Source: Chthoniobacterales bacterium (GTDB lineage Bacteria; Verrucomicrobiota; Verrucomicrobiia; Chthoniobacterales; JACTMZ01). From it: 58,333 bases of DNA. Numbering within the stretch: position 1 is the stretch's first letter; each line of letters begins with the position of its first letter. The stretch is from the NCBI GenBank assembly GCA_014879535.1, contig JACSRX010000052.1, forward strand, positions 1 through 58,333. Reading direction: 5' to 3'. Positions 1-58,333 of this stretch are shown piece by piece. Under the pieces are notes generated by a model, which worked only from the letters and a program-made list of their open reading frames with translations, was not told the origin of the DNA and searched no databases. The position numbers and the translations under genes are program-made.

Positions 1-260
1 GGAGTCGGCGTGGGGGTGGGCAACGGAATTTCACTCTTGGCCTGCAGTGGCGTGGAATCCGGCCTGGGAGTCTCTTCAGGTTCGGGCATCGGCGTGGGTT
101 CGGGCTGTTCCTCCTCGGGGGGCAGGAACTGCTCGGGCGCCAGCCAAGTCACCTGCGGCTTGCGAACCTCTTGGACGCTCCACCAGATGAAAAACGCAAG
201 CAGGACGGCGTGGAGGAGTGCCACGGCGATCACCGTCCGCCGGAAACGGGGCTCACCCAT
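1..260 (-). CDS. TonB/TolA-like energy transducer, N-terminal part (truncated by window edge)
   Basis: The frame starts at ATG 260-258, six bases after the exbD stop, and runs off the left edge; about 86 residues are visible. It begins MGEPRFRRTVIAVALLHAVL, which is a short basic N-terminus followed by a single membrane anchor ending near FFIWWSV. After that comes a Pro/Glu/Thr-rich stretch with PEPTP, PEPEETP and PTPTP units. That is the usual layout of TonB (cytoplasmic tail, one helix, periplasm-spanning Pro-rich linker). The C-terminal receptor-contacting domain lies outside the window, so TonB and TolA cannot be told apart with certainty. Position directly after exbB and exbD fits a TonB system that powers outer-membrane uptake. 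Confidence 0.75.
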   Translation of the reverse strand, partial: MGEPRFRRTVIAVALLHAVLLAFFIWWSVQEVRKPQVTWLAPEQFLPPEEEQPEPTPMPEPEETPRPDSTPLQAKSEIPLPTPTPT

Positions 261-266
261 GGCTCG

Positions 267-683
267 TCAACTTCCCGGGGGCCGTGTCATCACGCCGACT
301 TTCGTGATCCCCGCCTTCGAAATCGCATCCATCACCGAGATGAACTTCTGCACGGGAAGGTCACGGTGAGGACGCACCACCACGGCGGTTTGGGGGTCGG
401 CCTCCCGCATGGCGCGCAAACTTTCTTCCAACTGCGCCATGGTCACCGTCTCTTTTTCCAGTTGGAGCACATCGTCGCGGTCAATCGAGACGGTGAGCAC
501 CTTCGCAGGATCGACCGCCCCTTCCGCGGCCTCGCTGGTCGGCACGATGAGATCCATGCTCCGCTCGAGCAGCGGCGTGGTGATCATGAAGATGATCAAC
601 AGCACGAAGGCAAGGTCGAGCAGCGGTGTGACGTTGATCTCGGACAGCGTCGTCAGGGCCTGCTTGTCGGAATAGCGCCGCAT
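267..683 (-). CDS. exbD: ExbD/TolR-type biopolymer transport protein
   Basis: 138 residues. The N-terminus has the family layout: a short cytoplasmic segment (SEINVTPLLDLAFVLLIIF) running into a single transmembrane helix. The conserved Asp in LLDLAFV corresponds to the protonatable ExbD/TolR Asp. The rest (about 45-138) is the periplasmic alpha/beta domain. Together with ExbB it forms the inner-membrane proton-driven motor for the TonB-like partner. It starts 4 bases after the exbB stop and ends 6 bases before the tonB-like start, so the three form one operon. Because the partner is cut off, an assignment to the Tol system is not fully excluded. Confidence 0.92.
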   Translation of the reverse strand: MRRYSDKQALTTLSEINVTPLLDLAFVLLIIFMITTPLLERSMDLIVPTSEAAEGAVDPAKVLTVSIDRDDVLQLEKETVTMAQLEESLRAMREADPQTAVVVRPHRDLPVQKFISVMDAISKAGITKVGVMTRPPGS

Positions 684-687
684 GGAC

Positions 688-1434
688 TCAGCTCCTGCTG
701 TCGTAGTTCACAAACCGGTGCTCGAAATCCGAGGACAACTCGGCGGCAAAGTTGTCCGTCTGCACGATCAGCGCGCGCAGGCTCGTGACGAGGAAGTTGT
801 AGCCGAACATGGCAGGAATGGCCACGAGCAACCCGATCACGGTCGTGAGCAGCGCCCCCGATACACCCGGAGCCATCGCCGCAAGATTCGGCGTCCCGGC
901 CATGGCCACGCCGCTGAACGTATCCATCACGCCCCACACCGTGCCGAGCAGACCGAGGAACGGCGACCCGCTCACCGCCGTGGCAAGGATGATCATTTGC
1001 GACTCCATCCGGAGCCCCGACTCCCCCACGGCACGTTCCATCGCCACGCTCACCGCCCGCATCTGTGCGGGGCTGATGCGGTCCGCCACTTCCACCCGTG
1101 CCGTGAAGGTGTCGTCCACCTCGCTCGAACCGAGCATCTGGAACGTGAGTTCCTCGCAGCCGGCCCGGTAAACCGCGTAGGCCGGGGATCCCTCGAAGCC
1201 GAGCGCCGTCTCGTAGATGTGCAAGGGTTGCCGGTTCTTGCGGAAAATGGCGAAAAATCGCTCGGTTTGCTTGCGGGCAAAGCGGATCATGCGGAACTTC
1301 GTGATCATGACCGACCAACTGAAAATCGAGGCGAGAAACAGCACGATGACAATGCTGAGACCTGCGATCGTGGTTTCTTGGAATGCGAACAACAGTCCGT
1401 CCGATGCAAGAAAATGTGGCAGCAGCAGAGCCAT
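688..1434 (-). CDS. exbB: MotA/TolQ/ExbB-family proton channel
   Basis: 248 residues from ATG 1434 (MALLLPHFLASDG); an in-frame start at 1497 would add 21 residues. Three hydrophobic helices are visible: TTIAGLSIVIVLFLASIFSW near the N-terminus, FLGLLGTVWGVMDTF, and GALLTTVIGLLVAIPAMFGYN near the C-terminus. The GLLGTVWG and TTVIGLLVAIPA motifs are the MotA/TolQ/ExbB signature. It is the channel subunit working with the ExbD-like protein that follows 4 bases later. The 1434 start overlaps the start of the divergent exported gene in a CCATGG palindrome. A promoter-like element sits 14 bases upstream, which favours the shorter start. Confidence 0.9.
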   Translation of the reverse strand: MALLLPHFLASDGLLFAFQETTIAGLSIVIVLFLASIFSWSVMITKFRMIRFARKQTERFFAIFRKNRQPLHIYETALGFEGSPAYAVYRAGCEELTFQMLGSSEVDDTFTARVEVADRISPAQMRAVSVAMERAVGESGLRMESQMIILATAVSGSPFLGLLGTVWGVMDTFSGVAMAGTPNLAAMAPGVSGALLTTVIGLLVAIPAMFGYNFLVTSLRALIVQTDNFAAELSSDFEHRFVNYDSRS

Positions 1435-2245
1435 GGATCCGGGGACCCATACTAAGAGTCTCCGCGCCGCAGGCAAGATCGCCGCGTGGACAGCCATGGC
1501 TTGCCTCTCGGCTTCATCCGCCCATGCCGCCGATGAACCTGTTTACGACACTTTTGCCAAAGCCTTGGCCCCCATCGCCGCCGCAGTCTTCGGCGGCGCG
1601 GAAGGACAGCCCCGCGTGATGGTTGCCGAATGCACCGTGAACGAGGCATCAGGAAAACTCGCCGCCGCCCGCGGAGCCCAGCTCCGGCTCGCCCTGCAGG
1701 CTCCGGATCACCTCCGCGCCGACCTTGCCTACAATGGCGCCGTTCTCACCGCCTGCCGGGCCGGCAAGGAAATGTGGGCCACCCCGGCCGCGCCCATGCG
1801 CGCCCTGGCGAAGGCCGCGGGAATCGATGTGGACAATGCCCAACCCGACACGTCCTCGGCGCCGCTGATCCCCATCGCTCTCGACCCCCAAATGCTCGTC
1901 TTTTTGCCCGTCGTGTTCGACGTGAAGGACCTCGGCGCCGAGGACATCGAAGGCACCTCCCATCGTGTGCTGCAATTCGGGCTGCTGCAGGAACTCCGCA
2001 AGGCGATCAAAGCCGAGGACTTCACCTCCCGTGCGTGGATCGGACCCGACCACAAGCCCCGGCGGGTCGTCGTGGCCGGCAACGACTACTCCCTGGAAAT
2101 CGGCGTGGACAAACTGACCTTTGCCGATGCCCTCCCCGAGGCCGCATGGCAATCTGCCGAAGGGGTGGAGGTCCTCAAACTACCAGCCTCCGCCACCTCC
2201 GAACTCTTCGAAAAAATGCTCGGGCAAAAAATCCCCCAGCCCTGA
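1433..2245 (+). CDS. Exported LolA/DUF2092-like protein of unknown role
   Basis: 270 residues from ATG 1433. A signal peptide (MDPGTHTKSLRAAGK, then AWTAMACLSASSAHA) has a predicted cleavage after AHA near residue 32. The mature part has alternating strands such as AQLRLALQAPDHLRADLAYNG and RVVVAGNDYSLEIGV. These resemble the half-barrel of LolA-type lipoprotein carriers and the DUF2092 family, in which a phrase like 'apdhlRadl' is followed by a DFTSRAWIGPDHKPRR-type strand. No catalytic motif is apparent. It is probably periplasmic, perhaps binding a hydrophobic ligand. It is divergent from the ExbB operon and its start codon overlaps that of exbB. The family assignment is by pattern only. 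Confidence 0.65.
   Translation: MDPGTHTKSLRAAGKIAAWTAMACLSASSAHAADEPVYDTFAKALAPIAAAVFGGAEGQPRVMVAECTVNEASGKLAAARGAQLRLALQAPDHLRADLAYNGAVLTACRAGKEMWATPAAPMRALAKAAGIDVDNAQPDTSSAPLIPIALDPQMLVFLPVVFDVKDLGAEDIEGTSHRVLQFGLLQELRKAIKAEDFTSRAWIGPDHKPRRVVVAGNDYSLEIGVDKLTFADALPEAAWQSAEGVEVLKLPASATSELFEKMLGQKIPQP
1449..1476 (-). promoter_or_regulatory. Candidate promoter of the exbB-exbD-tonB operon
   Basis: On the minus strand a TTGCCT box (1476-1471) and a TAGTAT box (1454-1449) are separated by 16 bases. The -10 box ends 14 bases before ATG 1434, so the expected transcript would have only about 7 untranslated bases. It lies inside the signal-peptide codons of the divergent gene. This is a sequence match only. 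Confidence 0.4.
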
Positions 2246-2313
2246 CCCCACCCCGCTGTTTCTTGGTAGGGCCTGCTGGCTTCCAGCCGGCTCCCGCTCT
2301 TGAGGCCTGAGGA

Positions 2314-5300
2314 TCAGCCCCGCCGGAACAGGATGGCAAGCCGGCGGCGCTCACGCCAACCGACGGCGGCCAGCAACATCAGGACGGCGGCGTAAGTGCC
2401 GGGTTCCGGAATCGGGGTGAGATCGGCAACAACCTCGCCGTCAGACAGGAACTTGGCACCATAGAGGGTGCCCCCGATGTTGAAATTGATCTGCGCAAGC
2501 TGATCCACCGTCAGCGCACTCATGCTGTTGCCGAAATACAACCGGCCGTAGGCGCCGCTCTCGCTGTTGGTCAACTGGGACCAGTTGGTGATGGTGAGGG
2601 TGCCTGTCCAAGCAATGCTGCTGCTGTCCGCAAAGTTGAGATCACGCAGTCCCGCCCCGTCCTCCCAGCTGCCAAAGTCGATGATGGAACTGGAGTTGAG
2701 GGTCAAGGTGCCCAGCACCTCCGAGAAGCCGGTCGTGCTGGTGCCGGTGATGAACGTCCCCCCGTCCAGATCCATCCCGACCGCATCATTGATCTGGTCG
2801 TTTGCCGCAAGCTGAACCGTGGCTCCGGAGGCGATGCGCAGGCCGTTGGACGTGTTCGTCGAGGAAATCGCGGTGACGCCGTCGGTCTTGCTCAGCACAA
2901 GCGTGCCCGCCTGCACATCCGTGTTGCCGGTGAACGTGTTGTTCGTCGTCCCCGCGACCACGAGGACGCCGTCGCCGGTCTTCGTGATCCCCCCCGATCC
3001 GTCCAGCGTGCCGCTCAGGGTGTTCGTCGTGCCGGCGGCGGTGTCGTAGGTCGTGTTGTTGAGGGTCACCGAACCGCTCAACGTGTTGTTCCCCCCGGCG
3101 AACGCCACATTGTAAACACTCATGTCGTTGGCAACCGTCCCCGCATTGGAAAACTGCAGCGTGGAGGCCCCGCTGGTCTGCGTGACATACCCCGTGCCAA
3201 GCGCCGTGGAACCGCCCACCCGCAGCATGCCGGCCGCGAGCGTGGTGCCGCCGCTGTAGGAACTGCTGCCGCTCAACAAAAGGGTGCCGCTACCCGATTT
3301 GACCAGGGAACCGGCTCCACTGATGGTCTGGGCGAATGACGAATTGGTGCTGGTGTTCACCGTGAGCGTTCCCCCGGCCACGTTGAGCTGCCCCCCGCCC
3401 GATCCCGCAAGGCCGCCCACTGTGGCATTCGTCAGGAATGACACCGTGCCCGCGGTGATGTTGAGATTCGCCAGATTGTTCGCCGTGTTCCCCAGCGTGA
3501 GCGTGGAACCGCCGGCCTTGGTGATGCTCCCGTTGGTCAGGGCCCCCGCAATGGTCGTCCCGACTTCCGTCGTCAACGTGCGCGTGGTGCCGCCGAGATT
3601 GATGCCTGTTGTCGAGGTGAACGACAAGGCCCCCGTCCCTCCCGAAGTCTGACCGAAGGTGACATCCCCGCCCAAGACCAATGCGTTCGCAAAGGTGCGC
3701 GCTGTCGAATCCGTCGAGACCAGCGTGCCGCCGTTCAAGGTGACCAGACCTGAAGAACCGCCGAGAGCCGCATCATTGCCCACCCTGACCACCCCGGAAT
3801 TGAGCGTGAATCCACCGGTGAAAAGATTCGCCTGCTCGAGCGACAGCGTGCCGGCGCCGTTCTTGATCATTCCGCCCGCGCTCGCGGTCGAACTCCAAAC
3901 GACCCAGTTGAGATCGAGATGGCCGCTGCTGCCGACGTCGAACGTGCGGACGGCGTTGTTGAGATTGAGCCGCACCGCACCGCCCCCGCTGTTCGAGAAC
4001 TGGGCCGTGGTGCCGCTGTTGACAGTCAAGTTCCCGCCGAGCACCACGGCGTTGTTGTTGCCGCTGGCATTGCTATAGTCGAACACAACACTCCCCAAAG
4101 TCGCTCCGCTCAAGAGATCGTAACGGGAGCCTGTCCCACTGGCTGTAAGGGTGCCCCCCGTCAAAGTCGCCGAGGACATAAGCAAGTTGCCGCTACCCAC
4201 ATTGACACTGCCTCCCGACATCGTGAGCGACGCAATCGTATTGGTCCGAGTGCCCACATCGAATCCACCCGAGGTCATCGTGATGTTGGCGGTCGACGCG
4301 ATCTGGTTGTGAGCCGTGTTGGTGAAGCTCAGTGTCCCACCGTTGATCAGGATGTCGCCCGCAATGGTGGTGCCGCTTCCCGCGAGGCGCAGGTTGCCTC
4401 CGCTGATCGTGGTGAGCCCGCTGTAGGAGTTGTTGCCTGAGAGCACCAATGTGCCAGCGCCCATTTGTGCGAGGGTGCCACTGCCGGAGATGTCACTCGA
4501 GTTGGTATAATTGTTGGAACGGTCGATGACCAAGGCGCCATTGTTCGTGACATTTCCCACGCCCAGTTGGCCCGTCGTGCCACCATTGCCGACCCGCAAT
4601 GTTCCGCCTGAGACGAGCGTGCCGCCGCCATAGTTGTTGGCCCCGGTGAGCGTGACAGTCCCGGCGCCCGTCTTGGTCAGCGAGTTGGACACCGCGCCGG
4701 TGAAATTCGTGATCGCACCGCTGACCGTGACGGCCGCATTGGTGCCCGCCTCCAAGGTGATCCCGGCATTGGCAAGACCGATCGGACCGCTGTAGGTCGC
4801 ACTCGCCGAAGAGCCTTGGTCCTGCATGCCGATCACACGGGCCTGCTGGTTGGTGGTGCTCACATAAATGGCATTTGAGACCGTGACGCCATTGCTGACG
4901 TAGAGCCGCGAGGCTGCATCCACGATGCTGCCGTTCAAATCGACGCCAAGGTCGATGCCGTGTCCGAGTCCAGCAACGCCCGTCCGGGAGATGATCGTCC
5001 CCGAACCGATGATGAGGGTGCCGTTGCCGATGCGCACCTGATAACGGTCGGAGCTGGAAATTCCGCTGCCATTGTTCGTCACGATGAGCGTCCCGCCCCC
5101 GTCGATGGCCAGCCTGTTGACACCCCCCACGGAGGTGTTGACGGTGATGCCTCCCCCGAAAAGCATCGTGCCTCCCGAGGCGACATTGATCGCCATGCTG
5201 TTGGTGTTGAGCGTGATGGATCCCAACTGTGTTCCCGTCCCGGAATTCGCCGCATAGGAGAGCGTCCTGGTGCCCGTGCCGCCGCCTTCCACGGTGATGG

Positions 5301-6543
5301 CATTGCTGTTGATGATTCCGGAGCCGATCTGCAAGGCCGAGGTGGCCGCATTGGTCGTCGCCCCGATAAAGATCGTGCCGGCGGAACCCATCGCATTGTT
5401 GTTGCTCAGCACCACGGTGCCCTCACGAATGTATTTGTTTCCCGCCCAGGCGTTACTCGCCATCAGGATGGCCGTCCCGGTGTTGGTCTTGACGAATGCC
5501 GTGCCGCTCCCGCTGTTGGTCGCGCCGCCGGCAACGGTCGTCGTGCCCGCCCCGACAACCCACCACTGATTGGTTCCGGCCGAGACATTGCTGATGGTCA
5601 ATTGCGCCCCGGAGTCGGCCCCTACATAGGCCGTGTTCGTCATGCTGATCAGTCCGAGGTAGGCATTGTTTCCACTGGCAGACACGAGCGCACCACCATC
5701 TCCCACGCCGGTGCCGCCGAGCGACAAGGCTTCGCCGGACACCGTGATCCCGTTGCTGAGCCGGAGCGTGGCGCCCGACCTCACCGTCGTCCCCGAGTTT
5801 GTTGACCCCAAACCGCTGTTGTGGGCGACAGTCAAAACACCCGCATGGACCACGGTGGCCCCGGTGTAGGTGTTGCTCCCCGCAAAGACAGCCCGCGTCG
5901 ACCCCATGCCGGTGTCGTTGCCGTTGAAACTGTTCGTGCCGACCACGATGGCATTGCTGCTGGAACCACCGATCGACCCGTTGAACGTGATCACGCCGGC
6001 GGTGTTCGATCCGCCGATTCCAAGGAATGTGGCGCGGTTGGTCACCTCGACGTCACCGCCGAATGTCAGTCCTCCGGAGCCCCGGGTGAGGATGAACATG
6101 GGTGCATCCGCATCCGTGCGGCGGAAGGAAACATTCAGGTTGATGCTCTGCGTGGCGGAGGAATCGCTCAGAATGCCGCCATTGGTGCCGCCGTAGTCGA
6201 AGAAATTCACCTGACCGCCGCCCAAGGTGTAGGCTTGGCTTCCGCTGAAATAGAAGCGCCACTGGCTTTGCGTCCCGCTGTTGTTCCAACTGGTCTGGTT
6301 GCCGCCACCCGTCCACTGCAATTGGCCGTAGCCGTAAGCCGTGCTCCAATTGGCCGCATCACTCCAATTCGTCCCGCTCCCCTGCCATGTCGGGAAGGAT
6401 TGCGCGGAAAGATCACAAAGCGAAAAACTTCCGACTGCAACCCAGGCAAGAAAGAGCCGCAAAAACAAGAAACGACCGCCCCCGCCGGTTGCATGCCGGC
6501 AGCGGACGCAAACAGAGTCGTCGCCTGTGCGTTGGTTCAACAA
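2314..6543 (-). CDS. Giant autotransporter-type beta-strand repeat protein with PEP-CTERM anchor
   Basis: 1409 residues, low complexity, rich in Gly/Thr/Asn/Ser. The N-terminus has a hydrophobic export signal (RLFLAWVAVGSFSLCDLSAQ). From about residue 50 to 1370 the chain is made of beta-helix units. At least six match the autotransporter-associated repeat, for example GAGTLVLSGNNSYSG, GTGTLLLSGSSSYSGG and GAGTVTLTGANNYGGG, each followed by a 'GTLRVG'-like turn. The last about 33 residues are a PEP-CTERM sorting signal: PEPGTY, a hydrophobic helix, then the basic stop WRERRR. It is therefore probably an exosortase-processed surface or matrix protein. The start is doubtful: the first codon after an in-frame stop is TTG at 6543, there is no Shine-Dalgarno sequence, and no ATG or GTG is available before the signal peptide. 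Confidence 0.88.
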   Translation of the reverse strand: MLNQRTGDDSVCVRCRHATGGGGRFLFLRLFLAWVAVGSFSLCDLSAQSFPTWQGSGTNWSDAANWSTAYGYGQLQWTGGGNQTSWNNSGTQSQWRFYFSGSQAYTLGGGQVNFFDYGGTNGGILSDSSATQSINLNVSFRRTDADAPMFILTRGSGGLTFGGDVEVTNRATFLGIGGSNTAGVITFNGSIGGSSSNAIVVGTNSFNGNDTGMGSTRAVFAGSNTYTGATVVHAGVLTVAHNSGLGSTNSGTTVRSGATLRLSNGITVSGEALSLGGTGVGDGGALVSASGNNAYLGLISMTNTAYVGADSGAQLTISNVSAGTNQWWVVGAGTTTVAGGATNSGSGTAFVKTNTGTAILMASNAWAGNKYIREGTVVLSNNNAMGSAGTIFIGATTNAATSALQIGSGIINSNAITVEGGGTGTRTLSYAANSGTGTQLGSITLNTNSMAINVASGGTMLFGGGITVNTSVGGVNRLAIDGGGTLIVTNNGSGISSSDRYQVRIGNGTLIIGSGTIISRTGVAGLGHGIDLGVDLNGSIVDAASRLYVSNGVTVSNAIYVSTTNQQARVIGMQDQGSSASATYSGPIGLANAGITLEAGTNAAVTVSGAITNFTGAVSNSLTKTGAGTVTLTGANNYGGGTLVSGGTLRVGNGGTTGQLGVGNVTNNGALVIDRSNNYTNSSDISGSGTLAQMGAGTLVLSGNNSYSGLTTISGGNLRLAGSGTTIAGDILINGGTLSFTNTAHNQIASTANITMTSGGFDVGTRTNTIASLTMSGGSVNVGSGNLLMSSATLTGGTLTASGTGSRYDLLSGATLGSVVFDYSNASGNNNAVVLGGNLTVNSGTTAQFSNSGGGAVRLNLNNAVRTFDVGSSGHLDLNWVVWSSTASAGGMIKNGAGTLSLEQANLFTGGFTLNSGVVRVGNDAALGGSSGLVTLNGGTLVSTDSTARTFANALVLGGDVTFGQTSGGTGALSFTSTTGINLGGTTRTLTTEVGTTIAGALTNGSITKAGGSTLTLGNTANNLANLNITAGTVSFLTNATVGGLAGSGGGQLNVAGGTLTVNTSTNSSFAQTISGAGSLVKSGSGTLLLSGSSSYSGGTTLAAGMLRVGGSTALGTGYVTQTSGASTLQFSNAGTVANDMSVYNVAFAGGNNTLSGSVTLNNTTYDTAAGTTNTLSGTLDGSGGITKTGDGVLVVAGTTNNTFTGNTDVQAGTLVLSKTDGVTAISSTNTSNGLRIASGATVQLAANDQINDAVGMDLDGGTFITGTSTTGFSEVLGTLTLNSSSIIDFGSWEDGAGLRDLNFADSSSIAWTGTLTITNWSQLTNSESGAYGRLYFGNSMSALTVDQLAQINFNIGGTLYGAKFLSDGEVVADLTPIPEPGTYAAVLMLLAAVGWRERRRLAILFRRG

Positions 6544-6643
6544 AATCTAAGGAGGGTCTTGTATCTGAAAGGGTCTCAACCATGGGGGGCAGTGGCAAGG
6601 ATATCTTCCGGTCGGAGCTGCCAACCCGCTCATGCACGAGAAT

Positions 6644-6673
6644 TTATTCGCAAAAATGCAAATCTCTTGTCAG
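6644..6673 (-). promoter_or_regulatory. Possible promoter of the PEP-CTERM repeat protein
   Basis: On the minus strand CTGACA (6673-6668) and GAATAA (6649-6644) are spaced by 18 bases, in an AT-rich island of the 224-base gap between sufD and this gene. It would give a leader of about 95 bases. Nothing else convincing was seen in the gap. Confidence 0.3.
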
Positions 6674-6767
6674 CAAACAAGTTGCATCAACTTCAACCCA
6701 CTCGGACAGCTGGTGTTCCGAAATGATCGTTCGGCAATCCACTCTCCGATGTCGTGAAATTCGACGC

Positions 6768-8084
6768 CTATTCCCGCAGTGCCGCCGACAGACGCGACTC
6801 CACCAAACCCTCAATATGGCCGCGAAGTTGCTCGTCGGGCAGCCGGTCGAGCACCGTGTTGAAGAAGCCCATGACAAGCAATTGCCTCGCCTCCGCCGGA
6901 TGGATTCCACGCGCGAGGAGGTAGAAAAGCTCGCTGTCATCCACCTGGCTGGTGGTGGCGCCGTGCGTGCAGCGGACGTCGTCGGCCTCGATCTCGAGTC
7001 CGGGCATGGAGTTGGCCTCGGCCTCGTCGCTGAGCACGATGTTGCGGACCTTCTGGTAGGCGTCGGTCTGGTGGGCGCCGGGTTCAACGCGGATCACGCC
7101 GGAGAATATCGTCCGCCCCTTGCCGGTCAGCGCGTTCTGGTAGAGCAGATCGCTGGTGGCACGTGGCTTCGCATGGTCTTGGAATGTGCGTTGGTCGATC
7201 ATCTGCTCACCGGCGGCGATGTTGACCGAGAGCATGTCGCTGCGCGCGCCCTCGGCCACCATGCGGCTGTAGCTTTCACCCCGCACAAAGTGTCCGCCGA
7301 GGTTCATCTGCATGCCGAGGCAGGACGCGTCGCGCCCGACCGTGGTCGAATTCAGGTGGAATGCCGTGGCATCGAGGCTCCACTGCTGGATGGCGACGTA
7401 GTTGAGCCTGGCGCCGTCGCCCACCACGAGGTCATTCACCCCGCAGGCCAGTGCGGGCGCGCCATCCGCGCTGCGGAAGCAATCCACGACCGTCGCTTTG
7501 CTGTGCCGCCCGCATACCACGAGGGTGTGCGGGAACACGGCGGAGTTCCCGCCCTCGACCCAATGGAAAATTTCGATCGGAAGCGGGACCTCGAGGTTGT
7601 CCGGGACGCGGACAAAGACCCCGGCCACCGGGCCCGAACGGTGGAGCGCGGCGAATTTGCGCGAACCGAGCTTCGCCTCCTGAGCCATGAAATGCTCCTG
7701 CACAACGTCCGCGTGCGCGACCGCGGCCTCCTCCAGACTCATGACCACAAGCCCGGCTGCGACGAGGTTCTCCGCGGGTGCGGTGGCTGCGAGCAACCGG
7801 TTGTTGCCGAAAACAAAACGTGCCGCCGCCTCACCCAGACCAGTCGAGCGGGCGACAAGATCGCCGCCATCAGTCACGGCGCCGGGATAGCGGAAGGCCT
7901 CCAAGTCGAGGGCCTTGACGTTCGAGAAGCGCCAGGATTCATCTTTGATCTTCGGTAGCGGGAGCGATTGGAACTCTTCCCAACCATGGCGCCGCGATGC
8001 GGCAAACCATTCGGGCCAGGAACCCTCGACAAGGGAGCCCTCCATCAGGGGGACGCCGGGGATGGATGTCATGACGTTGTGCAC
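6768..8084 (-). CDS. sufD: SufD, Fe-S cluster scaffold complex subunit
   Basis: 438 residues. The C-terminal half carries the SufB/SufD family core, for example LSVNIAAGEQMIDQRTFQDH, GVIRVEPGAHQTDAYQ and CTHGATTSQVDDSELFYL. SufD pairs with SufB and SufC in the SufBC2D complex that assembles Fe-S clusters. I chose GTG 8084 because it sits 5 bases after a strong AAAGGAG. An in-frame ATG at 8099 overlaps the sufB stop as TGATG and is the alternative. It is the last gene of the fur-sufC-sufB-sufD operon. No SufS desulfurase or SufE/SufU is seen nearby, so the sulfur donor must be encoded elsewhere. Confidence 0.93.
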   Translation of the reverse strand: MHNVMTSIPGVPLMEGSLVEGSWPEWFAASRRHGWEEFQSLPLPKIKDESWRFSNVKALDLEAFRYPGAVTDGGDLVARSTGLGEAAARFVFGNNRLLAATAPAENLVAAGLVVMSLEEAAVAHADVVQEHFMAQEAKLGSRKFAALHRSGPVAGVFVRVPDNLEVPLPIEIFHWVEGGNSAVFPHTLVVCGRHSKATVVDCFRSADGAPALACGVNDLVVGDGARLNYVAIQQWSLDATAFHLNSTTVGRDASCLGMQMNLGGHFVRGESYSRMVAEGARSDMLSVNIAAGEQMIDQRTFQDHAKPRATSDLLYQNALTGKGRTIFSGVIRVEPGAHQTDAYQKVRNIVLSDEAEANSMPGLEIEADDVRCTHGATTSQVDDSELFYLLARGIHPAEARQLLVMGFFNTVLDRLPDEQLRGHIEGLVESRLSAALRE

Positions 8085-8098
8085 GGTGTCTCCTTTCA

Positions 8099-9508
8099 TC
8101 AGCCGACCGAGCCCTCCATCTCCAAGTCGATGAGGCGCTTGAGTTCCACGCTGTATTCCATCGGGAACTGGCGCACGAGGTCGTTGACGAACCCGTTCAC
8201 GCTCAGGCTCATCGCCTGCCCCTCGGTGAGCCCGCGCTGCTGCATGTAGAAAATCTGCTCGGCACTCACCTGGCTCACGCTCGCCTCGTGCTGGCAGGCG
8301 TTGCCCGTGCCGCGCACGGTGATCGCCGGATAGGTGTCCGTGCGGCTGCTCTGATTGATCAGCAACGCGTCGCACTCGGTGTTGTTCTTGCACCCCTTGA
8401 GGTGCTTCGGCACATGCACGAGGCCTCGGTAGGTTGCCCGCCCCGTGCCGACGCTGATCGACTTCGACACGATGTTGCTCGTGGTGTCGTCGGCGGCGTG
8501 GATCATCTTCGCCCCGGTGTCCTGGTGTTGTCCGTCGCCGGCGAGCGCGATGGAGATGACCTCGCCGCGCGCCCGGGCCCCCTTCATCACGACGCCCGGA
8601 TATTTCATCGTCAGGCGCGAACCGATGTTGCAGTCGATCCACTTGATCTCGGCGTCCTCCATGGCCAGCCCGCGCTTGGTCACGAGGTTGAACACGTTGT
8701 TGCTCCAGTTCTGGACCGTGATGTATTGGATTTTCGCGCCCTTGAGCGCCACCAGTTCGACGACCGCGCTGTGCAGCGTCGCCGTGTCGAACTTCGGCGC
8801 GGTGCAACCCTCCATGTAGGTGACCTCGGCGCCCTCGTCGGCGATGATGAGCGTGCGCTCGAACTGTCCGAAATTCTCCGCGTTGATGCGGAAGTAGGCC
8901 TGGAGCGGATGCGAAACCTTCACTCCCGGCGGCACGTAGATGAACGACCCACCGGAGAACACGGCGCTGTTGAGCGCGCTGAATTTGTTGTCGCCGGTGG
9001 GAATCACCTTGCCGAACCACTTGCGGAAAATCTCCGGGTGGTCCTTGAGTCCGTCCGTGCTGCCGACGAAGATCACGCCCTGCTTGCCCACGGCCTCCTT
9101 GATGTTCGAGTAGGCCGCCTCGCTGTCGAACTGCGCCTCGACGCCGGCGAGGAACTTGCGCTCCTGCTCCGGAATCCCCAGGCGCTCGAAGGTGCGCTTC
9201 ACGTCCTCAGGCACCTCGTCCCAGCTCCGTTTCGGCGTCCGGCCCTGCGCGAGGTAATAGCGGATGTTGTCGAAGACGATGTTGTCCAGGTCGTGCGACG
9301 CCCAGTGCGTGGGCATCGGCTTCGCGAGGAATTTTTTCAGCGCGTCCTTGCGGAACTCGCGGATCCAATCCGGCTCGTCCTTGACGTCGCAGATGTAGTC
9401 GATTGTCGCCTCGGTCAACCCCGTCCCGGCGTCGAACTCGTAATCCACATCGTAGCGGAAGTTCCCCTTCTCGCGGTCGATCTCCAGTTGTGTCTGCGTG
9501 TCGCTCAT
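8099..9508 (-). CDS. sufB: SufB, Fe-S cluster scaffold subunit
   Basis: 469 residues, close to the usual length of about 470-495. Family blocks are clear: [17 protein letters not shown] near the N-terminus, [20 protein letters not shown] and [20 protein letters not shown] in the middle, and GSRTD-like RTDTYPAI followed by [22 protein letters not shown] near the end. ATG 9508 (MSDTQTQLE) is preceded by GGGGA; a TTG at 9544 is an unlikely longer start. SufB is the scaffold on which clusters form, driven by SufC ATP hydrolysis. It overlaps the alternative sufD start and lies 32 bases after sufC. Confidence 0.96.
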
Positions 9509-9540
9509 GGCTGTTGTCCCCGGTTCGTGTTGTCCGAATA

Positions 9541-10305
9541 TCAAGCCACCACGGGCTCGGCCTCCTGTTCGTTGGCCCAGTCGTAACCCTCGGCCTCGAG
9601 TTTGAGGGCCAGATCCTTGGTGCCGCTCTCCACGATCCGGCCATTGACCATCACATGCACGAAATCCGGCACGATGTAGTTGAGCAGCCGCTGGTAGTGG
9701 GTGATGACGAGCATCCCGATGTCCGGGCCGCGCAGGGAGTTGACCCCGTGCGAGACGACCTTGAGGGCGTCGATGTCCAACCCGCTGTCCGTCTCGTCGA
9801 GCAGCGCGAAGGAGGGCTGCAGCATCGCCATCTGGAGGATCTCGCAGCGCTTCTTCTCGCCGCCGGAGAAACCCTCATTGACCGAGCGCGAGGTGAAATT
9901 GCGCGGCATCTGCAGGAGGTCCATCTTCTCGTAAAGCTTCGCGTAGTAATCCGTCGCCTCGAGTTCCTCGCCCTCGGGCAACCGCGCCTGCAGGGCGGCG
10001 CGGAGGAAGTTGGCGATTGTCACACCCGGAATCTCGCTCGGGTATTGGAAGGCGAGGAACACACCTTTGCGCGCGCGCTCGTCCGGCTCCATTTCGAGGA
10101 TGCTCTCGCCGTTGAGCAGGACATCGCCTGCTGTGACGGTGTAATCGGGATGGCCGGCGATGACTTTGGCCAGCGTGCTTTTTCCGGAGCCGTTGGGCCC
10201 CATGATGGCATGCACTTGGCCGGCCGGAAGGTCGAGGGTGAGGCCCCGCAGGATCTCGCGGTCGCCGATGCTGGCATGAAGATTTTCGATGCGGAGGTTT
10301 TTCAT
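9541..10305 (-). CDS. sufC: SufC, Fe-S assembly ATPase
   Basis: 254 residues, an ABC ATPase of the SufC type. It has Walker [10 protein letters not shown] (near residue 35), a Q-loop at [10 protein letters not shown], the SufC-type signature [14 protein letters not shown], Walker [13 protein letters not shown], and the switch His in [12 protein letters not shown]. SufC is a soluble ATPase that binds SufB and SufD and is not a transporter component. It starts 7 bases after the fur-like gene and precedes sufB, so all four genes are likely co-transcribed. Confidence 0.96.
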
Positions 10306-10312
10306 AGGGATC

Positions 10313-10765
10313 TCAGTGGTGGTGCTTGCGGCACGTTGCGCAGAGCCCGTGCAGGGACACTTCCTGCTGGGTCACTGTGTAGCCGCGTGGCAGTTGGTGG
10401 AGTTTTTCCAGTTCCGCGCCCGGAAGCAGCGGAACGTCGAGCACCGCACCGCACGCCGTGCAGGTGAAATGCCCGTGTTTGGAATTGTTGGCACAGTAAC
10501 GCGTGGAGCCGCTGTCGAGGTGGACTTTGCGCACCAGCCCGCGGTCGGCGAGGGTCTCGAGGACGTTGTAAACTGTTGCGAGGGAGAGTGATTTCATGTC
10601 CGGCCTCGCACGCAAAAACACCTCCATCGCCGTCGGGTGATCCTGCTGCCCGAGCAGGACCTCGTAAACATGCTTGCGCTGGCGCGTGAGCCGCAAACCA
10701 TCCTGCGCAATCGATTCCTCGTAGCGCTTGAGCTGGCTTTCGGAATTGGCCCTCTTTGTGTGCAT
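10313..10765 (-). CDS. Fur/PerR-family metal-responsive repressor
   Basis: 150 residues from ATG 10765. The winged-helix part has [12 protein letters not shown] and the recognition helix [12 protein letters not shown]. The metal sites are visible: HPTA (PerR-like His), SKHGHFTC (His-x-His), two structural-zinc Cys pairs CTAC and CATC, and a terminal RKHHH. The HPTA and VLD motifs resemble PerR somewhat more than Fur, but the sensed signal cannot be settled by reading. As the first gene of the suf operon it probably represses Fe-S assembly genes in response to iron or peroxide. A matching palindrome overlaps its own -35 box. The -10 box ends 8 bases before ATG, suggesting a leaderless transcript; a TTG at 10783 is an alternative start. 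Confidence 0.9.
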
Positions 10766-10773
10766 CCCTTTGC

Positions 10774-10802
10774 AAGATATCAACCCCGACGAATTGTTTC
10801 AA
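10774..10802 (-). promoter_or_regulatory. Promoter of the fur-suf operon
   Basis: On the minus strand TTGAAA (10802-10797) and TATCTT (10779-10774) are separated by 17 bases. The -35 box overlaps the Fur-family palindrome at 10799-10815. The -10 box ends 8 bases before ATG 10765, so the mRNA would start about 2 bases before the start codon. Confidence 0.55.
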
Positions 10803-10815
10803 GAATAATTCTTAA
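10799..10815. promoter_or_regulatory. Fur/PerR-type operator box
   Basis: TCAAGAATAATTCTTAA is an inverted repeat of 8-1-8 with a single mismatch (inner AAGAAT-A-ATTCTT perfect). The length and spacing are those of Fur-family boxes. It overlaps the -35 of the fur-suf promoter and lies 86 bases upstream of the divergent ABC transporter, so one site could control both. No second copy was seen in the window. Confidence 0.6.
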
Positions 10816-10900
10816 TAAGGGGCTGCTCAGCCGCGGCAAATCCGGCGCCGCAGGCGAGTCCTTGTTCGTGATTTCGCCGGGTTCGTGCCTTAATCGGGGA

Positions 10901-11716
10901 ATGTCCGCGGTGAACTTCGCCATGCTGCTGATCTTCGCCTGTGCAGGTCTTGCGCAGGGCGCCGATCCGCCCGCCCGTGTCGTCAGCCTCGCCCCCAACC
11001 TGACCCAGATGGTGTTGTCGCTCGGGGCGGAAAACCGCCTCGTTGCCGTGACGCCGTTTTGCGAAGCACCCACCGCAATCCCCCGGCTCCCCGGGGGCAT
11101 CCAACCGGAGGCGGAAGCCATTGTTGGCCTGTCCCCGGATCTTGTGCTGGCCACGCCCCTGACACCATCCATCATCCGGACCCAACTCAAGGCCCTCGGG
11201 TTTCGCGTGGAAATCGTGGACGCCACCTCCTTGGAAGGCATCCGCTCCTCGATCTCCCGCTTGGCCGGAATTCTCGGGATCGCCGCGCCGGGGAATCCCG
11301 CGCCAACCGCAGCCCAGACGGGTTCAACCGCCGTCCTGCTCTTCGGGGCGAACACCGGTTACAGCGCCGCGCGGGGAACCCACGCCCACGAAATCCTCGA
11401 GGCGGCCGGACTGCGCAACATCGCTGCGGATACCGCCGGTCCATGGCCCCAACTCGGGGAGGAGGTGCTGCTGGCAGCGGACCCGGACTACATCATCGTG
11501 GCGGACTACGGAGCAGCGACCTCGCAGGATGTCCTTGCCAACTTGCGCTCCCAACCGGTGCGGCGCCATTTGGCGGCGGTGCGCAACGACCGTGTCATTG
11601 TGTTTCCAGCCGAGGCATTCAGCATCCCCGGACCGGAAGCCCTACACGCGGCGGAAAAATTGCGCGCCGCCATCCACAGCCTCCCCGCTCCCTCGCCGCG
11701 CGGGCGCAACTCATGA
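10901..11716 (+). CDS. BtuF/FecB-like periplasmic binding protein of a metal-chelate or B12 ABC transporter
   Basis: 271 residues. A signal peptide (MSAVNFAMLLIFACAGLAQG) is followed by the class III binding-protein start RVVSLAPNLTQMVLSLGAENRLV and then PEAEAIVGLSPDLVL, both typical of BtuF and related siderophore-binding proteins. GTHAHEILEAAGLRN and PDYIIVADYG are second-lobe motifs. The ligand (vitamin B12, heme or Fe-siderophore) cannot be read. The upstream Fur-family box argues for iron, whereas the opening motif is most like BtuF. The stop overlaps the ATPase start as ATGA. Confidence 0.85.
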   Translation: MSAVNFAMLLIFACAGLAQGADPPARVVSLAPNLTQMVLSLGAENRLVAVTPFCEAPTAIPRLPGGIQPEAEAIVGLSPDLVLATPLTPSIIRTQLKALGFRVEIVDATSLEGIRSSISRLAGILGIAAPGNPAPTAAQTGSTAVLLFGANTGYSAARGTHAHEILEAAGLRNIAADTAGPWPQLGEEVLLAADPDYIIVADYGAATSQDVLANLRSQPVRRHLAAVRNDRVIVFPAEAFSIPGPEALHAAEKLRAAIHSLPAPSPRGRNS

Positions 11717-12498
11717 GCACGCCGATGCTGCAGGCAACGGATGTCCGTGCGGGCTACGGAGCCGAAGACATCCTCCGCGGGATCGGTTTCGAACTTCGCG
11801 CCGGGGAGGTGCTTGGCGTGGTCGGTCCGAATGGCAGCGGCAAGAGCACATTGCTCCGTGCGTTGACCGGACTCATCCCCCTGCGGGCCGGGAGTGTCCT
11901 CATCAATGGCACAAACCTCTCCGAACTCGGATCGCGCCAGCGCGCACGCCTCTGCGCCGTGCAGCCGCAGGTCGAAGCGCCGCTTTTCGACTACACCGTG
12001 GAGGAATTCGTGCTGCTCGGACGCCACCCGCACCGCGGTCCCCTCACCCCTCCCGGCACGGGCGACATCTCGGCCGTGAAAAGCGCCTTGGAGCACACCG
12101 ATCTCGAAAACCTCGGAAGGCGCAGCATCCGTTCTCTCAGCACGGGAGAATGGCAGCGGGCACTGCTCGCCCGGGCCCTGGCTCAGGACGCGCCCCTGCT
12201 TTTGCTCGACGAGCCGGCCGCCCACCTCGACCCGGGGCACCGCCATGCCACGCATGTGCTCCTGCAGCAGCTTTCCCGCGGGAAAAACCTCGCCGTGCTC
12301 TGCATTTCCCACGACCTCAACCTCGCCGCCGAATTCTGCGACCGGATGATGATCCTCAGCCACGGGGAAATCCGCGCCCTCGGAACCCCGGAGGACGTGA
12401 TGACCGAACAACTGCTGCAGGATGTCTTCCGCTGCAGCTCGCTCCGTTTGGCCGCCAACCCCTTCACCGGGCGCCCCGGCACCGTTTTTTCCCCATGA
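11713..12498 (+). CDS. ABC transporter ATPase, FecE/BtuD type
   Basis: 261 residues from ATG 11713. It has Walker [11 protein letters not shown]-loop CAVQPQVEAPLFDYTVEEFV, signature SLSTGEWQRALLARALAQ (Thr replaces the usual second Gly of LSGGE), Walker B LLLLDEPAAHLDPG and the switch in ISHDLNLAAEFCD. The region after the Q-loop and the 'GTPEDVMTEQLLQDVF' tail are typical of iron-chelate and cobalamin importers. ATGA overlaps at both ends show translational coupling with the binding protein and the permease. Confidence 0.93.
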   Translation: MSTPMLQATDVRAGYGAEDILRGIGFELRAGEVLGVVGPNGSGKSTLLRALTGLIPLRAGSVLINGTNLSELGSRQRARLCAVQPQVEAPLFDYTVEEFVLLGRHPHRGPLTPPGTGDISAVKSALEHTDLENLGRRSIRSLSTGEWQRALLARALAQDAPLLLLDEPAAHLDPGHRHATHVLLQQLSRGKNLAVLCISHDLNLAAEFCDRMMILSHGEIRALGTPEDVMTEQLLQDVFRCSSLRLAANPFTGRPGTVFSP

Positions 12499-13475
12499 AA
12501 CCGGCACCCCGGCTTGCCATCCTCGGCGGTGCAACCGCGGCGCTGCTCGTCACGGCGGTGTGCGTCGGCCCCACGCACCTGCTGGATTTTTCACGGCTGG
12601 TCGAGCTGATGATGGCGGGACCGTCCACGCCCGCATTGGAGAAAACCTCGATCGTGCTGTGGGAACTGCGGTTGCCGCGTGTGCTGCTCGCAGCGGCTGC
12701 CGGCATCAATCTGGCCTTGGGCGGCATCCTCCTGCAGGCCATCTTCCGCAATCCGCTGGCCGAGCCCTATCTGCTCGGGCTCTCTTCCGGCGGCGCCTTG
12801 GGCGCGGTCGCCGCCCTCGCGGCGGGAGCGACAGCCGTCGTGTGGCCCGCGCTTGCCGGCAGCCTGCTCATGGCATGTCTCGTGCTGCTGCTTTGCCGGC
12901 GGAGGATTGCCTCCGATCTTCCATCACTTCTCCTCGCCGGGGTCGCCCTCGGCGCCCTCGCCCAGGCGTTCACCACGGCATTGATCCTGCGCTTCGACCC
13001 CGGGGCGCTGCGAAGCATCCTATTCTGGCTCATGGGAAGCTTTGCCGGGCGCGGATGGTCCGAGGTGTGGCTGGTGGCGCCCGGGGCGGTGATCGGATTT
13101 TTCCTGGTCATGATATTGCACCGGCCGCTCGACCTGCTGGCCTTGGGTTCGGAAAGCGCACACCACCTCGGAGTCCGGGTGCTCCTGCTACAGACCGGCG
13201 GCATCGCCTTGGCCGCGGTGCTCGCAGCGCTGACGGTCGCCGCATGCGGGACGATCGGATTCGTCGGTCTGATGGCACCGCACATCGCGCGTCGGCTTGC
13301 GGGGGCGCCGCACGCGGTTTCCGTGCCCGCCGCCGCGATGGTCGGAGCCATGCTGACCGTCGGGGCGGATTTGGCCGCGCGTTCGTTGCCCGCCGGCACG
13401 GAATTGCCGGTCGGGGTGATCACCGGCGCGCTCGGCTGCGCCTTTTTCCTCGCGCTGCTGGTGCAAAAGCGCTGA
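12495..13475 (+). CDS. FecCD/BtuC-type ABC transporter permease
   Basis: 326 residues, highly hydrophobic, about ten helices. Family landmarks are LWELRLPRVLLAAAAGINLA, GGILLQAIFRNPLAEPYLLG near residue 75, the coupling-helix region GTIGFVGLMAPHIARRLAG, and the terminal GVITGALGCAFFLALLVQ. This is the membrane dimer of a type II importer. Its order after the binding protein and ATPase completes the cassette; a TonB system for the outer-membrane step starts at the left edge of the window. Confidence 0.94.
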   Translation: MKPAPRLAILGGATAALLVTAVCVGPTHLLDFSRLVELMMAGPSTPALEKTSIVLWELRLPRVLLAAAAGINLALGGILLQAIFRNPLAEPYLLGLSSGGALGAVAALAAGATAVVWPALAGSLLMACLVLLLCRRRIASDLPSLLLAGVALGALAQAFTTALILRFDPGALRSILFWLMGSFAGRGWSEVWLVAPGAVIGFFLVMILHRPLDLLALGSESAHHLGVRVLLLQTGGIALAAVLAALTVAACGTIGFVGLMAPHIARRLAGAPHAVSVPAAAMVGAMLTVGADLAARSLPAGTELPVGVITGALGCAFFLALLVQKR

Positions 13476-13484
13476 TTTTTCCGC

Positions 13485-13895
13485 ATGGTCAAAGTCCAAC
13501 TTCGCTACGACGGGGATTTGCGCTGCACGGCGGTGCACGGACCATCCGGTCAGGAACTCCACACGGATGCTCCCGTGGACAACCACGGTCGCGGGGAGTC
13601 GTTTTCCCCCACGGATCTCGTGGCCACCGCGCTGGGAAGCTGCATGGCCACGCTGATGGGCATCGCCGCGGCACGCCACGACATCGACCTCCGCGGCATG
13701 ACCGTCGAGGTGACCAAGGAAATGTCCGCCGCCGCGCCGCGGCGGATCGCCCGTCTCCCAACCACGATCCGCGTGCCATTGCCCGCGACCCACCCGAAGC
13801 GCGTCCTGCTCGAGAACGCCGCACTCACCTGTCCCGTCCACCACAGCCTTCATCCCGACATCGAAAAGCCCGTGGATTTCCAGTGGACGGGCTGA
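13485..13895 (+). CDS. OsmC/Ohr-family protein
   Basis: 136 residues. It has the OsmC pattern SPTDLVATALGSCMATLMG with a reactive-type Cys, and a second Cys in ALTCPVHHSL, both conserved in thiol peroxidases of this family. The PTDLV-ALGSC block is diagnostic. It probably detoxifies organic hydroperoxides, or belongs to the YhfA-like branch of uncertain role. It starts 9 bases after the permease stop and may be co-transcribed with the transporter. Confidence 0.88.
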   Translation: MVKVQLRYDGDLRCTAVHGPSGQELHTDAPVDNHGRGESFSPTDLVATALGSCMATLMGIAAARHDIDLRGMTVEVTKEMSAAAPRRIARLPTTIRVPLPATHPKRVLLENAALTCPVHHSLHPDIEKPVDFQWTG

Positions 13896-13953
13896 GCCCG
13901 GACTGCGCGCCCGTCTTGTGATTTCCCGGAGGCGCATCCATCATGCGTCCGAC

Positions 13954-15237
13954 ATGCGCATCGTCCGCCCTCGCGACAAAGACTACGCCCGTTTTCTGGC
14001 CTCCCTCGACCGCCGTGCCGCACCCGCGCCCGAGGTGGAGAAAACCGTGCGGGAAATCATTGCGGCCGTCGAACGGAAAGGGGATGTGGCCCTCCTGAGA
14101 TACGCTCGCAAATTCGGCGGTCCCGCGCTGACCGCGCCCCGGCTGCGCGTCCCTGACCGCGAACTTGCGGCCGCTTGGAAATCCCTCGATGCCCCGACAC
14201 GCCGCGCCCTGCAGGCTGCCCACCGCAACATCTCCGCTTTTGCAAGGAAGAGCCTGCGCCGCAACTGGTCCTCCCGCAACACACAGGGAGCCAAGGTGGG
14301 CGAGCGTTTCGATCCGTTCCAGCGTGTCGGCATCTACGTTCCCGGCGGGACGGCCCCGCTGGTCTCGACGGCGCTCATGACCTGCACTTTCGCCGCCGTC
14401 GCGGGCGTTCCGGAAATCGTCGCGGTGAGTCCTGCCGGCAAAGATGGGAGCCTCAACAAGGCGCTCCTCGCCGCGCTGCATATCGCCGGAGCAACCGAGG
14501 TCTATCGGGTGGGCGGAGCCCAGGCGGTCGCTGCCCTTGCCTGCGGCACCAAGTCCATCCGGCCGGTGGCAAAAATTTTCGGCCCCGGCAACAGCTACGT
14601 CGTCGAAGCCAAGCGCCAGTTGTTCGGACGCGTTGCCATCGATCTTCTGCCCGGACCGAGCGAGGTTCTTGTCATCGCCGACCGCACCGCCCGCCCGTCC
14701 TGGGTCGCCGCCGACCTGCTGGCGCAAGCCGAGCACGGACGCGACAGCATTGCGCTGCTTGTCACAGACTCCGCAACAATGCTGGAGGCCGTGGCCCGGG
14801 AAATCCGCGCACAGGCCGCAACCCTTCCCCGGGGTGCCATCCTGCAGGAATCCCTGCAGGGAGGCGCGCTGGTTCTCGTGCGGAGTCCCGCCGAAGCCGT
14901 TGAACTGGCGAACAAATTCGCCTGCGAACACGTCTCCCTGCAGGTGGCGAAACCCGCCTCACTCGCCGGGGCGCTGCGCACGTCCGGCGCCATATTTCTC
15001 GGCGGCTGGTCGCCGGTGGCGGCTGGTGATTTTCTCGCGGGCCCGAGCCACGAGCTGCCGACCGGCGGCGCGGGGAAATCCTTCGCCGGCCTGACCGCCG
15101 ACCAGTTCCAGCGCCGCACAAGCATCGTCGAATTCGACCGGCTCGCCCTCGCAAAATCGACGCCGCTGATCGAGGCATTCGCGCGTGTGGAAGGGCTGGC
15201 TGCCCACGGATGCTCGGCGCGCATCCGCCTCGAATGA
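13954..15237 (+). CDS. hisD: Histidinol dehydrogenase
   Basis: 427 residues, normal for HisD, which oxidises L-histidinol to histidine in two NAD-dependent steps. Seen are QRVGIYVPGGTAPLVSTALM, KIFGPGNSYVVEAKR, DLLPGPSEVLVIAD, AQAEHGRDS, the catalytic EH pair in KFACEHVSLQV and the zinc-region GPSHELPTGGAGKSF. ATG 13954 gives the standard N-terminus; a GTG at 13918 lies before the nearby GGAGG and is less likely. The stop overlaps folP as ATGA. No other his gene is in the window. Confidence 0.95.
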   Translation: MRIVRPRDKDYARFLASLDRRAAPAPEVEKTVREIIAAVERKGDVALLRYARKFGGPALTAPRLRVPDRELAAAWKSLDAPTRRALQAAHRNISAFARKSLRRNWSSRNTQGAKVGERFDPFQRVGIYVPGGTAPLVSTALMTCTFAAVAGVPEIVAVSPAGKDGSLNKALLAALHIAGATEVYRVGGAQAVAALACGTKSIRPVAKIFGPGNSYVVEAKRQLFGRVAIDLLPGPSEVLVIADRTARPSWVAADLLAQAEHGRDSIALLVTDSATMLEAVAREIRAQAATLPRGAILQESLQGGALVLVRSPAEAVELANKFACEHVSLQVAKPASLAGALRTSGAIFLGGWSPVAAGDFLAGPSHELPTGGAGKSFAGLTADQFQRRTSIVEFDRLALAKSTPLIEAFARVEGLAAHGCSARIRLE

Positions 15238-16085
15238 TCTGGCGCACCAGCCGCCGCACATTCGATCTCACCGACCACGGTGCGATCATGGGGGTGATCA
15301 ACGTCACACCGGATTCCTTCTCGGACGGTGGAACATTCGCCGACGCCCACGCCGCCATCGAACACGGAATCCGCTTGGCGGATGAAGGAGCCGCCATTCT
15401 CGACATCGGCGGCGAGTCCACACGACCCGGTGCGGAACCAATTCCTGCCTGGGAAGAACTGCGGCGCATCCTGCCGGTCGTGAAGGGTCTTGCCGGGAAA
15501 ACGTCCGCCGCCCTGAGCATCGACACCTCCAAGGCGGAAGTCGCCCGCGCCGCCATGGATGCCGGGGCGGAAATCATCAATGACGTGACCGCGCTGCAAG
15601 GCGATGCCCGCATGGCTGCCGTGGCGGCGGCGACCGGGGCGGCCGTGGTCCTGATGCACATGCGCGGAACGCCCCGCACGATGCAGAAAAGCCCGGACTA
15701 CGCCGATGTCGCAGCGGAGGTTCTTTCCTTCCTCACGGAGCGCCTGGTCTTCGCGCAGGCGGCCGGCATCGAATCCGACCGGATGGCCGTGGACCCGGGC
15801 ATAGGCTTCGGCAAAACCACGGAACACAACCTGCAACTCATCGCCTCCCTTCCGAGGTTTTGCCCGACAGGGCGCCCTGTCGTCCTCGGGGTCTCACGAA
15901 AATCCTTCCTGGCCAGCGCCGCCGGCTGCCCGGATCTTCCGGACCGGGACGCCCCGACCGCGGCACTTACAAGCCTCGGCCGAGAGCTTGGCGCCCGTAT
16001 CTTCCGCGTCCATGCCGTCCGTGAAAATGCGCAGGCGTTGCGGATGACGGAAGCCATCCTCGGAGCAACCCCGGAGAACGCCTAA
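15234..16085 (+). CDS. folP: Dihydropteroate synthase
   Basis: 283 residues from ATG 15234, overlapping the hisD stop by 4 bases. It makes 7,8-dihydropteroate from pterin pyrophosphate and p-aminobenzoate. The two family signatures are present: GVINVTPDSFSDGG near the N-terminus and AILDIGGESTRPGA about 40 residues later. AEIINDVTALQGD, VVLMHMRGTPRTMQ, DPGIGFGKTTEHN and LGVSRKSFL follow in order. The stop codon interlocks with that of the convergent gene (CTAA). Confidence 0.96.
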   Translation: MIWRTSRRTFDLTDHGAIMGVINVTPDSFSDGGTFADAHAAIEHGIRLADEGAAILDIGGESTRPGAEPIPAWEELRRILPVVKGLAGKTSAALSIDTSKAEVARAAMDAGAEIINDVTALQGDARMAAVAAATGAAVVLMHMRGTPRTMQKSPDYADVAAEVLSFLTERLVFAQAAGIESDRMAVDPGIGFGKTTEHNLQLIASLPRFCPTGRPVVLGVSRKSFLASAAGCPDLPDRDAPTAALTSLGRELGARIFRVHAVRENAQALRMTEAILGATPENA

Positions 16086-16567
16086 TTGCTGCGGCGGTTG
16101 TTGCGCTGGACAACGTAGGAGTTGTTGATGATGTCCAGCATGCGCTGCGCCGGGAGCACGCGATCCGTGGCCATGTCGATGTTCCCGTCCCTGCCGAGGA
16201 TGAAAACGGCGAAATCCCCGGAGACACCGTAGGAGGAGGCGACCGCTGCCGGGTTGGCTGCGAGAACAAACGGGATATTCGAGCGGATGACACCCGGCTC
16301 CTGGGTGAAGGCCGCGATGATGACCGCCCGTTGGTTCCCGAACAGCTGGTAGAGCCTCTGCAACTGCCCCACCTGCGAGCGGAAGATGCGCTGCCTCGGG
16401 GACTGGGCCACGATGAGGATGACCGGCTGGCCGCGCAGGGATTTCAGGGATGCCCCTTTGGCTCCGGATTTCAGCCACACGAAATCCGGCGCGGGCCGCA
16501 CCACGTCGGCGGAGGTGAAGGCGACGGACAGAACGAGGAGAACAAGGATGGGAAAAACTCGGTGCAT
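16082..16567 (-). CDS. Exported thioredoxin-fold-like protein lacking cysteines
   Basis: 161 residues with a signal peptide (MHRVFPILVLLVLSVAFTSA). The mature part follows the AhpC/TSA or DUF4174 order: APDFVWLKSGAKGASLKSLRG, a hydrophobic strand VILIVAQSP at the place of the catalytic loop, then AVIIAAF, and late on a 'FAVFILGRDGNI' strand like that of peroxiredoxins. There is no Cys in the whole protein, so it cannot be a redox enzyme of this family. Frr starts 15 bases downstream of it in map order (upstream in transcription), so it probably ends the pyrH-frr transcript. Function unknown. Confidence 0.7.
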   Translation of the reverse strand: MHRVFPILVLLVLSVAFTSADVVRPAPDFVWLKSGAKGASLKSLRGQPVILIVAQSPRQRIFRSQVGQLQRLYQLFGNQRAVIIAAFTQEPGVIRSNIPFVLAANPAAVASSYGVSGDFAVFILGRDGNIDMATDRVLPAQRMLDIINNSYVVQRNNRRSN

Positions 16568-16581
16568 GGTCGGTGGCTGGG

Positions 16582-17136
16582 TTAGACGCGCATGACGTCG
16601 GCCTCCTTGGCGGCAACCTGCGCATCCACATCGGCGACGAACTTGTCGGTCAGTTTCTGAATCTGGCTTTCAGCAGACTTGAGGTCGTCCTCGGTGATCC
16701 CGCCGTCTTTTTGCATTTTCTTGGCTGCATCCATGGCATGGCGGCGCGCGGCACGGATGCGCACGCGGGTTTCCTCAGCCATCCCTTTGATCGTCTTGAC
16801 CAGATCCTTCCGCCTCTCCTCGCTGAGTTCGGGTATGGGCAGGCGGATGAGTTTGCCGTCCACCGAGGGCGTGATGCCGATCTTGGACTCGTTGATCGCC
16901 TTCTCGATGGGTTTGGCGTTCGAGAGATCGAACGGCTGGATGATGAGAAGCCGCGGCTCGGGAGTGGTTATCAGCGCGAGTTGCTTGAGCTTCATGGTCG
17001 ATCCGTAGGCATCGACATCGATGCCCTCGACGAGAGCCGGGGACGCCTTGCCCGTGCGCACGCTCGCAAATTCGTGCTTCATGAAATCAAGGGCCTTCTC
17101 CATGCCCTCCTCGGCGTTGAAAAGAATTTCGTCCAT
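16582..17136 (-). CDS. frr: Ribosome recycling factor
   Basis: 184 residues from ATG 17136 (MDEILFNAEEGMEKALDF), the usual RRF length of about 185. Family blocks are HEFASVRTGKASPALVEGI, LALITTPEPRLLIIQPFD, IPELSEERRKDLVKTIK and RVRIRAARRHAMD. Together with EF-G it splits post-termination ribosomes. It follows pyrH after 8 bases, the common pyrH-frr pairing. A TTG at 17148 overlapping pyrH is a less likely start. Confidence 0.97.
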   Translation of the reverse strand: MDEILFNAEEGMEKALDFMKHEFASVRTGKASPALVEGIDVDAYGSTMKLKQLALITTPEPRLLIIQPFDLSNAKPIEKAINESKIGITPSVDGKLIRLPIPELSEERRKDLVKTIKGMAEETRVRIRAARRHAMDAAKKMQKDGGITEDDLKSAESQIQKLTDKFVADVDAQVAAKEADVMRV

Positions 17137-17144
17137 AAATTGTC

Positions 17145-17870
17145 TCAAACGCCGCTCACCAGCGTGCCAATCGGCTCGCCCAACACGGCGCGCTTGATAT
17201 TGCGCGGTTCGCCGATATTGAAAACCACAATCGGCATCTTGTTGTCCATGCAGAGGCTGAAGGCGGTGGAATCCATCACCTGCAACCTCCTCGTGAGCGC
17301 CTCGGCGTAGGTGATGCGGTCGAATTTCTTGGCGTCGGGGTTGGTCTTCGGATCCGAGTCGTAAACACCATCCACCTTGGTCGCCTTGAGGATGGCATCG
17401 GCCCCGATTTCATTCGCCCGCAGGGCCGCCGTCGTGTCCGTGGAGAAAAACGGGTTCCCCGTGCCTGCGACAAAAATGACGACGTGCCCGCGCTCGAGAT
17501 GGTGCATGGCCCGGCGCAGGATGAACGGCTCGGCGACATTGTTCATCTCGATGGCCGTCTGCACCCGCGTGGTGACACCGATGTCCTCCAGCCCGCTCAT
17601 CAGCGCCATGCCGTTGATGACCGTGGCCAGCATGCCCATGTAATCGGCCGTCGTGCGGTTCATCCCGCGGTGCGATGCCGCCAGCCCGCGCCAGATGTTC
17701 CCCCCCCCGATCACCACCGCCACCTGCACGCCTTGGGAGAGAACCTCTTTGATCTCCAAAGCCAGGCGGTTGACGATCTGAGGCGAGATGTTGTCCTTGC
17801 TGCCCGGTTCCCGCAACGCCTCGCCGCTGAGCTTGAGGACGATGCGACGGTATTTGGGCGATTCGGGCAT
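17145..17870 (-). CDS. pyrH: Uridylate kinase
   Basis: 241 residues from ATG 17870 ([19 protein letters not shown]). It phosphorylates UMP to UDP. Motifs are [59 protein letters not shown] and [12 protein letters not shown], all typical of bacterial hexameric UMP kinase. It leads the pyrH-frr operon. The -10 box lies only 7 bases before the start, so the transcript is probably leaderless. Confidence 0.97.
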
Positions 17871-17877
17871 GGCGCCA

Positions 17878-17906
17878 ACGCTACCCAAGCCACCCGTGCC
17901 TCTGAA
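17878..17906 (-). promoter_or_regulatory. Candidate leaderless promoter of pyrH
   Basis: On the minus strand TTCAGA (17906-17901) and TAGCGT (17883-17878) are spaced by 17 bases. The gap from the -10 box to ATG 17870 is 7 bases, which puts the expected transcription start at or next to the A of ATG. There is no purine-rich ribosome site in front of the gene. Confidence 0.45.
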
Positions 17907-17980
17907 GCGAAAAAGCATGTCCCGGCACCACGCCGGGCTCCGGCCCCGCTTGTTCCGTGCAATCGCCGCAGCCGATGGGC

Positions 17981-17986
17981 TAATCT
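17981..17986 (+). promoter_or_regulatory. Candidate -10 box of xseA
   Basis: TAATCT lies 10 bases before ATG 17997. The matching -35 position (17958-17963, TGCAAT) is poor, so this rests mainly on the -10 box and its spacing to the start. Confidence 0.3.
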
Positions 17987-17996
17987 CCACGCCAAG

Positions 17997-19361
17997 ATGC
18001 TGGAGTTCCCCGCTGAAAGGTCCGCCCCCCCGCGGAAAGAACCGTGGACGGTCACCCGCCTCAACCGCGAGGTGCGCTCCTGCCTTGAGAGCCGCCTCGG
18101 TGCCGTCTGGGTTGTCGGTGAAATCTCCAACCTGCGCCGCCAGCCCTCGGGGCATTCGTATTTCAGCCTCAAGGACGAGTCCTGCCAGGTCTCCTGCGTG
18201 ATGTTCCGCGGCGCCTCGCCCGGTGCGGGCGCCTTGCGCGACGGCATGCAGGTGGAAATCTTCGGCGAAATCGGCGTTTACGAGCCTCGCGGACAATACC
18301 AGATCATCGTCCGGCGCGCCCAGGCACGGGGGGCGGGCGAACTCGAGGCCAAACTTCGGGCGCTCCACGAGAAACTGCGCAACGAGGGGCTCTTCGACCA
18401 GGACCGCAAGCGCGCCCTGCCTCCCCACCCCGTGCGGGTCGGCGTCGTCACGTCGCCTGCCGGGGCCGCCATCCGCGACTTCCTCCACATCCTCGCCCGG
18501 CGCGCACCGCACATCGAAGTCTTCATCGCCCCGGTGCGCGTTCAGGGCAGGGGCGCCGCGGCGGAAATCGCCTTGGCCGTCTCGCAGTTCGCAGACCCGG
18601 TGGACAGCAGCTTCCCGGCGGTCGATGTCATCGTCGTCACACGCGGCGGCGGCAGCTTGGAGGACTTGTGGGAATTCAACGAGGAGGACGTCGCCCGCGC
18701 CATTGCCGCAAGTGCCGTCCCGGTCATTTCCGCCGTCGGACACGAAACCGATGTCACCACCTCGGATTTGGTTGCCGATGTCCGCGCACCCACTCCGAGC
18801 GCCGCCGCCGAGATCCTCAGTTCGGACCGCGCGGAAATCTTCAATCGTCTGGCCTACCTGCTCGGGCGCATGGAGCGTGAAACCTCCTCGCGGCTCGAAT
18901 TGGCCCGCGAGCAACTCCGACGCCACGCCACCTCGGGTGCGTTTGCGTCGCCTCGCCGCCGGGTCGCGGATCTTCGGTTGCTGGCCGATGATCTCTCCGA
19001 ACGTTCCACCCTCGCGGTCGGGAGGCGCCTCGCCCTGCTGCGAGAGGGTGCCTTCCGGGCCCGGTCCATCCTGCGCGCCCGCTCGCCCGCCTCGCAGCTG
19101 GCCACACTGCGCGAGCGGCTTGGGGCGCTGGACATGCGCCGCGCGAAGGCCGTCGCCTCGGCATTGCAAATGAGGCGTCAGTTGCACGCCCGCCTGCGCC
19201 ACGAGCTCGAATTGCTCGGCCCCCGCCAGACACTGGCCCGCGGTTTCACGGTCACGATGGACGCCTCACGCCGGGCCATCACCTCGTCGGAGACCGCCGC
19301 AAAACAACCGGAACTCATCACCCTTTTCGCCGACGGGGAGGTCACATCGCACCCGGAATAG
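17997..19361 (+). CDS. xseA: Exodeoxyribonuclease VII large subunit
   Basis: 454 residues from ATG 17997. The N-terminal OB fold (about 20-110) has [20 protein letters not shown] and [10 protein letters not shown]. The catalytic domain has [39 protein letters not shown] and [20 protein letters not shown], all diagnostic of XseA. A long helical stretch (about 280-420) and a C-terminal TLARGFTVT complete it. It degrades single-stranded DNA with the XseB subunit, which is not in the window. It is divergent from pyrH and convergent with aat. Confidence 0.96.
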
Positions 19362-19388
19362 GCACGGGTGCGGCCGCGGCTGCCGTGG

Positions 19389-20060
19389 TCACCGCGCAAG
19401 AAGGCGACCGTCCGCCGCCCGGGTGCGCATCCCCGTGATTTCCGCAGGCTCCCCTCCGGGGAAAGCCCTCTGCTGCCGCAAGGCTTTGCGCAGGATTCCC
19501 AGGTAAACATCCCGCCTCACCTCCACCGCACCGAAACTCGCGAGATGGTCCGTGACCCATTGGATGTCGAGCAGCGTGAATTCCTGAGCACGCAGGATGC
19601 CGACCAAGGCGAACAGCGCCAGCTTGGAGGCATCGCTGGCGCGCGAAAACATCGACTCCCCGAAAAATGCCGCTCCCAACTGCACGCCGTAGAGGCCCCC
19701 TTCCAGACGGCCGTCAGCCCACACCTCCACGCTGTGCGCGGCACCCTGGGCATGGAGCACCGAGTAAACCGCGGCGATCGCCGGGTCGATCCACGTCTCC
19801 CGGCGGTCAGCACACCCTGCCACCACCTCCCCGAATGCCGCGTTGACCGTCACCGTGAACGCCGATCTCCGCAACGACCGGCGGAACCCGTGCGGCAGGT
19901 GGAATCCGTCGAGTGGCAGGATTCCCCGCGGATCCGGCGAAAACCACCTCAGCCTCCCGTCCCCGCAGCCCATCGGGAAAAACCCGTCCCGGTAGGCACG
20001 CAGCACGGAAACCGCGGTCAGGCGCTCGGGGTGGAAGGATTGCGAGACCAAATCCGACAT
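19389..20060 (-). CDS. aat: Leucyl/phenylalanyl-tRNA-protein transferase
   Basis: 223 residues. It transfers Leu or Phe from tRNA to N-terminal Arg or Lys of proteins, marking them for ClpAP. Motifs: AYRDGFFPMG, LRWFSPDPRGILPLDGFHLP, ETWIDPAIAAVY, HSVEVWADGRLEGGLYGV, GAAFFGESMFSRASDASKLAL and LLDIQWVTDHLASFGA. All blocks are intact and in order. A separate transcription unit, convergent with xseA with a gap of 27 bases. Confidence 0.96.
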   Translation of the reverse strand: MSDLVSQSFHPERLTAVSVLRAYRDGFFPMGCGDGRLRWFSPDPRGILPLDGFHLPHGFRRSLRRSAFTVTVNAAFGEVVAGCADRRETWIDPAIAAVYSVLHAQGAAHSVEVWADGRLEGGLYGVQLGAAFFGESMFSRASDASKLALFALVGILRAQEFTLLDIQWVTDHLASFGAVEVRRDVYLGILRKALRQQRAFPGGEPAEITGMRTRAADGRLLAR

Positions 20061-20140
20061 GTCAGGCCCAACCTTTTACGCAATCGGCGCCGCGGTGCAA
20101 CCCGCTCCTTCGGGAGGACCCGGCCCTCCACCGGAAGGCT

Positions 20141-20168
20141 TTGATTTTCACCGCTCGGACGTTAGGTT
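20141..20168 (+). promoter_or_regulatory. Promoter of the D-Ala-D-Ala carboxypeptidase gene
   Basis: TTGATT (20141-20146) and TAGGTT (20163-20168) are spaced by 16 bases. The -10 box ends 11 bases before ATG 20180, so the leader would be about 4-5 bases. Confidence 0.45.
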
Positions 20169-20179
20169 GTGGGGCCTTT

Positions 20180-21112
20180 ATGACTATGCGCCGCCTTGTT
20201 TTCATCACCTTGGGGCTGTCCCTCGCTTGGAGCGCCCCGCAGGCGGGAGCCGCCCGCAGCCACATCGTGGTGGATGCCGAAACCGGGCACATCCTGACTT
20301 CCGGCAACCCCAACCAGAAAGTGCAGATCGCGAGCCTGACAAAAATCGCCACAGCCATGGTGGTGATGGACTGGGCGGATGCCACCCGCAGCTCCCTTGC
20401 CACCACGGTCACCGTGCCTGCCGGCATCAGCGGCGTCAGCGGGGTCAACCCCTGCGGACTGCAGCCCGGCGACAAGGTTTCCCTTCGCGATCTGCTCTAT
20501 GCGGCGATGATGCAATCCGACAACCACGCCGCCTACACACTCGCGCACAGCGTCGGTTCGCGCCTGCCCAACCGCCAGCAACTGCCTCCCGTGGAGAACT
20601 TCACCGCGCACATGAATGCGCTCGCGCGAAAACTCGAGATGAAGCGCACCCTGTTCCTCAACCCGCACGGCCTCGACAACATGGAGACGCCCCCGCACTC
20701 CACCGCGGCGGACCTGGCGCGGCTCACCCGCTACGCTTACACCCACGCGGGCTTCAATTTCTACGTTTCCCAGCCGGCACGGGAGATCAGCATCACGGGC
20801 GCCGATGGCAGCCCGCGAGGATTCGTCCTGCGCAACACCAACGAATTGCTCGGGCAGGAGGACATCGACGGTGTCAAAACCGGACGCACTTCGCGGGCCG
20901 GCGACTGCATCGTCCTGTCCGCCGACCGCGATCCGCTCGTGGTCGAGGCGGCCGGCGGCGGAAAAGTCGCCGTCCCTCGCCGGGTGATCCTCGTCCTTCT
21001 CGGATCGAACGACCGCTTCTCCGAGGGACTCTCCATGATGCGCCACGCATGGGATCTCTATGGACGATGGGTGGCACAGGGGCGCCCCGTGAGCAAGCGC
21101 ACCAGCATCTGA
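20180..21112 (+). CDS. D-alanyl-D-alanine carboxypeptidase (peptidase S11)
   Basis: 310 residues. The signal peptide ends near PQAGA (about residue 24). The three active-site motifs of penicillin-binding carboxypeptidases are present: SLTK (Ser nucleophile, about residue 52), SDN (about 114) and KTG in DGVKTGRTSRAG (about 234). It should trim the terminal D-Ala of peptidoglycan stem peptides in the periplasm. There is no C-terminal DacA-type beta domain or amphipathic anchor, so it is a short family member. pfkA starts 4 bases later. Confidence 0.92.
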   Translation: MTMRRLVFITLGLSLAWSAPQAGAARSHIVVDAETGHILTSGNPNQKVQIASLTKIATAMVVMDWADATRSSLATTVTVPAGISGVSGVNPCGLQPGDKVSLRDLLYAAMMQSDNHAAYTLAHSVGSRLPNRQQLPPVENFTAHMNALARKLEMKRTLFLNPHGLDNMETPPHSTAADLARLTRYAYTHAGFNFYVSQPAREISITGADGSPRGFVLRNTNELLGQEDIDGVKTGRTSRAGDCIVLSADRDPLVVEAAGGGKVAVPRRVILVLLGSNDRFSEGLSMMRHAWDLYGRWVAQGRPVSKRTSI

Positions 21113-21116
21113 CCCC

Positions 21117-22196
21117 ATGCCTGCGCCGCGCTTGGGCATCCTGACCGCCGGCGGTGATTGCGCCGGCCTCAATGCCGTCATCCGCGGCATCGTCTGCGCG
21201 GCGGCAAGGCGCAACATCGAAGTCGTCGGCTTCACCGAAGGTTACGAGGGGCTTCTTCACCCCGCCTCCACCCGCATCCTCACCCCGGCCGGCACCCGCG
21301 GCATCGAATCGACCGGGGGCACCGTCCTCGGCTCGACCAACAAGGGTCGCTTCCAACTCCGCCGCGGCCCGGGAGGGGAGTCGATCTTGTCCGACGCGCT
21401 GGTGCGGGCCGCGCGCCAGGCGCTCGACCAGAACCGCGTCGATGCTCTCATCGTCATGGGCGGCGACGGATCGCTGCGCACCGCCCTTCAACTGTCGAGA
21501 GCCGGACTGAGGGTGATCGGGGTTCCGAAAACCATCGACAACGACCTCGATTCGACCGACGTCACCTTCGGCTTCGACACCGCGGTCGCCCGTGTGGCCG
21601 GCGCGGTGGAAAACCTGCGTTCCACGGCCGAAAGCCACCGCCGACTGCTGGTGCTCGAGGTCATGGGTCGCCACACCGGGTGGCTGGCCCTGCACGGCGG
21701 GGTTGCCGGTGGTGCCGACATCATCCTGCTGCCCGAGATCCCGTTTGACGGGGACCTGCTCACCAAATTTGTCCGGGAACTCGAGCGGCGCGGCCAGCGA
21801 TCGCTTGTCGCCGTCGTGGCCGAGGGTTCCCGCGCCAAAACCGGGCGTCAAATACGCCGCCAGACATCCACGGGCGACAGCCGCTTGGGCGGCATCGGAA
21901 ATTACGTCGAATCGCTGGTGGCTTCGCGCACCGGCCGCGAAACCCGCACCTGCTCGCTGGGCCATCTGCAGAGGGGGGGGGCGCCCACCGCTTTCGACCG
22001 GGTGCTGGGGCAGCAATTCGGCGTGCGGGCCGTCGAACTGGCGGGTGATGGAATGTTCGGGCGCATGGTCAGCTACCGCTTCGGATCGGTGACCGATGTC
22101 GCGCTCGCCGATGCCGTCAACCGCCGCCGCGTCATCTCTCCCGACACCCAGATGCTGCGCCATGCACGCGCCCTCGGGATTTTTCTCGGCGACTGA
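21117..22196 (+). CDS. pfkA: 6-phosphofructokinase
   Basis: 359 residues. The glycolytic kinase fold is clear: GILTAGGDCAGLNAVIRG at the N-terminus, VMGGDGSLRTA, VPKTIDNDLDSTDVTFGFDTA, EVMGRHTGWLAL and LGHLQRGGAPTAFDR. The phosphoryl donor is uncertain. Gly in GGDGS (E. coli position 104) is ATP-type, while Lys in PKTIDND (E. coli 124) is the residue seen in pyrophosphate-dependent enzymes and in some ATP enzymes of the long clade. It lies 4 bases after the carboxypeptidase and is convergent with the GT4 gene. Confidence 0.94.
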   Translation: MPAPRLGILTAGGDCAGLNAVIRGIVCAAARRNIEVVGFTEGYEGLLHPASTRILTPAGTRGIESTGGTVLGSTNKGRFQLRRGPGGESILSDALVRAARQALDQNRVDALIVMGGDGSLRTALQLSRAGLRVIGVPKTIDNDLDSTDVTFGFDTAVARVAGAVENLRSTAESHRRLLVLEVMGRHTGWLALHGGVAGGADIILLPEIPFDGDLLTKFVRELERRGQRSLVAVVAEGSRAKTGRQIRRQTSTGDSRLGGIGNYVESLVASRTGRETRTCSLGHLQRGGAPTAFDRVLGQQFGVRAVELAGDGMFGRMVSYRFGSVTDVALADAVNRRRVISPDTQMLRHARALGIFLGD

Positions 22197-22217
22197 CGGC
22201 GCCTCCCCCGGAAGCAC

Positions 22218-23351
22218 CTACTTTCTCACAACAGATGCCAGTGTCTCCTCGTAGGCGGACACAATCTTCCCGAAGTCGAACTTCCGCGCGATCCCCAAGC
22301 TCTCCGTCTGCCGCCGCCGAAGTTCCTCACGATCGTTCATCGCCTCCTCCAGTGCAGACCTCCACGCCTCCTCATCATCGAGGGGCAACACCCACCCGTT
22401 CGCACCGTCCGCAAGCACATCCCGCAGACCGGGAATGGCACTGCCGCAGATGGCCAGACCGTGCGCAACAGCCTCGATCGCCGCAACCGGAAGCCCCTCG
22501 GAGAGGGAAGGCATCACCAGCAGGTCGGACTCCTTCATGACGGCACGCACGATGCCTTCGTCAACCCATCCGCGGAACTCGCATTTGTCCCACACACCTC
22601 CTCGGCGGAGTTCATCCTCCAACGCCCCGCGCAGCGGCCCGTCGCCGAGGAACACCGCCTTCCACGGCCTCCCGCGCATGGATGCCAGCACGCGGCCGAG
22701 AAATACGGGATTCTTCTGCACGCTGATGCGTCCGGTGAAAAGCAGGCGCAGAATCCCCCCGCCATCCGGAGCCGGCGGTTCCGTTTCGCGGACGGGTGTG
22801 CCATTGAGAATCACCCTCGGCGAAACCCCGTAGGCCTGCCCTGCCAGCGCGGCAACATGCGAACTCACGGCCGTCACGGCTGCAGCATCCCTCCAAACCG
22901 GCCGCGTGAAAGGTTTGACCAATCGGAACAAATGATCGGTCTGCTCCGGCGCCCCGCCGGGGACATCACCCAAATGCACTGTCAGCACATAGGGCACCCC
23001 GGTCAGACGGCTCGCCAACCACGCGACCGGCCCGGTCGGCACCGCGAAATGCACATGCATCACATCCGGCTTCCACGTCCGCGCCGCATCCCACACCGGC
23101 AACGCATTGGCCAGCACATATCCTCCCATCTCCGGCACGCTGCATGTGTCCGGTTTGCGGCGGAAGGCAAACCGGCGATGAACATCCACGCCCTCGGAGG
23201 ACACCTCGTGGGAGGGAAGTCCCGCAACACGCGATGTCTGCACCCGCACATGGTGCCCTCGCCGCGCCAATTCGGAGGCGAGTTGCGCCGCCACGCGCCC
23301 GCCGCCGCCGCCCACCGGTGGATACTCATAGTTGACGACCAGAATCTTCAT
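22218..23351 (-). CDS. GT4-type glycosyltransferase
   Basis: 377 residues from ATG 23351 (MKILVVNYEYPPVGGGGGRV), a GT-B retaining glycosyltransferase. The glycine-rich acceptor-side loop PPVGGGGGR, LLFTGRISVQKNPVFL and the donor-site E-x7-E region in SLSEGLPVAAIEAVAHGLAI are visible. It probably adds a sugar to a surface glycan at the cytoplasmic face of the membrane. Its start overlaps the asnB stop as ATGA, and it ends the long hem-glycan operon. The sugar is unknown. Confidence 0.92.
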   Translation of the reverse strand: MKILVVNYEYPPVGGGGGRVAAQLASELARRGHHVRVQTSRVAGLPSHEVSSEGVDVHRRFAFRRKPDTCSVPEMGGYVLANALPVWDAARTWKPDVMHVHFAVPTGPVAWLASRLTGVPYVLTVHLGDVPGGAPEQTDHLFRLVKPFTRPVWRDAAAVTAVSSHVAALAGQAYGVSPRVILNGTPVRETEPPAPDGGGILRLLFTGRISVQKNPVFLGRVLASMRGRPWKAVFLGDGPLRGALEDELRRGGVWDKCEFRGWVDEGIVRAVMKESDLLVMPSLSEGLPVAAIEAVAHGLAICGSAIPGLRDVLADGANGWVLPLDDEEAWRSALEEAMNDREELRRRQTESLGIARKFDFGKIVSAYEETLASVVRK

Positions 23352-25195
23352 GCGATCCCGGTTCTCCGTTTCCATTCCCCGTAAACCCACGCGTTCCACA
23401 GGAACAGGCGGTGATTGCGGATCCCCGCGGAGTGCTCGGAAAGCAAGCGCGCCGCAACGGAAGGGCACGGCATGGCCGCGGGATCGATGGACATGTCGCC
23501 CGACCGGAACCACGCCCCGACCGGCACGCCGAACCCCTTCTTTTTCCGGTCGATGATCTCATCCGGGAGCAATCCCCGCGCCGCCTCCTTGAGCAGATAC
23601 TTCGTGCAGCCCCCGCGCAGCCGCCATGCGGATGGAATCCGGCGCGCGAGATTCACCACATTGATGTCGAGGAATGGCGCTCGCACTTCGAGGCTGCTCA
23701 TCATGCTGGCGCGGTCCACCTTCGCAAGGACGCTGTCCTGCAGGTAGAGGCGGATGAAGAACCCCGTGGCCTTCTCCACCGGGTCTTCGCTATGGATGCC
23801 GTCCCACGCCTCGATGGCCTCGCTGAAAACCTCCTCCATGTCCGCGCCCCCGAAACAATCCTGCAAATCGGGAGCGTCCATGCCGGCCATCCATGTCGGG
23901 ATCCATTGCGAAGGCGGACGGGCGGCGCCCCGGACGAAACGCTTCAGTGCAAAGTCCAGACTCAGATAGCGGTGCGAAACCGGCAACCGGTCGGCCAGCG
24001 AGATGATCGCCGGATGCAGCGCCTTCGGAACGAGGCTCCTGTAGAACGCGGCGGCGTGGAGCGCCCGGAACGGTTCGTAGCCTGCGAAAAGCTCATCTCC
24101 GCCGTCCCCACCCAGCGCCACCGTCACCTCCCTGCGGGTGAACTTGCTCAGCAAGAAGGTCGGCAGGAGTGAGCTGTCGCCATTCGGCTCGTCCAAGCGG
24201 CTGTAGATTTCCGGTAACAGACCGCGCGCATTCGCGAGGTTGAGCGTTTCCGTCCTGTGGCGCGACCCGATCCACTCCGCCACCCGCGCGGCGAACGGAA
24301 GTTCGTCGTAGGTCGGCTCGTCGAAACCGATGCTGAAAGTCTGCAGCCCCCCCCTTGGCAGGTCCTTCGCCGCCAAGGCCGCCACCAGCGACGAGTCAAT
24401 GCCTCCGCTCAGGAACACCCCGAGCGGCACATCCGCCACCATGCGCCGCCGCACGGCATCACCCAGCACCCCGCGCAATTCCTCCCGCCATTCCGCTGGT
24501 GAGCCTCCCGCGTCCGGTTCGGGCTGGTAATCCCAGTAACGCCAAACGCGCAGCTCCGAGGTCTGGATGTCGACGCTCAAGGAATGCCCGCCCGGCAGCT
24601 TCTTCGTTCCCTCGGTCATCGCCAGCGGCGCCGGCACGTAGCCGTAGGCGAAATATTTGCGAACCGCCGGCGCCGAAACCCCGCGCGGCACCCCGGGATG
24701 CTCGAGAAGCGCGTTCAACTCGGAGGCGAACACAAAACAGCCGCGGTCGGCCGAATGATGGTAGTAGAACGGCTTCTTCCCGAACCGGTCCCTGCTCGCA
24801 AAAAGTCGCCGGCGTCCGCGGTCGAAGATGACGAACGCCCACATGCCGTTGAGACGGTGCACCATTCCGTCGCCCCATTCGGCATACGCCTCCAGCAAGA
24901 CCTCCGTGTCCGAATGGTCCGTGCGGAACACCCGCCCGGCGGCAGCCAGATCCGCGCGCAACTCCGCGTAATTGTAGATTTCGCCGTTGAACACGATCCC
25001 GCAGGATTCGTCGGCACTCCACATCGGCTGTGCGCCCCCCTCGAGGTCGAGGATGCTCAGGCGCCGATGGCCGAGCAAAACACCATCACCCTCCCAATCT
25101 CCCGCTGCATCAGGGCCGCGATCCACGAGCCGCCGCGTCATCCGTGCAAGATCCTCCCGCGTGCCCGGACCGATGAATCCTGCGATGCCGCACAT
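23348..25195 (-). CDS. asnB: Glutamine-hydrolysing asparagine synthase (AsnB type)
   Basis: 615 residues. Cys2 (MCGIAGF) is the glutaminase nucleophile. RLSILDLEGGAQPM, FNGEIYNYAELR and RDRFGKKPFYY follow in the N-terminal domain (about 1-210). The synthetase domain has the PP-loop LSGGIDSSLVAALAA and GGDGGDELFAGYEPF, then SLEVRAPFLD and the RKKKGFGVP block. In glycan loci such enzymes often amidate sugar acids or act in exopolysaccharide (exosortase-type) clusters, so plain Asn synthesis is not certain. It overlaps the GT4 gene by 4 bases and follows the GT2 gene by 16. Confidence 0.93.
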   Translation of the reverse strand: MCGIAGFIGPGTREDLARMTRRLVDRGPDAAGDWEGDGVLLGHRRLSILDLEGGAQPMWSADESCGIVFNGEIYNYAELRADLAAAGRVFRTDHSDTEVLLEAYAEWGDGMVHRLNGMWAFVIFDRGRRRLFASRDRFGKKPFYYHHSADRGCFVFASELNALLEHPGVPRGVSAPAVRKYFAYGYVPAPLAMTEGTKKLPGGHSLSVDIQTSELRVWRYWDYQPEPDAGGSPAEWREELRGVLGDAVRRRMVADVPLGVFLSGGIDSSLVAALAAKDLPRGGLQTFSIGFDEPTYDELPFAARVAEWIGSRHRTETLNLANARGLLPEIYSRLDEPNGDSSLLPTFLLSKFTRREVTVALGGDGGDELFAGYEPFRALHAAAFYRSLVPKALHPAIISLADRLPVSHRYLSLDFALKRFVRGAARPPSQWIPTWMAGMDAPDLQDCFGGADMEEVFSEAIEAWDGIHSEDPVEKATGFFIRLYLQDSVLAKVDRASMMSSLEVRAPFLDINVVNLARRIPSAWRLRGGCTKYLLKEAARGLLPDEIIDRKKKGFGVPVGAWFRSGDMSIDPAAMPCPSVAARLLSEHSAGIRNHRLFLWNAWVYGEWKRRTGIA

Positions 25196-25211
25196 GAACG
25201 GAAGGACGGAC

Positions 25212-26189
25212 TCAGCGATCCGCGCGGTCGAAATTGCGCTTCGAGCGCAGCATGTAGGTCGGCTTGTCCTGCGCCTCGTAGAATGTCCGCGTGATCATTT
25301 CCGCCAGCAACCCCATGAGGACGCAAATGATGCCGGTCATGAAGGAGAACACCGCCATCATGGGAAGCGGCGTGGCGGTGAAAAAATACCCCTGTGCCCG
25401 CATGTAGAACGTCCAGACTGTGAACCCGAGCGCCGCAGCGAAGAAAAGCAGGCCCCAGAAACCAAAGAGATACATCGGCTTGAGCATGAACTTGTCCATG
25501 AACTTCACCGTCAGCAAGTCGAAGATCACCTTCATCACGCGCTCGAGTCCGTATTTCGACGAGCCTGTCTTGCGCGGATGGTGGTTGACCGGGATTTCGG
25601 TGATGCGCGCCCCGTGCCATTTCGCATAGATCGGCAGGAACCGGTGCATCTCGCCGTAAAGGCGCACCCCGCCGATGACGTCGGCGCGGTAGGCCTTCAG
25701 CGAACATCCGAAGTCGTGCAGGGAGACTCCAGAGACGCTGGAAATCAGACGGTTCGCCATGATGCTTGGCAGATTGCGCTGCAGCGCATTGTCCTGCCTG
25801 TCCTTGCGCCAACCGCTCACGACATCGAACCCCTCGTTGATCTTTTCGAGCATGGCCGGGATGTCCGCCGGGTCGTTCTGGTTGTCACCATCGAGTGGAA
25901 TGATCACAACACCGCTCGCATGGTCGAACCCGGCCATCATCGCCGCGGTCTGGCCGAAATTGCGCCGGAAGTGCAGCACCCGCACATTCGGGTCGGTGGC
26001 CGCGATCTCATCGAGCTTGCGGTCCGACCCGTCGGTGCTGCCGTCATTGATGAAGATCATCTCCCAGGGACGCCCCAACCCCGTGAGGACCCTGCGCGTC
26101 GCTTCGTAAAGCGGGCCGATGGCCTCGACTTCGTTGAACACGGGAATCATCACCGAGACGAGACCGGTGGCTGTGTCGTTCGGCGGCAT
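25212..26189 (-). CDS. GT2 membrane glycosyltransferase (DPM1/GtrB/ArnC-like)
   Basis: 325 residues from ATG 26189. The GT-A domain has MIPVFNEVEAIGPLY, FINDGSTDGSD, the acidic metal site PLDGDNQNDP, and HDFGCSLKAYRADV. The C-terminal part has two membrane helices (MYLFGFWGLLFFAAALGF and MMAVFSFMTGIICVLMGLL). This layout is that of polyprenyl-phosphate sugar transferases. It follows cobA-hemD with one base between stop and start, and precedes asnB, so it is translated from the hem transcript. Confidence 0.92.
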   Translation of the reverse strand: MPPNDTATGLVSVMIPVFNEVEAIGPLYEATRRVLTGLGRPWEMIFINDGSTDGSDRKLDEIAATDPNVRVLHFRRNFGQTAAMMAGFDHASGVVIIPLDGDNQNDPADIPAMLEKINEGFDVVSGWRKDRQDNALQRNLPSIMANRLISSVSGVSLHDFGCSLKAYRADVIGGVRLYGEMHRFLPIYAKWHGARITEIPVNHHPRKTGSSKYGLERVMKVIFDLLTVKFMDKFMLKPMYLFGFWGLLFFAAALGFTVWTFYMRAQGYFFTATPLPMMAVFSFMTGIICVLMGLLAEMITRTFYEAQDKPTYMLRSKRNFDRADR

Positions 26190-26190
26190 G

Positions 26191-27699
26191 TCAGCGGGCG
26201 AAATGGCCTGTGATGGCCTCGACCAATCCGGACACATCGTGCCGGACGGCCTCAACCGCCGGCTGGGCGCCGAATTCCTTGAGGGTCTGGGTGGTCACCG
26301 GGCCGATACTGGCAAACTTGAGGCCGCTTGGCAGCGGTAATTTCAGGGCGAAAAAATTGCGCACGGTGGACGAGCTTGTGAAGACCGCGAGATCGGCACC
26401 CTCGGCAATCAGACGCCTGCGCGCCCCGGTGCGGTCCCCGGTTTCGGGAACCGTCCGGTAGGCGACAGCTTCATCGACAATCGCTCCCATCTTCGAGAGC
26501 TCCGCAGCCAACTCCCCGCTCGTCTCCTCCGGGCGCACCACGAGGATCCTCACATTCTCGACATCGGTCTTCCCGCGGAACTCGTCCACAAGCGACACCG
26601 CATGGAAAGTCGCCGCCATCAGGTCCACGTGGAAGTGGTGGTCCTTGATGCGCGCCTCCGTGGCGGCTCCGACCGCGGCGAACTTGGCGCCGCCGATCTC
26701 CCGCGCATCGTCGTAAAGCTTGAAGAACACCTCGAAGAACGCATCGACGCCGTTCGCACTCGTGAAGACGATCCACTCGTAGCAGTGCGCATCCTGCACC
26801 AACTCCCCGAACTCCCGGAGGTCCGGCGGAGGGTCCCGTCGGATCAGCGGCAACTCATACACATCAGCCCCGAGGTCGCGCAGCGAAGAGCACAGCTTCG
26901 ACGCCTGCACCCGGCTGCGCGTCACCACGATGCGCCGCCCGGACAACGGACGGACGGGCGAAAGTTTCCCGGCCAGGGCTGCAACCTCGCCGAAGATCGT
27001 GACAGCGGGCGCGGTCAGGCCGGCCTCCGCCGTGCGCGCGGCGATGTCCCCCAGGACTCCGGTCACCATCCGTTGGTCGCCCCGCGTGGCATGGCTGACC
27101 ACCGTGGCCGGGGTGGATGCGGGGGTTCCTCCCGCTTGGAGCTTCTCCGCGATTCCCTTCAGGTGCTCCATCCCCATGAGCAGCACCTTGGTTCCTTCGG
27201 CGGCGCCGACACGCCGGTAAACCTCCGCCGCCGCGGAATCGGAAGGATCCAGATGGCCGGAAAAAATCGTCAGCACCGAGTTCACGCCGCGCTGCGTCAC
27301 CGGGATCCCCGCGGCGGCTGGCGCGGCAAGGGCCGAAGACACGCCCGGCACGACCTCGAAACGCAGGCCGGCCTCGATCAGCGCCATGCATTCTTCCGCT
27401 CCGCGCGCCAGGACGAACGGATCCCCGCCCTTCAACCGCACCACGCGCCGCCCTGCCGATGTCTTTTCAACCAGCAGGCGGTTGATCTCCTCCTGCGCCA
27501 TCGCGTGCTCTCCGGATTTTTTTCCCGCGTAGATCAACTCGGCCTCATCCGGCGCAAAGCCCAGCAGTTCGCCATTGACCAGGTTGTCGTAAACCACGGT
27601 CTCCGCACGCTGGAGCACCTCGCGACCGCGCAGGGTGAGAAGCCCGGGATCGCCCGGACCCGCGCCGACCAGATAGCATATGCCGCCTTTATCCGCCAT
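26191..27699 (-). CDS. Fused uroporphyrinogen-III C-methyltransferase / uroporphyrinogen-III synthase (CobA-HemD)
   Basis: 502 residues. Residues about 1-245 are the SAM-dependent methyltransferase: YLVGAGPGDPGLLTLRG, RVVRLKGGDPFVLARGAEE, VVPGVSSALAAPAAAGIPVTQRG and a late 'TVVSHATRGDQ'. Residues about 250-502 are HemD: GRRIVVTRSRVQASKLCSSL, WIVFTSANGVDAFFEVF, VRILVVRPEET and LAVFTSSSTVRNFF. HemD makes uroporphyrinogen III and the methyltransferase diverts it to precorrin-2 (siroheme, B12). The gene overlaps hemC by 11 bases. ATG 27699 gives the standard start; the first residues of a longer open frame lie inside hemC. Confidence 0.95.
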   Translation of the reverse strand: MADKGGICYLVGAGPGDPGLLTLRGREVLQRAETVVYDNLVNGELLGFAPDEAELIYAGKKSGEHAMAQEEINRLLVEKTSAGRRVVRLKGGDPFVLARGAEECMALIEAGLRFEVVPGVSSALAAPAAAGIPVTQRGVNSVLTIFSGHLDPSDSAAAEVYRRVGAAEGTKVLLMGMEHLKGIAEKLQAGGTPASTPATVVSHATRGDQRMVTGVLGDIAARTAEAGLTAPAVTIFGEVAALAGKLSPVRPLSGRRIVVTRSRVQASKLCSSLRDLGADVYELPLIRRDPPPDLREFGELVQDAHCYEWIVFTSANGVDAFFEVFFKLYDDAREIGGAKFAAVGAATEARIKDHHFHVDLMAATFHAVSLVDEFRGKTDVENVRILVVRPEETSGELAAELSKMGAIVDEAVAYRTVPETGDRTGARRRLIAEGADLAVFTSSSTVRNFFALKLPLPSGLKFASIGPVTTQTLKEFGAQPAVEAVRHDVSGLVEAITGHFAR

Positions 27700-28603
27700 G
27701 GAGCTTCGCGGCGAGGGTGCGCCCGAGGGATTCCGGATCATCGCAGCCAGCCGCCAGCGCTGCATGTTTCGGTGCGCCGCCCGAATCGTCAAACACAACC
27801 GCTTCGAGGTGCAGGATGGAACCATCCACCCGTCCCCGCGCACCCAATGCCAGATGGCAGCCGCCGCCGAGGGCCGCCAACACCGCACGCTCGGCCCGCA
27901 CTTCCGCTTCGGATTCCGGATGGTTGATCCGGCCTGCAATCTCCCGCGCCCGTTCGTCGTCCACGCGGACCTCCACGGCGATCGCGCCTTGGCCCGGCGC
28001 CGGGAGAAATGTTTCGAGAGGAGTCGCGTGGAGCATCATGCCGTCCACTTCCAGCACCCCCTTGGTTGCCAAGTCCAGGCGCTCCAGACCCGCCGCGGCC
28101 AGAATCACCGCATCGTAGTCGCCACCAGCCACCTTGCCCAACCGCGTCGGCACATTGCCGCGGATCGCCACTACCGAAAGATTGTTTCGCAGGGCCAGCA
28201 TCATGGCGCGGCGCCGGGGGCTCCCGGTCCCGATCGTTGCACCCTCCGGAAGCCCGTCCACCCCCCCCGGACGCGCGCTCACGAGCACATCTCCCGGGTT
28301 CCCGCGCTCCAACACCGCACCCAGCACAAGACCCCGCGGAAGTTCCACCGGAAGATCCTTCAGGCTGTGCACGGCCGCCGCAGCGCGGCCATCCATGACC
28401 GCCTGCTCCAATTCGCGGGTGAACACACCGGAACTTCCCATCGATGCCAGGCTCTGCTCCGAGTGCCTGTCGCCGATCGTGCGGATGATCTCCTCGTGAA
28501 CGACCAGGGCCCGGCATGCCGCCGCAAGCTTTTCCGCGACGATCCTCGCCTGCACCCGGGCCAACTCGCTACCACGCGTGGCCAGCACGAATTCGCCTGT
28601 CAT
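27689..28603 (-). CDS. hemC: Porphobilinogen deaminase (hydroxymethylbilane synthase)
   Basis: 304 residues. It links four porphobilinogen units into hydroxymethylbilane. Motifs: LATRGSELARVQA, SSGVFTRELEQAVMDGRAA, AVHSLKDLP (catalytic Asp region follows), IGTGSPRRRAMM, VAIRGNVPTRLGK, LPAPGQGAIAVE, and the dipyrromethane-cofactor Cys in ALGGGCHLALGA. It starts 7 bases after hemA and overlaps cobA-hemD. Confidence 0.97.
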   Translation of the reverse strand: MTGEFVLATRGSELARVQARIVAEKLAAACRALVVHEEIIRTIGDRHSEQSLASMGSSGVFTRELEQAVMDGRAAAAVHSLKDLPVELPRGLVLGAVLERGNPGDVLVSARPGGVDGLPEGATIGTGSPRRRAMMLALRNNLSVVAIRGNVPTRLGKVAGGDYDAVILAAAGLERLDLATKGVLEVDGMMLHATPLETFLPAPGQGAIAVEVRVDDERAREIAGRINHPESEAEVRAERAVLAALGGGCHLALGARGRVDGSILHLEAVVFDDSGGAPKHAALAAGCDDPESLGRTLAAKLHGG

Positions 28604-28610
28604 GGATTTG

Positions 28611-29636
28611 CTAGGCGGCGACCGGCAATGCCTCGCCGGGCATCATGCGGCGCATGAACCCGTCCGCATGCGCCGCCACCAGTTCTTCACCACGATGCGT
28701 CTCGCGCACGCGTCCCTCCAATCCCTCGCGGGCCAAGGCCTGCAGGGAGTCCACATCATGCCAGTCCACACCGGGAAGGTTGCGGATCTCCGGGTCGAAG
28801 TCCCGCGGCACGGCCAGATCGAGGACGAAAAGCGGACGCTCCGGGCGTCCGGCCATCACTTGGGCGAGTTCCACGGCCTGCAGCAGGCGTGACGGCGACG
28901 ATGCACAGGCGACCACGATGTCCATCTCCGGCAACAGCGACTGCCATGCCGCGAATTCCACCGTCCGTCCTCCGAGTTCCGCGGCCAAATCCGAAGCGCG
29001 CGACGGCGTGCGATTGACTATCACCAGATCCCGAATCCCGCGGGCCTTGAGACTCCGGGCAACGACGCCTCCCGCTTCTCCCGCCCCGAGCAGCAGCACG
29101 CGGCGCTCGGACAAGGAACCCAGAGCACGCGCGGCCAGATGGCAGGCAGCCGACCCGACCGAGACAGATCCACGCGTGATGCCCGTTTCCGTGCGCACCT
29201 GCTTGGCGCCCCGGAAGGCCAGCTGGAAGAGCCGATTCAGCACGGGGCCGGTCACGCCCGCACGCCAAGCGAGGGCGTAGGCATCCTTCACCTGTCCGAG
29301 GATCTCGGTCTCCCCGACGACCATGGAGTCCAAGCCGGCGGCGACGCGGATGAGATGACGCGCGGCATCCAAGCCGTCCAAACGGTAAAGATCAGCCTTG
29401 ATCCCTGCATGCTGCTGCAGGCGCATCGAGCAAGCGGCCGCCGCCAGAACCCCATCACGTGCGGCCCCGTAGATTTCCACGCGGTTGCAGGTCGAAAGCA
29501 GCACGCACTCTGCCACCCCCTCCTCCGAGCGCAGGCTGCCGAGAAAAGCCGTCATCGCCGCCTCCGGCACGACGAAGCGCTCGCGCAACGAGACGGCCGC
29601 CGTGTGATGGCTCAGGCCGAGGCAGAAAAGTTCCAT
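28611..29636 (-). CDS. hemA: Glutamyl-tRNA reductase, short form
   Basis: 341 residues from ATG 29636 (MELFCLGLSHHTAAVSLRER). It reduces Glu-tRNA to glutamate-1-semialdehyde. The catalytic Cys is in LLSTCNRVEIYGA (near residue 50), the tRNA and active-site block is GLDSMVVGETEILGQVKDAY, and the NADPH domain has VLLLGAGEAGGVVARSLK. The chain ends about 30 residues after FVLDLAVPRDFDPEIRNLPG, so most of the C-terminal dimerisation domain found in roughly 420-residue enzymes is absent. It heads the six-gene operon; hemL and hemB are not here. Confidence 0.94.
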   Translation of the reverse strand: MELFCLGLSHHTAAVSLRERFVVPEAAMTAFLGSLRSEEGVAECVLLSTCNRVEIYGAARDGVLAAAACSMRLQQHAGIKADLYRLDGLDAARHLIRVAAGLDSMVVGETEILGQVKDAYALAWRAGVTGPVLNRLFQLAFRGAKQVRTETGITRGSVSVGSAACHLAARALGSLSERRVLLLGAGEAGGVVARSLKARGIRDLVIVNRTPSRASDLAAELGGRTVEFAAWQSLLPEMDIVVACASSPSRLLQAVELAQVMAGRPERPLFVLDLAVPRDFDPEIRNLPGVDWHDVDSLQALAREGLEGRVRETHRGEELVAAHADGFMRRMMPGEALPVAA

Positions 29637-29649
29637 GACAGGAACCGGG

Positions 29650-29678
29650 AGTCTAACCTTGGCCACGCCCCGGCGCAA
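29650..29678 (-). promoter_or_regulatory. Promoter of the hemA operon
   Basis: On the minus strand TTGCGC (29678-29673) and TAGACT (29655-29650) are spaced by exactly 17 bases. The -10 box ends 13 bases before ATG 29636, giving a leader of about 7 bases without a Shine-Dalgarno sequence. Confidence 0.5.
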
Positions 29679-29696
29679 GGCGGTGGGAAATGGCTC

Positions 29697-29718
29697 GCAC
29701 GGGCAGCCTCTCCCGTGC
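29697..29718. repeat. Inverted repeat between hemA and the lipoprotein gene
   Basis: GCACGGG and CCCGTGC form a perfect 7-base inverted repeat with an 8-base loop. It sits 11 bases upstream of the lipoprotein start and about 20 bases above the hemA -35 box. It could be an operator or an mRNA hairpin; there is no T-tract. Confidence 0.35.
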
Positions 29719-29729
29719 CATGAGAGACC

Positions 29730-30233
29730 ATGCACCGCACCTTTCTCCCCGCGGCGGTCTTGGCCGGACTCCTGTTGGCCGGCTGTGCGACCGGCCGCAA
29801 GTTGCCCCCCTACGAGAAACCCCTCGCCCGCACCCCGGTGCAGAGCGTCCGCACCACCGCCTACACCCACACCGAATCGGATCACCGGAAATACGGCGCG
29901 CGCTCGGCCGCCGGCACGCCGCTCCGCCGTGGCGGCGTCAACAGCGCCGCGGCCGATTGGTCGCGCTGGCCCCTCGGCACCCGGTTCCAGCTCGTCGAGA
30001 CCGGCGAGATCTACGAGGTGGATGACTACGGGTGGATGCTTGCCGGAACCAACACCATCGATCTCTACCAGCCGACCCGGGCACAGATGAACAAATGGGG
30101 CGTGCGCCGCGTCACCATCGAGGTCCTCGAATGGGGCGACCCGCAGCGCAGCTACGCAATGCTAAAGCCCCGCTCGAAACACCGCCATGTGAAACGCATG
30201 GTCCGGCAGCTCGAGGATCGCTACGAGCTGTGA
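29730..30233 (+). CDS. 3D-domain lipoprotein
   Basis: 167 residues. The signal sequence ends in a lipobox (LLLAGC, Cys at about residue 19), so it should be lipid-anchored. Residues about 40-135 have the 3D (Asp-Asp-Asp) domain pattern of MltA-like double-psi barrels: RTTAYTHTESDH, NSAAADWSRWPLGTRFQL, YEVDDYG and NTIDLYQP. These domains are tied to peptidoglycan cleavage, and the conserved Asp residues are present. A basic C-terminal tail (KPRSKHRHVKRMVRQ) follows. The stop overlaps the symporter start as GTGA. Confidence 0.85.
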   Translation: MHRTFLPAAVLAGLLLAGCATGRKLPPYEKPLARTPVQSVRTTAYTHTESDHRKYGARSAAGTPLRRGGVNSAAADWSRWPLGTRFQLVETGEIYEVDDYGWMLAGTNTIDLYQPTRAQMNKWGVRRVTIEVLEWGDPQRSYAMLKPRSKHRHVKRMVRQLEDRYEL

Positions 30234-31504
30234 AAAAAGGCGTCTGGTCCGATCCCCTCCGCATCCTCACGGCCCTGGCCCTCGGAGCCACCGCCGGGGC
30301 GCTCATCCCCGCCACCGCAGGATTCGGCACGCTCACCGCTGGCGCGGTGTTTTCGTTTGCCGGCGACCTTTTCCTCCGTCTTCTGCAGATGGTCGTCGTC
30401 CCTCTCGTGGCAACCTCCATCATCGTGAGCGTGGCCAGGCTCGGTCGCGACCACGCCTTCGGCAGACTCGGGCTCAAGACCGCGGTCTACTACATCGCGA
30501 CAACCCTCCTCGCCGTGATCACCGGCTTGGTGATTTTCAATCTGGTCCAGCCCGGCCGGGTCTCCCCCGAGGTGTCCGAGCAATTGCTCGCCGATGTCCC
30601 CGCCAGCGTCGGCGATGTGCGCGAGGGGCTCGGAGAAAAATCCACCGGGGATCTTGCCGACGTCATCCGCCGCGCCGTCCCGGTGAACATCATCGCCGCC
30701 GCCTCCGAAAACCGCGAGATGCTCGCCGTCATCTTCTTCAGCCTCCTTTTCGGGTTTTTCGCCGGAAATCTTCCCGACGGGAGACGCGAGGCATTCGCCG
30801 CATTCTGGGAGAGCGCCAACGACGTGATGCTCGCCATCACCGGCGGGATCATGCGGATCGCCCCCTTCGGCATCTTCGCCCTCATCGTGCAGACCGTGCA
30901 GCAAAGCGGGGGCTCCGCTCTCGGACCCCTCGCGCTCTTCTTCGCCTGCGTCGCCGGCGGCCTGGCGTTCCATCTTTTTGTCACGCTTGCCGTGCTCATG
31001 CGCGTGCTCGGCGGATTTCCCCCGTGGCGCCACTACCGCGCCATGGCGCCCGCGCTCCTCACCGCCTTCTCCACGGCCTCCTCGTCGGCCACCCTCCCCG
31101 TCACCATCGAATGCGTGGAGAAAAATGCGGGCGTCTCCCCCCGCATCGCCGGATTCACCCTCCCGATCGGGGCCACCATCAACATGGACGGCACCGCGCT
31201 CTACGAATGCGCCGTGGTCCTGTTCATCGCCCAGCTCTACGGCGTGAGCCTCGATTGGGCGCAGCAGGTCCTCGTCGTCGTGCTCGCGCTTCTCACCTCG
31301 ATCGGCGTGGCTGGCATCCCGGCCGCCAGCCTGGTCGCCATCGTCATCATTCTCCAGGCGGTCGGCCTCCCCCTCGAGGCGATCGCCATCGTCATGGCCA
31401 CCGACCGCGTCCTCGACATGATGCGCACCACCGTCAACGTCTTCAGCGACAGCTGCGGCGCCGCGATCATCGCATCCTCCGAGGGGGAAACGATCTACCG
31501 CTGA
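30230..31504 (+). CDS. Dicarboxylate/amino acid:cation symporter (DAACS family)
   Basis: 424 residues from GTG 30230, which overlaps the lipoprotein stop. The Glt family core is present: the Ser-rich hairpin [20 protein letters not shown] (HP1), [21 protein letters not shown] (TM7 with the cation-binding NMDGT) and [22 protein letters not shown] (TM8, substrate contacts). It takes up C4-dicarboxylates, Glu or Asp with Na+ or H+; the substrate is not determined. The first part has the usual [16 protein letters not shown] loop. Confidence 0.93.
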
Positions 31505-31531
31505 CGCCGCCCGGCTCCGGCCGCGATCACG

Positions 31532-33076
31532 TCACACTCCGCGCGCCTGCTCGCCCAGCTCGCGGCGGATGAACGTGCGGTTGATGGCATTGAGGTAGGC
31601 TCGCGCGCTGGCTTCGACGACATCGGTGCTCGCGCCCTTGCCGGTGATGAGCCGGCCGTCGCCGAAGTCCACCTTCAAGGTGACCTCCCCGAGGGCGTCA
31701 TGCCCCTGCGTGACGGCCTGGACGTTGTATTCCACCAGGTTCCCCGAACGGCCGACGACCGCATCGATGGCGCGCATGCTGGAATCCACCGCCCCGTTGC
31801 CCTCGGCATCGCCCGTGCGGGTCTCCGTGCCCCGGACGAGGACCACCTTCGCATGCGGTTTCCTTCCGGTGGCGACGGTGACCTCGAGTTCCCGCAACTG
31901 CCAGCCCTCGGCCTGCGGCATCATGGAATCGTCCACGATGGCCGACAGGTCGTCGTCATAGACGAACTTCTTCTTGTCGCCGATGTCCTTGAAACGCGTG
32001 AAGACCGCGTCGATCTCCTCATCGCTGAGCTTGTAGCCCAGGTGCTCCAGCCGCGCGGCCATGGCATGGCGCCCGCTGTGCTTGGTCAGGGGCAACTCGG
32101 TGCCCCCCCAGCCCACCTCCACCGGGTCCATGATCTCATAAGTCTCGCGCTTCTTCAGGATGCCGTCCTGATGGATGCCCGAGCTGTGGGCGAAGGCGTT
32201 CTCCCCCACGATCGCCTTGCTGCGCTGCACGTGCAGCCCGCTCATGCGGCTGACAATGCGTGAGGTCTTCAGGATTTCGCGTGTGTGCACGCCGGTGCCC
32301 AGCGGACCGAAGACATCGGGGCGCGTTTTCATCGCCATGACGACCTCTTCCAAGGCGACATTGCCGGCGCGTTCGCCGATCCCGTTGATCGTGCCCTCGA
32401 TCTGGCGGGCGCCGTTCTGCACCGCCGCCAGCGAGTTGGCCACCGCCAACCCCAGGTCGTTGTGGCAGTGCACGCTGATCACCGCGTCGTCGATGTTGCG
32501 CACGTTGTCCTTGAGATACCTGATCAACGCGCCGAACTGCTCGGGCACGGCAAAACCCACGGTGTCGGGAATGTTCACCGTCGTCGCGCCGGCCCCGATG
32601 GCGGTCTCCACCACCCGCGCCAGGAACTCCGGCTCGGTGCGCGAGGCATCCTCAGGCGAGAACTCGACATCCCGCGTGTGCGACTTCGCCAGCCTCACGC
32701 CCTCCGCGGCCAGGCGCAGGATCTCCTCGTGCGCCTTCTTCAGCTTGTGCTCTCGGTGGATCTTCGAGGTGGCCAGGAACACATGGATGCGCCCCCTTTC
32801 CCCGGCCGGCTTGACCGCCGACGCCGCGGCCTCGATGTCCTTGGTCACGCAGCGGGCCAATCCGGCGATGATCGGACCCCGGACCTCGGTGGCGATGCGC
32901 TGCACCGCCTCGAAGTCACCGTCGCTGATGACCGGGAACCCGGCTTCGATGACATCGACGTTGAGCCGTGCGAGCTGGCGGGCGACCTCCAGCTTCTCGC
33001 GCAGGTTCATGGATGCGCCGGGGCATTGTTCGCCGTCGCGCAGTGTGGTGTCGAAGATGATGACTTTGTCGGACAT
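31532..33076 (-). CDS. leuA: 2-isopropylmalate synthase
   Basis: 514 residues from ATG 33076 (MSDKVIIFDTTLRDGEQ), the long form. It condenses acetyl-CoA and 2-oxoisovalerate in the first step of leucine synthesis. The TIM barrel has TTLRDGEQCPGASM, VIEAGFPVIS, SVHCHNDLGLAVANSL with the metal-binding His pair, and GTINGIGERAGNVALEEVV. The C-terminal regulatory domain (about 390-510) has VEYNVQAVTQGHDALGEV and the tail ASARAYLNAINR, so Leu feedback is expected. No ribosome site precedes ATG. A Leu-rich leader peptide and two hairpins lie upstream. Confidence 0.96.
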   Translation of the reverse strand: MSDKVIIFDTTLRDGEQCPGASMNLREKLEVARQLARLNVDVIEAGFPVISDGDFEAVQRIATEVRGPIIAGLARCVTKDIEAAASAVKPAGERGRIHVFLATSKIHREHKLKKAHEEILRLAAEGVRLAKSHTRDVEFSPEDASRTEPEFLARVVETAIGAGATTVNIPDTVGFAVPEQFGALIRYLKDNVRNIDDAVISVHCHNDLGLAVANSLAAVQNGARQIEGTINGIGERAGNVALEEVVMAMKTRPDVFGPLGTGVHTREILKTSRIVSRMSGLHVQRSKAIVGENAFAHSSGIHQDGILKKRETYEIMDPVEVGWGGTELPLTKHSGRHAMAARLEHLGYKLSDEEIDAVFTRFKDIGDKKKFVYDDDLSAIVDDSMMPQAEGWQLRELEVTVATGRKPHAKVVLVRGTETRTGDAEGNGAVDSSMRAIDAVVGRSGNLVEYNVQAVTQGHDALGEVTLKVDFGDGRLITGKGASTDVVEASARAYLNAINRTFIRRELGEQARGV

Positions 33077-33116
33077 GGGATTGAAAAAGGTTAGGTTATG
33101 GAAAATGGAAATGACA

Positions 33117-33139
33117 GCGCTCCCTCGCACGGGGAGCAC
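33117..33139 (-). terminator. Attenuator-type hairpin in the leuA leader
   Basis: In the minus-strand RNA GUGCUCCC pairs with GGGAGCGC (8 pairs, one G-U) around a 7-base loop, and is followed by a U-enriched run (UGUCAUUUCCAUUUUCC). It lies between the Leu-rich leader peptide and leuA. The U-run is interrupted by C residues, so terminator strength is uncertain. Confidence 0.5.
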
Positions 33140-33152
33140 GGAGAATGAGGCG

Positions 33153-33171
33153 CGTCCGCGAACGGCGGACG
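33153..33171 (-). promoter_or_regulatory. Upstream hairpin in the leuA leader
   Basis: In the minus-strand RNA CGUCCGC pairs with GCGGACG (7 perfect pairs, 5-base loop) starting two bases after the leader-peptide stop. Its position next to the Leu codons is where a ribosome stalled or released at the leader would change folding. Confidence 0.45.
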
Positions 33172-33172
33172 G

Positions 33173-33238
33173 CTAACTAAGTCGAAGCAGCAAGGCGCGC
33201 AGGATGTCCTGCCCGAAAGATGGCGCGTTGCTGGTCAT
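33173..33238 (-). CDS. leuL: Leu-rich leader peptide upstream of leuA
   Basis: A 21-codon open frame from ATG 33238 to TAG 33175-33173. It encodes a peptide starting MTSNAPSFGQ and ending DILRALLLRLS, with five leucines among its last nine residues (codons CTG, TTG, CTG, CTT, CTT). Within the frame GCAGGA and TCCTGC form a further perfect hairpin (2-base loop) just before the Leu codons. The stop is followed at once by the two hairpins described separately and then by leuA, 97 bases downstream. That is the arrangement of ribosome-mediated attenuation: scarce Leu-tRNA would stall the ribosome on the Leu run and alter folding downstream. The expected transcription start coincides with the ATG. 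Confidence 0.6.
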   Translation of the reverse strand: MTSNAPSFGQDILRALLLRLS

Positions 33239-33244
33239 GCAATC

Positions 33245-33274
33245 ACGTTAGGACCGCCCCCCCAGTCCGCGCAA
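33245..33274 (-). promoter_or_regulatory. Promoter of the leuL-leuA unit
   Basis: On the minus strand TTGCGC (33274-33269) and TAACGT (33250-33245) are spaced by 18 bases. Six bases separate the -10 box from the leader-peptide ATG, so the leader mRNA is expected to be leaderless. The -35 hexamer is the same as at hemA. Confidence 0.45.
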
Positions 33275-33282
33275 GGGGAAAG

Positions 33283-34362
33283 TCACTCCGCACGCATGAA
33301 GACCCCGCCCCCGAGCAGGCGCGGACCGTCGTAGAAGGCGCAGACCTGCCCCGGCGCGATCGCCCGCTGCGGCGCGGCAAACGTCACCCGCACCCGGTCC
33401 CGGCCGATGCATTCCACCCGTGCGCCCGTGCGCGGTGCACGGTATCGCGGGCGCACCTCGATGTCGGCGCGATCCGGCAAGGCACCCTTGGACGGACTCA
33501 GCGAGCCAACCTCCCAGCTCGCGGTGTAGAGTCCCGGGGTCTCGGGGCTGTCGAAGCCCACCACCAACTCGCGGGTGGCGCGGCGCTTCTCCACCACCAC
33601 GTAGGCCTCATGCGGCGTGTTCGAGGCGATGCCGATGCCCTTGCGCTGGCCGAGCGTGAAGTAGTGCAATCCCCTGTGCTCCCCGAGCACCCGGCCGTCG
33701 ATGCCGACGATCGACCCCGGCTCGTCGGGAAGGTATTCGCGCAGAAAGTCCTGCATGCGCACCTTGCCGATGAAACAGATGCCCTGGCTGTCCTTCTTCG
33801 CCGCCGTGGCCAGCCCGGCCTCGACCGCCTTGGCGCGCACCTCGCTCTTGAGCAGCGTCCCGACCGGGAACCAAGCGGATGCGATCTGCTCCGGCTGCAG
33901 CATCGCCAGGAAATACGACTGGTCCTTGCCGGCATCGGCCCCCTCGAAAATGGCGCGCGTGCCGTCCGGGGCCGCGCCGGTCCGTGCATAATGACCGGTC
34001 CCGATGCCGTCGAAGCCCTCCGCCCGCGCAAGATCCAGGAACACGCCGAACTTTATCTCGCGGTTGCAATAGACATCGGGATTCGGCGTCACGCCCTCGG
34101 CATATCCGCGCAGCAGGTAATCCACCACATGCTCGCGGTAATCCTCGATGAGGTTGACCACGCGGAAGGGAATCCCGAGATTCTCCGCCACGGCGCGGGC
34201 GTCGGCGACATCCTGTTCCCACGGGCATTGGCCGAGAGGATCCCACTCGGCCATCCAGTTCTTCATGTAGGCGCCCTCGATCTCGTGCCCCTGCCCGCGC
34301 AGAAGCAGGGCGGCCACGGAGCTGTCCACCCCGCCCGACATGGCGACCAGGATCCGGGCCAT
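33283..34362 (-). CDS. mnmA: tRNA-specific 2-thiouridylase MnmA
   Basis: 359 residues. It thiolates U34 in Lys, Glu and Gln tRNAs. The PP-loop is [16 protein letters not shown]. The catalytic Cys pair is in [13 protein letters not shown] (about residue 100) and GICFIG (about 197). [21 protein letters not shown] and [13 protein letters not shown] are also typical. It starts 7 bases after the btpA-like gene, so the two form a small operon. The leu promoter lies just beyond its stop. Confidence 0.96.
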
Positions 34363-34369
34363 CGAAATT

Positions 34370-35167
34370 TCAGCGCGCCGCCGCCACGGCGCGGGCCACG
34401 GCCTGCACGCGCGCCAGTTCCATCGGACCCGACCATTGGCCGCCCGCCTTCAAGGCCGAACCGACGATGAGTGCATCGGCATGGGAGAGCATCGCGGCGG
34501 CATTCTCCACCGTGACACCCGAGCCGACCACCACAGGCAGCTTTGTCGCCGCCCGCGCGGCCGCAAGGTCGGCCGCCGCAGCCTCGCGTCCTGTCGCCTC
34601 GCCGGTGACGATCACGCCGTCCGCCCCGAAAAATTCCGCCGCCTTCACGGTCTCGGCGAGACTGACATCCGCCGTGACCGCGTGGGCGGAGTGCTTCTTC
34701 TTCACGTCGGTCCACACCGCGATGCGGTCCGCGCCGATCTGCCTGCGATAGCGCAGCAGCGGTCCGGCACAGGCATCCATCCACCCCTCGTCGGCCACAT
34801 GGCCGAACACGAAAGCCTCGGCCCGGATGAAATCCAACCCGGCGGCCAGCGCCACGGCCAACGCCGCCTCGTTCGCCCCGGCCAGCACCTGCACACCGCA
34901 GGGAAGCGTCGTGGCCTGACGCACTGCGGTGCAGATGGCCGTCATCGCCGCCACCACCTCGGGCCCGACCTCCCGCCGCAGGTAGGGAAGGTCGTGCATG
35001 TTCTCAACCAGGATCCCGTCGCATCCGCCTTCAGCCAGCACCCATGCCTCCTGCACCGCCAGACGCACAAGTTCCTCCACCGCGGCCGTGTTCCCGGGCG
35101 TGCCCGGCAACGCGCCGGCATGGACCATGCCGATGAGCGCCTTGGGAGGAAGCGGGATCTGGATCAT
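34370..35167 (-). CDS. BtpA/SgcQ-family TIM-barrel protein
   Basis: 265 residues from ATG 35167 ([16 protein letters not shown]); ATG 35185 is an alternative. The family start '[16 protein letters not shown]' and the blocks [53 protein letters not shown] and [11 protein letters not shown] place it in the BtpA family. The founding member affects photosystem I assembly in cyanobacteria and others occur in sugar operons, so the role here is open. It precedes mnmA in one transcript. Confidence 0.85.
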
Positions 35168-35233
35168 CGCGCCAACAATGCACATCCCGGCGGATGTTTC
35201 ACAGGGATTTTCCGGCTCCCTCGTTCCGGAGTG

Positions 35234-38164
35234 TCAGGGCTCCAGACGGACCGCCACGCGGTAAAATCGGCCGCCGCGGCCGACCGAGGTGGCATCCGTG
35301 AAATCCTTGCGGGTGCCGTCACCGGGGAATGTGCCCCCCGGGACGCCGTCCCACGCCGAGTCGAGGCTGTCTGTGGATTGCACCTCGTAAACACGCCCGG
35401 CAATCGTGCTGAAGGACACCGTGAAGCCGGAGGTCCCGTCTCCCGCGATGGCCGTCCCGAGCGGATGCCGTCCGTTGGGCACCTTGGGGTCCCCGCCAAA
35501 AATCCATTCCTGCCCGTTGGTCAGGCCGTCACCATCAGGATCGGCCCCAGGCCGGCGGTCCGCCTCGGGTTCATCCGCCGTGAAATGCCGCGCAGCCCAG
35601 TTTTCGTAGGTGCGCGGCAGGATGGTCACCTCCACGACCGCCGGGTCGGAGTCGAACCGTGTGTCGTTGACCGTCAATTGGAACACCGCCGTCTGTGCCT
35701 CCTCCGGGTTTCCGGTCACCTGCACCACCGGATGTTCAGCCTCATGATTATCGATGATGCAGGTGGGTCCGGAAATTTGCGTCCACGAACGGGTCAGCGG
35801 CAACCCGCTGGGATTGCGGGAATCCGAGGAATCCAGCGTGATGCTCTCCCCCTTCTCCGCGACAGAGCACGAGGCCGAGGCAATGGCGACGGGCAGGTCG
35901 AGGGCGAGACTGCGCGCGTCGAGGGCGAGATATTCGTCGGCCTCGATGTCGCCGTTGCCATTGCCGTCGGGTGCCTGGCCGCTGGGGATGAGCGCGCCGC
36001 CGTTGCTGTTGCCATATGCGGCCGCGGCAAGGTGGATGGTTTCGGGGATCTCCCCCCACAGTGCGCGCATGTCCACGATCCCCTCGAGCACTCCGTCGTT
36101 GGGCGTCCCGTTCTTGGGGAGCCCGGGTGTCACGGCTTGGAACGCCACCACGTCGCCGATCACGGCTTCGCTGGAATTGAACCAGCACGCATAGCCGTTG
36201 TCGCTTTCGTCGGCAAGATAGGCATCCCACGCGGCGATGCCGCCTGCCTTGGCCCAGTTGGCGGACCGCAGGGCGCCGGGCTGTCGGCTGACATAAAGGA
36301 AATGGTCGTTGCCGTAGGCGGCATCCCGCGTGGCGACATAAAGCTGGTGCCCCCGGATCGCGGCGTGGAGACGCCCGCCCGCCGGCGAACGCACGGGCAC
36401 CGCATCGAGGGCACCGTCCATCACGAAGGAATCGGCGAGGTTGAGGTAAAGCTGGTCGATGAACGCGCCGTCCCAACTGCGCATTTCGAAGTGGAAAAGC
36501 GGACCATCCACCTCGAAGCGGCCGAGGAAGGTGGAATCATTCTTGAGGAATGCCGAATGCACCTTGCGCTCGTTGATCGGATACGTGGAACAGGTCGTGC
36601 CGCCCACCGTGAGGTAGCGGATGCCGTTGATCGGCTGGCTGCGCTCGTAGAAATGGTTGTGCCCTTGGAAGACGATCTTCACCCCCGCCGCCTCCATCAC
36701 CGGGCAGATGTAGGACAGCACCCCCGCCTGCGGCCCGTGGTTGCCCAGGCTCGTGTAGGGGGGACGATGCAGGATCACGACTTTCCAACGCTGCTGGGTG
36801 GCGGCCAGATCGGCCTGCAACCAGTCGCGGGTGGCCTCCATTTCGGCCGTCATGTTCTTGGCGAAGACCTCGGTGTCGATGACGGCGAAGTGCACGCCGC
36901 CGTAATCGAAGGAATAATTTTTCTCCTTCATCCCCGCAGGTTCGGAAGGTCCGTTCTGCGGCAGCGTGAAATACTCCTGGAACCAGTAGCCGTTGCGCGC
37001 GGGCCAGTCATGGTTGCCCAAGGCCGGCATCACCGGCGCGTAGCGCATCACCTCGGCAAACGGACGGAACCATGTGGGATCATAATCCCCGGGCGCCCCT
37101 TGGTTCTGGTTGTTGTCCCCGACGGTGAGCTGGAGGTCGGCATTGACGCCGTGAACTGCGAGACCGAGCGCCCGGTTCGGCGTCGCGTGGGTTCCCCAGT
37201 CCCCGCAGATCACCGCCCTCCACCGCTGGGACGCCGTGCGCGGTGCGCGCAGGGCGACGCCGTCGGCCAGCACGCGATCACCGCAGCGCACTCGGTAGAA
37301 ATAATCCCGTCCGTCATGGGGGACAGGCAGATGCGCGGTGTGCCGCAGGGAAAGGGCGGAAGCCTCCACGGTGCCATCCGAACAGGAAGGATCGGAGCCC
37401 CAATCGACGGCTCCATCCACCAGCGCGTCCGTGCTCCATGCCACCGTCACGCCGGTCGTCCCGGGGAGTTGCAGGAAGGGACCGCGGGTGAGGTTGACGC
37501 CTTCGTTGAGCTGGACGGAGATGAAAAAGTCGCTGCTGCCGAGCGAGGCGTTGTGTCCGGAAAATGCAAGCGTGTTCGCCCCCGCAACGAGCAGCGCCGG
37601 ATCAACATGGATGTATTCCGGCTCCAGGGGATCGGAAGTGGCGTCCCCGCAGGAAGCCTCGCGCCCTTCCGGCGCGGCGGTGGAATGCGTGATGCTTCCC
37701 GCAGGCATGTTGCGACGGGCGATCTCAACCCCGTTGAGGTAGGCGACAAATCCATCGTCGTAATCGGCAACGAGTGTGAGTCGTTGGATGGCCGATGGAT
37801 CGGAAACATCGAACACTTGGCGCAGGAACACCGAGAGGTAGCCGTTGAGCATGTCGGTGAGTTCCGTGCCCGGATAATGCGTGTAGTAGCCGTAGTAGTA
37901 GGGCTCCGGCCTCGGGGAACCGAAGACCCCTGTGTCATTGTAGCCCGGATCCTTCCACGCCACGGAACCCTGCGCCGGCGGGGAGGAACGCCCCTTGTAG
38001 TGTGTCCAATTCGACCCGGGGCCGACCAGCACCCCCGCATGGGCCGACGCCGCGAGAACGACCGCAATCGCCAAGACGGCGGAAACTCCACCCCCCCCAT
38101 GTGCACCCCCCATCGCGCGGGGACAACCGGGATCACGTCCGAGGGAGGCTGCCATCACACCCAA
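35234..38164 (-). CDS. Secreted purple-acid-phosphatase-like metallophosphoesterase, multidomain
   Basis: 976 residues with an export signal (VSAVLAIAVVLAASAHA, about 28-43). Domains in order: a beta-sandwich with DYDDGFVAYLNGVEIARRN (45-230); a PAP N-terminal fibronectin-like domain with GPFLQLPGTTGVTVAWST; the metallophosphoesterase core with GDWG (about 323), GDNN, GNHDWP (about 384), ILHRPPY and GHNHFYERS (about 501); an uncharacterised module (about 590-745) also found in the GH57-like protein at 42748-46092; a PKD-like domain; a DPDGDG Ca-loop-like segment and a terminal sandwich ending FYRVAVRLEP. Probably a secreted or surface phosphatase. Start is uncertain; ATG 38113 is an alternative. 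Confidence 0.87.
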   Translation of the reverse strand: MGVMAASLGRDPGCPRAMGGAHGGGGVSAVLAIAVVLAASAHAGVLVGPGSNWTHYKGRSSPPAQGSVAWKDPGYNDTGVFGSPRPEPYYYGYYTHYPGTELTDMLNGYLSVFLRQVFDVSDPSAIQRLTLVADYDDGFVAYLNGVEIARRNMPAGSITHSTAAPEGREASCGDATSDPLEPEYIHVDPALLVAGANTLAFSGHNASLGSSDFFISVQLNEGVNLTRGPFLQLPGTTGVTVAWSTDALVDGAVDWGSDPSCSDGTVEASALSLRHTAHLPVPHDGRDYFYRVRCGDRVLADGVALRAPRTASQRWRAVICGDWGTHATPNRALGLAVHGVNADLQLTVGDNNQNQGAPGDYDPTWFRPFAEVMRYAPVMPALGNHDWPARNGYWFQEYFTLPQNGPSEPAGMKEKNYSFDYGGVHFAVIDTEVFAKNMTAEMEATRDWLQADLAATQQRWKVVILHRPPYTSLGNHGPQAGVLSYICPVMEAAGVKIVFQGHNHFYERSQPINGIRYLTVGGTTCSTYPINERKVHSAFLKNDSTFLGRFEVDGPLFHFEMRSWDGAFIDQLYLNLADSFVMDGALDAVPVRSPAGGRLHAAIRGHQLYVATRDAAYGNDHFLYVSRQPGALRSANWAKAGGIAAWDAYLADESDNGYACWFNSSEAVIGDVVAFQAVTPGLPKNGTPNDGVLEGIVDMRALWGEIPETIHLAAAAYGNSNGGALIPSGQAPDGNGNGDIEADEYLALDARSLALDLPVAIASASCSVAEKGESITLDSSDSRNPSGLPLTRSWTQISGPTCIIDNHEAEHPVVQVTGNPEEAQTAVFQLTVNDTRFDSDPAVVEVTILPRTYENWAARHFTADEPEADRRPGADPDGDGLTNGQEWIFGGDPKVPNGRHPLGTAIAGDGTSGFTVSFSTIAGRVYEVQSTDSLDSAWDGVPGGTFPGDGTRKDFTDATSVGRGGRFYRVAVRLEP

Positions 38165-38243
38165 CAGTCGCCCCGGACCAGGGGAGTCCCAACACGGGGG
38201 ATTCTATCCAGAATCGAATCCCGCCCTCTGATGCCCCCACATC

Positions 38244-38528
38244 TCAGCTCGGAGCGGCGCAGGGATTCGCGGCGCGGCGCCGTTGGCAGCCCTCCGAGTT
38301 GGCAAACGGACACACCAGTTCGATGAGGCACAGGCCGGTGTATTGTTCCAAGTCCACCAACCGGGCCGGGGTTGGAAAATGCGCGCCTGTCTCCCAATGC
38401 CCCCATGTGCTCACGGAAACCCCGAGTTCCCTTGCCGCCGTGCTGATCTTCATCTTCCGCTCCGTGCGCCAGCGCCGCAGCGCCTTGCACAGCCAGAACC
38501 GGCGGAAAGGATACCTCTGAACAGCCAC
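38244..38528 (-). CDS. Small XRE-type helix-turn-helix regulator
   Basis: 94 residues. Residues about 16-70 fit an XRE (Cro/CI-like) domain: LRRWRTERKMKISTAARELG, then the recognition helix VSVSTWGHWETGAHFPTP and a last helix with LVDLEQYTGL. The remaining tail holds three Cys (CPFANSEGC, then NPC near the end) and is not part of the fold. It lies 48 bases after lacI in the same direction and 79 bases before the phosphatase gene, so it may regulate that gene. The ligand is unknown. Confidence 0.75.
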   Translation of the reverse strand: MAVQRYPFRRFWLCKALRRWRTERKMKISTAARELGVSVSTWGHWETGAHFPTPARLVDLEQYTGLCLIELVCPFANSEGCQRRRAANPCAAPS

Positions 38529-38576
38529 GGGGGAATGGTAGCGACGCCTTCCCCCTCACCTCAAGACACGCCGCAC

Positions 38577-39635
38577 TCAGATCCCCTCATGCCCGCCGAA
38601 CCCGTCCGTGCAGCGCCGACGCAGGGTTGCCCCCTCGTTCCAAACCCCGTCGATTGTCAGCGTCACCGGATGCGCGGGAACTCCTGTCTCGCCGCGCTCC
38701 ACGAGGTTGATCAGCTTGTCGATCGCAAGCACCCCCATGAGCCGGACGTTCTGGCGGATGCCGGAGAGCATGGAGCCCGGCTCATGAACCGAGAGGCTGA
38801 TCGCTCCGAGGTCGCGGGGGATGCGGATGCCGTGCTTTTTGATCTCCGCGAGGTGATCCTCCCTCAGAAGGGAAATGAGCACGTCGGGTTTCTCCCGCCG
38901 CAGCCACCGCGCCGCCGCCCGGGCATCCCATGACGTGAAAAAATACGGTTCCACCCCCTCATCGAAACCCATCCTGGCCCGGCCCACCAAAAAGGCGGCC
39001 TCCCACCGGTATTCCAACCGCCCCCCCAAGGGCCCGTCCATCGCGAAGCCGGGGCGCCGGTAACCGCGGCGCCTGGATTCCTGCAAGGCGAGCATCATCG
39101 ATTGGTAATGATCGTTCGATGTCCGGTGGAACACGGGATGCGCCACCGTCAGGCCATGGGACACGACGGAAAATTGCGGCCACGCCATGTCGATCCGCTT
39201 GTCCAGATCCGGAAATGGCGGAAGCATCACGCCCCGGATGCCGCGAGCGCGCAGCATCTCCCCGAACCGATAAGAGGACATCCCGTCCTGATGCAGCCAG
39301 AAATGCTCCAGCTTGTAACCCCTCTCATCCGCCCGATCCATCGCACCCGCATGCAGCAACCGCACCAGCGGCGACGGAGCCTTCCTCCATCCGTCCGGCT
39401 CGGAGAAAGCAGTCACAAATGCCAGCACCGGACTCGACGCCCTGCCGGCCCGTTTTCTCCTGTTCCGCATGAGGGCCGATATGTAGGGATGCGGCCGGTA
39501 GCCGAGCCGGGTCGCCGCCAGCTTCACCCGCTCGCGCGTCGGCGCCGAGACACCCGGGGCGTCGCGGAGACATTTGGAAACCGTCGCCGTGGACACCCTC
39601 GCTTTTGCCGCCACTTCCTTCATTGAGACAGGCAT
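38577..39635 (-). CDS. LacI-family transcriptional regulator
   Basis: 352 residues. The N-terminal DNA-binding domain MKEVAAKARVSTATVSKCLR is canonical, followed by the hinge region 'ERVKLAATRLGYRPHPYISALM'. The rest is a periplasmic-binding-like sensor domain with GIRGVMLPPFPD, HYQSMMLALQESRRRGYRRPGF and NVRLMGVLAIDKLINLVERGE. It is divergent from the GH28-like gene, and two near-palindromic sites lie in the 141-base gap, which fits a local sugar-responsive repressor that also controls itself. ATG 39623 (MKEV) is an alternative start. Confidence 0.92.
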   Translation of the reverse strand: MPVSMKEVAAKARVSTATVSKCLRDAPGVSAPTRERVKLAATRLGYRPHPYISALMRNRRKRAGRASSPVLAFVTAFSEPDGWRKAPSPLVRLLHAGAMDRADERGYKLEHFWLHQDGMSSYRFGEMLRARGIRGVMLPPFPDLDKRIDMAWPQFSVVSHGLTVAHPVFHRTSNDHYQSMMLALQESRRRGYRRPGFAMDGPLGGRLEYRWEAAFLVGRARMGFDEGVEPYFFTSWDARAAARWLRREKPDVLISLLREDHLAEIKKHGIRIPRDLGAISLSVHEPGSMLSGIRQNVRLMGVLAIDKLINLVERGETGVPAHPVTLTIDGVWNEGATLRRRCTDGFGGHEGI

Positions 39636-39652
39636 GCAACCTTGGTGGTGGT

Positions 39653-39665
39653 AACGATGTTCGTT
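39653..39665. promoter_or_regulatory. Candidate LacI-family operator 1
   Basis: AACGATGTTCGTT is an inverted repeat (AACGA-3-TCGTT). It begins right inside a minus-strand TTGACA (39670-39665), the best -35 candidate for lacI, which suggests autoregulation. A second, related site is at 39720. Confidence 0.45.
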
Positions 39666-39719
39666 GTCAAGGGAGGATTCCAGCGAACGTCAACGTCGGC
39701 GCTGAAATGCCGTCAAGGT

Positions 39720-39732
39720 AACGATATTCGCA
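39720..39732. promoter_or_regulatory. Candidate LacI-family operator 2
   Basis: AACGATATTCGCA matches operator 1 at 10 of 13 positions and keeps the left arm AACGA and most of the right arm. Both copies are preceded by GT, so GTAACGAT-TTCG recurs. It lies 44 bases before the GH28-like start. Confidence 0.4.
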
Positions 39733-39776
39733 AAAAACAGCTTTCGCGGTCACCGCGGCACGCCGATGTTGCGCGC

Positions 39777-42101
39777 ATGGCAACCCCTCCCCCCCCGGGA
39801 GTCCGCACGGCTCTCGGCTGTGCGGCCGCTCTCGCGCTTTCCTGCTCCCCGGCATCCTCGGCGGGATACGGCAGCTACGTGCTGAACGAGAAATTCAACG
39901 GCATGGCGGCCGACTCCGCGCCGGCCGATTGGACAACGACGGCAACCAGCGGATCGGTCGCCGTGAAGGAGGTTCCATTCGCGCAGGACAAGAGCGTCCG
40001 GATCCAGAAACTCGCCGCCAGCGGGGAATCCAGCCTGTCACGCACCTTCCCGGCGCAAGGCGGCCGCGTGGTCGTCGAGGCGAAGGTGATGATCCGGGAG
40101 ACCGCAGGCTTCAAGGCGCTTCCCTACATCTACGGTCCCACCGGCGGCGCGGTGGTTTCCGTGGGATTCCAGAACGGCCAGATCGTCCACCACAACGGAA
40201 CGTCCTTCGTGAACGTCGGCGTCGAAGCCGTCGCCGACGACTGGTATATGATCCGCATCGTCATCGACACCACGACGAACAAATACGACCTCTTCGTTGA
40301 CGGTGTCCGCAAAATCGTCGGTCAGACGGTGCGCAACGTCTCGCCGACAATCAGCCGTGCGTCCTTCTATCTGGACGGCTCCAACACGGGCACCGTGTAT
40401 GTGGACAACGTCAAGGTCTACAACGAGGCGGAGTTCATCGGCCCCCCGCCGGAACCTGTCTTAGATGTGCGCGACTTCGGCGCCACCGGCAATGGCACGA
40501 CCCTCGACACCTCGGCCATCCAGGCCGCCATCGACGCATGCGAAGGCACCGGCGGCTCGGTGTATCTGTCGAATGGCACCTTCCTCTCCGGCATGCTGCG
40601 CCTCAAGAGCGACATGACCTTCTTCATCGACTCCTCGGCGAGCCTGAAGTCCTCGCAGACAGACAACCTTTTCCCGAAGCAGAGCCCCCCGACAAACAAC
40701 AACCAGCTCCTCAACTGCCGCCGGGCACTCCTTTACGCCGAGGGTGTGAGCAACCTCTGCATCGACGGCGGGGGAAGCATCGACGGCAGCGGCATCAAGA
40801 CCTCCTCCCCCTCGTGGGTGGATTGGGGCGTCAAGGAAGCCGAAAAACCGATCAGCATCTGGGCCGTGTTGTGCAGCAACGTCACCATCCAGAACATCTA
40901 CATCCGCCTCTCGGCCATGTGGACCGTCGTCGGCATGGAAACCGACAACCTCGTGATCCGCAACCTCCAGCTCAACGTCGATCTCGAGCCCACACGCGAC
41001 GGCATCGACATCGTCGACTGCCACAACGGCATCGTGCAGGATTGCACGGTGTATTCCGGCGACGATTCCTTCTGCTTCAAGACCGGAACGCGGCGCGGGG
41101 TGGACAACTTCGTCATCCGCGACTGCTTCGTCGGCCACACCGGGGCGAACAGCTACAAGTTCGGCACGGCGAGCTACGGCGCTTTCCGGAACATCCTCAT
41201 CGAGGATTGCTACGCGAAGAACGTCCGCTATGGCGCGATGGTCCTCATGTCGCGCAACGGCGCGGAGATCGACAACATCAACTTCCGCCGCGTCGAGTTC
41301 TCCCGCGCCGGCTCGGCTTTCTACGTCTTTCTCGGGCAGCAGCCAGGCCATCCCGCGGGCGATGTGGACAAGATGGGCACGCTCAACAACGTCCATTTCA
41401 CCGACATCAAGGGCCTTGTCAGCTCCACGTGGGGCTCGCTCATCACCGGCCACCTCTACCAGAGCACGATCTACCGGATCACGAACCTGTTCTTCACCGA
41501 CTGCGACATCAGCTTTCCGGGCGGTCTCGGCTCGGTTCCCGGCCAGCCCGCCGAATGGAACAGTTCGCAGTATCCCGAGGCCAACATGTTCGGCAACCTC
41601 CCCGGTTCGGGTTACTACCTGCGCCACGTCCACGGTGTCACATTCTTCCGCTGCACCTCGACCGTCCGCAACGGTGACGCGCGGCCCGTCATCGCCACCA
41701 ATGACGTCTCGAACCACCTCTCCCGGACGGACACCGACGGCGACAGTCTCCCGAACGACTGGGAGACACTGCATTTCGGCGGCTCCACCGCCGCCGACCC
41801 GCAGGCCGACTCCGACGGCGACGGATACGGCAACCGTGCGGAATATCTCGCCGGGACGAATCCGCGCGACCCCGCGGACCGCCCCGGCCTCGTCGAGGGA
41901 GCGCGCAATGGCGGGGCCTTTTCGGCCGTCTTCCGCTCCGTGCCCGGCAAACGCTACCAGGCAGAGACTCTGGACGATCCCGGAGCCGATTCGTGGCAAC
42001 CTTTCGGCAGCATCCGCGCCGCCAGCGGGAACACGCTCACCGTTTTCGATGATTCCAACCGCGACAAACGCCTCTACCGGCTGCGCTTCCTCGAGGATTG
42101 A
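39777..42101 (+). CDS. Secreted GH28/pectate-lyase-type beta-helix enzyme
   Basis: 774 residues from ATG 39777, with a signal peptide ending near SPASSA. Residues about 25-220 form a concanavalin-like sandwich ('YVLNEKFNGM', 'VYVDNVKVYNEAEF'). Residues about 225-620 are a right-handed beta-helix that opens with the pectate-lyase superfamily motif DVRDFGATGNGTTLDTSAIQ. It has the GH28-like acidic pair set DGIDIVD and SGDDSFCFKTG, then the His in GHTGANSYKFG. The C-terminus has DTDGDSLPNDWE, DSDGDGYGNRAEYLAGTNP and a terminal domain ending LYRLRFLED. It probably cleaves a plant or algal uronic-acid polysaccharide; the exact substrate is not readable. Confidence 0.86.
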   Translation: MATPPPPGVRTALGCAAALALSCSPASSAGYGSYVLNEKFNGMAADSAPADWTTTATSGSVAVKEVPFAQDKSVRIQKLAASGESSLSRTFPAQGGRVVVEAKVMIRETAGFKALPYIYGPTGGAVVSVGFQNGQIVHHNGTSFVNVGVEAVADDWYMIRIVIDTTTNKYDLFVDGVRKIVGQTVRNVSPTISRASFYLDGSNTGTVYVDNVKVYNEAEFIGPPPEPVLDVRDFGATGNGTTLDTSAIQAAIDACEGTGGSVYLSNGTFLSGMLRLKSDMTFFIDSSASLKSSQTDNLFPKQSPPTNNNQLLNCRRALLYAEGVSNLCIDGGGSIDGSGIKTSSPSWVDWGVKEAEKPISIWAVLCSNVTIQNIYIRLSAMWTVVGMETDNLVIRNLQLNVDLEPTRDGIDIVDCHNGIVQDCTVYSGDDSFCFKTGTRRGVDNFVIRDCFVGHTGANSYKFGTASYGAFRNILIEDCYAKNVRYGAMVLMSRNGAEIDNINFRRVEFSRAGSAFYVFLGQQPGHPAGDVDKMGTLNNVHFTDIKGLVSSTWGSLITGHLYQSTIYRITNLFFTDCDISFPGGLGSVPGQPAEWNSSQYPEANMFGNLPGSGYYLRHVHGVTFFRCTSTVRNGDARPVIATNDVSNHLSRTDTDGDSLPNDWETLHFGGSTAADPQADSDGDGYGNRAEYLAGTNPRDPADRPGLVEGARNGGAFSAVFRSVPGKRYQAETLDDPGADSWQPFGSIRAASGNTLTVFDDSNRDKRLYRLRFLED

Positions 42102-42109
42102 AGACAAAA

Positions 42110-42133
42110 AAGGGCGCCCTTCCGGGCGCCCTT
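42110..42133. terminator. Bidirectional Rho-independent terminator
   Basis: AAGGGCGCCC-TTCC-GGGCGCCCTT is a perfect 10-base stem. It is followed by TTTGTG on the plus strand, and preceded by ACAAAAA, which reads as T-rich on the minus strand. It separates the convergent GH28-like and RRM genes. Confidence 0.85.
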
Positions 42134-42156
42134 TGTGATTGGGGTTGGAGTCAGGC

Positions 42157-42552
42157 TCAGTAGCCGCCGCGATCCCCGCCACGGTCGCGGTATCCGCCGC
42201 CGCCGCCGCGATAGCCGCCGCCACCACCTCCGCCGCCGCGGTATCCGCCGCCGCCGCCGCGACGCTCGTATCCGCCACCGCCGCCACCGCCGCGCGGACG
42301 CTCCTCACGGGGACGCGCTTCGTTGACTTGGATGGTGCGGCCTTCGAGGTCCGTGCCGTGGAATTTCTCGATGGCTGCGGCCGCCTCCTCGTCGGTCGAG
42401 AAGGTGACGAAACCGAAGCCGCGCGAACGGCCGGTCTGGCGGTCAAGGGCGATCATGACGTCCGTCACGGTGCCCACCTGTCCGAAGAGGTCGCGGAGCG
42501 AATCATCGGTGCTGCTGAAGGGGAGATTCCCCACGTAGAGTTTGTTACCCAT
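42157..42552 (-). CDS. RRM-type RNA-binding protein with glycine-rich tail
   Basis: 131 residues from ATG 42552. Residues 1-82 are one RNA recognition motif: RNP2 KLYVGNLPF and RNP1 SRGFGFVTF, ending in [20 protein letters not shown]. The tail is almost all GGGYRGG and RGG-like repeats. Such small RRM proteins are common in cyanobacteria and PVC bacteria and are often cold-inducible RNA chaperones. The leader before ATG is A/C-rich (ACAAACCAAACACAACACAA) with no ribosome-binding site. It ends at the shared terminator. Confidence 0.93.
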
Positions 42553-42602
42553 GGTTGTGTTGTGTTTGGTTTGTGGTTTTCTGCCAGGCTCCAAGCGATT
42601 CG

Positions 42603-42608
42603 ATCATA
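42603..42608 (-). promoter_or_regulatory. Candidate -10 box of the RRM gene
   Basis: TATGAT on the minus strand, 50 bases before ATG 42552, is a good -10 match in an otherwise GC-rich 195-base gap. No good -35 box is at the expected distance. The leader would be about 44 bases. Confidence 0.35.
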
Positions 42609-42747
42609 ATTCCCGTGGACTTCACGGTGCCTGCGCTTTGACTCACGAACGTAAACTCAACCCGTGATTGCGCTTTCTCTGACCTGAACTTGTCGACTGT
42701 CGCCGGTGACGATGGACGGTTTGCGCGCCAGAGCAAGCCCAAATGCA

Positions 42748-45700
42748 TCACTGCACGCCGATCACGCGGTAGAATCCGCGCGATCCGGGGGTTTCTCCCT
42801 CCGGCGGCACGGCATTCAGCGGCTGGTCATCGAGGCCGCTGCCGATGACGACGCTGCCGGTGTTGGTCCACGATGCCGGACTGAGCGTCGGCGTGTATTG
42901 CACCTGGTAACGGACACCCGGCACGGTGGGCACGCCCAGGGAGTAGCCGCCGGTGATGGGCAACATGCGCACCAAGCGCAACCTGCGCGCCGGGTCGAGT
43001 CGGTCGAGGGTATCGCTCCCGGCGGAATCGCGGATGGATTCCACGGGCACCGCGAGGAATTCGGAGGGATCGAGGTTGCCGTTGGCCGGCGCGGCGGCCG
43101 GCGCCTGGGCGGCCAGCACCCCGCCATCGGCCGTCTGGTAGGAGGCGGCCGCGAGGTAAAGCGTCGTGGGCATTTCCCCGAAGGCCTCCACGAGGTCGAT
43201 GACCCCCTCGAGCACGTTGCCGGAGGAACTGGCATTGTGCGTGGACCCAGCCGGGGCGTTGAACCAGCCTCGCCACCCGCCGGTGCTTTCCTGCGCGAGG
43301 TAGGGCTTGGTTGCGGCGACGGCCATGGTGCCGGCCTTGGCCCACACCGCGGGCGCGGTCGCCGACGGCAGAAGCTGGTCGCTGATGAACAGGAAGTGGT
43401 CGTTGCCGCCCGCCTGCGACGCGAACCACGTGGCCACGTAAAGCTTGGTGCCGCGCACCGCGGCATGGATCTTCATCCCCGGCGCCGACAGCAGGTAACC
43501 CGGACGGGACTGGCCGGCGAGTTCGAACGGGGGCACCTCCACCGGCAACGCGGGGATGGTGACCGAAGCGACGGACGAGGGCGGGGAATCGCCCGCAGCG
43601 TTGGTCGCCACGACCGAGTAGCCGTAGGTGCTGGACGGAGAAACGGTCATGTCCGCATGCGAAGTCGAGGAGGCCGTGGCGATCTGCACCCCGCCGCGCA
43701 GGATCTTGTAACCGGAGGCTGTGGCCGAGGCGTTCCAGGAAAGATTCACGCGGTTGTGCGCGGCCGCCGTGGCGGACAGCCCCGTCGGCGTGGCCGGCGG
43801 CTGATCCACCGGCACGCTGTCCACCGTGATGTTCCAATCGGCACCGCCGTTGTTGTCCCAAGGCTGGCTGTTGGACCCTTCGGCGTTGCCGGTGAAGACC
43901 ATGCGAAGGACCGTCGTTCCCGCGGGCACATTGTAGGTGTAGGTCCACTTCCCGTCGGCCGCGGTCATGGCCGGACGCGGCGTGATCCGGTTGGTCCAGG
44001 CATTGGGAGCCATGTGGATGTAGACCGGCGAAGCCGAGGCGAGAGCCCGGCCTGCGGGATTGTAAGTGATTGTGACCGGCTGGCCGGCGACCGGAACCGC
44101 GGGCGAAAGCGTGACAGCAGGACCTCCGCCATCCCCCCCTCCGCCGCTGGCTGCGCCGACCCAGACATGGACGATGTCGCTGCGGGAGATGTTCCCCTTG
44201 GTGTCGGTCGCCTCGACGAAATAGTCGATGAGCACGTTGTTCTGCCCGTTGATGGCGCCCATGTAGCGCTTGGCGCGGTTGGTCGGGTCGGGCACCTGAG
44301 GCCCCTTGACCGGCGGATAGAAGTCGCCTGTCATGTCCACGGTGCTCCAAGCACCGACCTTGGCCGGATTCTGTGCGTAAAGCTCGTTGTCGTATTCGTG
44401 GATCGGATTCTCACCGTCATTGTCCACGCGCCAATGGAGCTTGACCGAGGTGAGGCCGCTGACGTCATCCACGAAGGTGAAGACGTTGAAGTTGTTCGAG
44501 GCGGGGGCCGCCTCGTTGTATTGCAGGCCGCCGGGATTGTAGATGTCGCGCTGCGGGGGCCAGATGGTCGGGCCGACCGTGTCCACGCCGGTGTGACGGT
44601 TGATCACCTTGTTGGCCTCGGTGATGGCGAGGTTGGCTCCGCGGGTGGCGTTGCCGTCCCAAGGGTTGGCGCGGTCGAAGTCCCAATACCAGTGGCACGA
44701 CGTCTCGGCCTGCAGGTAAAAATGCCATGCCTTGGCGGTGTCCGGGCCGATGCCCCAGCGGACGTCGTTCATGGAATAACTGTTCTCCAGGCTCTCCGCG
44801 TGGATCACGCGGTTGGCCGCGGCCACCAACACCGACCACGACCAGAGGTCCGGGTGCTCGCCGTCGCGCGCGTTGTTCTCCCGCCATTTGTCGAAATAGG
44901 GCGTGCCGCCGTCGATGCCCACCCACGAGCCGGGCTCGACGTGGATCACGTCGTTCGTCGGGACCGGATAAAGTTCGAGGTAGTCCTGCACCGAGGTGTG
45001 CTCGAAGTTGGGATTCGCGCGGACCATGTTGAGGAAGCTGCCGTGCTGGCCGTTGTAGGCGTCGGCATTGAGCATCCCGAAGTTGTCGCCGTCACTGTGG
45101 CAGAGCAGGAGCATCGGGCGCGCCGGGTCGTTGTTGCGGGCGATGTGCGTGCTCCACACGTTCTCGGGCTTGAAGGCGCCGTAGCCACCGCGCCCGTTCT
45201 CGTTGCCCTCGTAGCGGCCGGCAGGCACGGCGACGATGCGTTTCACAACGGGGGCCGACGGACTGCTGTTGGGATCGACGTATTGCACGTAGTGCGGTTG
45301 GTAGCCCCATGGCGCGGAGACTTTCGTCGGTGCCCAGACGTTGTTCAACTGGACCCACTGGCTGCCGATGGTCGCAGGGTCCGGGTTGAGCTGGTCGGCC
45401 TTGTTCGGGCGGATGCTTGAAGCCGGCGCCCACGGGTAATTCTGCGTCGCCCGGTCGAAATGGCCATTGTCCACGATCACCCACTCAAGCCCCTCGGCCA
45501 CGAGGGCCGGGATCATATTGACGTCAAAGGCGCACTCCGGCGGCCAGAAGCCCTTGGTGTAGGAACCGCCCGTGTCCCAGACATCCTTGTAGGCCTCTTT
45601 GTGCAGCTTGATCTGCATGCGCATCGACTCTTTCGTCGTCAGCGGCATGAGCGAATGATGGTAGGCGATGCCCACGGGGTCGAGGCGGGGGTTGTTGCGC

Positions 45701-46092
45701 ACCGTGCGCAGGCCGTTGCGCCCCCATCGGTAGTGCTGACGCCAGCCCGTCCCGTAGAGGCCGTCCATGTTCTCCATCAGGGAACCGGAAAAACTCACCT
45801 GGACGCCGGCGTGCGGCAGGTCGGTGCCTTGCTGGACGGCATTCTTCGGCCATTCGCCATAGGAGCCCGTGCGTGCGTCATGCACGCCCTTCACGCTGAA
45901 ATTGAAGCGACCGGCGCCATCCGTCGCATTCACCGATTCGTAGGGGTAATAGATCGGCTGGTGCATGTGCCACAGGTAGGTCACATGGATCGGGTTTTGG
46001 GAGACGGCAGGGGCCGTGAATCCGGCGACGAATAAACAAAAAGCGGCGCTCATCATGGCGCCGCGGGAACGGGCGGGGGTTTGGGGGAGCAT
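42748..46092 (-). CDS. Secreted GH57-like glycoside hydrolase with CBM25-like, Fn3 and shared modules
   Basis: 1114 residues; ATG 46092 has AGGGA 5 bases upstream. A signal peptide is followed by the GH57 N-terminal motif HMHQP (HQP at 44-46). GFWPPECAF gives a candidate nucleophile Glu186, and LLLCHSDGDNFG candidate acid/base residues Asp334/336. After the catalytic part come a beta domain (to about 670), a CBM25-like starch-binding domain (AGQPVTITYNP to PWDNNGGADW), an Fn3 domain (ATPTGLSATAAAHNRVNLSW), a module shared with the phosphatase at 35234-38164 (about 865-1020), and a terminal domain ending FYRVIGVQ. An alpha-glucan substrate is inferred from GH57 plus CBM25. It lies 81 bases after the second GH57-like gene. 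Confidence 0.82.
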   Translation of the reverse strand: MLPQTPARSRGAMMSAAFCLFVAGFTAPAVSQNPIHVTYLWHMHQPIYYPYESVNATDGAGRFNFSVKGVHDARTGSYGEWPKNAVQQGTDLPHAGVQVSFSGSLMENMDGLYGTGWRQHYRWGRNGLRTVRNNPRLDPVGIAYHHSLMPLTTKESMRMQIKLHKEAYKDVWDTGGSYTKGFWPPECAFDVNMIPALVAEGLEWVIVDNGHFDRATQNYPWAPASSIRPNKADQLNPDPATIGSQWVQLNNVWAPTKVSAPWGYQPHYVQYVDPNSSPSAPVVKRIVAVPAGRYEGNENGRGGYGAFKPENVWSTHIARNNDPARPMLLLCHSDGDNFGMLNADAYNGQHGSFLNMVRANPNFEHTSVQDYLELYPVPTNDVIHVEPGSWVGIDGGTPYFDKWRENNARDGEHPDLWSWSVLVAAANRVIHAESLENSYSMNDVRWGIGPDTAKAWHFYLQAETSCHWYWDFDRANPWDGNATRGANLAITEANKVINRHTGVDTVGPTIWPPQRDIYNPGGLQYNEAAPASNNFNVFTFVDDVSGLTSVKLHWRVDNDGENPIHEYDNELYAQNPAKVGAWSTVDMTGDFYPPVKGPQVPDPTNRAKRYMGAINGQNNVLIDYFVEATDTKGNISRSDIVHVWVGAASGGGGDGGGPAVTLSPAVPVAGQPVTITYNPAGRALASASPVYIHMAPNAWTNRITPRPAMTAADGKWTYTYNVPAGTTVLRMVFTGNAEGSNSQPWDNNGGADWNITVDSVPVDQPPATPTGLSATAAAHNRVNLSWNASATASGYKILRGGVQIATASSTSHADMTVSPSSTYGYSVVATNAAGDSPPSSVASVTIPALPVEVPPFELAGQSRPGYLLSAPGMKIHAAVRGTKLYVATWFASQAGGNDHFLFISDQLLPSATAPAVWAKAGTMAVAATKPYLAQESTGGWRGWFNAPAGSTHNASSSGNVLEGVIDLVEAFGEMPTTLYLAAASYQTADGGVLAAQAPAAAPANGNLDPSEFLAVPVESIRDSAGSDTLDRLDPARRLRLVRMLPITGGYSLGVPTVPGVRYQVQYTPTLSPASWTNTGSVVIGSGLDDQPLNAVPPEGETPGSRGFYRVIGVQ

Positions 46093-46103
46093 GGGGTTCC
46101 CTA

Positions 46104-46131
46104 AAATTAATCACGAACCCACGCAACGCAA
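46104..46131 (-). promoter_or_regulatory. Possible promoter of the first GH57-like gene
   Basis: On the minus strand TTGCGT (46131-46126) and TAATTT (46109-46104) are spaced by 16 bases, directly after the intergenic hairpin. It would allow transcription apart from the upstream GH57-like gene. Confidence 0.35.
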
Positions 46132-46161
46132 GTCGCGGCGAAACGAAAATCCGCCGCGACT
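46131..46161. repeat. Perfect 10-base inverted repeat between the two GH57-like genes
   Basis: AGTCGCGGCG and CGCCGCGACT are separated by 11 bases. On the minus strand it lies just after the stop of the upstream GH57-like gene, where a terminator or an mRNA-stabilising stem would be. There is no T-tract on either side. Confidence 0.55.
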
Positions 46162-46173
46162 GCGGAATCAATC

Positions 46174-49100
46174 TCAGGGCACCAACCGCACGCGGTAGAA
46201 GTGCCGGCCGTCGGCCGAATGGGTTGTCGAGGTGGTCGGTCCGCCCGCGGTGATGTCGGCACCGACGTCGGACCAGCCGCCTTCGGACAGCGACGGGCGC
46301 GCCTGCAGGCGGTATTTTTTGCCGGCCACGGACGACCACGTGATCGTGACGGTGCCGTCTTCGTTCGCAGTCTGACGCACTTCGAACCGCGAAGCCGGTT
46401 GGGAAGGATCGGTGCCGAGGGCATACTCCTCGGCGCTGGTGAACCCATCGCCATCCGGATCGTCCGCCGCAACCCAGTCCGCCGGATTCGGGAAGTGGCT
46501 CTCCCACCAATCATTCGGGATGCCGTCGGTCATTCCGCCTGCGGTGCGGGTGACGGTGGGTGCATTCGTCGTCGCGGTGCCGGAGTCGTTGACGGGCGCG
46601 GTGAGCGACATGGCACCGAGGTAGACATTGTAAGGAGTGTCCGGTCCGGCGCTGTTGTTCGAGGCGACGACCTGCGAGATGGCGCCCCCCGCGCCCAGGG
46701 TGCCGGTGAAAATGTTCGTGCCGACCGTGAGTTTGTAGGCGTTCGACGCCGTGAGCTCGAAGACGGCATCCAAGCCTTCGGACGTGTAATGGATGGCGGT
46801 CTGGCGGGCATTGGTCGCATCGGAGACGCGGTAGAATGTCTCACCTCCCACGAAGTAGAACGCGAAGCGGTTCGTGTTCGACGCATCCGCCAAGGCGAAT
46901 CCGGCGCTGCTGCCGGTGTTGATCCAGTTGTTGTCGAAGCGGAGGTTGAACTTCGAGCCGACCGCCATCGGGGCGTTGAAGGTGCGCCGCGCGGTGGAAA
47001 CGCCGCCTCCGTTCGCCCAGAGGCCGAATCCGCTGCCCAGGGCGGTGCTCATGTTGCTGCTGGAATTGCCGGCCAGGAAATGCCCGGAATTGGTGGTGGA
47101 GGCGAGAGTCCAAGGACCAAACCCGCTGCCCCCCGAGGAGCCGTTGGTCCAGCCTCCGCCGTAGGAGGCGTTCGTCGGCGAGTCCACCGCGTTGGTCTGG
47201 TCGCCGGCGAGCAGATAACCCGCGGAGAACGTGACATTGTTCGAGCCGCTGCCGAGCGGAACGTTCACTGTCCAGTCCCGGGCCCATGCGAAGGACCCGC
47301 CCTGGCTGGTGAGCGGATTCGTCCAGACGATCCCGTTGGTCAGCGAGGCGCCGGCCTGTCCGGTGAAGGTGTAGGATGTCGTGTCGGCAGCGACCGTGGT
47401 CGCCCCGGACGGCCCGGTGACGAGCAGCGCGGTCGGATTCAGATCGATGAACGCAAGCGTGCGGCCCGTGATGCCGGACGAGGGGGAGGCATCGCCCGCG
47501 GAGTTCGACGCCACGATCGTGTAGGTGTATTCGGTGTCCTCGGAGAGGCCGTTGTCATCGTAGGAAAGGTTTCCGGTGCTGCCGACCTGGTTGCCGTTGC
47601 GGAAAACCTTGTAGTTGGTCGCCCCGGAAGCAGTCGGCCAGCTGATGCGGATCGCGGACAGCGAAATGCCCTGCGTTGTCACGCCCGTGACCTGCGAAGG
47701 CAGCGTCGGAACCTCGCCGTCATCCTCGACGAAGACATGCTGGATGTCGGATTTGCTCACGTTACCCCGCGCATCCGTCGCCTCGATGTAGTAGTCGAGG
47801 AGCTTGCCGCGGAACCCGGGCATGTTGCCGCTGGTGATCTTGGCGAAATAGTAGTCCGCGACTTCGTTGGTCGGCAGGAAGTAATCGATCTGGCCGTTGG
47901 CTGCGGCCGCATTGAGCGCCTCGCGCGTCTTGGGCAATTCGCGCTTGGTCATCGGAATCGACACCCATGCCCCCACCTCGCCGCCGCCTGCGTAAGTTTC
48001 GTTCTGGTTGCTTGCGAGGGGGTTCATGCCGTCGTTGTCTATGCGCACCTTGGCGGTGACGCTGGAAACCCCCGAGAGATCGTAGGCATGCGTCCAGATG
48101 TAGAATTCGGACGGCATTTTCTTGAGGAAGCTGGTGTTGCCGCCGGGGATGCTGTTGAACCAACCGAACGTGTAAGCGCCCGGGTTGTAGGGGAAACGCT
48201 GCGGCTTGAGGACGGTCGGCGGCGTGCGGTCGTTGTCGCGGCGCGTCTGCGTCATCCACGGCTGGAGCTTCTCGATGGCCCGGCGGGTGGCGAGACCCGG
48301 TTTGACTTCGTCGTCATTGCCGAGTCCGCCGTAGTAATTGAAGCCGGAGTCGAGCCCCTTGAGGTAGATGTGCCATGCCAGTTCGACGTCGTTCGGACTT
48401 GTCCATGTGCCGTTCCAATCGTAGGGCGCCTGGATCTTCCACGCCTCGACGCTGCCCCCCTCGTCGCGGAGGATCTGTTCGGCGGTTTCACACCAGTTCG
48501 CGCCGGCCATGAGTGGGGCGTAGCTGTAGAATTTGAGCGCAAATCCCGGCGTCTCCATGTCGATCTGGGTCCCGGGGTAGGTCGTTATCCCGCGGTTCGC
48601 GACCGTGGCCACCGGCGGCTCGATCCACTTGAGGAAATACGGCGAGCCGTAGTCCATCTCGGGGAAAATCCATGCACCATCCTCGATGTGGGCCATCGGC
48701 GCGGCCGCCCCGTGGGCATTGACGAAGTCCTGCGGCGTCGAGGGACGGTAGCCGGCGCCGGCTGCCTCGCTGAACAATTGCGGCGTGGCCTCCATCCAGG
48801 AACTGGAACCTCCACCCCACGCGTTGTCGCCGTCGGTCGCGGGCATCACGATGACGGGGCGGCTGGAATTGGTGGCGAACGGCGAAATGAACGAGCCGAT
48901 CTTGCCGGTGCCCTCATTGGCGTAGCCGTAGCGGTAGCTCAGGACGTCGTCCGATGGCACCGCGATCATCGATTTTTCCGCACCTGTCTCGGGGTTGACG
49001 TATTTCACCCGGTGGAGCTGGTAGGCATAAGGCGACACATTCCATGCCGCATTGCCTGGGTTCGGCTCGCTATACCACCATCCATTGGTGACCACCGGTC

Positions 49101-49905
49101 CGATCTGGTCGGCTTTGTTGGGAGGGCTGGAGTAAATGTTGTAGGATCCTTCAGGGTTGGCTTTGGTGTTGTAGGAAGGCGACGTGCGGCTGATGTGGTG
49201 GCTTGCCACGATGACCCACTCGTATCCCTCGTCCACGAGCACATCGATCAGGTGGCGTGAGTAAGCCATCTCGGTGGGGAAGAAGCCCTTGGAATGGTCG
49301 CTGAGGTCGCTGTTGCCGTTCCATGCCTTCCACCATGCCTGTTTGAAGATCTGGAGTTCCTTGCGGAAGACCGACTTGGGAAGCAGGGGTGCAAGTGAGT
49401 GGTGATAGGTGAAGCCGACAAGGTCAAGGCGACGCGCCCCCGCAGGAGTGTGCCACCCTCGGGCCTCACGGTTGCCGTTCCACCAGTTGGCGCCGTAGCC
49501 AAGCTGGTTCGCCGAACCGAGTTGGCGGATGTTGTCGATGAGCGAACCGGAATAACTCAATGCAAAGCCGCCGTTGCTGTTCACATTGGCCAAGGAATTG
49601 CGCGGGCCCGCCTGGTAGGCGTTCCTGCGGTCGTCGAGTCCGAAGATGTCAGTCAGGTTGTTCTCAGGGTGGTTGGCCGGACTGAGGCCGCCATAGTTCT
49701 GGCCAGGCTTGAGGACGATGGAGTCCCATGCGTATTGCACGCGGCTGGTCTGGGAGCCGTTGCTGTTCCATTCCGGCCAGTAAATCGGCTGGTGATTGTG
49801 CCAGAACCGCGACACATACACGTTGGAATTGGCGGCAACCGGGTGGACCATCAGCATCAGGCCAAGGAGGGAGCCGAAAACGGCGGGAATGTGACGGGAA
49901 CTCAT
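46174..49905 (-). CDS. Secreted GH57-like glycoside hydrolase with Fn3 and jelly-roll-like domains
   Basis: 1243 residues with a signal peptide (GSLLGLMLMVHPVAANS). The GH57-type motif WHNHQP (HQP at 38-40) is followed by YHHSLAPLLPK, a candidate nucleophile Glu212 in GFFPTEMAY and candidate acidic Asp358/360 in VMPATDGDNAWGG. These match the motif order of the neighbouring GH57-like protein although the sequences have diverged widely. Then come a beta domain ending in SKSDIQHVFV, an Fn3 domain (RISWPTASGATNYKVFRNG), a sandwich (about 905-1097) related to the small protein at 49948-50724, a DPDGDGFTSAEEYALGTDP segment and a terminal domain ending FYRVRLVP. No ribosome site precedes ATG 49905. 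Confidence 0.8.
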   Translation of the reverse strand: MSSRHIPAVFGSLLGLMLMVHPVAANSNVYVSRFWHNHQPIYWPEWNSNGSQTSRVQYAWDSIVLKPGQNYGGLSPANHPENNLTDIFGLDDRRNAYQAGPRNSLANVNSNGGFALSYSGSLIDNIRQLGSANQLGYGANWWNGNREARGWHTPAGARRLDLVGFTYHHSLAPLLPKSVFRKELQIFKQAWWKAWNGNSDLSDHSKGFFPTEMAYSRHLIDVLVDEGYEWVIVASHHISRTSPSYNTKANPEGSYNIYSSPPNKADQIGPVVTNGWWYSEPNPGNAAWNVSPYAYQLHRVKYVNPETGAEKSMIAVPSDDVLSYRYGYANEGTGKIGSFISPFATNSSRPVIVMPATDGDNAWGGGSSSWMEATPQLFSEAAGAGYRPSTPQDFVNAHGAAAPMAHIEDGAWIFPEMDYGSPYFLKWIEPPVATVANRGITTYPGTQIDMETPGFALKFYSYAPLMAGANWCETAEQILRDEGGSVEAWKIQAPYDWNGTWTSPNDVELAWHIYLKGLDSGFNYYGGLGNDDEVKPGLATRRAIEKLQPWMTQTRRDNDRTPPTVLKPQRFPYNPGAYTFGWFNSIPGGNTSFLKKMPSEFYIWTHAYDLSGVSSVTAKVRIDNDGMNPLASNQNETYAGGGEVGAWVSIPMTKRELPKTREALNAAAANGQIDYFLPTNEVADYYFAKITSGNMPGFRGKLLDYYIEATDARGNVSKSDIQHVFVEDDGEVPTLPSQVTGVTTQGISLSAIRISWPTASGATNYKVFRNGNQVGSTGNLSYDDNGLSEDTEYTYTIVASNSAGDASPSSGITGRTLAFIDLNPTALLVTGPSGATTVAADTTSYTFTGQAGASLTNGIVWTNPLTSQGGSFAWARDWTVNVPLGSGSNNVTFSAGYLLAGDQTNAVDSPTNASYGGGWTNGSSGGSGFGPWTLASTTNSGHFLAGNSSSNMSTALGSGFGLWANGGGVSTARRTFNAPMAVGSKFNLRFDNNWINTGSSAGFALADASNTNRFAFYFVGGETFYRVSDATNARQTAIHYTSEGLDAVFELTASNAYKLTVGTNIFTGTLGAGGAISQVVASNNSAGPDTPYNVYLGAMSLTAPVNDSGTATTNAPTVTRTAGGMTDGIPNDWWESHFPNPADWVAADDPDGDGFTSAEEYALGTDPSQPASRFEVRQTANEDGTVTITWSSVAGKKYRLQARPSLSEGGWSDVGADITAGGPTTSTTHSADGRHFYRVRLVP

Positions 49906-49947
49906 AGGGGGATGGACTCTGGCGATATCCAGTTTAGACCGCGAAAC

Positions 49948-50724
49948 CTACGGGGCGTTGCGGCTCAACTGGAAATTATTGAAGAAAAAATCGTGGGTCT
50001 CGGCATTGCGGTTGAAGAACGCGAGGCTGTTGATCTTCGCCCCCGGCTCGCCGCCGAACTTGCGCCCTTCGAGAAGGCGGCGCGATTGGTCGCGCAGATT
50101 GATCACCTCAAGGTCGTAGGTGTCGGCATCCACCACGGTGACCGTCAGAGCCAAGGCCTCCTGCGTGATGGGAATGCCCGTGTCGAACTCCGTCTCGGAA
50201 TCCGTGATCAGATAGTTCGGCGAACCCTCGCGGGCGAAAAACCGCAGGCGTGCGCCGACATTCACATCGTCCACAGAGCCGTTTGCATTGTCCGTGCGGT
50301 AGCTGACCCCGACCTCACCGGGTGCGGGATCGTCACCGTCGCCCTTCTGCTCGAAGGGGCCGTGCAGGATGTCGAAGGAAAAGTTGTCACCCGGCTCCAG
50401 CGGAACCGCGATGCCGCGGAAGGCCACGGACTCCTCGTAGGCGCGCCCGTTGGAGAAAAGCGCGAAGGCCCGCCCCGTCGCGATCGGCCCGACCATCGGG
50501 TGATCGCCTTTGGAGGCCAGATAATGCCCCGCGAAACTCCCCTCCCCGTCGGACTTGCTGATCATCTTCCACGCGAAAAAGCCATTGTCCCCGCCGGACC
50601 CGTCGTTCCACCCCCCTCCATACATGCCTTGGTCGGCGTCGTCGTCACCGATGTTGACCTGATTCGACGCCACGGCAGCGGATGCGCAGAGGCAGAGGGC
50701 GAGTGTTCGGGGGAGAAGCCTCAT
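49948..50724 (-). CDS. Secreted stand-alone beta-sandwich protein related to a GH57-linked module
   Basis: 258 residues. A signal peptide (MRLLPRTLALCLCASAAVAS) is followed by one domain. Its hallmarks are MYGGGWNDGSGGDNGFFAW, AGHYLAS, RAFALFSNG, PLEPGDNFSFDI, VVDADTYDLEVINL and a final FFFNNFQLSRN. The same order (YGGGWTNGSSGGSGFGPW, SGHFLAG, FGLWANGG, VGSKFNLRF, NAYKLTVG, VYLGAMSL) occurs in the C-terminal half of the next gene. It is probably a glycan-binding or accessory domain, but no known family was recognised. It has a strong own promoter and lies 42 bases before the GH57-like gene. Confidence 0.75.
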   Translation of the reverse strand: MRLLPRTLALCLCASAAVASNQVNIGDDDADQGMYGGGWNDGSGGDNGFFAWKMISKSDGEGSFAGHYLASKGDHPMVGPIATGRAFALFSNGRAYEESVAFRGIAVPLEPGDNFSFDILHGPFEQKGDGDDPAPGEVGVSYRTDNANGSVDDVNVGARLRFFAREGSPNYLITDSETEFDTGIPITQEALALTVTVVDADTYDLEVINLRDQSRRLLEGRKFGGEPGAKINSLAFFNRNAETHDFFFNNFQLSRNAP

Positions 50725-50742
50725 GGATGAAACAGAAATTAC

Positions 50743-50771
50743 ACAATACCGGCGCAACGGAGGGCTGTCAA
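50743..50771 (-). promoter_or_regulatory. Strong promoter ahead of the GH57-like cluster
   Basis: On the minus strand a perfect TTGACA (50771-50766) and TATTGT (50748-50743) are spaced by exactly 17 bases. The -10 box ends 18 bases before ATG 50724, leaving about 11 untranslated bases with no ribosome-binding site. Confidence 0.65.
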
Positions 50772-50794
50772 ACGACGAGCCCCTCTGGAGTCCA

Positions 50795-51874
50795 TCAATC
50801 GCCCGGAGCATCCCCGAAATGCCGCCGCGGGATCAGATATCCCGAGACATAATCCAGCACGGCATCGCGCAAAGGCGTCACCCCGCCATGGTAGCCGGTG
50901 GACTTGAGTTTGGTGATATCCGCCTGCGTGAAGTATTGGTATTGCGAGCGCAGCGACTCAGGCATGTCGATGAACTCGATCCGCGGCTCGCGGCCCATCG
51001 CCTCGAAAATCGGATGGACCAGATCGAGCCATGTGTGCGCCTCGCCCGAGCCGATGTTGAAAAGCCCGCCGGCCTTCTTGGTGGCACCCAGGTGCAGGGT
51101 CATGGCCACGGCATCCTTGACGTAGAGAAAGTCCCGCTTTTGGCCGCCGTCAGGATACTCGGAATGGTAGCTCTTGAAGAGTTTCACCTGCCCGGTGTCC
51201 TCGATCTGCCGCCACGCCTTGCTCACGACGCTCCTCATGTCTCCCTTGTGCTCCTCGTTCGGACCGAAAATGTTGAAATACTTGAGGCCCACGATCCGGC
51301 GCAGATACCCCTCGCGCTGCGCATGCCGGTCGAAAATCTGCTTGGAGTAGCCGTAGGCATTGAGCGGGCGCCACGCCGCCAGATCCTCGGAAAGATCGTC
51401 CATTCCGGCCGCGCCGTCACCGTAGGTGGCGGCGGATGAGGCATAAACGAACCGGATGCCCCTCGCCAAGGCCCACCCGGCAAGCTGCCGCGTGCAGCCG
51501 AAGTTGTTCCGCATCAGGTAGGACGCATCGCGCTCCGTCGTCGAGGAACAGGCCCCGAGATGGAACACATGGGTGAAATCGCCGAACACGCCGGCCTTGC
51601 GGGCAAGACGCTCGTAAAAATCATCCGCCTCGACATAGTCCTCGAACCGCAGCGGCGAGAGATTGCTCCACTTCCCGTCCACGCCGAGTTGATCCACCAC
51701 CACGATGCGATCCTGTCCGTGGATCCTGTTCAACGCACCCACCAAGACACTGCCGATGAACCCCGCGCCGCCGGTCACCAAAATGCGGTGCTTGCCGGAA
51801 TAGTCGGCACCTTCCGGTTTGGCGCCCCCGCGCTTCGGCGCCCGTTTTTTTGCCGGCACTTTCGCTTTGCCCAT
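50795..51874 (-). CDS. hldD: ADP-L-glycero-D-manno-heptose-6-epimerase
   Basis: 359 residues from ATG 51874. It interconverts ADP-D- and ADP-L-glycero-manno-heptose for lipopolysaccharide core. After a basic N-terminal tail (KVPAKKRAPKRGG) the NAD-binding loop is VTGGAGFIGSVLVG. The SDR catalytic YxxxK is in NAYGYSKQIFD, and FVYASSAATYGDG, LKYFNIFGPNEEHKGDM and DFLYVKDAVAM are typical of HldD. The Lys/Arg-rich extension of about 30 residues is unusual. Presence of this enzyme implies a heptose-containing LPS and hence an outer membrane. Confidence 0.92.
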   Translation of the reverse strand: MGKAKVPAKKRAPKRGGAKPEGADYSGKHRILVTGGAGFIGSVLVGALNRIHGQDRIVVVDQLGVDGKWSNLSPLRFEDYVEADDFYERLARKAGVFGDFTHVFHLGACSSTTERDASYLMRNNFGCTRQLAGWALARGIRFVYASSAATYGDGAAGMDDLSEDLAAWRPLNAYGYSKQIFDRHAQREGYLRRIVGLKYFNIFGPNEEHKGDMRSVVSKAWRQIEDTGQVKLFKSYHSEYPDGGQKRDFLYVKDAVAMTLHLGATKKAGGLFNIGSGEAHTWLDLVHPIFEAMGREPRIEFIDMPESLRSQYQYFTQADITKLKSTGYHGGVTPLRDAVLDYVSGYLIPRRHFGDAPGD

Positions 51875-51924
51875 GGTGGAACGCACCATATCCGCAGCCC
51901 ACCGCGGGAGGCAATCCCTTCGCA

Positions 51925-51953
51925 TTGCCACGCTTCTTCCGCTTCCGTAGGAT
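51925..51953 (+). promoter_or_regulatory. Candidate leaderless promoter of recJ
   Basis: TTGCCA (51925-51930) and TAGGAT (51948-51953) are spaced by 17 bases. Seven bases separate the -10 box from ATG 51961. The AGGA inside the -10 could be mistaken for a ribosome-binding site. Confidence 0.45.
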
Positions 51954-51960
51954 GTGCGCC

Positions 51961-53655
51961 ATGTTGTCGCCCCGATGGGAACCGCGAAACCCCGCCGATC
52001 CCATTCTGGCCGACACGCTCTCCCGGGAGCTTGGCATTTCCCGCCTTCTTGCCTCGCTGCTCGTCGCCCGTGAACTTGCCGACCCCGGTGAGGCGGAGAA
52101 CTTTTTGAACCCGCGGCTCGCCTCGCTCCCCGATCCGCTCGCAACCCCGGGCATCACGACCGCCGCCCGGCGCATTGCATCGGCAGTCGAGCAAGGGGAA
52201 AATGTCGTCCTCTATGGCGACTATGACGTGGACGGCGTGACGTCGCTGGCCATTCTCCACCGCTTTTTGGCAGCCATCGGACTGTCCACAGGGTGGTTTC
52301 TTCCCCTGCGCGAATCCGAGGGCTACGGCCTCAGCCGTGACGGCTTGGACCGCGTGTTCTCCACCCGCCACCCCTCGCTCATCATCGCCCTCGACTGCGG
52401 GACTTCCTCCTGCGCGGAAGCCGGATGGCTGGCGGAACGGGGGGTGGACTTGGTCATCGTGGACCACCACGAGCCCAAGAACGGCCTCGCCCCCTGCGCG
52501 GCGCTCGTCAACCCGAAGGCCTCCGGAGGAAACACCGACCTCTGCACGGCGGCCTTGGTCTTCAAACTCTGCCACGGCATCCAGAAGATCACGGGACGCC
52601 GCGACCCCGACCTGCGCGACTTTCTCGACTTGGCGGCGATGGGCACCATCTGCGACCTCGCTCCGTTGCGGGGCGAAAACCGCGTGATCGTCCGTCACGG
52701 ACTCGCAAGGCTCAGCCAGACCCGGTGGAAGGGACTGCGGGCGCTCATGGAGGTCGCCTCGGTCGTCCCCCCCGTCACCACGGCCGAGGTGGGCTTCCGC
52801 CTCGGGCCACGCCTCAATGCAGCCGGACGTCTCAACACCGCCGAGGCCAGCCTGCAGTTGCTGATCACGGAGGACGACGGCGAAGCCCGGCGCCTCGCCA
52901 AGGAACTCGACGTCTGCAACCGCGAGCGGCAGGACCTCGAACAGCAGGTGCTTGAGGCGGCAATGGCCGCATTGGAATCCCATTTCCAACCCGAGCGGGA
53001 TTGCGCCGTGGTCGTCGCCGGCGACGGATGGCACAGCGGCGTGGTCGGGATCGTGGCCTCACGACTCTGCCGAAAATACCACCGGCCCGCCATTGTCATC
53101 GGATTCGACGAAACCGGCGAAGGACACGGCAGCGGACGCAGCATCGAGGGGCTGTCCCTTGTGGAGGCGCTCGGTGACTGCTCGGAAGTCCTGGGCACGT
53201 TCGGCGGACACCACATGGCCGCGGGCCTGAACATCCAGCGCGCGAATTTCGAGGCATTCCGCAAGGATTTCGTCCAAGCCGCCGCCCGTCGCCTCTCGGC
53301 CGAGGACCTCGTGCCCCGCCTCAAATTGGACACCCGCATCGAGGTGGCAGACCTCGACCAATCCCACCTCGAAGAGCTCTCGCTTCTCGAACCCTGCGGC
53401 ATGGGAAATCCTGCCCCCGTCTTCTATGCGCACGGGGTCGCTCCGGTTCACGGGCCCGACATCCTCAAGGAAAAGCATGTTCGCTTCCGCGTCCGGGGAC
53501 GGGACGACCTTCTGGCCGCCATTTATTTCAACGGAGCCAGCGGAGATTTCCCGCGCGCTCCCTGGGATGTCGCCTTCAAACTCGTCCGCAACGAATACCG
53601 GCAACGGGTCAGCCTCCAACTCGAAGTCCAGCATCTCAAGGCCGCTGCCGCCTGA
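51961..53655 (+). CDS. recJ: Single-stranded-DNA-specific exonuclease RecJ
   Basis: 564 residues from ATG 51961 (an ATG at 51952 is also in frame). It is the DHH-family 5'-3' exonuclease of recombination and mismatch repair. Motifs: VVLYGDYDVDGVTSLAIL, LDCGTSSCAEAGWLAERGVDLVIVDHHEP with the DHH triad, AAMGTICDLAPL, RLGPRLNAAGRLNTAE, and the DHHA1 part with SGRSIEGLSLVEALG and FGGHHMAAGL. The C-terminal OB-type domain (about 450-564) has CGMGNPAPVF. Divergent from hldD with an 86-base gap. Confidence 0.96.
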   Translation: MLSPRWEPRNPADPILADTLSRELGISRLLASLLVARELADPGEAENFLNPRLASLPDPLATPGITTAARRIASAVEQGENVVLYGDYDVDGVTSLAILHRFLAAIGLSTGWFLPLRESEGYGLSRDGLDRVFSTRHPSLIIALDCGTSSCAEAGWLAERGVDLVIVDHHEPKNGLAPCAALVNPKASGGNTDLCTAALVFKLCHGIQKITGRRDPDLRDFLDLAAMGTICDLAPLRGENRVIVRHGLARLSQTRWKGLRALMEVASVVPPVTTAEVGFRLGPRLNAAGRLNTAEASLQLLITEDDGEARRLAKELDVCNRERQDLEQQVLEAAMAALESHFQPERDCAVVVAGDGWHSGVVGIVASRLCRKYHRPAIVIGFDETGEGHGSGRSIEGLSLVEALGDCSEVLGTFGGHHMAAGLNIQRANFEAFRKDFVQAAARRLSAEDLVPRLKLDTRIEVADLDQSHLEELSLLEPCGMGNPAPVFYAHGVAPVHGPDILKEKHVRFRVRGRDDLLAAIYFNGASGDFPRAPWDVAFKLVRNEYRQRVSLQLEVQHLKAAAA

Positions 53656-53738
53656 GTGGCATCCGATCACACGCTGCAGCGCCTGAAGCCACAGGCTTTT
53701 CGACACCAGAAAATCTCCGCCACAGATTTATTTTGTCT

Positions 53739-53748
53739 TTCTGCAGAA
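53739..53748. promoter_or_regulatory. Palindrome TTCTGCAGAA, copy 1
   Basis: A perfect 10-base palindrome 27 bases upstream of the ArsR-type gene, overlapping its likely -35 region (53738-53743). An identical copy follows the gene at 54086. Position and symmetry suggest an operator. Confidence 0.45.
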
Positions 53749-53760
53749 TATAAATTTGCA

Positions 53761-53766
53761 TATGGT
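53761..53766 (+). promoter_or_regulatory. Candidate -10 box of the ArsR-type gene
   Basis: TATGGT ends 9 bases before ATG 53776. At 17 bases upstream lies TTTCTG (53738-53743), a weak -35 overlapped by the palindrome. The region is AT-rich compared with its surroundings. Confidence 0.4.
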
Positions 53767-53775
53767 TCAAGCCCT

Positions 53776-54063
53776 ATGGCAAACACTGATCGAGGCAGGG
53801 CGATCATCGCCGGGGGATTGGCCAATCACCGGAGGATCGAAATCATACGATTGTTGCAAACCCGCGGCAATTTGTGCGTCAACGAAGTCGCCACGGAATG
53901 CGGCATCGATGTGGCCACCGCTTCCGTGCATGCAAAACGCCTCCACGAGGCGGGATTGATCAAAAAGCGGGCGGAAGGGCGCAAGGTTCATCTTTACCCG
54001 ACGCGCCGCGCCGCCACGTTGCTCGGCACAATCGACCTGCTCTGGGAAGCTCCAGCTGACTGA
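53776..54063 (+). CDS. ArsR-type winged-helix regulator
   Basis: 95 residues from ATG 53776 (MANTDRGRAIIAGGLANHRR). Residues about 15-80 fit the ArsR/MarR-like winged helix: NHRRIEIIRLLQTRGNLCVN, the recognition helix IDVATASVHAKRLHEAGLI, and the wing KKRAEGRKVHLYPT. There is one Cys in NLCVNEV and one in TECGID, but no classic ELCVCDL metal site, so a metal inducer is not supported. Flanked by two identical palindromes, it may regulate itself and recG downstream. Confidence 0.85.
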   Translation: MANTDRGRAIIAGGLANHRRIEIIRLLQTRGNLCVNEVATECGIDVATASVHAKRLHEAGLIKKRAEGRKVHLYPTRRAATLLGTIDLLWEAPAD

Positions 54064-54085
54064 GGCTGACATCCATAAAAGGATG

Positions 54086-54095
54086 TTCTGCAGAA
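54086..54095. promoter_or_regulatory. Palindrome TTCTGCAGAA, copy 2
   Basis: Identical to the copy at 53739, located in the 61-base gap between the ArsR-type gene and recG, 29 bases before the recG start. Confidence 0.45.
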
Positions 54096-54124
54096 AATTC
54101 ATTGATAGGGCACTGAACAGAGAC

Positions 54125-56137
54125 ATGATGCCCCTGCAGTTGGAATCCCCGCTGGCGACGCTGCCGCGAATGACAAATGCGCGGCTTCGCGCCTTGCAGG
54201 AAGAGGGACTGGATACCGTCCAAGATCTTCTCCACCACTATCCAAGAAGGCACGAAGACCGGCGGAAGTTCCCTGCATTTCCAAGCGGGGCAACGACCGA
54301 CCTTGTCTGCCTGCGGGGCACGGTGATCGAGACCAAAATGACCCGTTTCGGGCGGCGCTGCCAGTTCACACTGACATTGGCCGAGGGACCAAACACCGCA
54401 TTGGCGGCAACGGTCCGCTGCCGCTGGTTCAACCTCCGATATCTGGCAAAGGTGCTGCAGGCAGGACAGGACCTCGTGATCCATGGTCGCCCGCGTCCCC
54501 TGAAAAAGGGCGGCCTCATTTTCGATCACCCGGAATTTGAAGTTCTGGAAACGGGCGAGCCCGACAGCGAGTTGATCCACCTCAACAGGATCACGCCAAT
54601 CCACCCCTCCATCGGTCCATGGAGTCCGCGCATGGTGCGCAGGCTGATCTTCGAAACGCTGGCCCAACTCCCCGCGGCAAGCCCGGGCGAACAGGCGATC
54701 CGCACCATTCATTTCCCGGAAACGTGGGAAGCCCTGGAAAACGCCCGCGCCCTGCTGGCCAAGGAGGAACTCTTCGAGATGCAGTGCATCCTGGTGCGCC
54801 AGCAGCATCGCCAAGTCTCGGGGGGCGCCCCCGTGATCCGCCGCCGCAGTGCCCTGCTCGCGCGTTTCCTGAAACAGTTGCCGTATGAATTGACCGGTGC
54901 CCAGAAGCGCGTCCTCACGAGGATCTTTGACGACATGGGTTCCGGGCGCCCGATGAACCGTCTGCTTCACGGCGATGTGGGCAGCGGCAAGACCGTGGTG
55001 GCCGCCACCGCCATGCTGGGCGCCGTCGCCGCCGGCCACAATGCCGCGCTCATGGCCCCCACCCAAGTGCTCGCCCATCAGCATTACGGAACATTCCGGA
55101 ACTTCTTCGAGCCTCTGGGGATCCCTGTCACCCTCCGCACGTCGGCACACCGTGAAACCGGGGAAAACCCCGGACCCCGCATCATCATCGGAACCCACGC
55201 GCTGTTGTTCGCCCCGGAATCCGTCGGCAATCCCGCACTCGTGGTCATCGACGAGCAGCACAAATTCGGCGTGCGTCAGCGCGCCCGGCTTTCCGCGCAG
55301 ACGCCCCACCCGCATGTGCTGGTGATGTCGGCCACGCCCATCCCCCGGACATTGGCGCTGACACTCTACGGCGACCTCGATCTTTCCCTGCTCGACGAAG
55401 CGCCTCCCGGACGGCAACCGGTGAGGACCTTGGTGCGTCCCCACGCCAAGCTCGCGGAGGCCGCGTCGTTTCTGCGCGATCAACTCGACAAGGGGCGGCA
55501 GGCGTATCTGGTGTATCCCGTCATCGACGAGGGCAAGCGTGCGGATCTCAAGGCGGCCACCAAGGAATACCAGCGATGGACGGCGCTCCTCGCCCCCCAC
55601 CGGTGCGCCTTGATCCACGGACGCCTTGCCGCCGCGGAGAAGGAAACCGTCATGCAGTCATTCCGCTCGGGCGAAGCCCGCGTGCTCGTCAGCACGACCG
55701 TCATCGAGGTCGGTGTCGATGTGGCGAATGCCAACGTTCTGCTGGTCGAGAACGCCGAGCGCTTCGGGCTGGCACAACTGCACCAGTTGCGCGGACGCGT
55801 CGGACGCGGCACGGAACAAGCCTGGTGCATCCTGCTGTCGGGGGAGGACGCGGAGGACAAACTCGACCGGCTCAAGATTCTCGAGAAGGCGGCCGACGGC
55901 TTTGCCATCGCCGAGGCGGACCTGGCCCAACGCGGCCCCGGCGACCTGCTGGGCACCGCGCAGACGGGGCTCCCACCCGTGCGCTTGGCGCGTCTCCCGC
56001 AGGACCTGCCGTTGCTGGAGGAAGCACGGGAGGCCGCGCGGGCGATGCTGTCGGAAGATCCGGCCCTCGAAAGCCATCCTGAACTCCGCTCCCGATTGGG
56101 CGCCTGGGAGAAGCGTCTTTTTGCCGGGATCGCGTGA
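54125..56137 (+). CDS. recG: ATP-dependent DNA helicase RecG
   Basis: 670 residues from ATG 54125 (the next codon is also ATG). RecG remodels stalled forks and Holliday junctions. The N-terminal wedge domain starts with 'LLHHYPRRHEDRR'. The helicase core has ELTGAQKRVLTRIFDDM, Walker A LLHGDVGSGKTVVAA, APTQVLAHQHYGTF, the DEQH box in VVIDEQHKFGVRQR, MSATPIPRTLALTLYGDL, and motifs V-VI VSTTVIEVGVDVANANVLLV and QLRGRVGRG. DEQHKFG replaces the common DEQHRFG. The stop abuts the stop of the convergent GH75-like gene (TGATCA). Confidence 0.96.
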   Translation: MMPLQLESPLATLPRMTNARLRALQEEGLDTVQDLLHHYPRRHEDRRKFPAFPSGATTDLVCLRGTVIETKMTRFGRRCQFTLTLAEGPNTALAATVRCRWFNLRYLAKVLQAGQDLVIHGRPRPLKKGGLIFDHPEFEVLETGEPDSELIHLNRITPIHPSIGPWSPRMVRRLIFETLAQLPAASPGEQAIRTIHFPETWEALENARALLAKEELFEMQCILVRQQHRQVSGGAPVIRRRSALLARFLKQLPYELTGAQKRVLTRIFDDMGSGRPMNRLLHGDVGSGKTVVAATAMLGAVAAGHNAALMAPTQVLAHQHYGTFRNFFEPLGIPVTLRTSAHRETGENPGPRIIIGTHALLFAPESVGNPALVVIDEQHKFGVRQRARLSAQTPHPHVLVMSATPIPRTLALTLYGDLDLSLLDEAPPGRQPVRTLVRPHAKLAEAASFLRDQLDKGRQAYLVYPVIDEGKRADLKAATKEYQRWTALLAPHRCALIHGRLAAAEKETVMQSFRSGEARVLVSTTVIEVGVDVANANVLLVENAERFGLAQLHQLRGRVGRGTEQAWCILLSGEDAEDKLDRLKILEKAADGFAIAEADLAQRGPGDLLGTAQTGLPPVRLARLPQDLPLLEEAREAARAMLSEDPALESHPELRSRLGAWEKRLFAGIA

Positions 56138-57508
56138 TCAGGGAACAGGAGGCGCAACCGCCGCCTCCGGTTGGGCGGCATCGCCGCCCTCGACGCTCGT
56201 GCCGCCGGAAGCAACCGCAGGATCGGGCACCGGAGTTGCCCCTCCAGCCGGTGCGGGAGTCGGCGAAGGGCTCGGGGTTGGCGTGGGCGTCGGCCACGGA
56301 GGCACCACGTTCTCCCAATGGTGGAGGGGGGCATCCGGGATGCCGAGCTGCCCGAGCAGCTCCACGCAACGGGTCCGCCACAACTCGAGATCCGGGGCGG
56401 AGCGCTTCTCCTCGGCTGATCCGGGAAAGACGAGGTAGGTGACGCCAAGATCGCTGACCGGTCGCGCCAACGGCGTCCCGGTGTCGTTGATCTCATTGCA
56501 GAGCCGCAACGAGGCTTCGCCGACTTTGTAGGATGGCCCCGCATCACCGACGATGGCCGCATACATCTTGTCCCCGTGGATGACCACCGCATAGTCGCCC
56601 ACCCCCGGGACATCGGGCCCCTCGCCGCGCATCATGAAACCGGGAAGCACGATCGTGGGATCGGCCTTGGAGACGAGGAAACTGGACGCCTTGAGGTCGC
56701 TGATCTGGCGCTTGGCCTCGGTGACGCGGTCTTGAAGTTCGCCCTTGCGGACACCCGTGGTCGTCGTGTCGGCCAGCTCCTTGGTTGCCTCGTCGATCTG
56801 CTTCTGGAATTTGTCGAGGAAGGGATTCGCGCGATCCGTGGTCTTCGGCCAGCGGTAGCTGGTCTGGGGCTGGAAGAACTGCCCCGAGCCGTCCACCTCG
56901 ACATTGCGATCCCCGTCGGAGCCGTCCACGTTCACGTCCATGTCTCCCTGCACGAGAAGCGCGCGCCGCCCGGTCTCCGGATGACGCAGCCGCAGCATGG
57001 TGTCGCAGTCGTAAAAATTGTGGCGCGAAAGAATCTGCTCGATCCGCTCGAGCCGTCCCTTCAGCCAGTCCAGCTTGCGGCGGTAAAGTCCCTCGTAATC
57101 CGGGGAAACCTCGGCCGTCTCGAGCAGCACAGGCAGGGACGGCAGCATCTCCGGCAACTGGGGATTGCCGACCATCACGTCTTCCAAGGTCGTCGCAGGG
57201 CGCGGCACGCGGAGCTTGAGGTTGAGCTCCATCCGGTAGGCGTCATCCTTCCGGCGATCGCGCGCCGCCGTGTCCCCGGGCTCGGTTGTCACCGACCACT
57301 TGTATTGCAGCCCGTTGAAAAGCATCCCCGTATTCATGGGCTTGCGCGCCACAAACGGGGTCGGTTCCGGTGTCGGAGGCGGGGCCGGCGTTGGCATGGG
57401 CGACGGCGTCGATGTCGGGGGTGGAGCCGGTGGTTGCGCCGGCCCGCAGGCGGCAAGGGCGGACGCGCAGGCCACGGCGGACCATCTCCCAAAAACACAC
57501 CGGATCAT
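56138..57508 (-). CDS. Lipoprotein with GH75 (chitosanase)-like domain
   Basis: 456 residues. The signal sequence ends with lipobox ALAAC (Cys21). A Pro/Thr-rich linker follows (PTSTPSPMPTPAPPPTP). Residues about 185-400 resemble GH75 endo-chitosanases. The acidic stretch LVQGDMDVNVDGSDGD, the block YAVVIHGDKMYAAIVGDAGPS, KVGEASLRLCNEIND and VTYLVFPGSAE are the family landmarks. A helical segment (about 250-290, FQKQIDEATKELADTTTTG) interrupts the domain. The C-terminus is another PTPTPTPSPSPTP stretch. It is probably a surface-anchored hydrolase of amino-sugar polymers; activity is unproven. Confidence 0.78.
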   Translation of the reverse strand: MIRCVFGRWSAVACASALAACGPAQPPAPPPTSTPSPMPTPAPPPTPEPTPFVARKPMNTGMLFNGLQYKWSVTTEPGDTAARDRRKDDAYRMELNLKLRVPRPATTLEDVMVGNPQLPEMLPSLPVLLETAEVSPDYEGLYRRKLDWLKGRLERIEQILSRHNFYDCDTMLRLRHPETGRRALLVQGDMDVNVDGSDGDRNVEVDGSGQFFQPQTSYRWPKTTDRANPFLDKFQKQIDEATKELADTTTTGVRKGELQDRVTEAKRQISDLKASSFLVSKADPTIVLPGFMMRGEGPDVPGVGDYAVVIHGDKMYAAIVGDAGPSYKVGEASLRLCNEINDTGTPLARPVSDLGVTYLVFPGSAEEKRSAPDLELWRTRCVELLGQLGIPDAPLHHWENVVPPWPTPTPTPSPSPTPAPAGGATPVPDPAVASGGTSVEGGDAAQPEAAVAPPVP

Positions 57509-57529
57509 CGTTCCATCACTTCATGGCAC

Positions 57530-57561
57530 TTTCCGCTTGTCCAGCCCAAGCGGAAATTTTT
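57530..57561 (+). terminator. Rho-independent terminator (plus strand)
   Basis: TTTCCGCTT and AAGCGGAAA form a perfect 9-base stem with a 9-base loop, followed by TTTTT. It points toward the tRNA gene and lies in the 5' region of the GH75-like gene. The nearest plus-strand gene upstream is recG, ending 1.4 kb away. Confidence 0.7.
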
Positions 57562-57604
57562 GCGGGACGTCGGCCGCTTTCGTGCTAACGTCCATCTCCC
57601 GTCA

Positions 57605-57678
57605 CGGGCTGTGGCTCAGCTTGGTAGAGCGCTTGAATGGGGTTCAAGAGGTCCCGGGTTCAAATCCCGGCAGCCCGA
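57605..57678 (+). tRNA. tRNA-Pro (anticodon GGG)
   Basis: 74 bases. The acceptor stem CGGGCTG pairs with CAGCCCG (7 of 7) and is followed by discriminator A. The D arm has GCTC-AGCTTGGTA-GAGC. The anticodon stem is CTTGA/TCAAG with loop ATGGGGT, so the anticodon is GGG (reads CCC). The T arm is CCGGG-TTCAAAT-CCCGG. The 3' CCA is not encoded. A weak promoter (TTGCGG at 57560-57565, TGCTAA at 57583-57588) lies upstream. Confidence 0.95.
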
Positions 57679-57730
57679 TTCCTAACAATCCCCTTCGGAT
57701 CAAGGAATTACGGAAGATTCCGACGACAGA

Positions 57731-57759
57731 AAGGCAATAAGGGCAATCGCCATTGCCTT
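57731..57759. repeat. Inverted repeat downstream of tRNA-Pro
   Basis: AAGGCAAT and ATTGCCTT form a perfect 8-base inverted repeat around 13 bases, which contain another GGCAAT copy. A further GTTGCC follows at 57763. It may be a weak terminator for the tRNA or a recombinase or regulator site at an element border. The rest of the gap 57679-57794 shows nothing else. Confidence 0.4.
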
Positions 57760-57794
57760 AATGTTGCCTAAACAAAACCACCATCCGCGCCGTC

Positions 57795-58333
57795 ATGTCA
57801 CGCCCGGATGAGCGGGGAGCGGATACCCTGCCGGGAACTCTACTTGACCCCCCTCCCGTCATTCAGGTGCACGAACAGACCATCTCTTTTTCTGTGAAAA
57901 CCCCCAAAAAACATTCTGTCCGCGATGCCGGAACGGACGCGGAAAAACTCGCCCGGTCTCGTGGCATTTCGGAGAGGACCGCCCGCCGCTGGATCAAGCA
58001 GGGAGCGCCCTTCGCGGACGACGCGGCTCTGGATACATGGCTTTCCACGAGGAAAAATCTGCCGCCTCTTTTGAGGCCCGGACAGGCGGACACCGCGGAC
58101 ACGTCGGGAAACATTGTGTCCGCGGCATCGTCGGGGGCCGGGGCGGCGCTGAAGCGGCTTGAGGGCAATCCGTCAAGCAATCGAAGCCCCCCCCGGTGCC
58201 CGGTCTTGCCATTCGCGGAACCATTGCCGCATCATTCTGGCGCAATGACCCTCGCCGAAGCCATGGCCGAATCCGGTCTGTCCGCCTACACGCTCAAGGT
58301 CGAGGCTCGCAAGGGCAGCTTTGAGGCCGACCT
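57795..58333 (+). CDS. Helix-turn-helix protein, possibly phage or mobile-element derived (partial)
   Basis: The frame is open from ATG 57795 to the right edge, about 179 residues; GTG 57867 is an alternative start. No ribosome site is seen for either. A DNA-binding motif is readable at EKLARSRGISERTARRWIKQ, followed by GAPFADDAALDTWLSTRK, similar to the N-terminal region of Nu1-like small terminase subunits and related phage HTH proteins. A second HTH-like segment begins at MTLAEAMAESGLSAYTLKVE near the edge. Placement after a tRNA gene fits an integrated element. The family assignment is tentative. Confidence 0.6.
   Translation, partial: MSRPDERGADTLPGTLLDPPPVIQVHEQTISFSVKTPKKHSVRDAGTDAEKLARSRGISERTARRWIKQGAPFADDAALDTWLSTRKNLPPLLRPGQADTADTSGNIVSAASSGAGAALKRLEGNPSSNRSPPRCPVLPFAEPLPHHSGAMTLAEAMAESGLSAYTLKVEARKGSFEAD

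Follow-up and report, generated by a model that had tools for sequence, protein, structure and literature searches.

The window, by which we mean the whole stretch of 58,333 nucleotides analyzed from a Chthoniobacterales bacterium, carries on its minus strand the gene order fur, sufC, sufB and sufD. The first gene (10,313–10,765) encodes a fur-type regulator of 150 aa, P0001, with the predicted sensor residues H43, C91, H97, H99 and D110, followed by sufC (9541–10,305), sufB (8099–9508) and sufD (6768–8099, with a putative start), which score above the cut-offs of TIGR01978, TIGR01980 and TIGR01981, respectively. The regulator gene thus stands ahead of the suf genes, as the initial annotation had it. 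Downstream of sufD, the minus strand at 2314–6543 holds an autotransporter-like ORF of 1409 aa with six passenger-associated transport repeats (PF12951). Divergently, the plus strand encodes a substrate-binding protein of the BtuF/heme-binding type (10,901–11,716), then an ATPase, a FecCD/BtuC-type permease and an OsmC-like protein. Proteins of solved structure that bind B12 or heme are similar to the BtuF-like protein, which reaches no NCBIfam equivalog cut-off; its gene is unlikely to be a conserved target of the operator described below.

Between both transcription units lies TCAAGAATAATTCTTAA (10,799–10,815, read on the plus strand), an 8-1-8 near-palindrome in which 7/8 arm pairs match, considered here a putative operator from its motif and conservation, with binding predicted. 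The pattern TTAAGAATNATTCTTAA, at up to three mismatches, occurs once in the window versus 0.02 times expected from 100 shuffles, so the near-palindrome with one mismatch reported earlier is real and above chance. Regarding the predicted promoter, a -35 element TTGAAA (10,797–10,802, minus strand), kept at 10/10 genus loci, and a -10 element TATCTT (10,774–10,779, minus strand, from the consensus scan only) are separated by a 17-base spacer, with 9/12 consensus matches; this is the sole promoter-like site that the scan finds in 10,600–11,100, where 0.1 are expected. The operator overlaps TTGAAA by four bases, confirming the placement of a Fur-family box over the -35 of fur-sufCBD, and its ends lie 33 bases from the fur ATG (first base 10,765) and 85 bases from the btuF ATG (10,901). 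With transcription predicted to start some two bases ahead of the fur ATG, the transcript may have almost no leader.

Conservation of the box and of its suf linkage

A fur ortholog is present in 10/11 genus genomes, 78–90% identical, and none was found in the remaining member, G005, which is 65% complete. Read on the fur strand, AATTATTCTTGAAA is identical at 10/10 genus loci, preceded by TTATT in nine of them and by CTATT in L013, while box position -4 is G in five members and T in five. The consensus of the order Chthoniobacterales is TTTAGAATnATTCTTGAT, from which the ten genus boxes differ at two to four positions. Among 50 further distinct upstream regions of the order, 18 have no mismatch to it, 19 have one, six have two, three have three and four have four, thus 50/50 within four, and 0.1% of the shuffled upstream regions come within three. 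From the 70 genus and order loci, L037 and L071 (upstream DNA too short) and eight duplicate upstream regions were omitted. The initial annotation had staked its proposal on the palindrome being kept in relatives that share the gene pair, and for fur-suf these genus and order counts bear it out.

In class loci of other orders, the box takes the form of a cleaner palindrome, TTAGAATnATTCTAA. There, 30/33 boxes lie within four mismatches of the order or the palindromic consensus and 20/33 within three, versus 0.45% of shuffles; L179–L181 have a weak box, with six or seven mismatches to the palindrome. The same holds for the named loci, 80 records that overlap the genome set, as 79/79 scored are within four mismatches of one of both patterns (one was unscored for short upstream DNA). 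Over the order and palindromic patterns, 0–0.5% of shuffled upstream regions reach three mismatches or fewer, the shuffles being random walks that keep dinucleotides and are not exhaustive.

Order and class boxes differ in symmetry. The outer arm is asymmetric in the order, with 0/50 boxes symmetric at ±7; class boxes are symmetric in 28–30/30 at ±2 to ±4 and in 22/30 at ±7, but they were chosen by a palindrome-like pattern, which favors symmetry, and 3/33 under the score limit were omitted. Although the near-palindrome pointed out in the window stands, its near-perfect symmetry is missing in some close relatives, as the split at -4 in the genus indicates. At -5/+5, the class boxes carry A-T in 15, G-C in six, G-T in six and A-C in three (n = 30), which gives a weak hint of paired change.

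The linkage to suf genes is also kept. Next to fur, sufC is found at 10/10 genus loci, 60/60 order loci outside the genus and 32/33 class loci, and the class exception, L205, has a sufB-like gene (43%) directly after fur. At the 80 named loci, the next match after fur is sufC in 58 and sufB in 20; in L117 and L172 no next match exceeds the limit, and the contigs stop 181 and 137 bases past the fur match, respectively, with the start of sufC still present in L117. Both L248 and L249 also have sufC. Where the following gene is sufB (20/80), it is only 41–45% identical to that of the window. This second version of the operon, with the order fur, sufB and sufC, is seen at L129, L134–L136, L138, L139, L149–L151, L153, L154, L159, L161–L163, L166, L170, L171, L173, L174 and L205. 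Since fur and the box are retained while the suf operon is another version, the machinery seems to have been exchanged under one regulator. In L202, L203, L182, L183 and L197, gaps of about 0.6–1.8 kb separate sufC and sufB. Some records that hold proteins of the suf-linked group (L146, L151, L153, L159 and L163) bear the titles Nitrospinaceae, Akkermansia muciniphila or Proteobacteria, which may be wrong.

Distribution of the box beyond the fur-suf promoter

At up to three mismatches, TCAAGAATAATTCTTAA occurs at one place in its own genome (3,166,665 bases, 97 contigs), and the backward control at none. The genome-wide scan for matches at iron genes that the initial annotation suggested thus gives this single place in 3.17 Mb, at the fur-suf locus. 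A global regulon was discarded, there being no second convincing box in the genome; C9:43874 has three mismatches. A scan of 57 order genomes with TTTAGAATnATTCTTGAT at up to one mismatch yields 35 places in 34 genomes (control, one match), and 32/35 are within about 150 bases of a suf-linked fur gene. The other three are G022:C45, which falls inside a large ORF, G023:C370 and G035. Among the order genomes lacking a match are those of the fur-less family and of the genus itself, in which the box is more divergent. Extra matches also occur in G120 and G071; in G136, no fur frame follows the match, and in G096, a fur gene start is cut by the contig end. Because 32/35 matches lie at fur-suf, the suf-linked regulator looks like a dedicated autoregulator and not a global iron regulator.

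Three Fur-family genes are encoded in the genome of the window, that of P0001 and one each on contigs 45 and 5. The contig 5 gene (L033), divergent from a ZnuA gene, is probably Zur, because its best PDB match is Streptomyces Zur, and the contig 45 gene is Fur-like, with a Fur-type site judged by eye. It could be proposed that the box belongs to this canonical contig 45 Fur as global iron regulator, the suf-linked protein doing something else, and the predicted Fur box of Riemerella, ATTTAGAATTATTCTAAAT, is indeed of the same type as the one found here, in a study where Fur was gel-shifted on promoter fragments (PMC5609570). However, a single good site in the genome of the window is unlike a global iron regulon, and G017, having a Fur-like gene and no suf-linked one, carries its suf genes without the box, which leaves this proposal very improbable.

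The suf loci without fur are also informative as to whether the conserved stretch is an operator at all. Seven such loci of the order (L236 and L238–L243) have no box, with at least six mismatches, and a Pfam search detected no Fur-family gene in six of their genomes (G067, G036, G028, G018, G077 and G090, with the loci L236, L238–L241 and L243), whereas G017 has the Fur-like gene mentioned above. These six genomes belong to family f9 of the order and measure 2.9–4.5 Mb. G035 (L237/L290) differs, as the box stands 97 bases before sufC and no Fur-family gene is detected in a genome 97% complete; this box may be a relic, the sign of a genome gap or evidence against the operator reading. If the stretch were only a promoter element, a -35 with an AT-rich flank, its retention in G035 would be expected, as well as the TTGA of the -35 within the right arm of the order box, and the asymmetry of the order arm might be what such an element alone would give. 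Against this, 7/8 suf promoters without fur in the order do not have the stretch, and class boxes, although picked by a palindrome-like pattern, form palindromes in which the TTGA arm is mostly missing, so that a promoter element alone is hardly probable.

The initial annotation proposed that the divergent transporter gene shares this operator, which would tie chelate uptake to Fe-S assembly, but the position of the gene in the genus does not sustain that claim as a general feature. A btuF ortholog exists in all 11 genus genomes and is divergent from fur in only 4/11 (G000, G001, G002 and G010). Upstream of the seven relocated copies, no box is found within 400 bases in six (six to eight mismatches), and the seventh, L272, shows a degenerate core with 2/14 mismatches to the inner stretch and six to both full patterns. 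The gene facing fur in the genus is BtuF in four cases, an AmiA-like secreted protein in five (one of these five being Pfam-tested) and an ORF with an integrase core, scoring below its Pfam cut-off, in one; the genus box travels with fur-suf, whichever gene lies opposite. Outside the genus, no BtuF match (at least 50 or 60 bits) adjoins fur in 60 order and 33 class loci, nor in the 80 named loci apart from the genus members L095 and L100. A shared operator as a conserved arrangement was rejected from the position of btuF in the genus. That the regulator nevertheless represses fur-sufCBD and the transporter together would agree with the divergent layout in those four genomes, with G010, where 15 bases separate the box from the likely btuF ATG, and with the L272 core, but the relocations, the loci examined outside the genus and the lack of a promoter-like site on the plus strand by consensus scan of 10,600–11,100 make it unlikely. 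Co-regulation is possible in the four divergent genomes and would be at most a local extra. Control of btuF by a cobalamin riboswitch was also rejected, as none was found in the window, where only a tRNA appeared, or at the 11 btuF loci.

Sensor residues and the suf-linked clade

P0001 belongs to the Fur superfamily, scoring 86.3 bits against PF01475 (cut-off 23.1), which 26/26 members of A1 also match, and reaches 97.2 bits against the NCBIfam PerR model, whose cut-off is 180. By sequence (2fe3) and by Foldseek, its best PDB match is PerR of Bacillus subtilis. The PerR box is of the 7-1-7 type, like the operator in the window. PerR senses peroxide when Fe mediates the oxidation of its His residues. 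The AlphaFold2 model of P0001 has a mean pLDDT of 87.6, with PerR and Fur structures as best matches and a TM of 0.83 by target to 3f8n (PerR-Zn-Mn) in Foldseek.

The site of B. subtilis PerR consists of His37, Asp85, His91, His93 and Asp104 (PMC4866751). A constant offset of six in the sensor part relates it to H43, C91, H97, H99 and D110 of P0001, so that four of the five residues are kept and Asp85 is replaced by a cysteine in every suf-linked row. All five are invariant in 70/70 genus and order rows (duplicates included, 62 distinct genes) and in 80/80 named rows. The 33 class rows all keep H43, C91, H99 and D110, and one of them has an asparagine for H97. Of five further class rows, 5/5 have C91, and L252 shows a phenylalanine in the column of H97, next to an insertion. 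Among 22 homologs without suf genes nearby, the Cys91 position holds Asp in 21 and Glu in one; these were drawn from the best matches listed and not at random, and L262 has about 350 bases after the gene. Three of the 22 come from family f20, which also holds the suf-linked Cys members L198 and L199. In the tree, the suf-linked proteins group into a single clade (support 97/88, recovered in 96% of bootstrap trees), and the long branches flagged lie outside it.

Meanwhile, the four cysteines of the structural Cys4 site, present in 70/70 order rows, are found in only 11, 4, 8 and 7 of the 33 class rows, so Cys91 is the constant cysteine. Outside the order, most suf-linked Fur proteins (L175–L207) have lost the structural Cys4 zinc site and retain the His-Cys-His-His-Asp set. 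Because of those class counts, zinc or a [2Fe-2S] cluster bound at Cys4 is unlikely as a general signal.

Comparing the site with published families, Fur has a Glu at the PerR Asp104 position (PMC4866751), where the suf-linked proteins have D110 in 70/70, 80/80 and 33/33 rows. Zur resembles P0001 in that a Cys ligand replaces Asp85, but has no counterpart of His37 (PMC4866751); in P0001 and all its suf-linked relatives (70/70, 80/80 and 33/33 rows), H43 is invariant, together with D110. The importance of this Zur cysteine is seen in the Streptomyces C79S and E. coli C88S variants, in which function was abolished (PMC6103462). As judged by sequence, the His-Cys-His-His-Asp set fits neither PerR, Fur nor Zur as published. 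No DeoR match is obtained for P0001 at an E of 0.001, which separates it from SufR.

A probable suf-encoded autoregulator of the Fur family

Taken together, the palindrome probably serves as operator for P0001, the product of the first gene, which would be a dedicated autoregulatory repressor of the Fur family with a PerR-type pocket bearing a cysteine in place of Asp85. Autoregulation by fur, as first suggested, appears the likely circuit, as the regulator gene is in the operon and the predicted operator lies over its own -35 and is kept with fur-suf. The evidence is sequence-based: the box, its overlap with a promoter-like -35, its retention alongside fur-suf, its rarity elsewhere in the scanned genomes, its absence at seven fur-less suf loci and a residue that tracks suf linkage. 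From it we infer the binding, the repression and the ligand of P0001. A ligand-loaded dimer would sit on the box, block the -35 and repress its own operon, and loss or destruction of the ligand would raise SufC, SufB and SufD together with the regulator. Such release could follow from a shortage of labile iron, from impaired Fe-S assembly or from oxidants. The ligand is likely to be held by H43, C91, H97, H99 and D110, with Fe2+ as the first candidate and Zn2+ or an Fe-S species as further ones. Counting against this operator model are the G035 box without fur, the weak boxes of L179–L181, the asymmetric outer arm in the order and the scan matches G022:C45 and G023:C370, neither of them located at a fur gene.

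Fur-type control of suf genes has precedents. E. coli Fur represses suf (PMC8593673), and PerR of S. mutans represses sufCDSUB with Fe2+, described by its authors as the first direct link between PerR and suf; there, unlike here, perR stands apart from the suf genes and has no other Fur-family member beside it, and the bases bound are not precisely delimited (PMC11631912). In B. subtilis, too, PerR differs from P0001, which is encoded in the suf operon. E. coli Fur also ties Fe-S status to regulation within the same family, through a [2Fe-2S] cluster at Cys93/Cys96 (PMC12538065), but the counterparts of these cysteines are mostly missing here (C102 in 11/33 and C105 in 4/33 class loci). A functional parallel is SufR of Cyanobacteria and some Actinobacteria, likewise a dedicated autoregulated repressor whose gene lies at the suf locus and whose operator is palindromic, but of the DeoR type, with four C-terminal cysteines for a [4Fe-4S] cluster and another operator (PMC8593673). 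Among open-licence papers, searched by title and start of abstract, we found none that describes a suf regulator of the Fur type for Verrucomicrobia, and a paper giving the suf genes of a methanotroph mentions no Fur in the sections available (PMC3404531).

A more far-reaching and rather doubtful extension is that the suf-linked protein is a class-wide Fur-family counterpart of SufR/IscR, whose His-Cys-His-His-Asp site would have evolved from the iron/peroxide site of the PerR type and would read Fe-S or iron-thiolate status, independently of Cys4 in many members, in a suf-only feedback. What appears new in the sequences is a Fur-type form that is suf-encoded, class-wide and apparently single-target, with a site mixing His and Cys. 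A Fur-family protein whose gene lies at the suf operon appears to be in use across much of one bacterial class, probably of the Verrucomicrobiota and with Akkermansia likely among the genomes covered, and the Asp-to-Cys change that marks the suf-linked clade falls in a well-studied metal site.

Follow-up and report, generated by a model that had tools for sequence, protein, structure and literature searches.

Background

The SusE and SusF proteins of Bacteroides are lipoproteins made up of tandem starch CBMs. Structurally, the domain studied here comes closest to accessory domains of larger enzymes. One of them belongs to BT_1020 of Bacteroides; the literature searched assigned it no role. Another is the CBM-like domain of the sialidase Amuc_1547 from Akkermansia muciniphila, a member of the same phylum as our organism. 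The ligands studied for Amuc_1547 are NAD+ and oligosaccharides, and the loss of its CBM-like domain abolishes stimulation by oligosaccharides (PMC12018670).

The capture of starch and glycogen by abundant freshwater and marine Verrucomicrobiota is poorly known, and the literature searched held nothing direct on verrucomicrobial starch lectins. GH13, GH57 and GH77 are enriched in metagenome-assembled genomes of freshwater Verrucomicrobia from Lake Mendota (PMC5615132), which fits an alpha-glucan diet.

The current work concerns a contig of 58,333 nucleotides from a Chthoniobacterales bacterium with a genome of the freshwater Verrucomicrobia type (JACSRX010000052.1, assembly GCA_014879535.1); this whole stretch of DNA is called the window below. 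It encodes a small protein with a lectin-type domain (the free protein) next to a GH57 protein that carries a related domain (the fused copy). We observed homology of the two domains, their division into two subfamilies, genomic association and co-localisation of the free gene with alpha-glucan genes, and a conserved promoter sequence. With moderate confidence we favour a reading of the free protein as a secreted lectin-type component of the Verrucomicrobiota uptake machinery that has no catalytic role, binds alpha-glucan and acts in trans; its ligand, its binding and its lack of catalysis are what we infer.

The locus

The free protein (258 aa; 49948-50724, minus strand) was delimited as an open reading frame and is accompanied by orthologues and an AlphaFold2 model, in which about residues 22-256 form a single lectin-type beta-sandwich. 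Its N-terminal part (about residues 1-19; 50668-50724, minus strand) is hydrophobic with AxA-type sites, and export of the protein is predicted from the sequence. A sequence check found no lipobox in the window's free protein; a VAAC string within the hydrophobic stretch occurs in one of 12 free-family members. Pfam yielded no family for any of the 12 at E up to 10, NCBIfam no profile match to the free protein, and the PDB sequence search with the free family was empty. No known sequence family in these three collections covers the free protein.

The multidomain GH57 protein (1243 aa; 46174-49905, minus strand; Pfam and homologue alignment) begins 42 bp after the free gene. Its Glyco_hydro_57 match (residues 35-237; 49195-49803) scores 38.2 bits against the curated Pfam cut-off of 21.2, which places the protein in the family. 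GH57 enzymes have a catalytic Glu in CSR-3 (the nucleophile) and a catalytic Asp in CSR-4 (the proton donor) (PMC6037648). Homologue alignment provided candidates for both, Glu212 (codon 49270-49272) and Asp358 (codon 48832-48834), which occupy the expected motifs and are invariant in all seven aligned GH57 homologues. Glu212 was aligned with a solved GH57 structure, and Asp358 is assigned by motif only. The protein is predicted to act on starch-like sugars.

Further along the same strand lie a fibronectin type III-like stretch (residues 737-813; 47467-47697; E 8e-5, just below the Pfam cut-off), the fused lectin-type sandwich, and a TSP3-like stretch (a sub-threshold Pfam match) together with a C-terminal module recognised by sequence (46177-46578). 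The C-terminal module also ends other secreted proteins of the same group. The initial annotation had put the fused sandwich at residues 905-1097; the domain is indeed there, and alignment, profile-profile comparison and model set its limits at residues 902-1105 (46591-47202).

A second GH57 protein (1114 aa; 42748-46092, minus strand; Pfam and locus comparison) has a different C-terminal module and does not adjoin the pair of free gene and GH57 gene in the other genomes of the genus that were read. This module (from about FELAGQSRPGYLLSAPGMKIHAAVRG) is found on the first GH57 protein in genomes G006, G010 and G104. The sequences suggest that GH57 paralogues have exchanged their C-terminal modules.

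Several other reading frames lie on the plus strand. By eye, the product of 39642-42101 resembles a secreted protein of the GH28/pectate-lyase type with a sandwich-like N-terminal part, and its C-terminal module looks to be of the same kind as in the GH57 proteins. For the 1328-aa ORF at 34340-38326, Pfam gave no match at E 0.001. The long ORFs on the strand opposite the GH57 genes (46201-49260, 1019 aa; 42706-45420, 904 aa) probably arise as by-products of the high G+C content of the coding sequence.

A sigma-70-like promoter, TTGACA-17-TATTGT, precedes the free gene (50743-50771, minus strand; pattern search and genus comparison). It is the sole match to this pattern in the window, with 0.02 expected. 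All seven genus members compared keep TTGACA, the TA start of the second hexamer and the spacing between them, and the flanks vary. The GH57 gene is followed by a perfect 10-nt inverted repeat with a loop of 11 nt (46131-46161, minus strand), possibly the end of the transcription unit. With the conserved promoter upstream and the inverted repeat downstream, the free gene and the GH57 gene plausibly form a two-gene unit.

Homology and predicted fold of the free and fused domains

The free protein and the sandwich of its GH57 neighbour are homologous over nearly their full length and have the same predicted fold, in agreement with the initial annotation. For this single pair the BLASTP result is modest (E 0.037, 198 columns, 25% identity). 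The Smith-Waterman score is 136 versus 37 +/- 6 for shuffled sequences, i.e., 17 standard deviations above, and none of 2000 shuffles scored as high. The free protein as a query against its own genome found the fused stretch at E 2.3e-6, and the free-family profile matched that stretch at E 4.3e-16. Profile-profile comparison gave a probability of 99.7 and E 9.7e-26 over 180 columns. The near full-length alignment, the shuffle test, the genome search and the profile-profile comparison together make the similarity real. The motif order noted earlier needs one small correction: the element written as A(D/N)(T/A)Y(D/K)L reads ADTYDL in one copy and SNAYKL in the other. Nearly invariant across both groups are D28, Y35, W52, G66, R103, G139, G167, D175 and Y203, and the free clade alone conserves E97, K127, D131, R221 and Q252, which the fused copies lack.

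The AlphaFold2 model of the free family was built from an alignment of 12 free orthologues (pLDDT 86.3, pTM 0.85), that of the fused domain from six fused domains (pLDDT 83.1, pTM 0.85). HMM-HMM comparison and structure prediction had been proposed as checks that would speak against the relationship if profile similarity were missing or the folds differed; they returned significant similarity and a common fold. Both models are predicted two-sheet antiparallel jelly-roll sandwiches, with Z 13-18 to many members of the concanavalin A-like lectin/glucanase fold, and this fold is predicted for both domains. The top match is the same for the two models, the accessory domain of BT_1020 (5mqr, residues 413-614; Z 17.3 for the free and 18.6 for the fused model). 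It is followed by the C-terminal region of Amuc_1547, whose CBM-like domain (8hls, 8axi; residues about 385-597) matches both copies at Z about 15, and then by L-type lectins and GH16 enzymes. Matches of the fused copy include the CBM40 of a Vibrio sialidase. The 50 structural matches listed contained no starch-binding CBM family that stood out.

The fold by itself does not establish function. Since it includes enzymes such as GH16, it was counted against a non-catalytic reading, and the free protein could be a glucanase or lyase of this fold with alpha-glucan or a different polysaccharide as its substrate. The structural matches at Z 13-15 do include GH16 along with further sandwich hydrolases and lyases, and D28, R103 and D175 are invariant acidic and basic residues. 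We regard an enzyme as quite improbable, because accessory domains within larger enzymes give the best structural matches, and the same three residues recur in the domains carried by complete GH57 and GH13 enzymes, which have no need of a second catalytic site. Furthermore, a GH16-like catalytic motif is not conserved in the family. The ExDxxE pattern is absent from 11 of the 12 free-family members, and its single occurrence, EMDAE in L035, falls in a variable loop and looks like chance; GH16-like catalysis was rejected for the free family. The missing GH16-type pattern and the presence of the related fused domain on GH57, and on the adjoining GH13 in genome G266, were counted in favour of a non-catalytic binding role.

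The window's genome contains exactly three copies of the domain at E 0.01. The third forms the C-terminus of a 650-aa protein on another contig (C93; L002:1366-3318), which Pfam assigns to CCP_MauG at E 5e-40. The peroxidase copy compares with the GH57 copy at about 47%, and the free protein is more distant from both. In this di-haem cytochrome c peroxidase a C-terminal repeat-type module precedes the lectin-type sandwich; a redox enzyme is an unusual carrier of a CBM-like domain. CBM domains have been reported on other verrucomicrobial cytochrome proteins (PMC5615132).

Two subfamilies of the domain

In a maximum-likelihood tree of 60 domains, 31 free proteins form one clade (support 100/99) that spans Chthoniobacterales and Opitutia. 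The window's fused copy belongs to a clade of eight fused domains from GH57, GH13 and di-haem peroxidase proteins (support 100/97). The window's two copies do not group together, and the branches that separate them have 100/99 support. The initial annotation took the free protein for a stand-alone copy of the GH57-linked domain; since the tree puts free and fused domains in separate supported clades, the free gene did not arise by recent copying of the domain in the neighbouring protein, and an origin by recent duplication was rejected. By their sequences, free and fused domains are two old subfamilies.

The INDEPENDENCE of free and fused copies is seen in genomes where each is present without the other. 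In genomes G006, G010 and G104 the free gene lies directly upstream of a GH57 gene whose product lacks the fused sandwich and has, in its place, the module carried by the window's second GH57 protein. Conversely, the GH57 proteins of G080 and of G266, a member of another class, possess the fused domain, and the flanks covered contain no free gene; in G266 the GH13 next to GH57 also carries it. Judging by this distribution, fused and free copies have been gained and lost independently, and the idea of two obligatory halves was rejected on the same grounds.

Some side observations concern the same sequences. In another class (L143:1011-9493) adjacent GH57 and GH13 proteins both end in a fused sandwich at about residue 1010-1230. 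In large secreted proteins of other classes the sandwich occurs two to three times in tandem beside YDG or TSP3-like parts (L135:4686-7334, L136:4912-7353, L144:1-4793, L133:1153-5442). When 46174-50724 of the window is compared with the syntenic pairs in L031 (7876-13215) and L109, the free proteins are only 38-40% identical, and the catalytic parts of the adjoining GH57 proteins 71-82%. Either the free protein diverges much faster, or GH57 has been transferred between lineages.

Genomic context of the free gene

Free orthologues are found in Chthoniobacterales and Opitutia, mostly within alpha-glucan loci, with GH13 enzymes, GH77 amylomaltase, a maltose-type MFS transporter or GH57 as neighbours. 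In the window's genus the free gene is present in eight of 11 genomes, the window's own included. It directly precedes GH57 in seven of the eight carriers, and in the eighth (G002) GH57 fragments lie at a contig end. The same order recurs in two genomes of another family (G033, G104).

Outside the genus the usual companions of the free gene are GH13, GH77 and the transporter rather than GH57. By Pfam assignments, the order free-MFS-GH13 was found in four loci (L032, L060, L061, L106), MFS-GH13-free-GH13 in L063/L035, and pullulanase-MFS-free, with LacI also present, in L034. In L030 a GlgX-like GH13 lies near the free gene. In Opitutia the free gene is followed by GH77 amylomaltase and then MFS, with GH13 upstream; Pfam was applied to the L075 genes, and the remaining GH77 genes were identified solely from having the same N-terminal sequence.

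Nine of the 13 Chthoniobacterales genomes outside the genus have a GH13 gene no more than 5 kb from the free gene, where GH13 density predicts 0.48 (P about 7e-11 with relatedness ignored; genomes within one family are not independent). Without the two GH57-linked genomes the count is seven of 11 (P 2e-8, relatedness again ignored). In four of the 13 genomes (G020, G057, G067, G079) no recognised alpha-glucan gene was found within about 10 kb, and in Opitutia the free gene of G539 also has none nearby. As the relatives lie mostly in starch or maltodextrin gene clusters, they probably constitute an unnamed family of starch-handling helper proteins.

GH57 was rejected as an obligate partner: beyond the genus, most free genes lack a GH57 gene in their surroundings, and G028 carries its free gene on one contig and its GH57 orthologue on another. 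A rival reading makes the free protein a scaffold, i.e., an enzyme-binding partner that organises GH57 and GH13 proteins or the envelope without sugar binding. Such a role would account for the tight pairing and the conserved promoter with GH57 in the genus, the residues specific to the free clade could form a protein interface, and the concanavalin A-like fold is also known in non-lectin proteins. We nevertheless consider a scaffold unlikely, because the partner enzyme differs by lineage (GH57, GH13 or GH77), and such variation suits a shared substrate more than a fixed partner protein.

Wider relatives of the domain occur on the di-haem peroxidase, a PEP-CTERM protein and large YDG, HYR or BACON proteins. 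Those on the peroxidase and the large proteins imply that the domain as such is not bound to alpha-glucan. With this breadth, and with free genes away from glucan genes in several genomes, the free protein might be a generic secreted surface or adhesion module whose alpha-glucan link is the shared ancestry of a few old clusters. The clade of 31 free proteins stands apart from the peroxidase, PEP-CTERM and repeat-protein copies, however, and the order and type of neighbours vary between families yet remain within alpha-glucan metabolism. The GH13 excess given above argues the same way, with the same reservation about relatedness, and a generic module seems to us an improbable account.

Proposed role of the free protein

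Homology, the predicted fold and secretion, the operon-like layout and the conserved position of the free gene beside alpha-glucan enzymes fit a sugar-binding protein that acts in trans. According to this proposal, the free protein, exported beyond the inner membrane as predicted, would bind maltodextrins or starch chains there and would keep the bound glucan near the enzymes and the transporter encoded beside its gene. The partners served in trans would be GH57 in the window's genus and GH13, GH77 and the maltose-type MFS permease elsewhere. The fused GH57 domain, a distant cousin, may do a similar job in cis as a CBM-like appendage that is exchangeable for other modules.

The initial annotation had proposed a substrate-presenting subunit in trans. 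The homology, the predicted lectin-type fold, the predicted secretion and the operon-like layout stand; the origin as a stand-alone copy and GH57 as the set partner do not. On the sequence evidence the trans-acting idea thus survives in general form, without the details of a copied GH57 domain and a GH57 partner. The present finding is also somewhat broader: a conserved free lectin-type family of alpha-glucan loci that has no name.

The free protein is a concrete and easily expressed candidate for glucan capture, encoded with a permease and glucan enzymes, and its gene is a marker of alpha-glucan loci in genomes that lack annotation. For the wider domain, found on amylases and a peroxidase, this would be a first functional hypothesis.

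Comparison with known systems

The accessory domain of BT_1020 is the best structural match; it differs in being embedded in a large glycosidase and has 11-16% identity to our domains. The CBM-like domain of Amuc_1547 is likewise accessory to a glycosidase, and it differs by its 8-11% sequence identity, its sialidase context and its occurrence in fused form only. CBM40 and L-type lectins (ERGIC-53, legume lectins) have the concanavalin A-like sandwich that is predicted for the free and fused domains and are themselves sugar binders, but the sequence similarity is below recognition.

SusE and SusF are likened to the free protein by proposed role only, namely non-catalytic secreted binding of alpha-glucan in a starch locus; the free protein differs from them in its single sandwich and in having neither a lipobox nor a lipoprotein signal. 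We tentatively suggest, as a possibility somewhat short of even, that the free proteins are secreted stand-alone lectins of the concanavalin A-like type, an undescribed family dedicated to alpha-glucan capture whose genes share operons with a maltose-type MFS permease and GH77, GH13 or GH57, and that they are the Verrucomicrobiota counterpart of SusE/SusF or of CBM-type starch-binding proteins.
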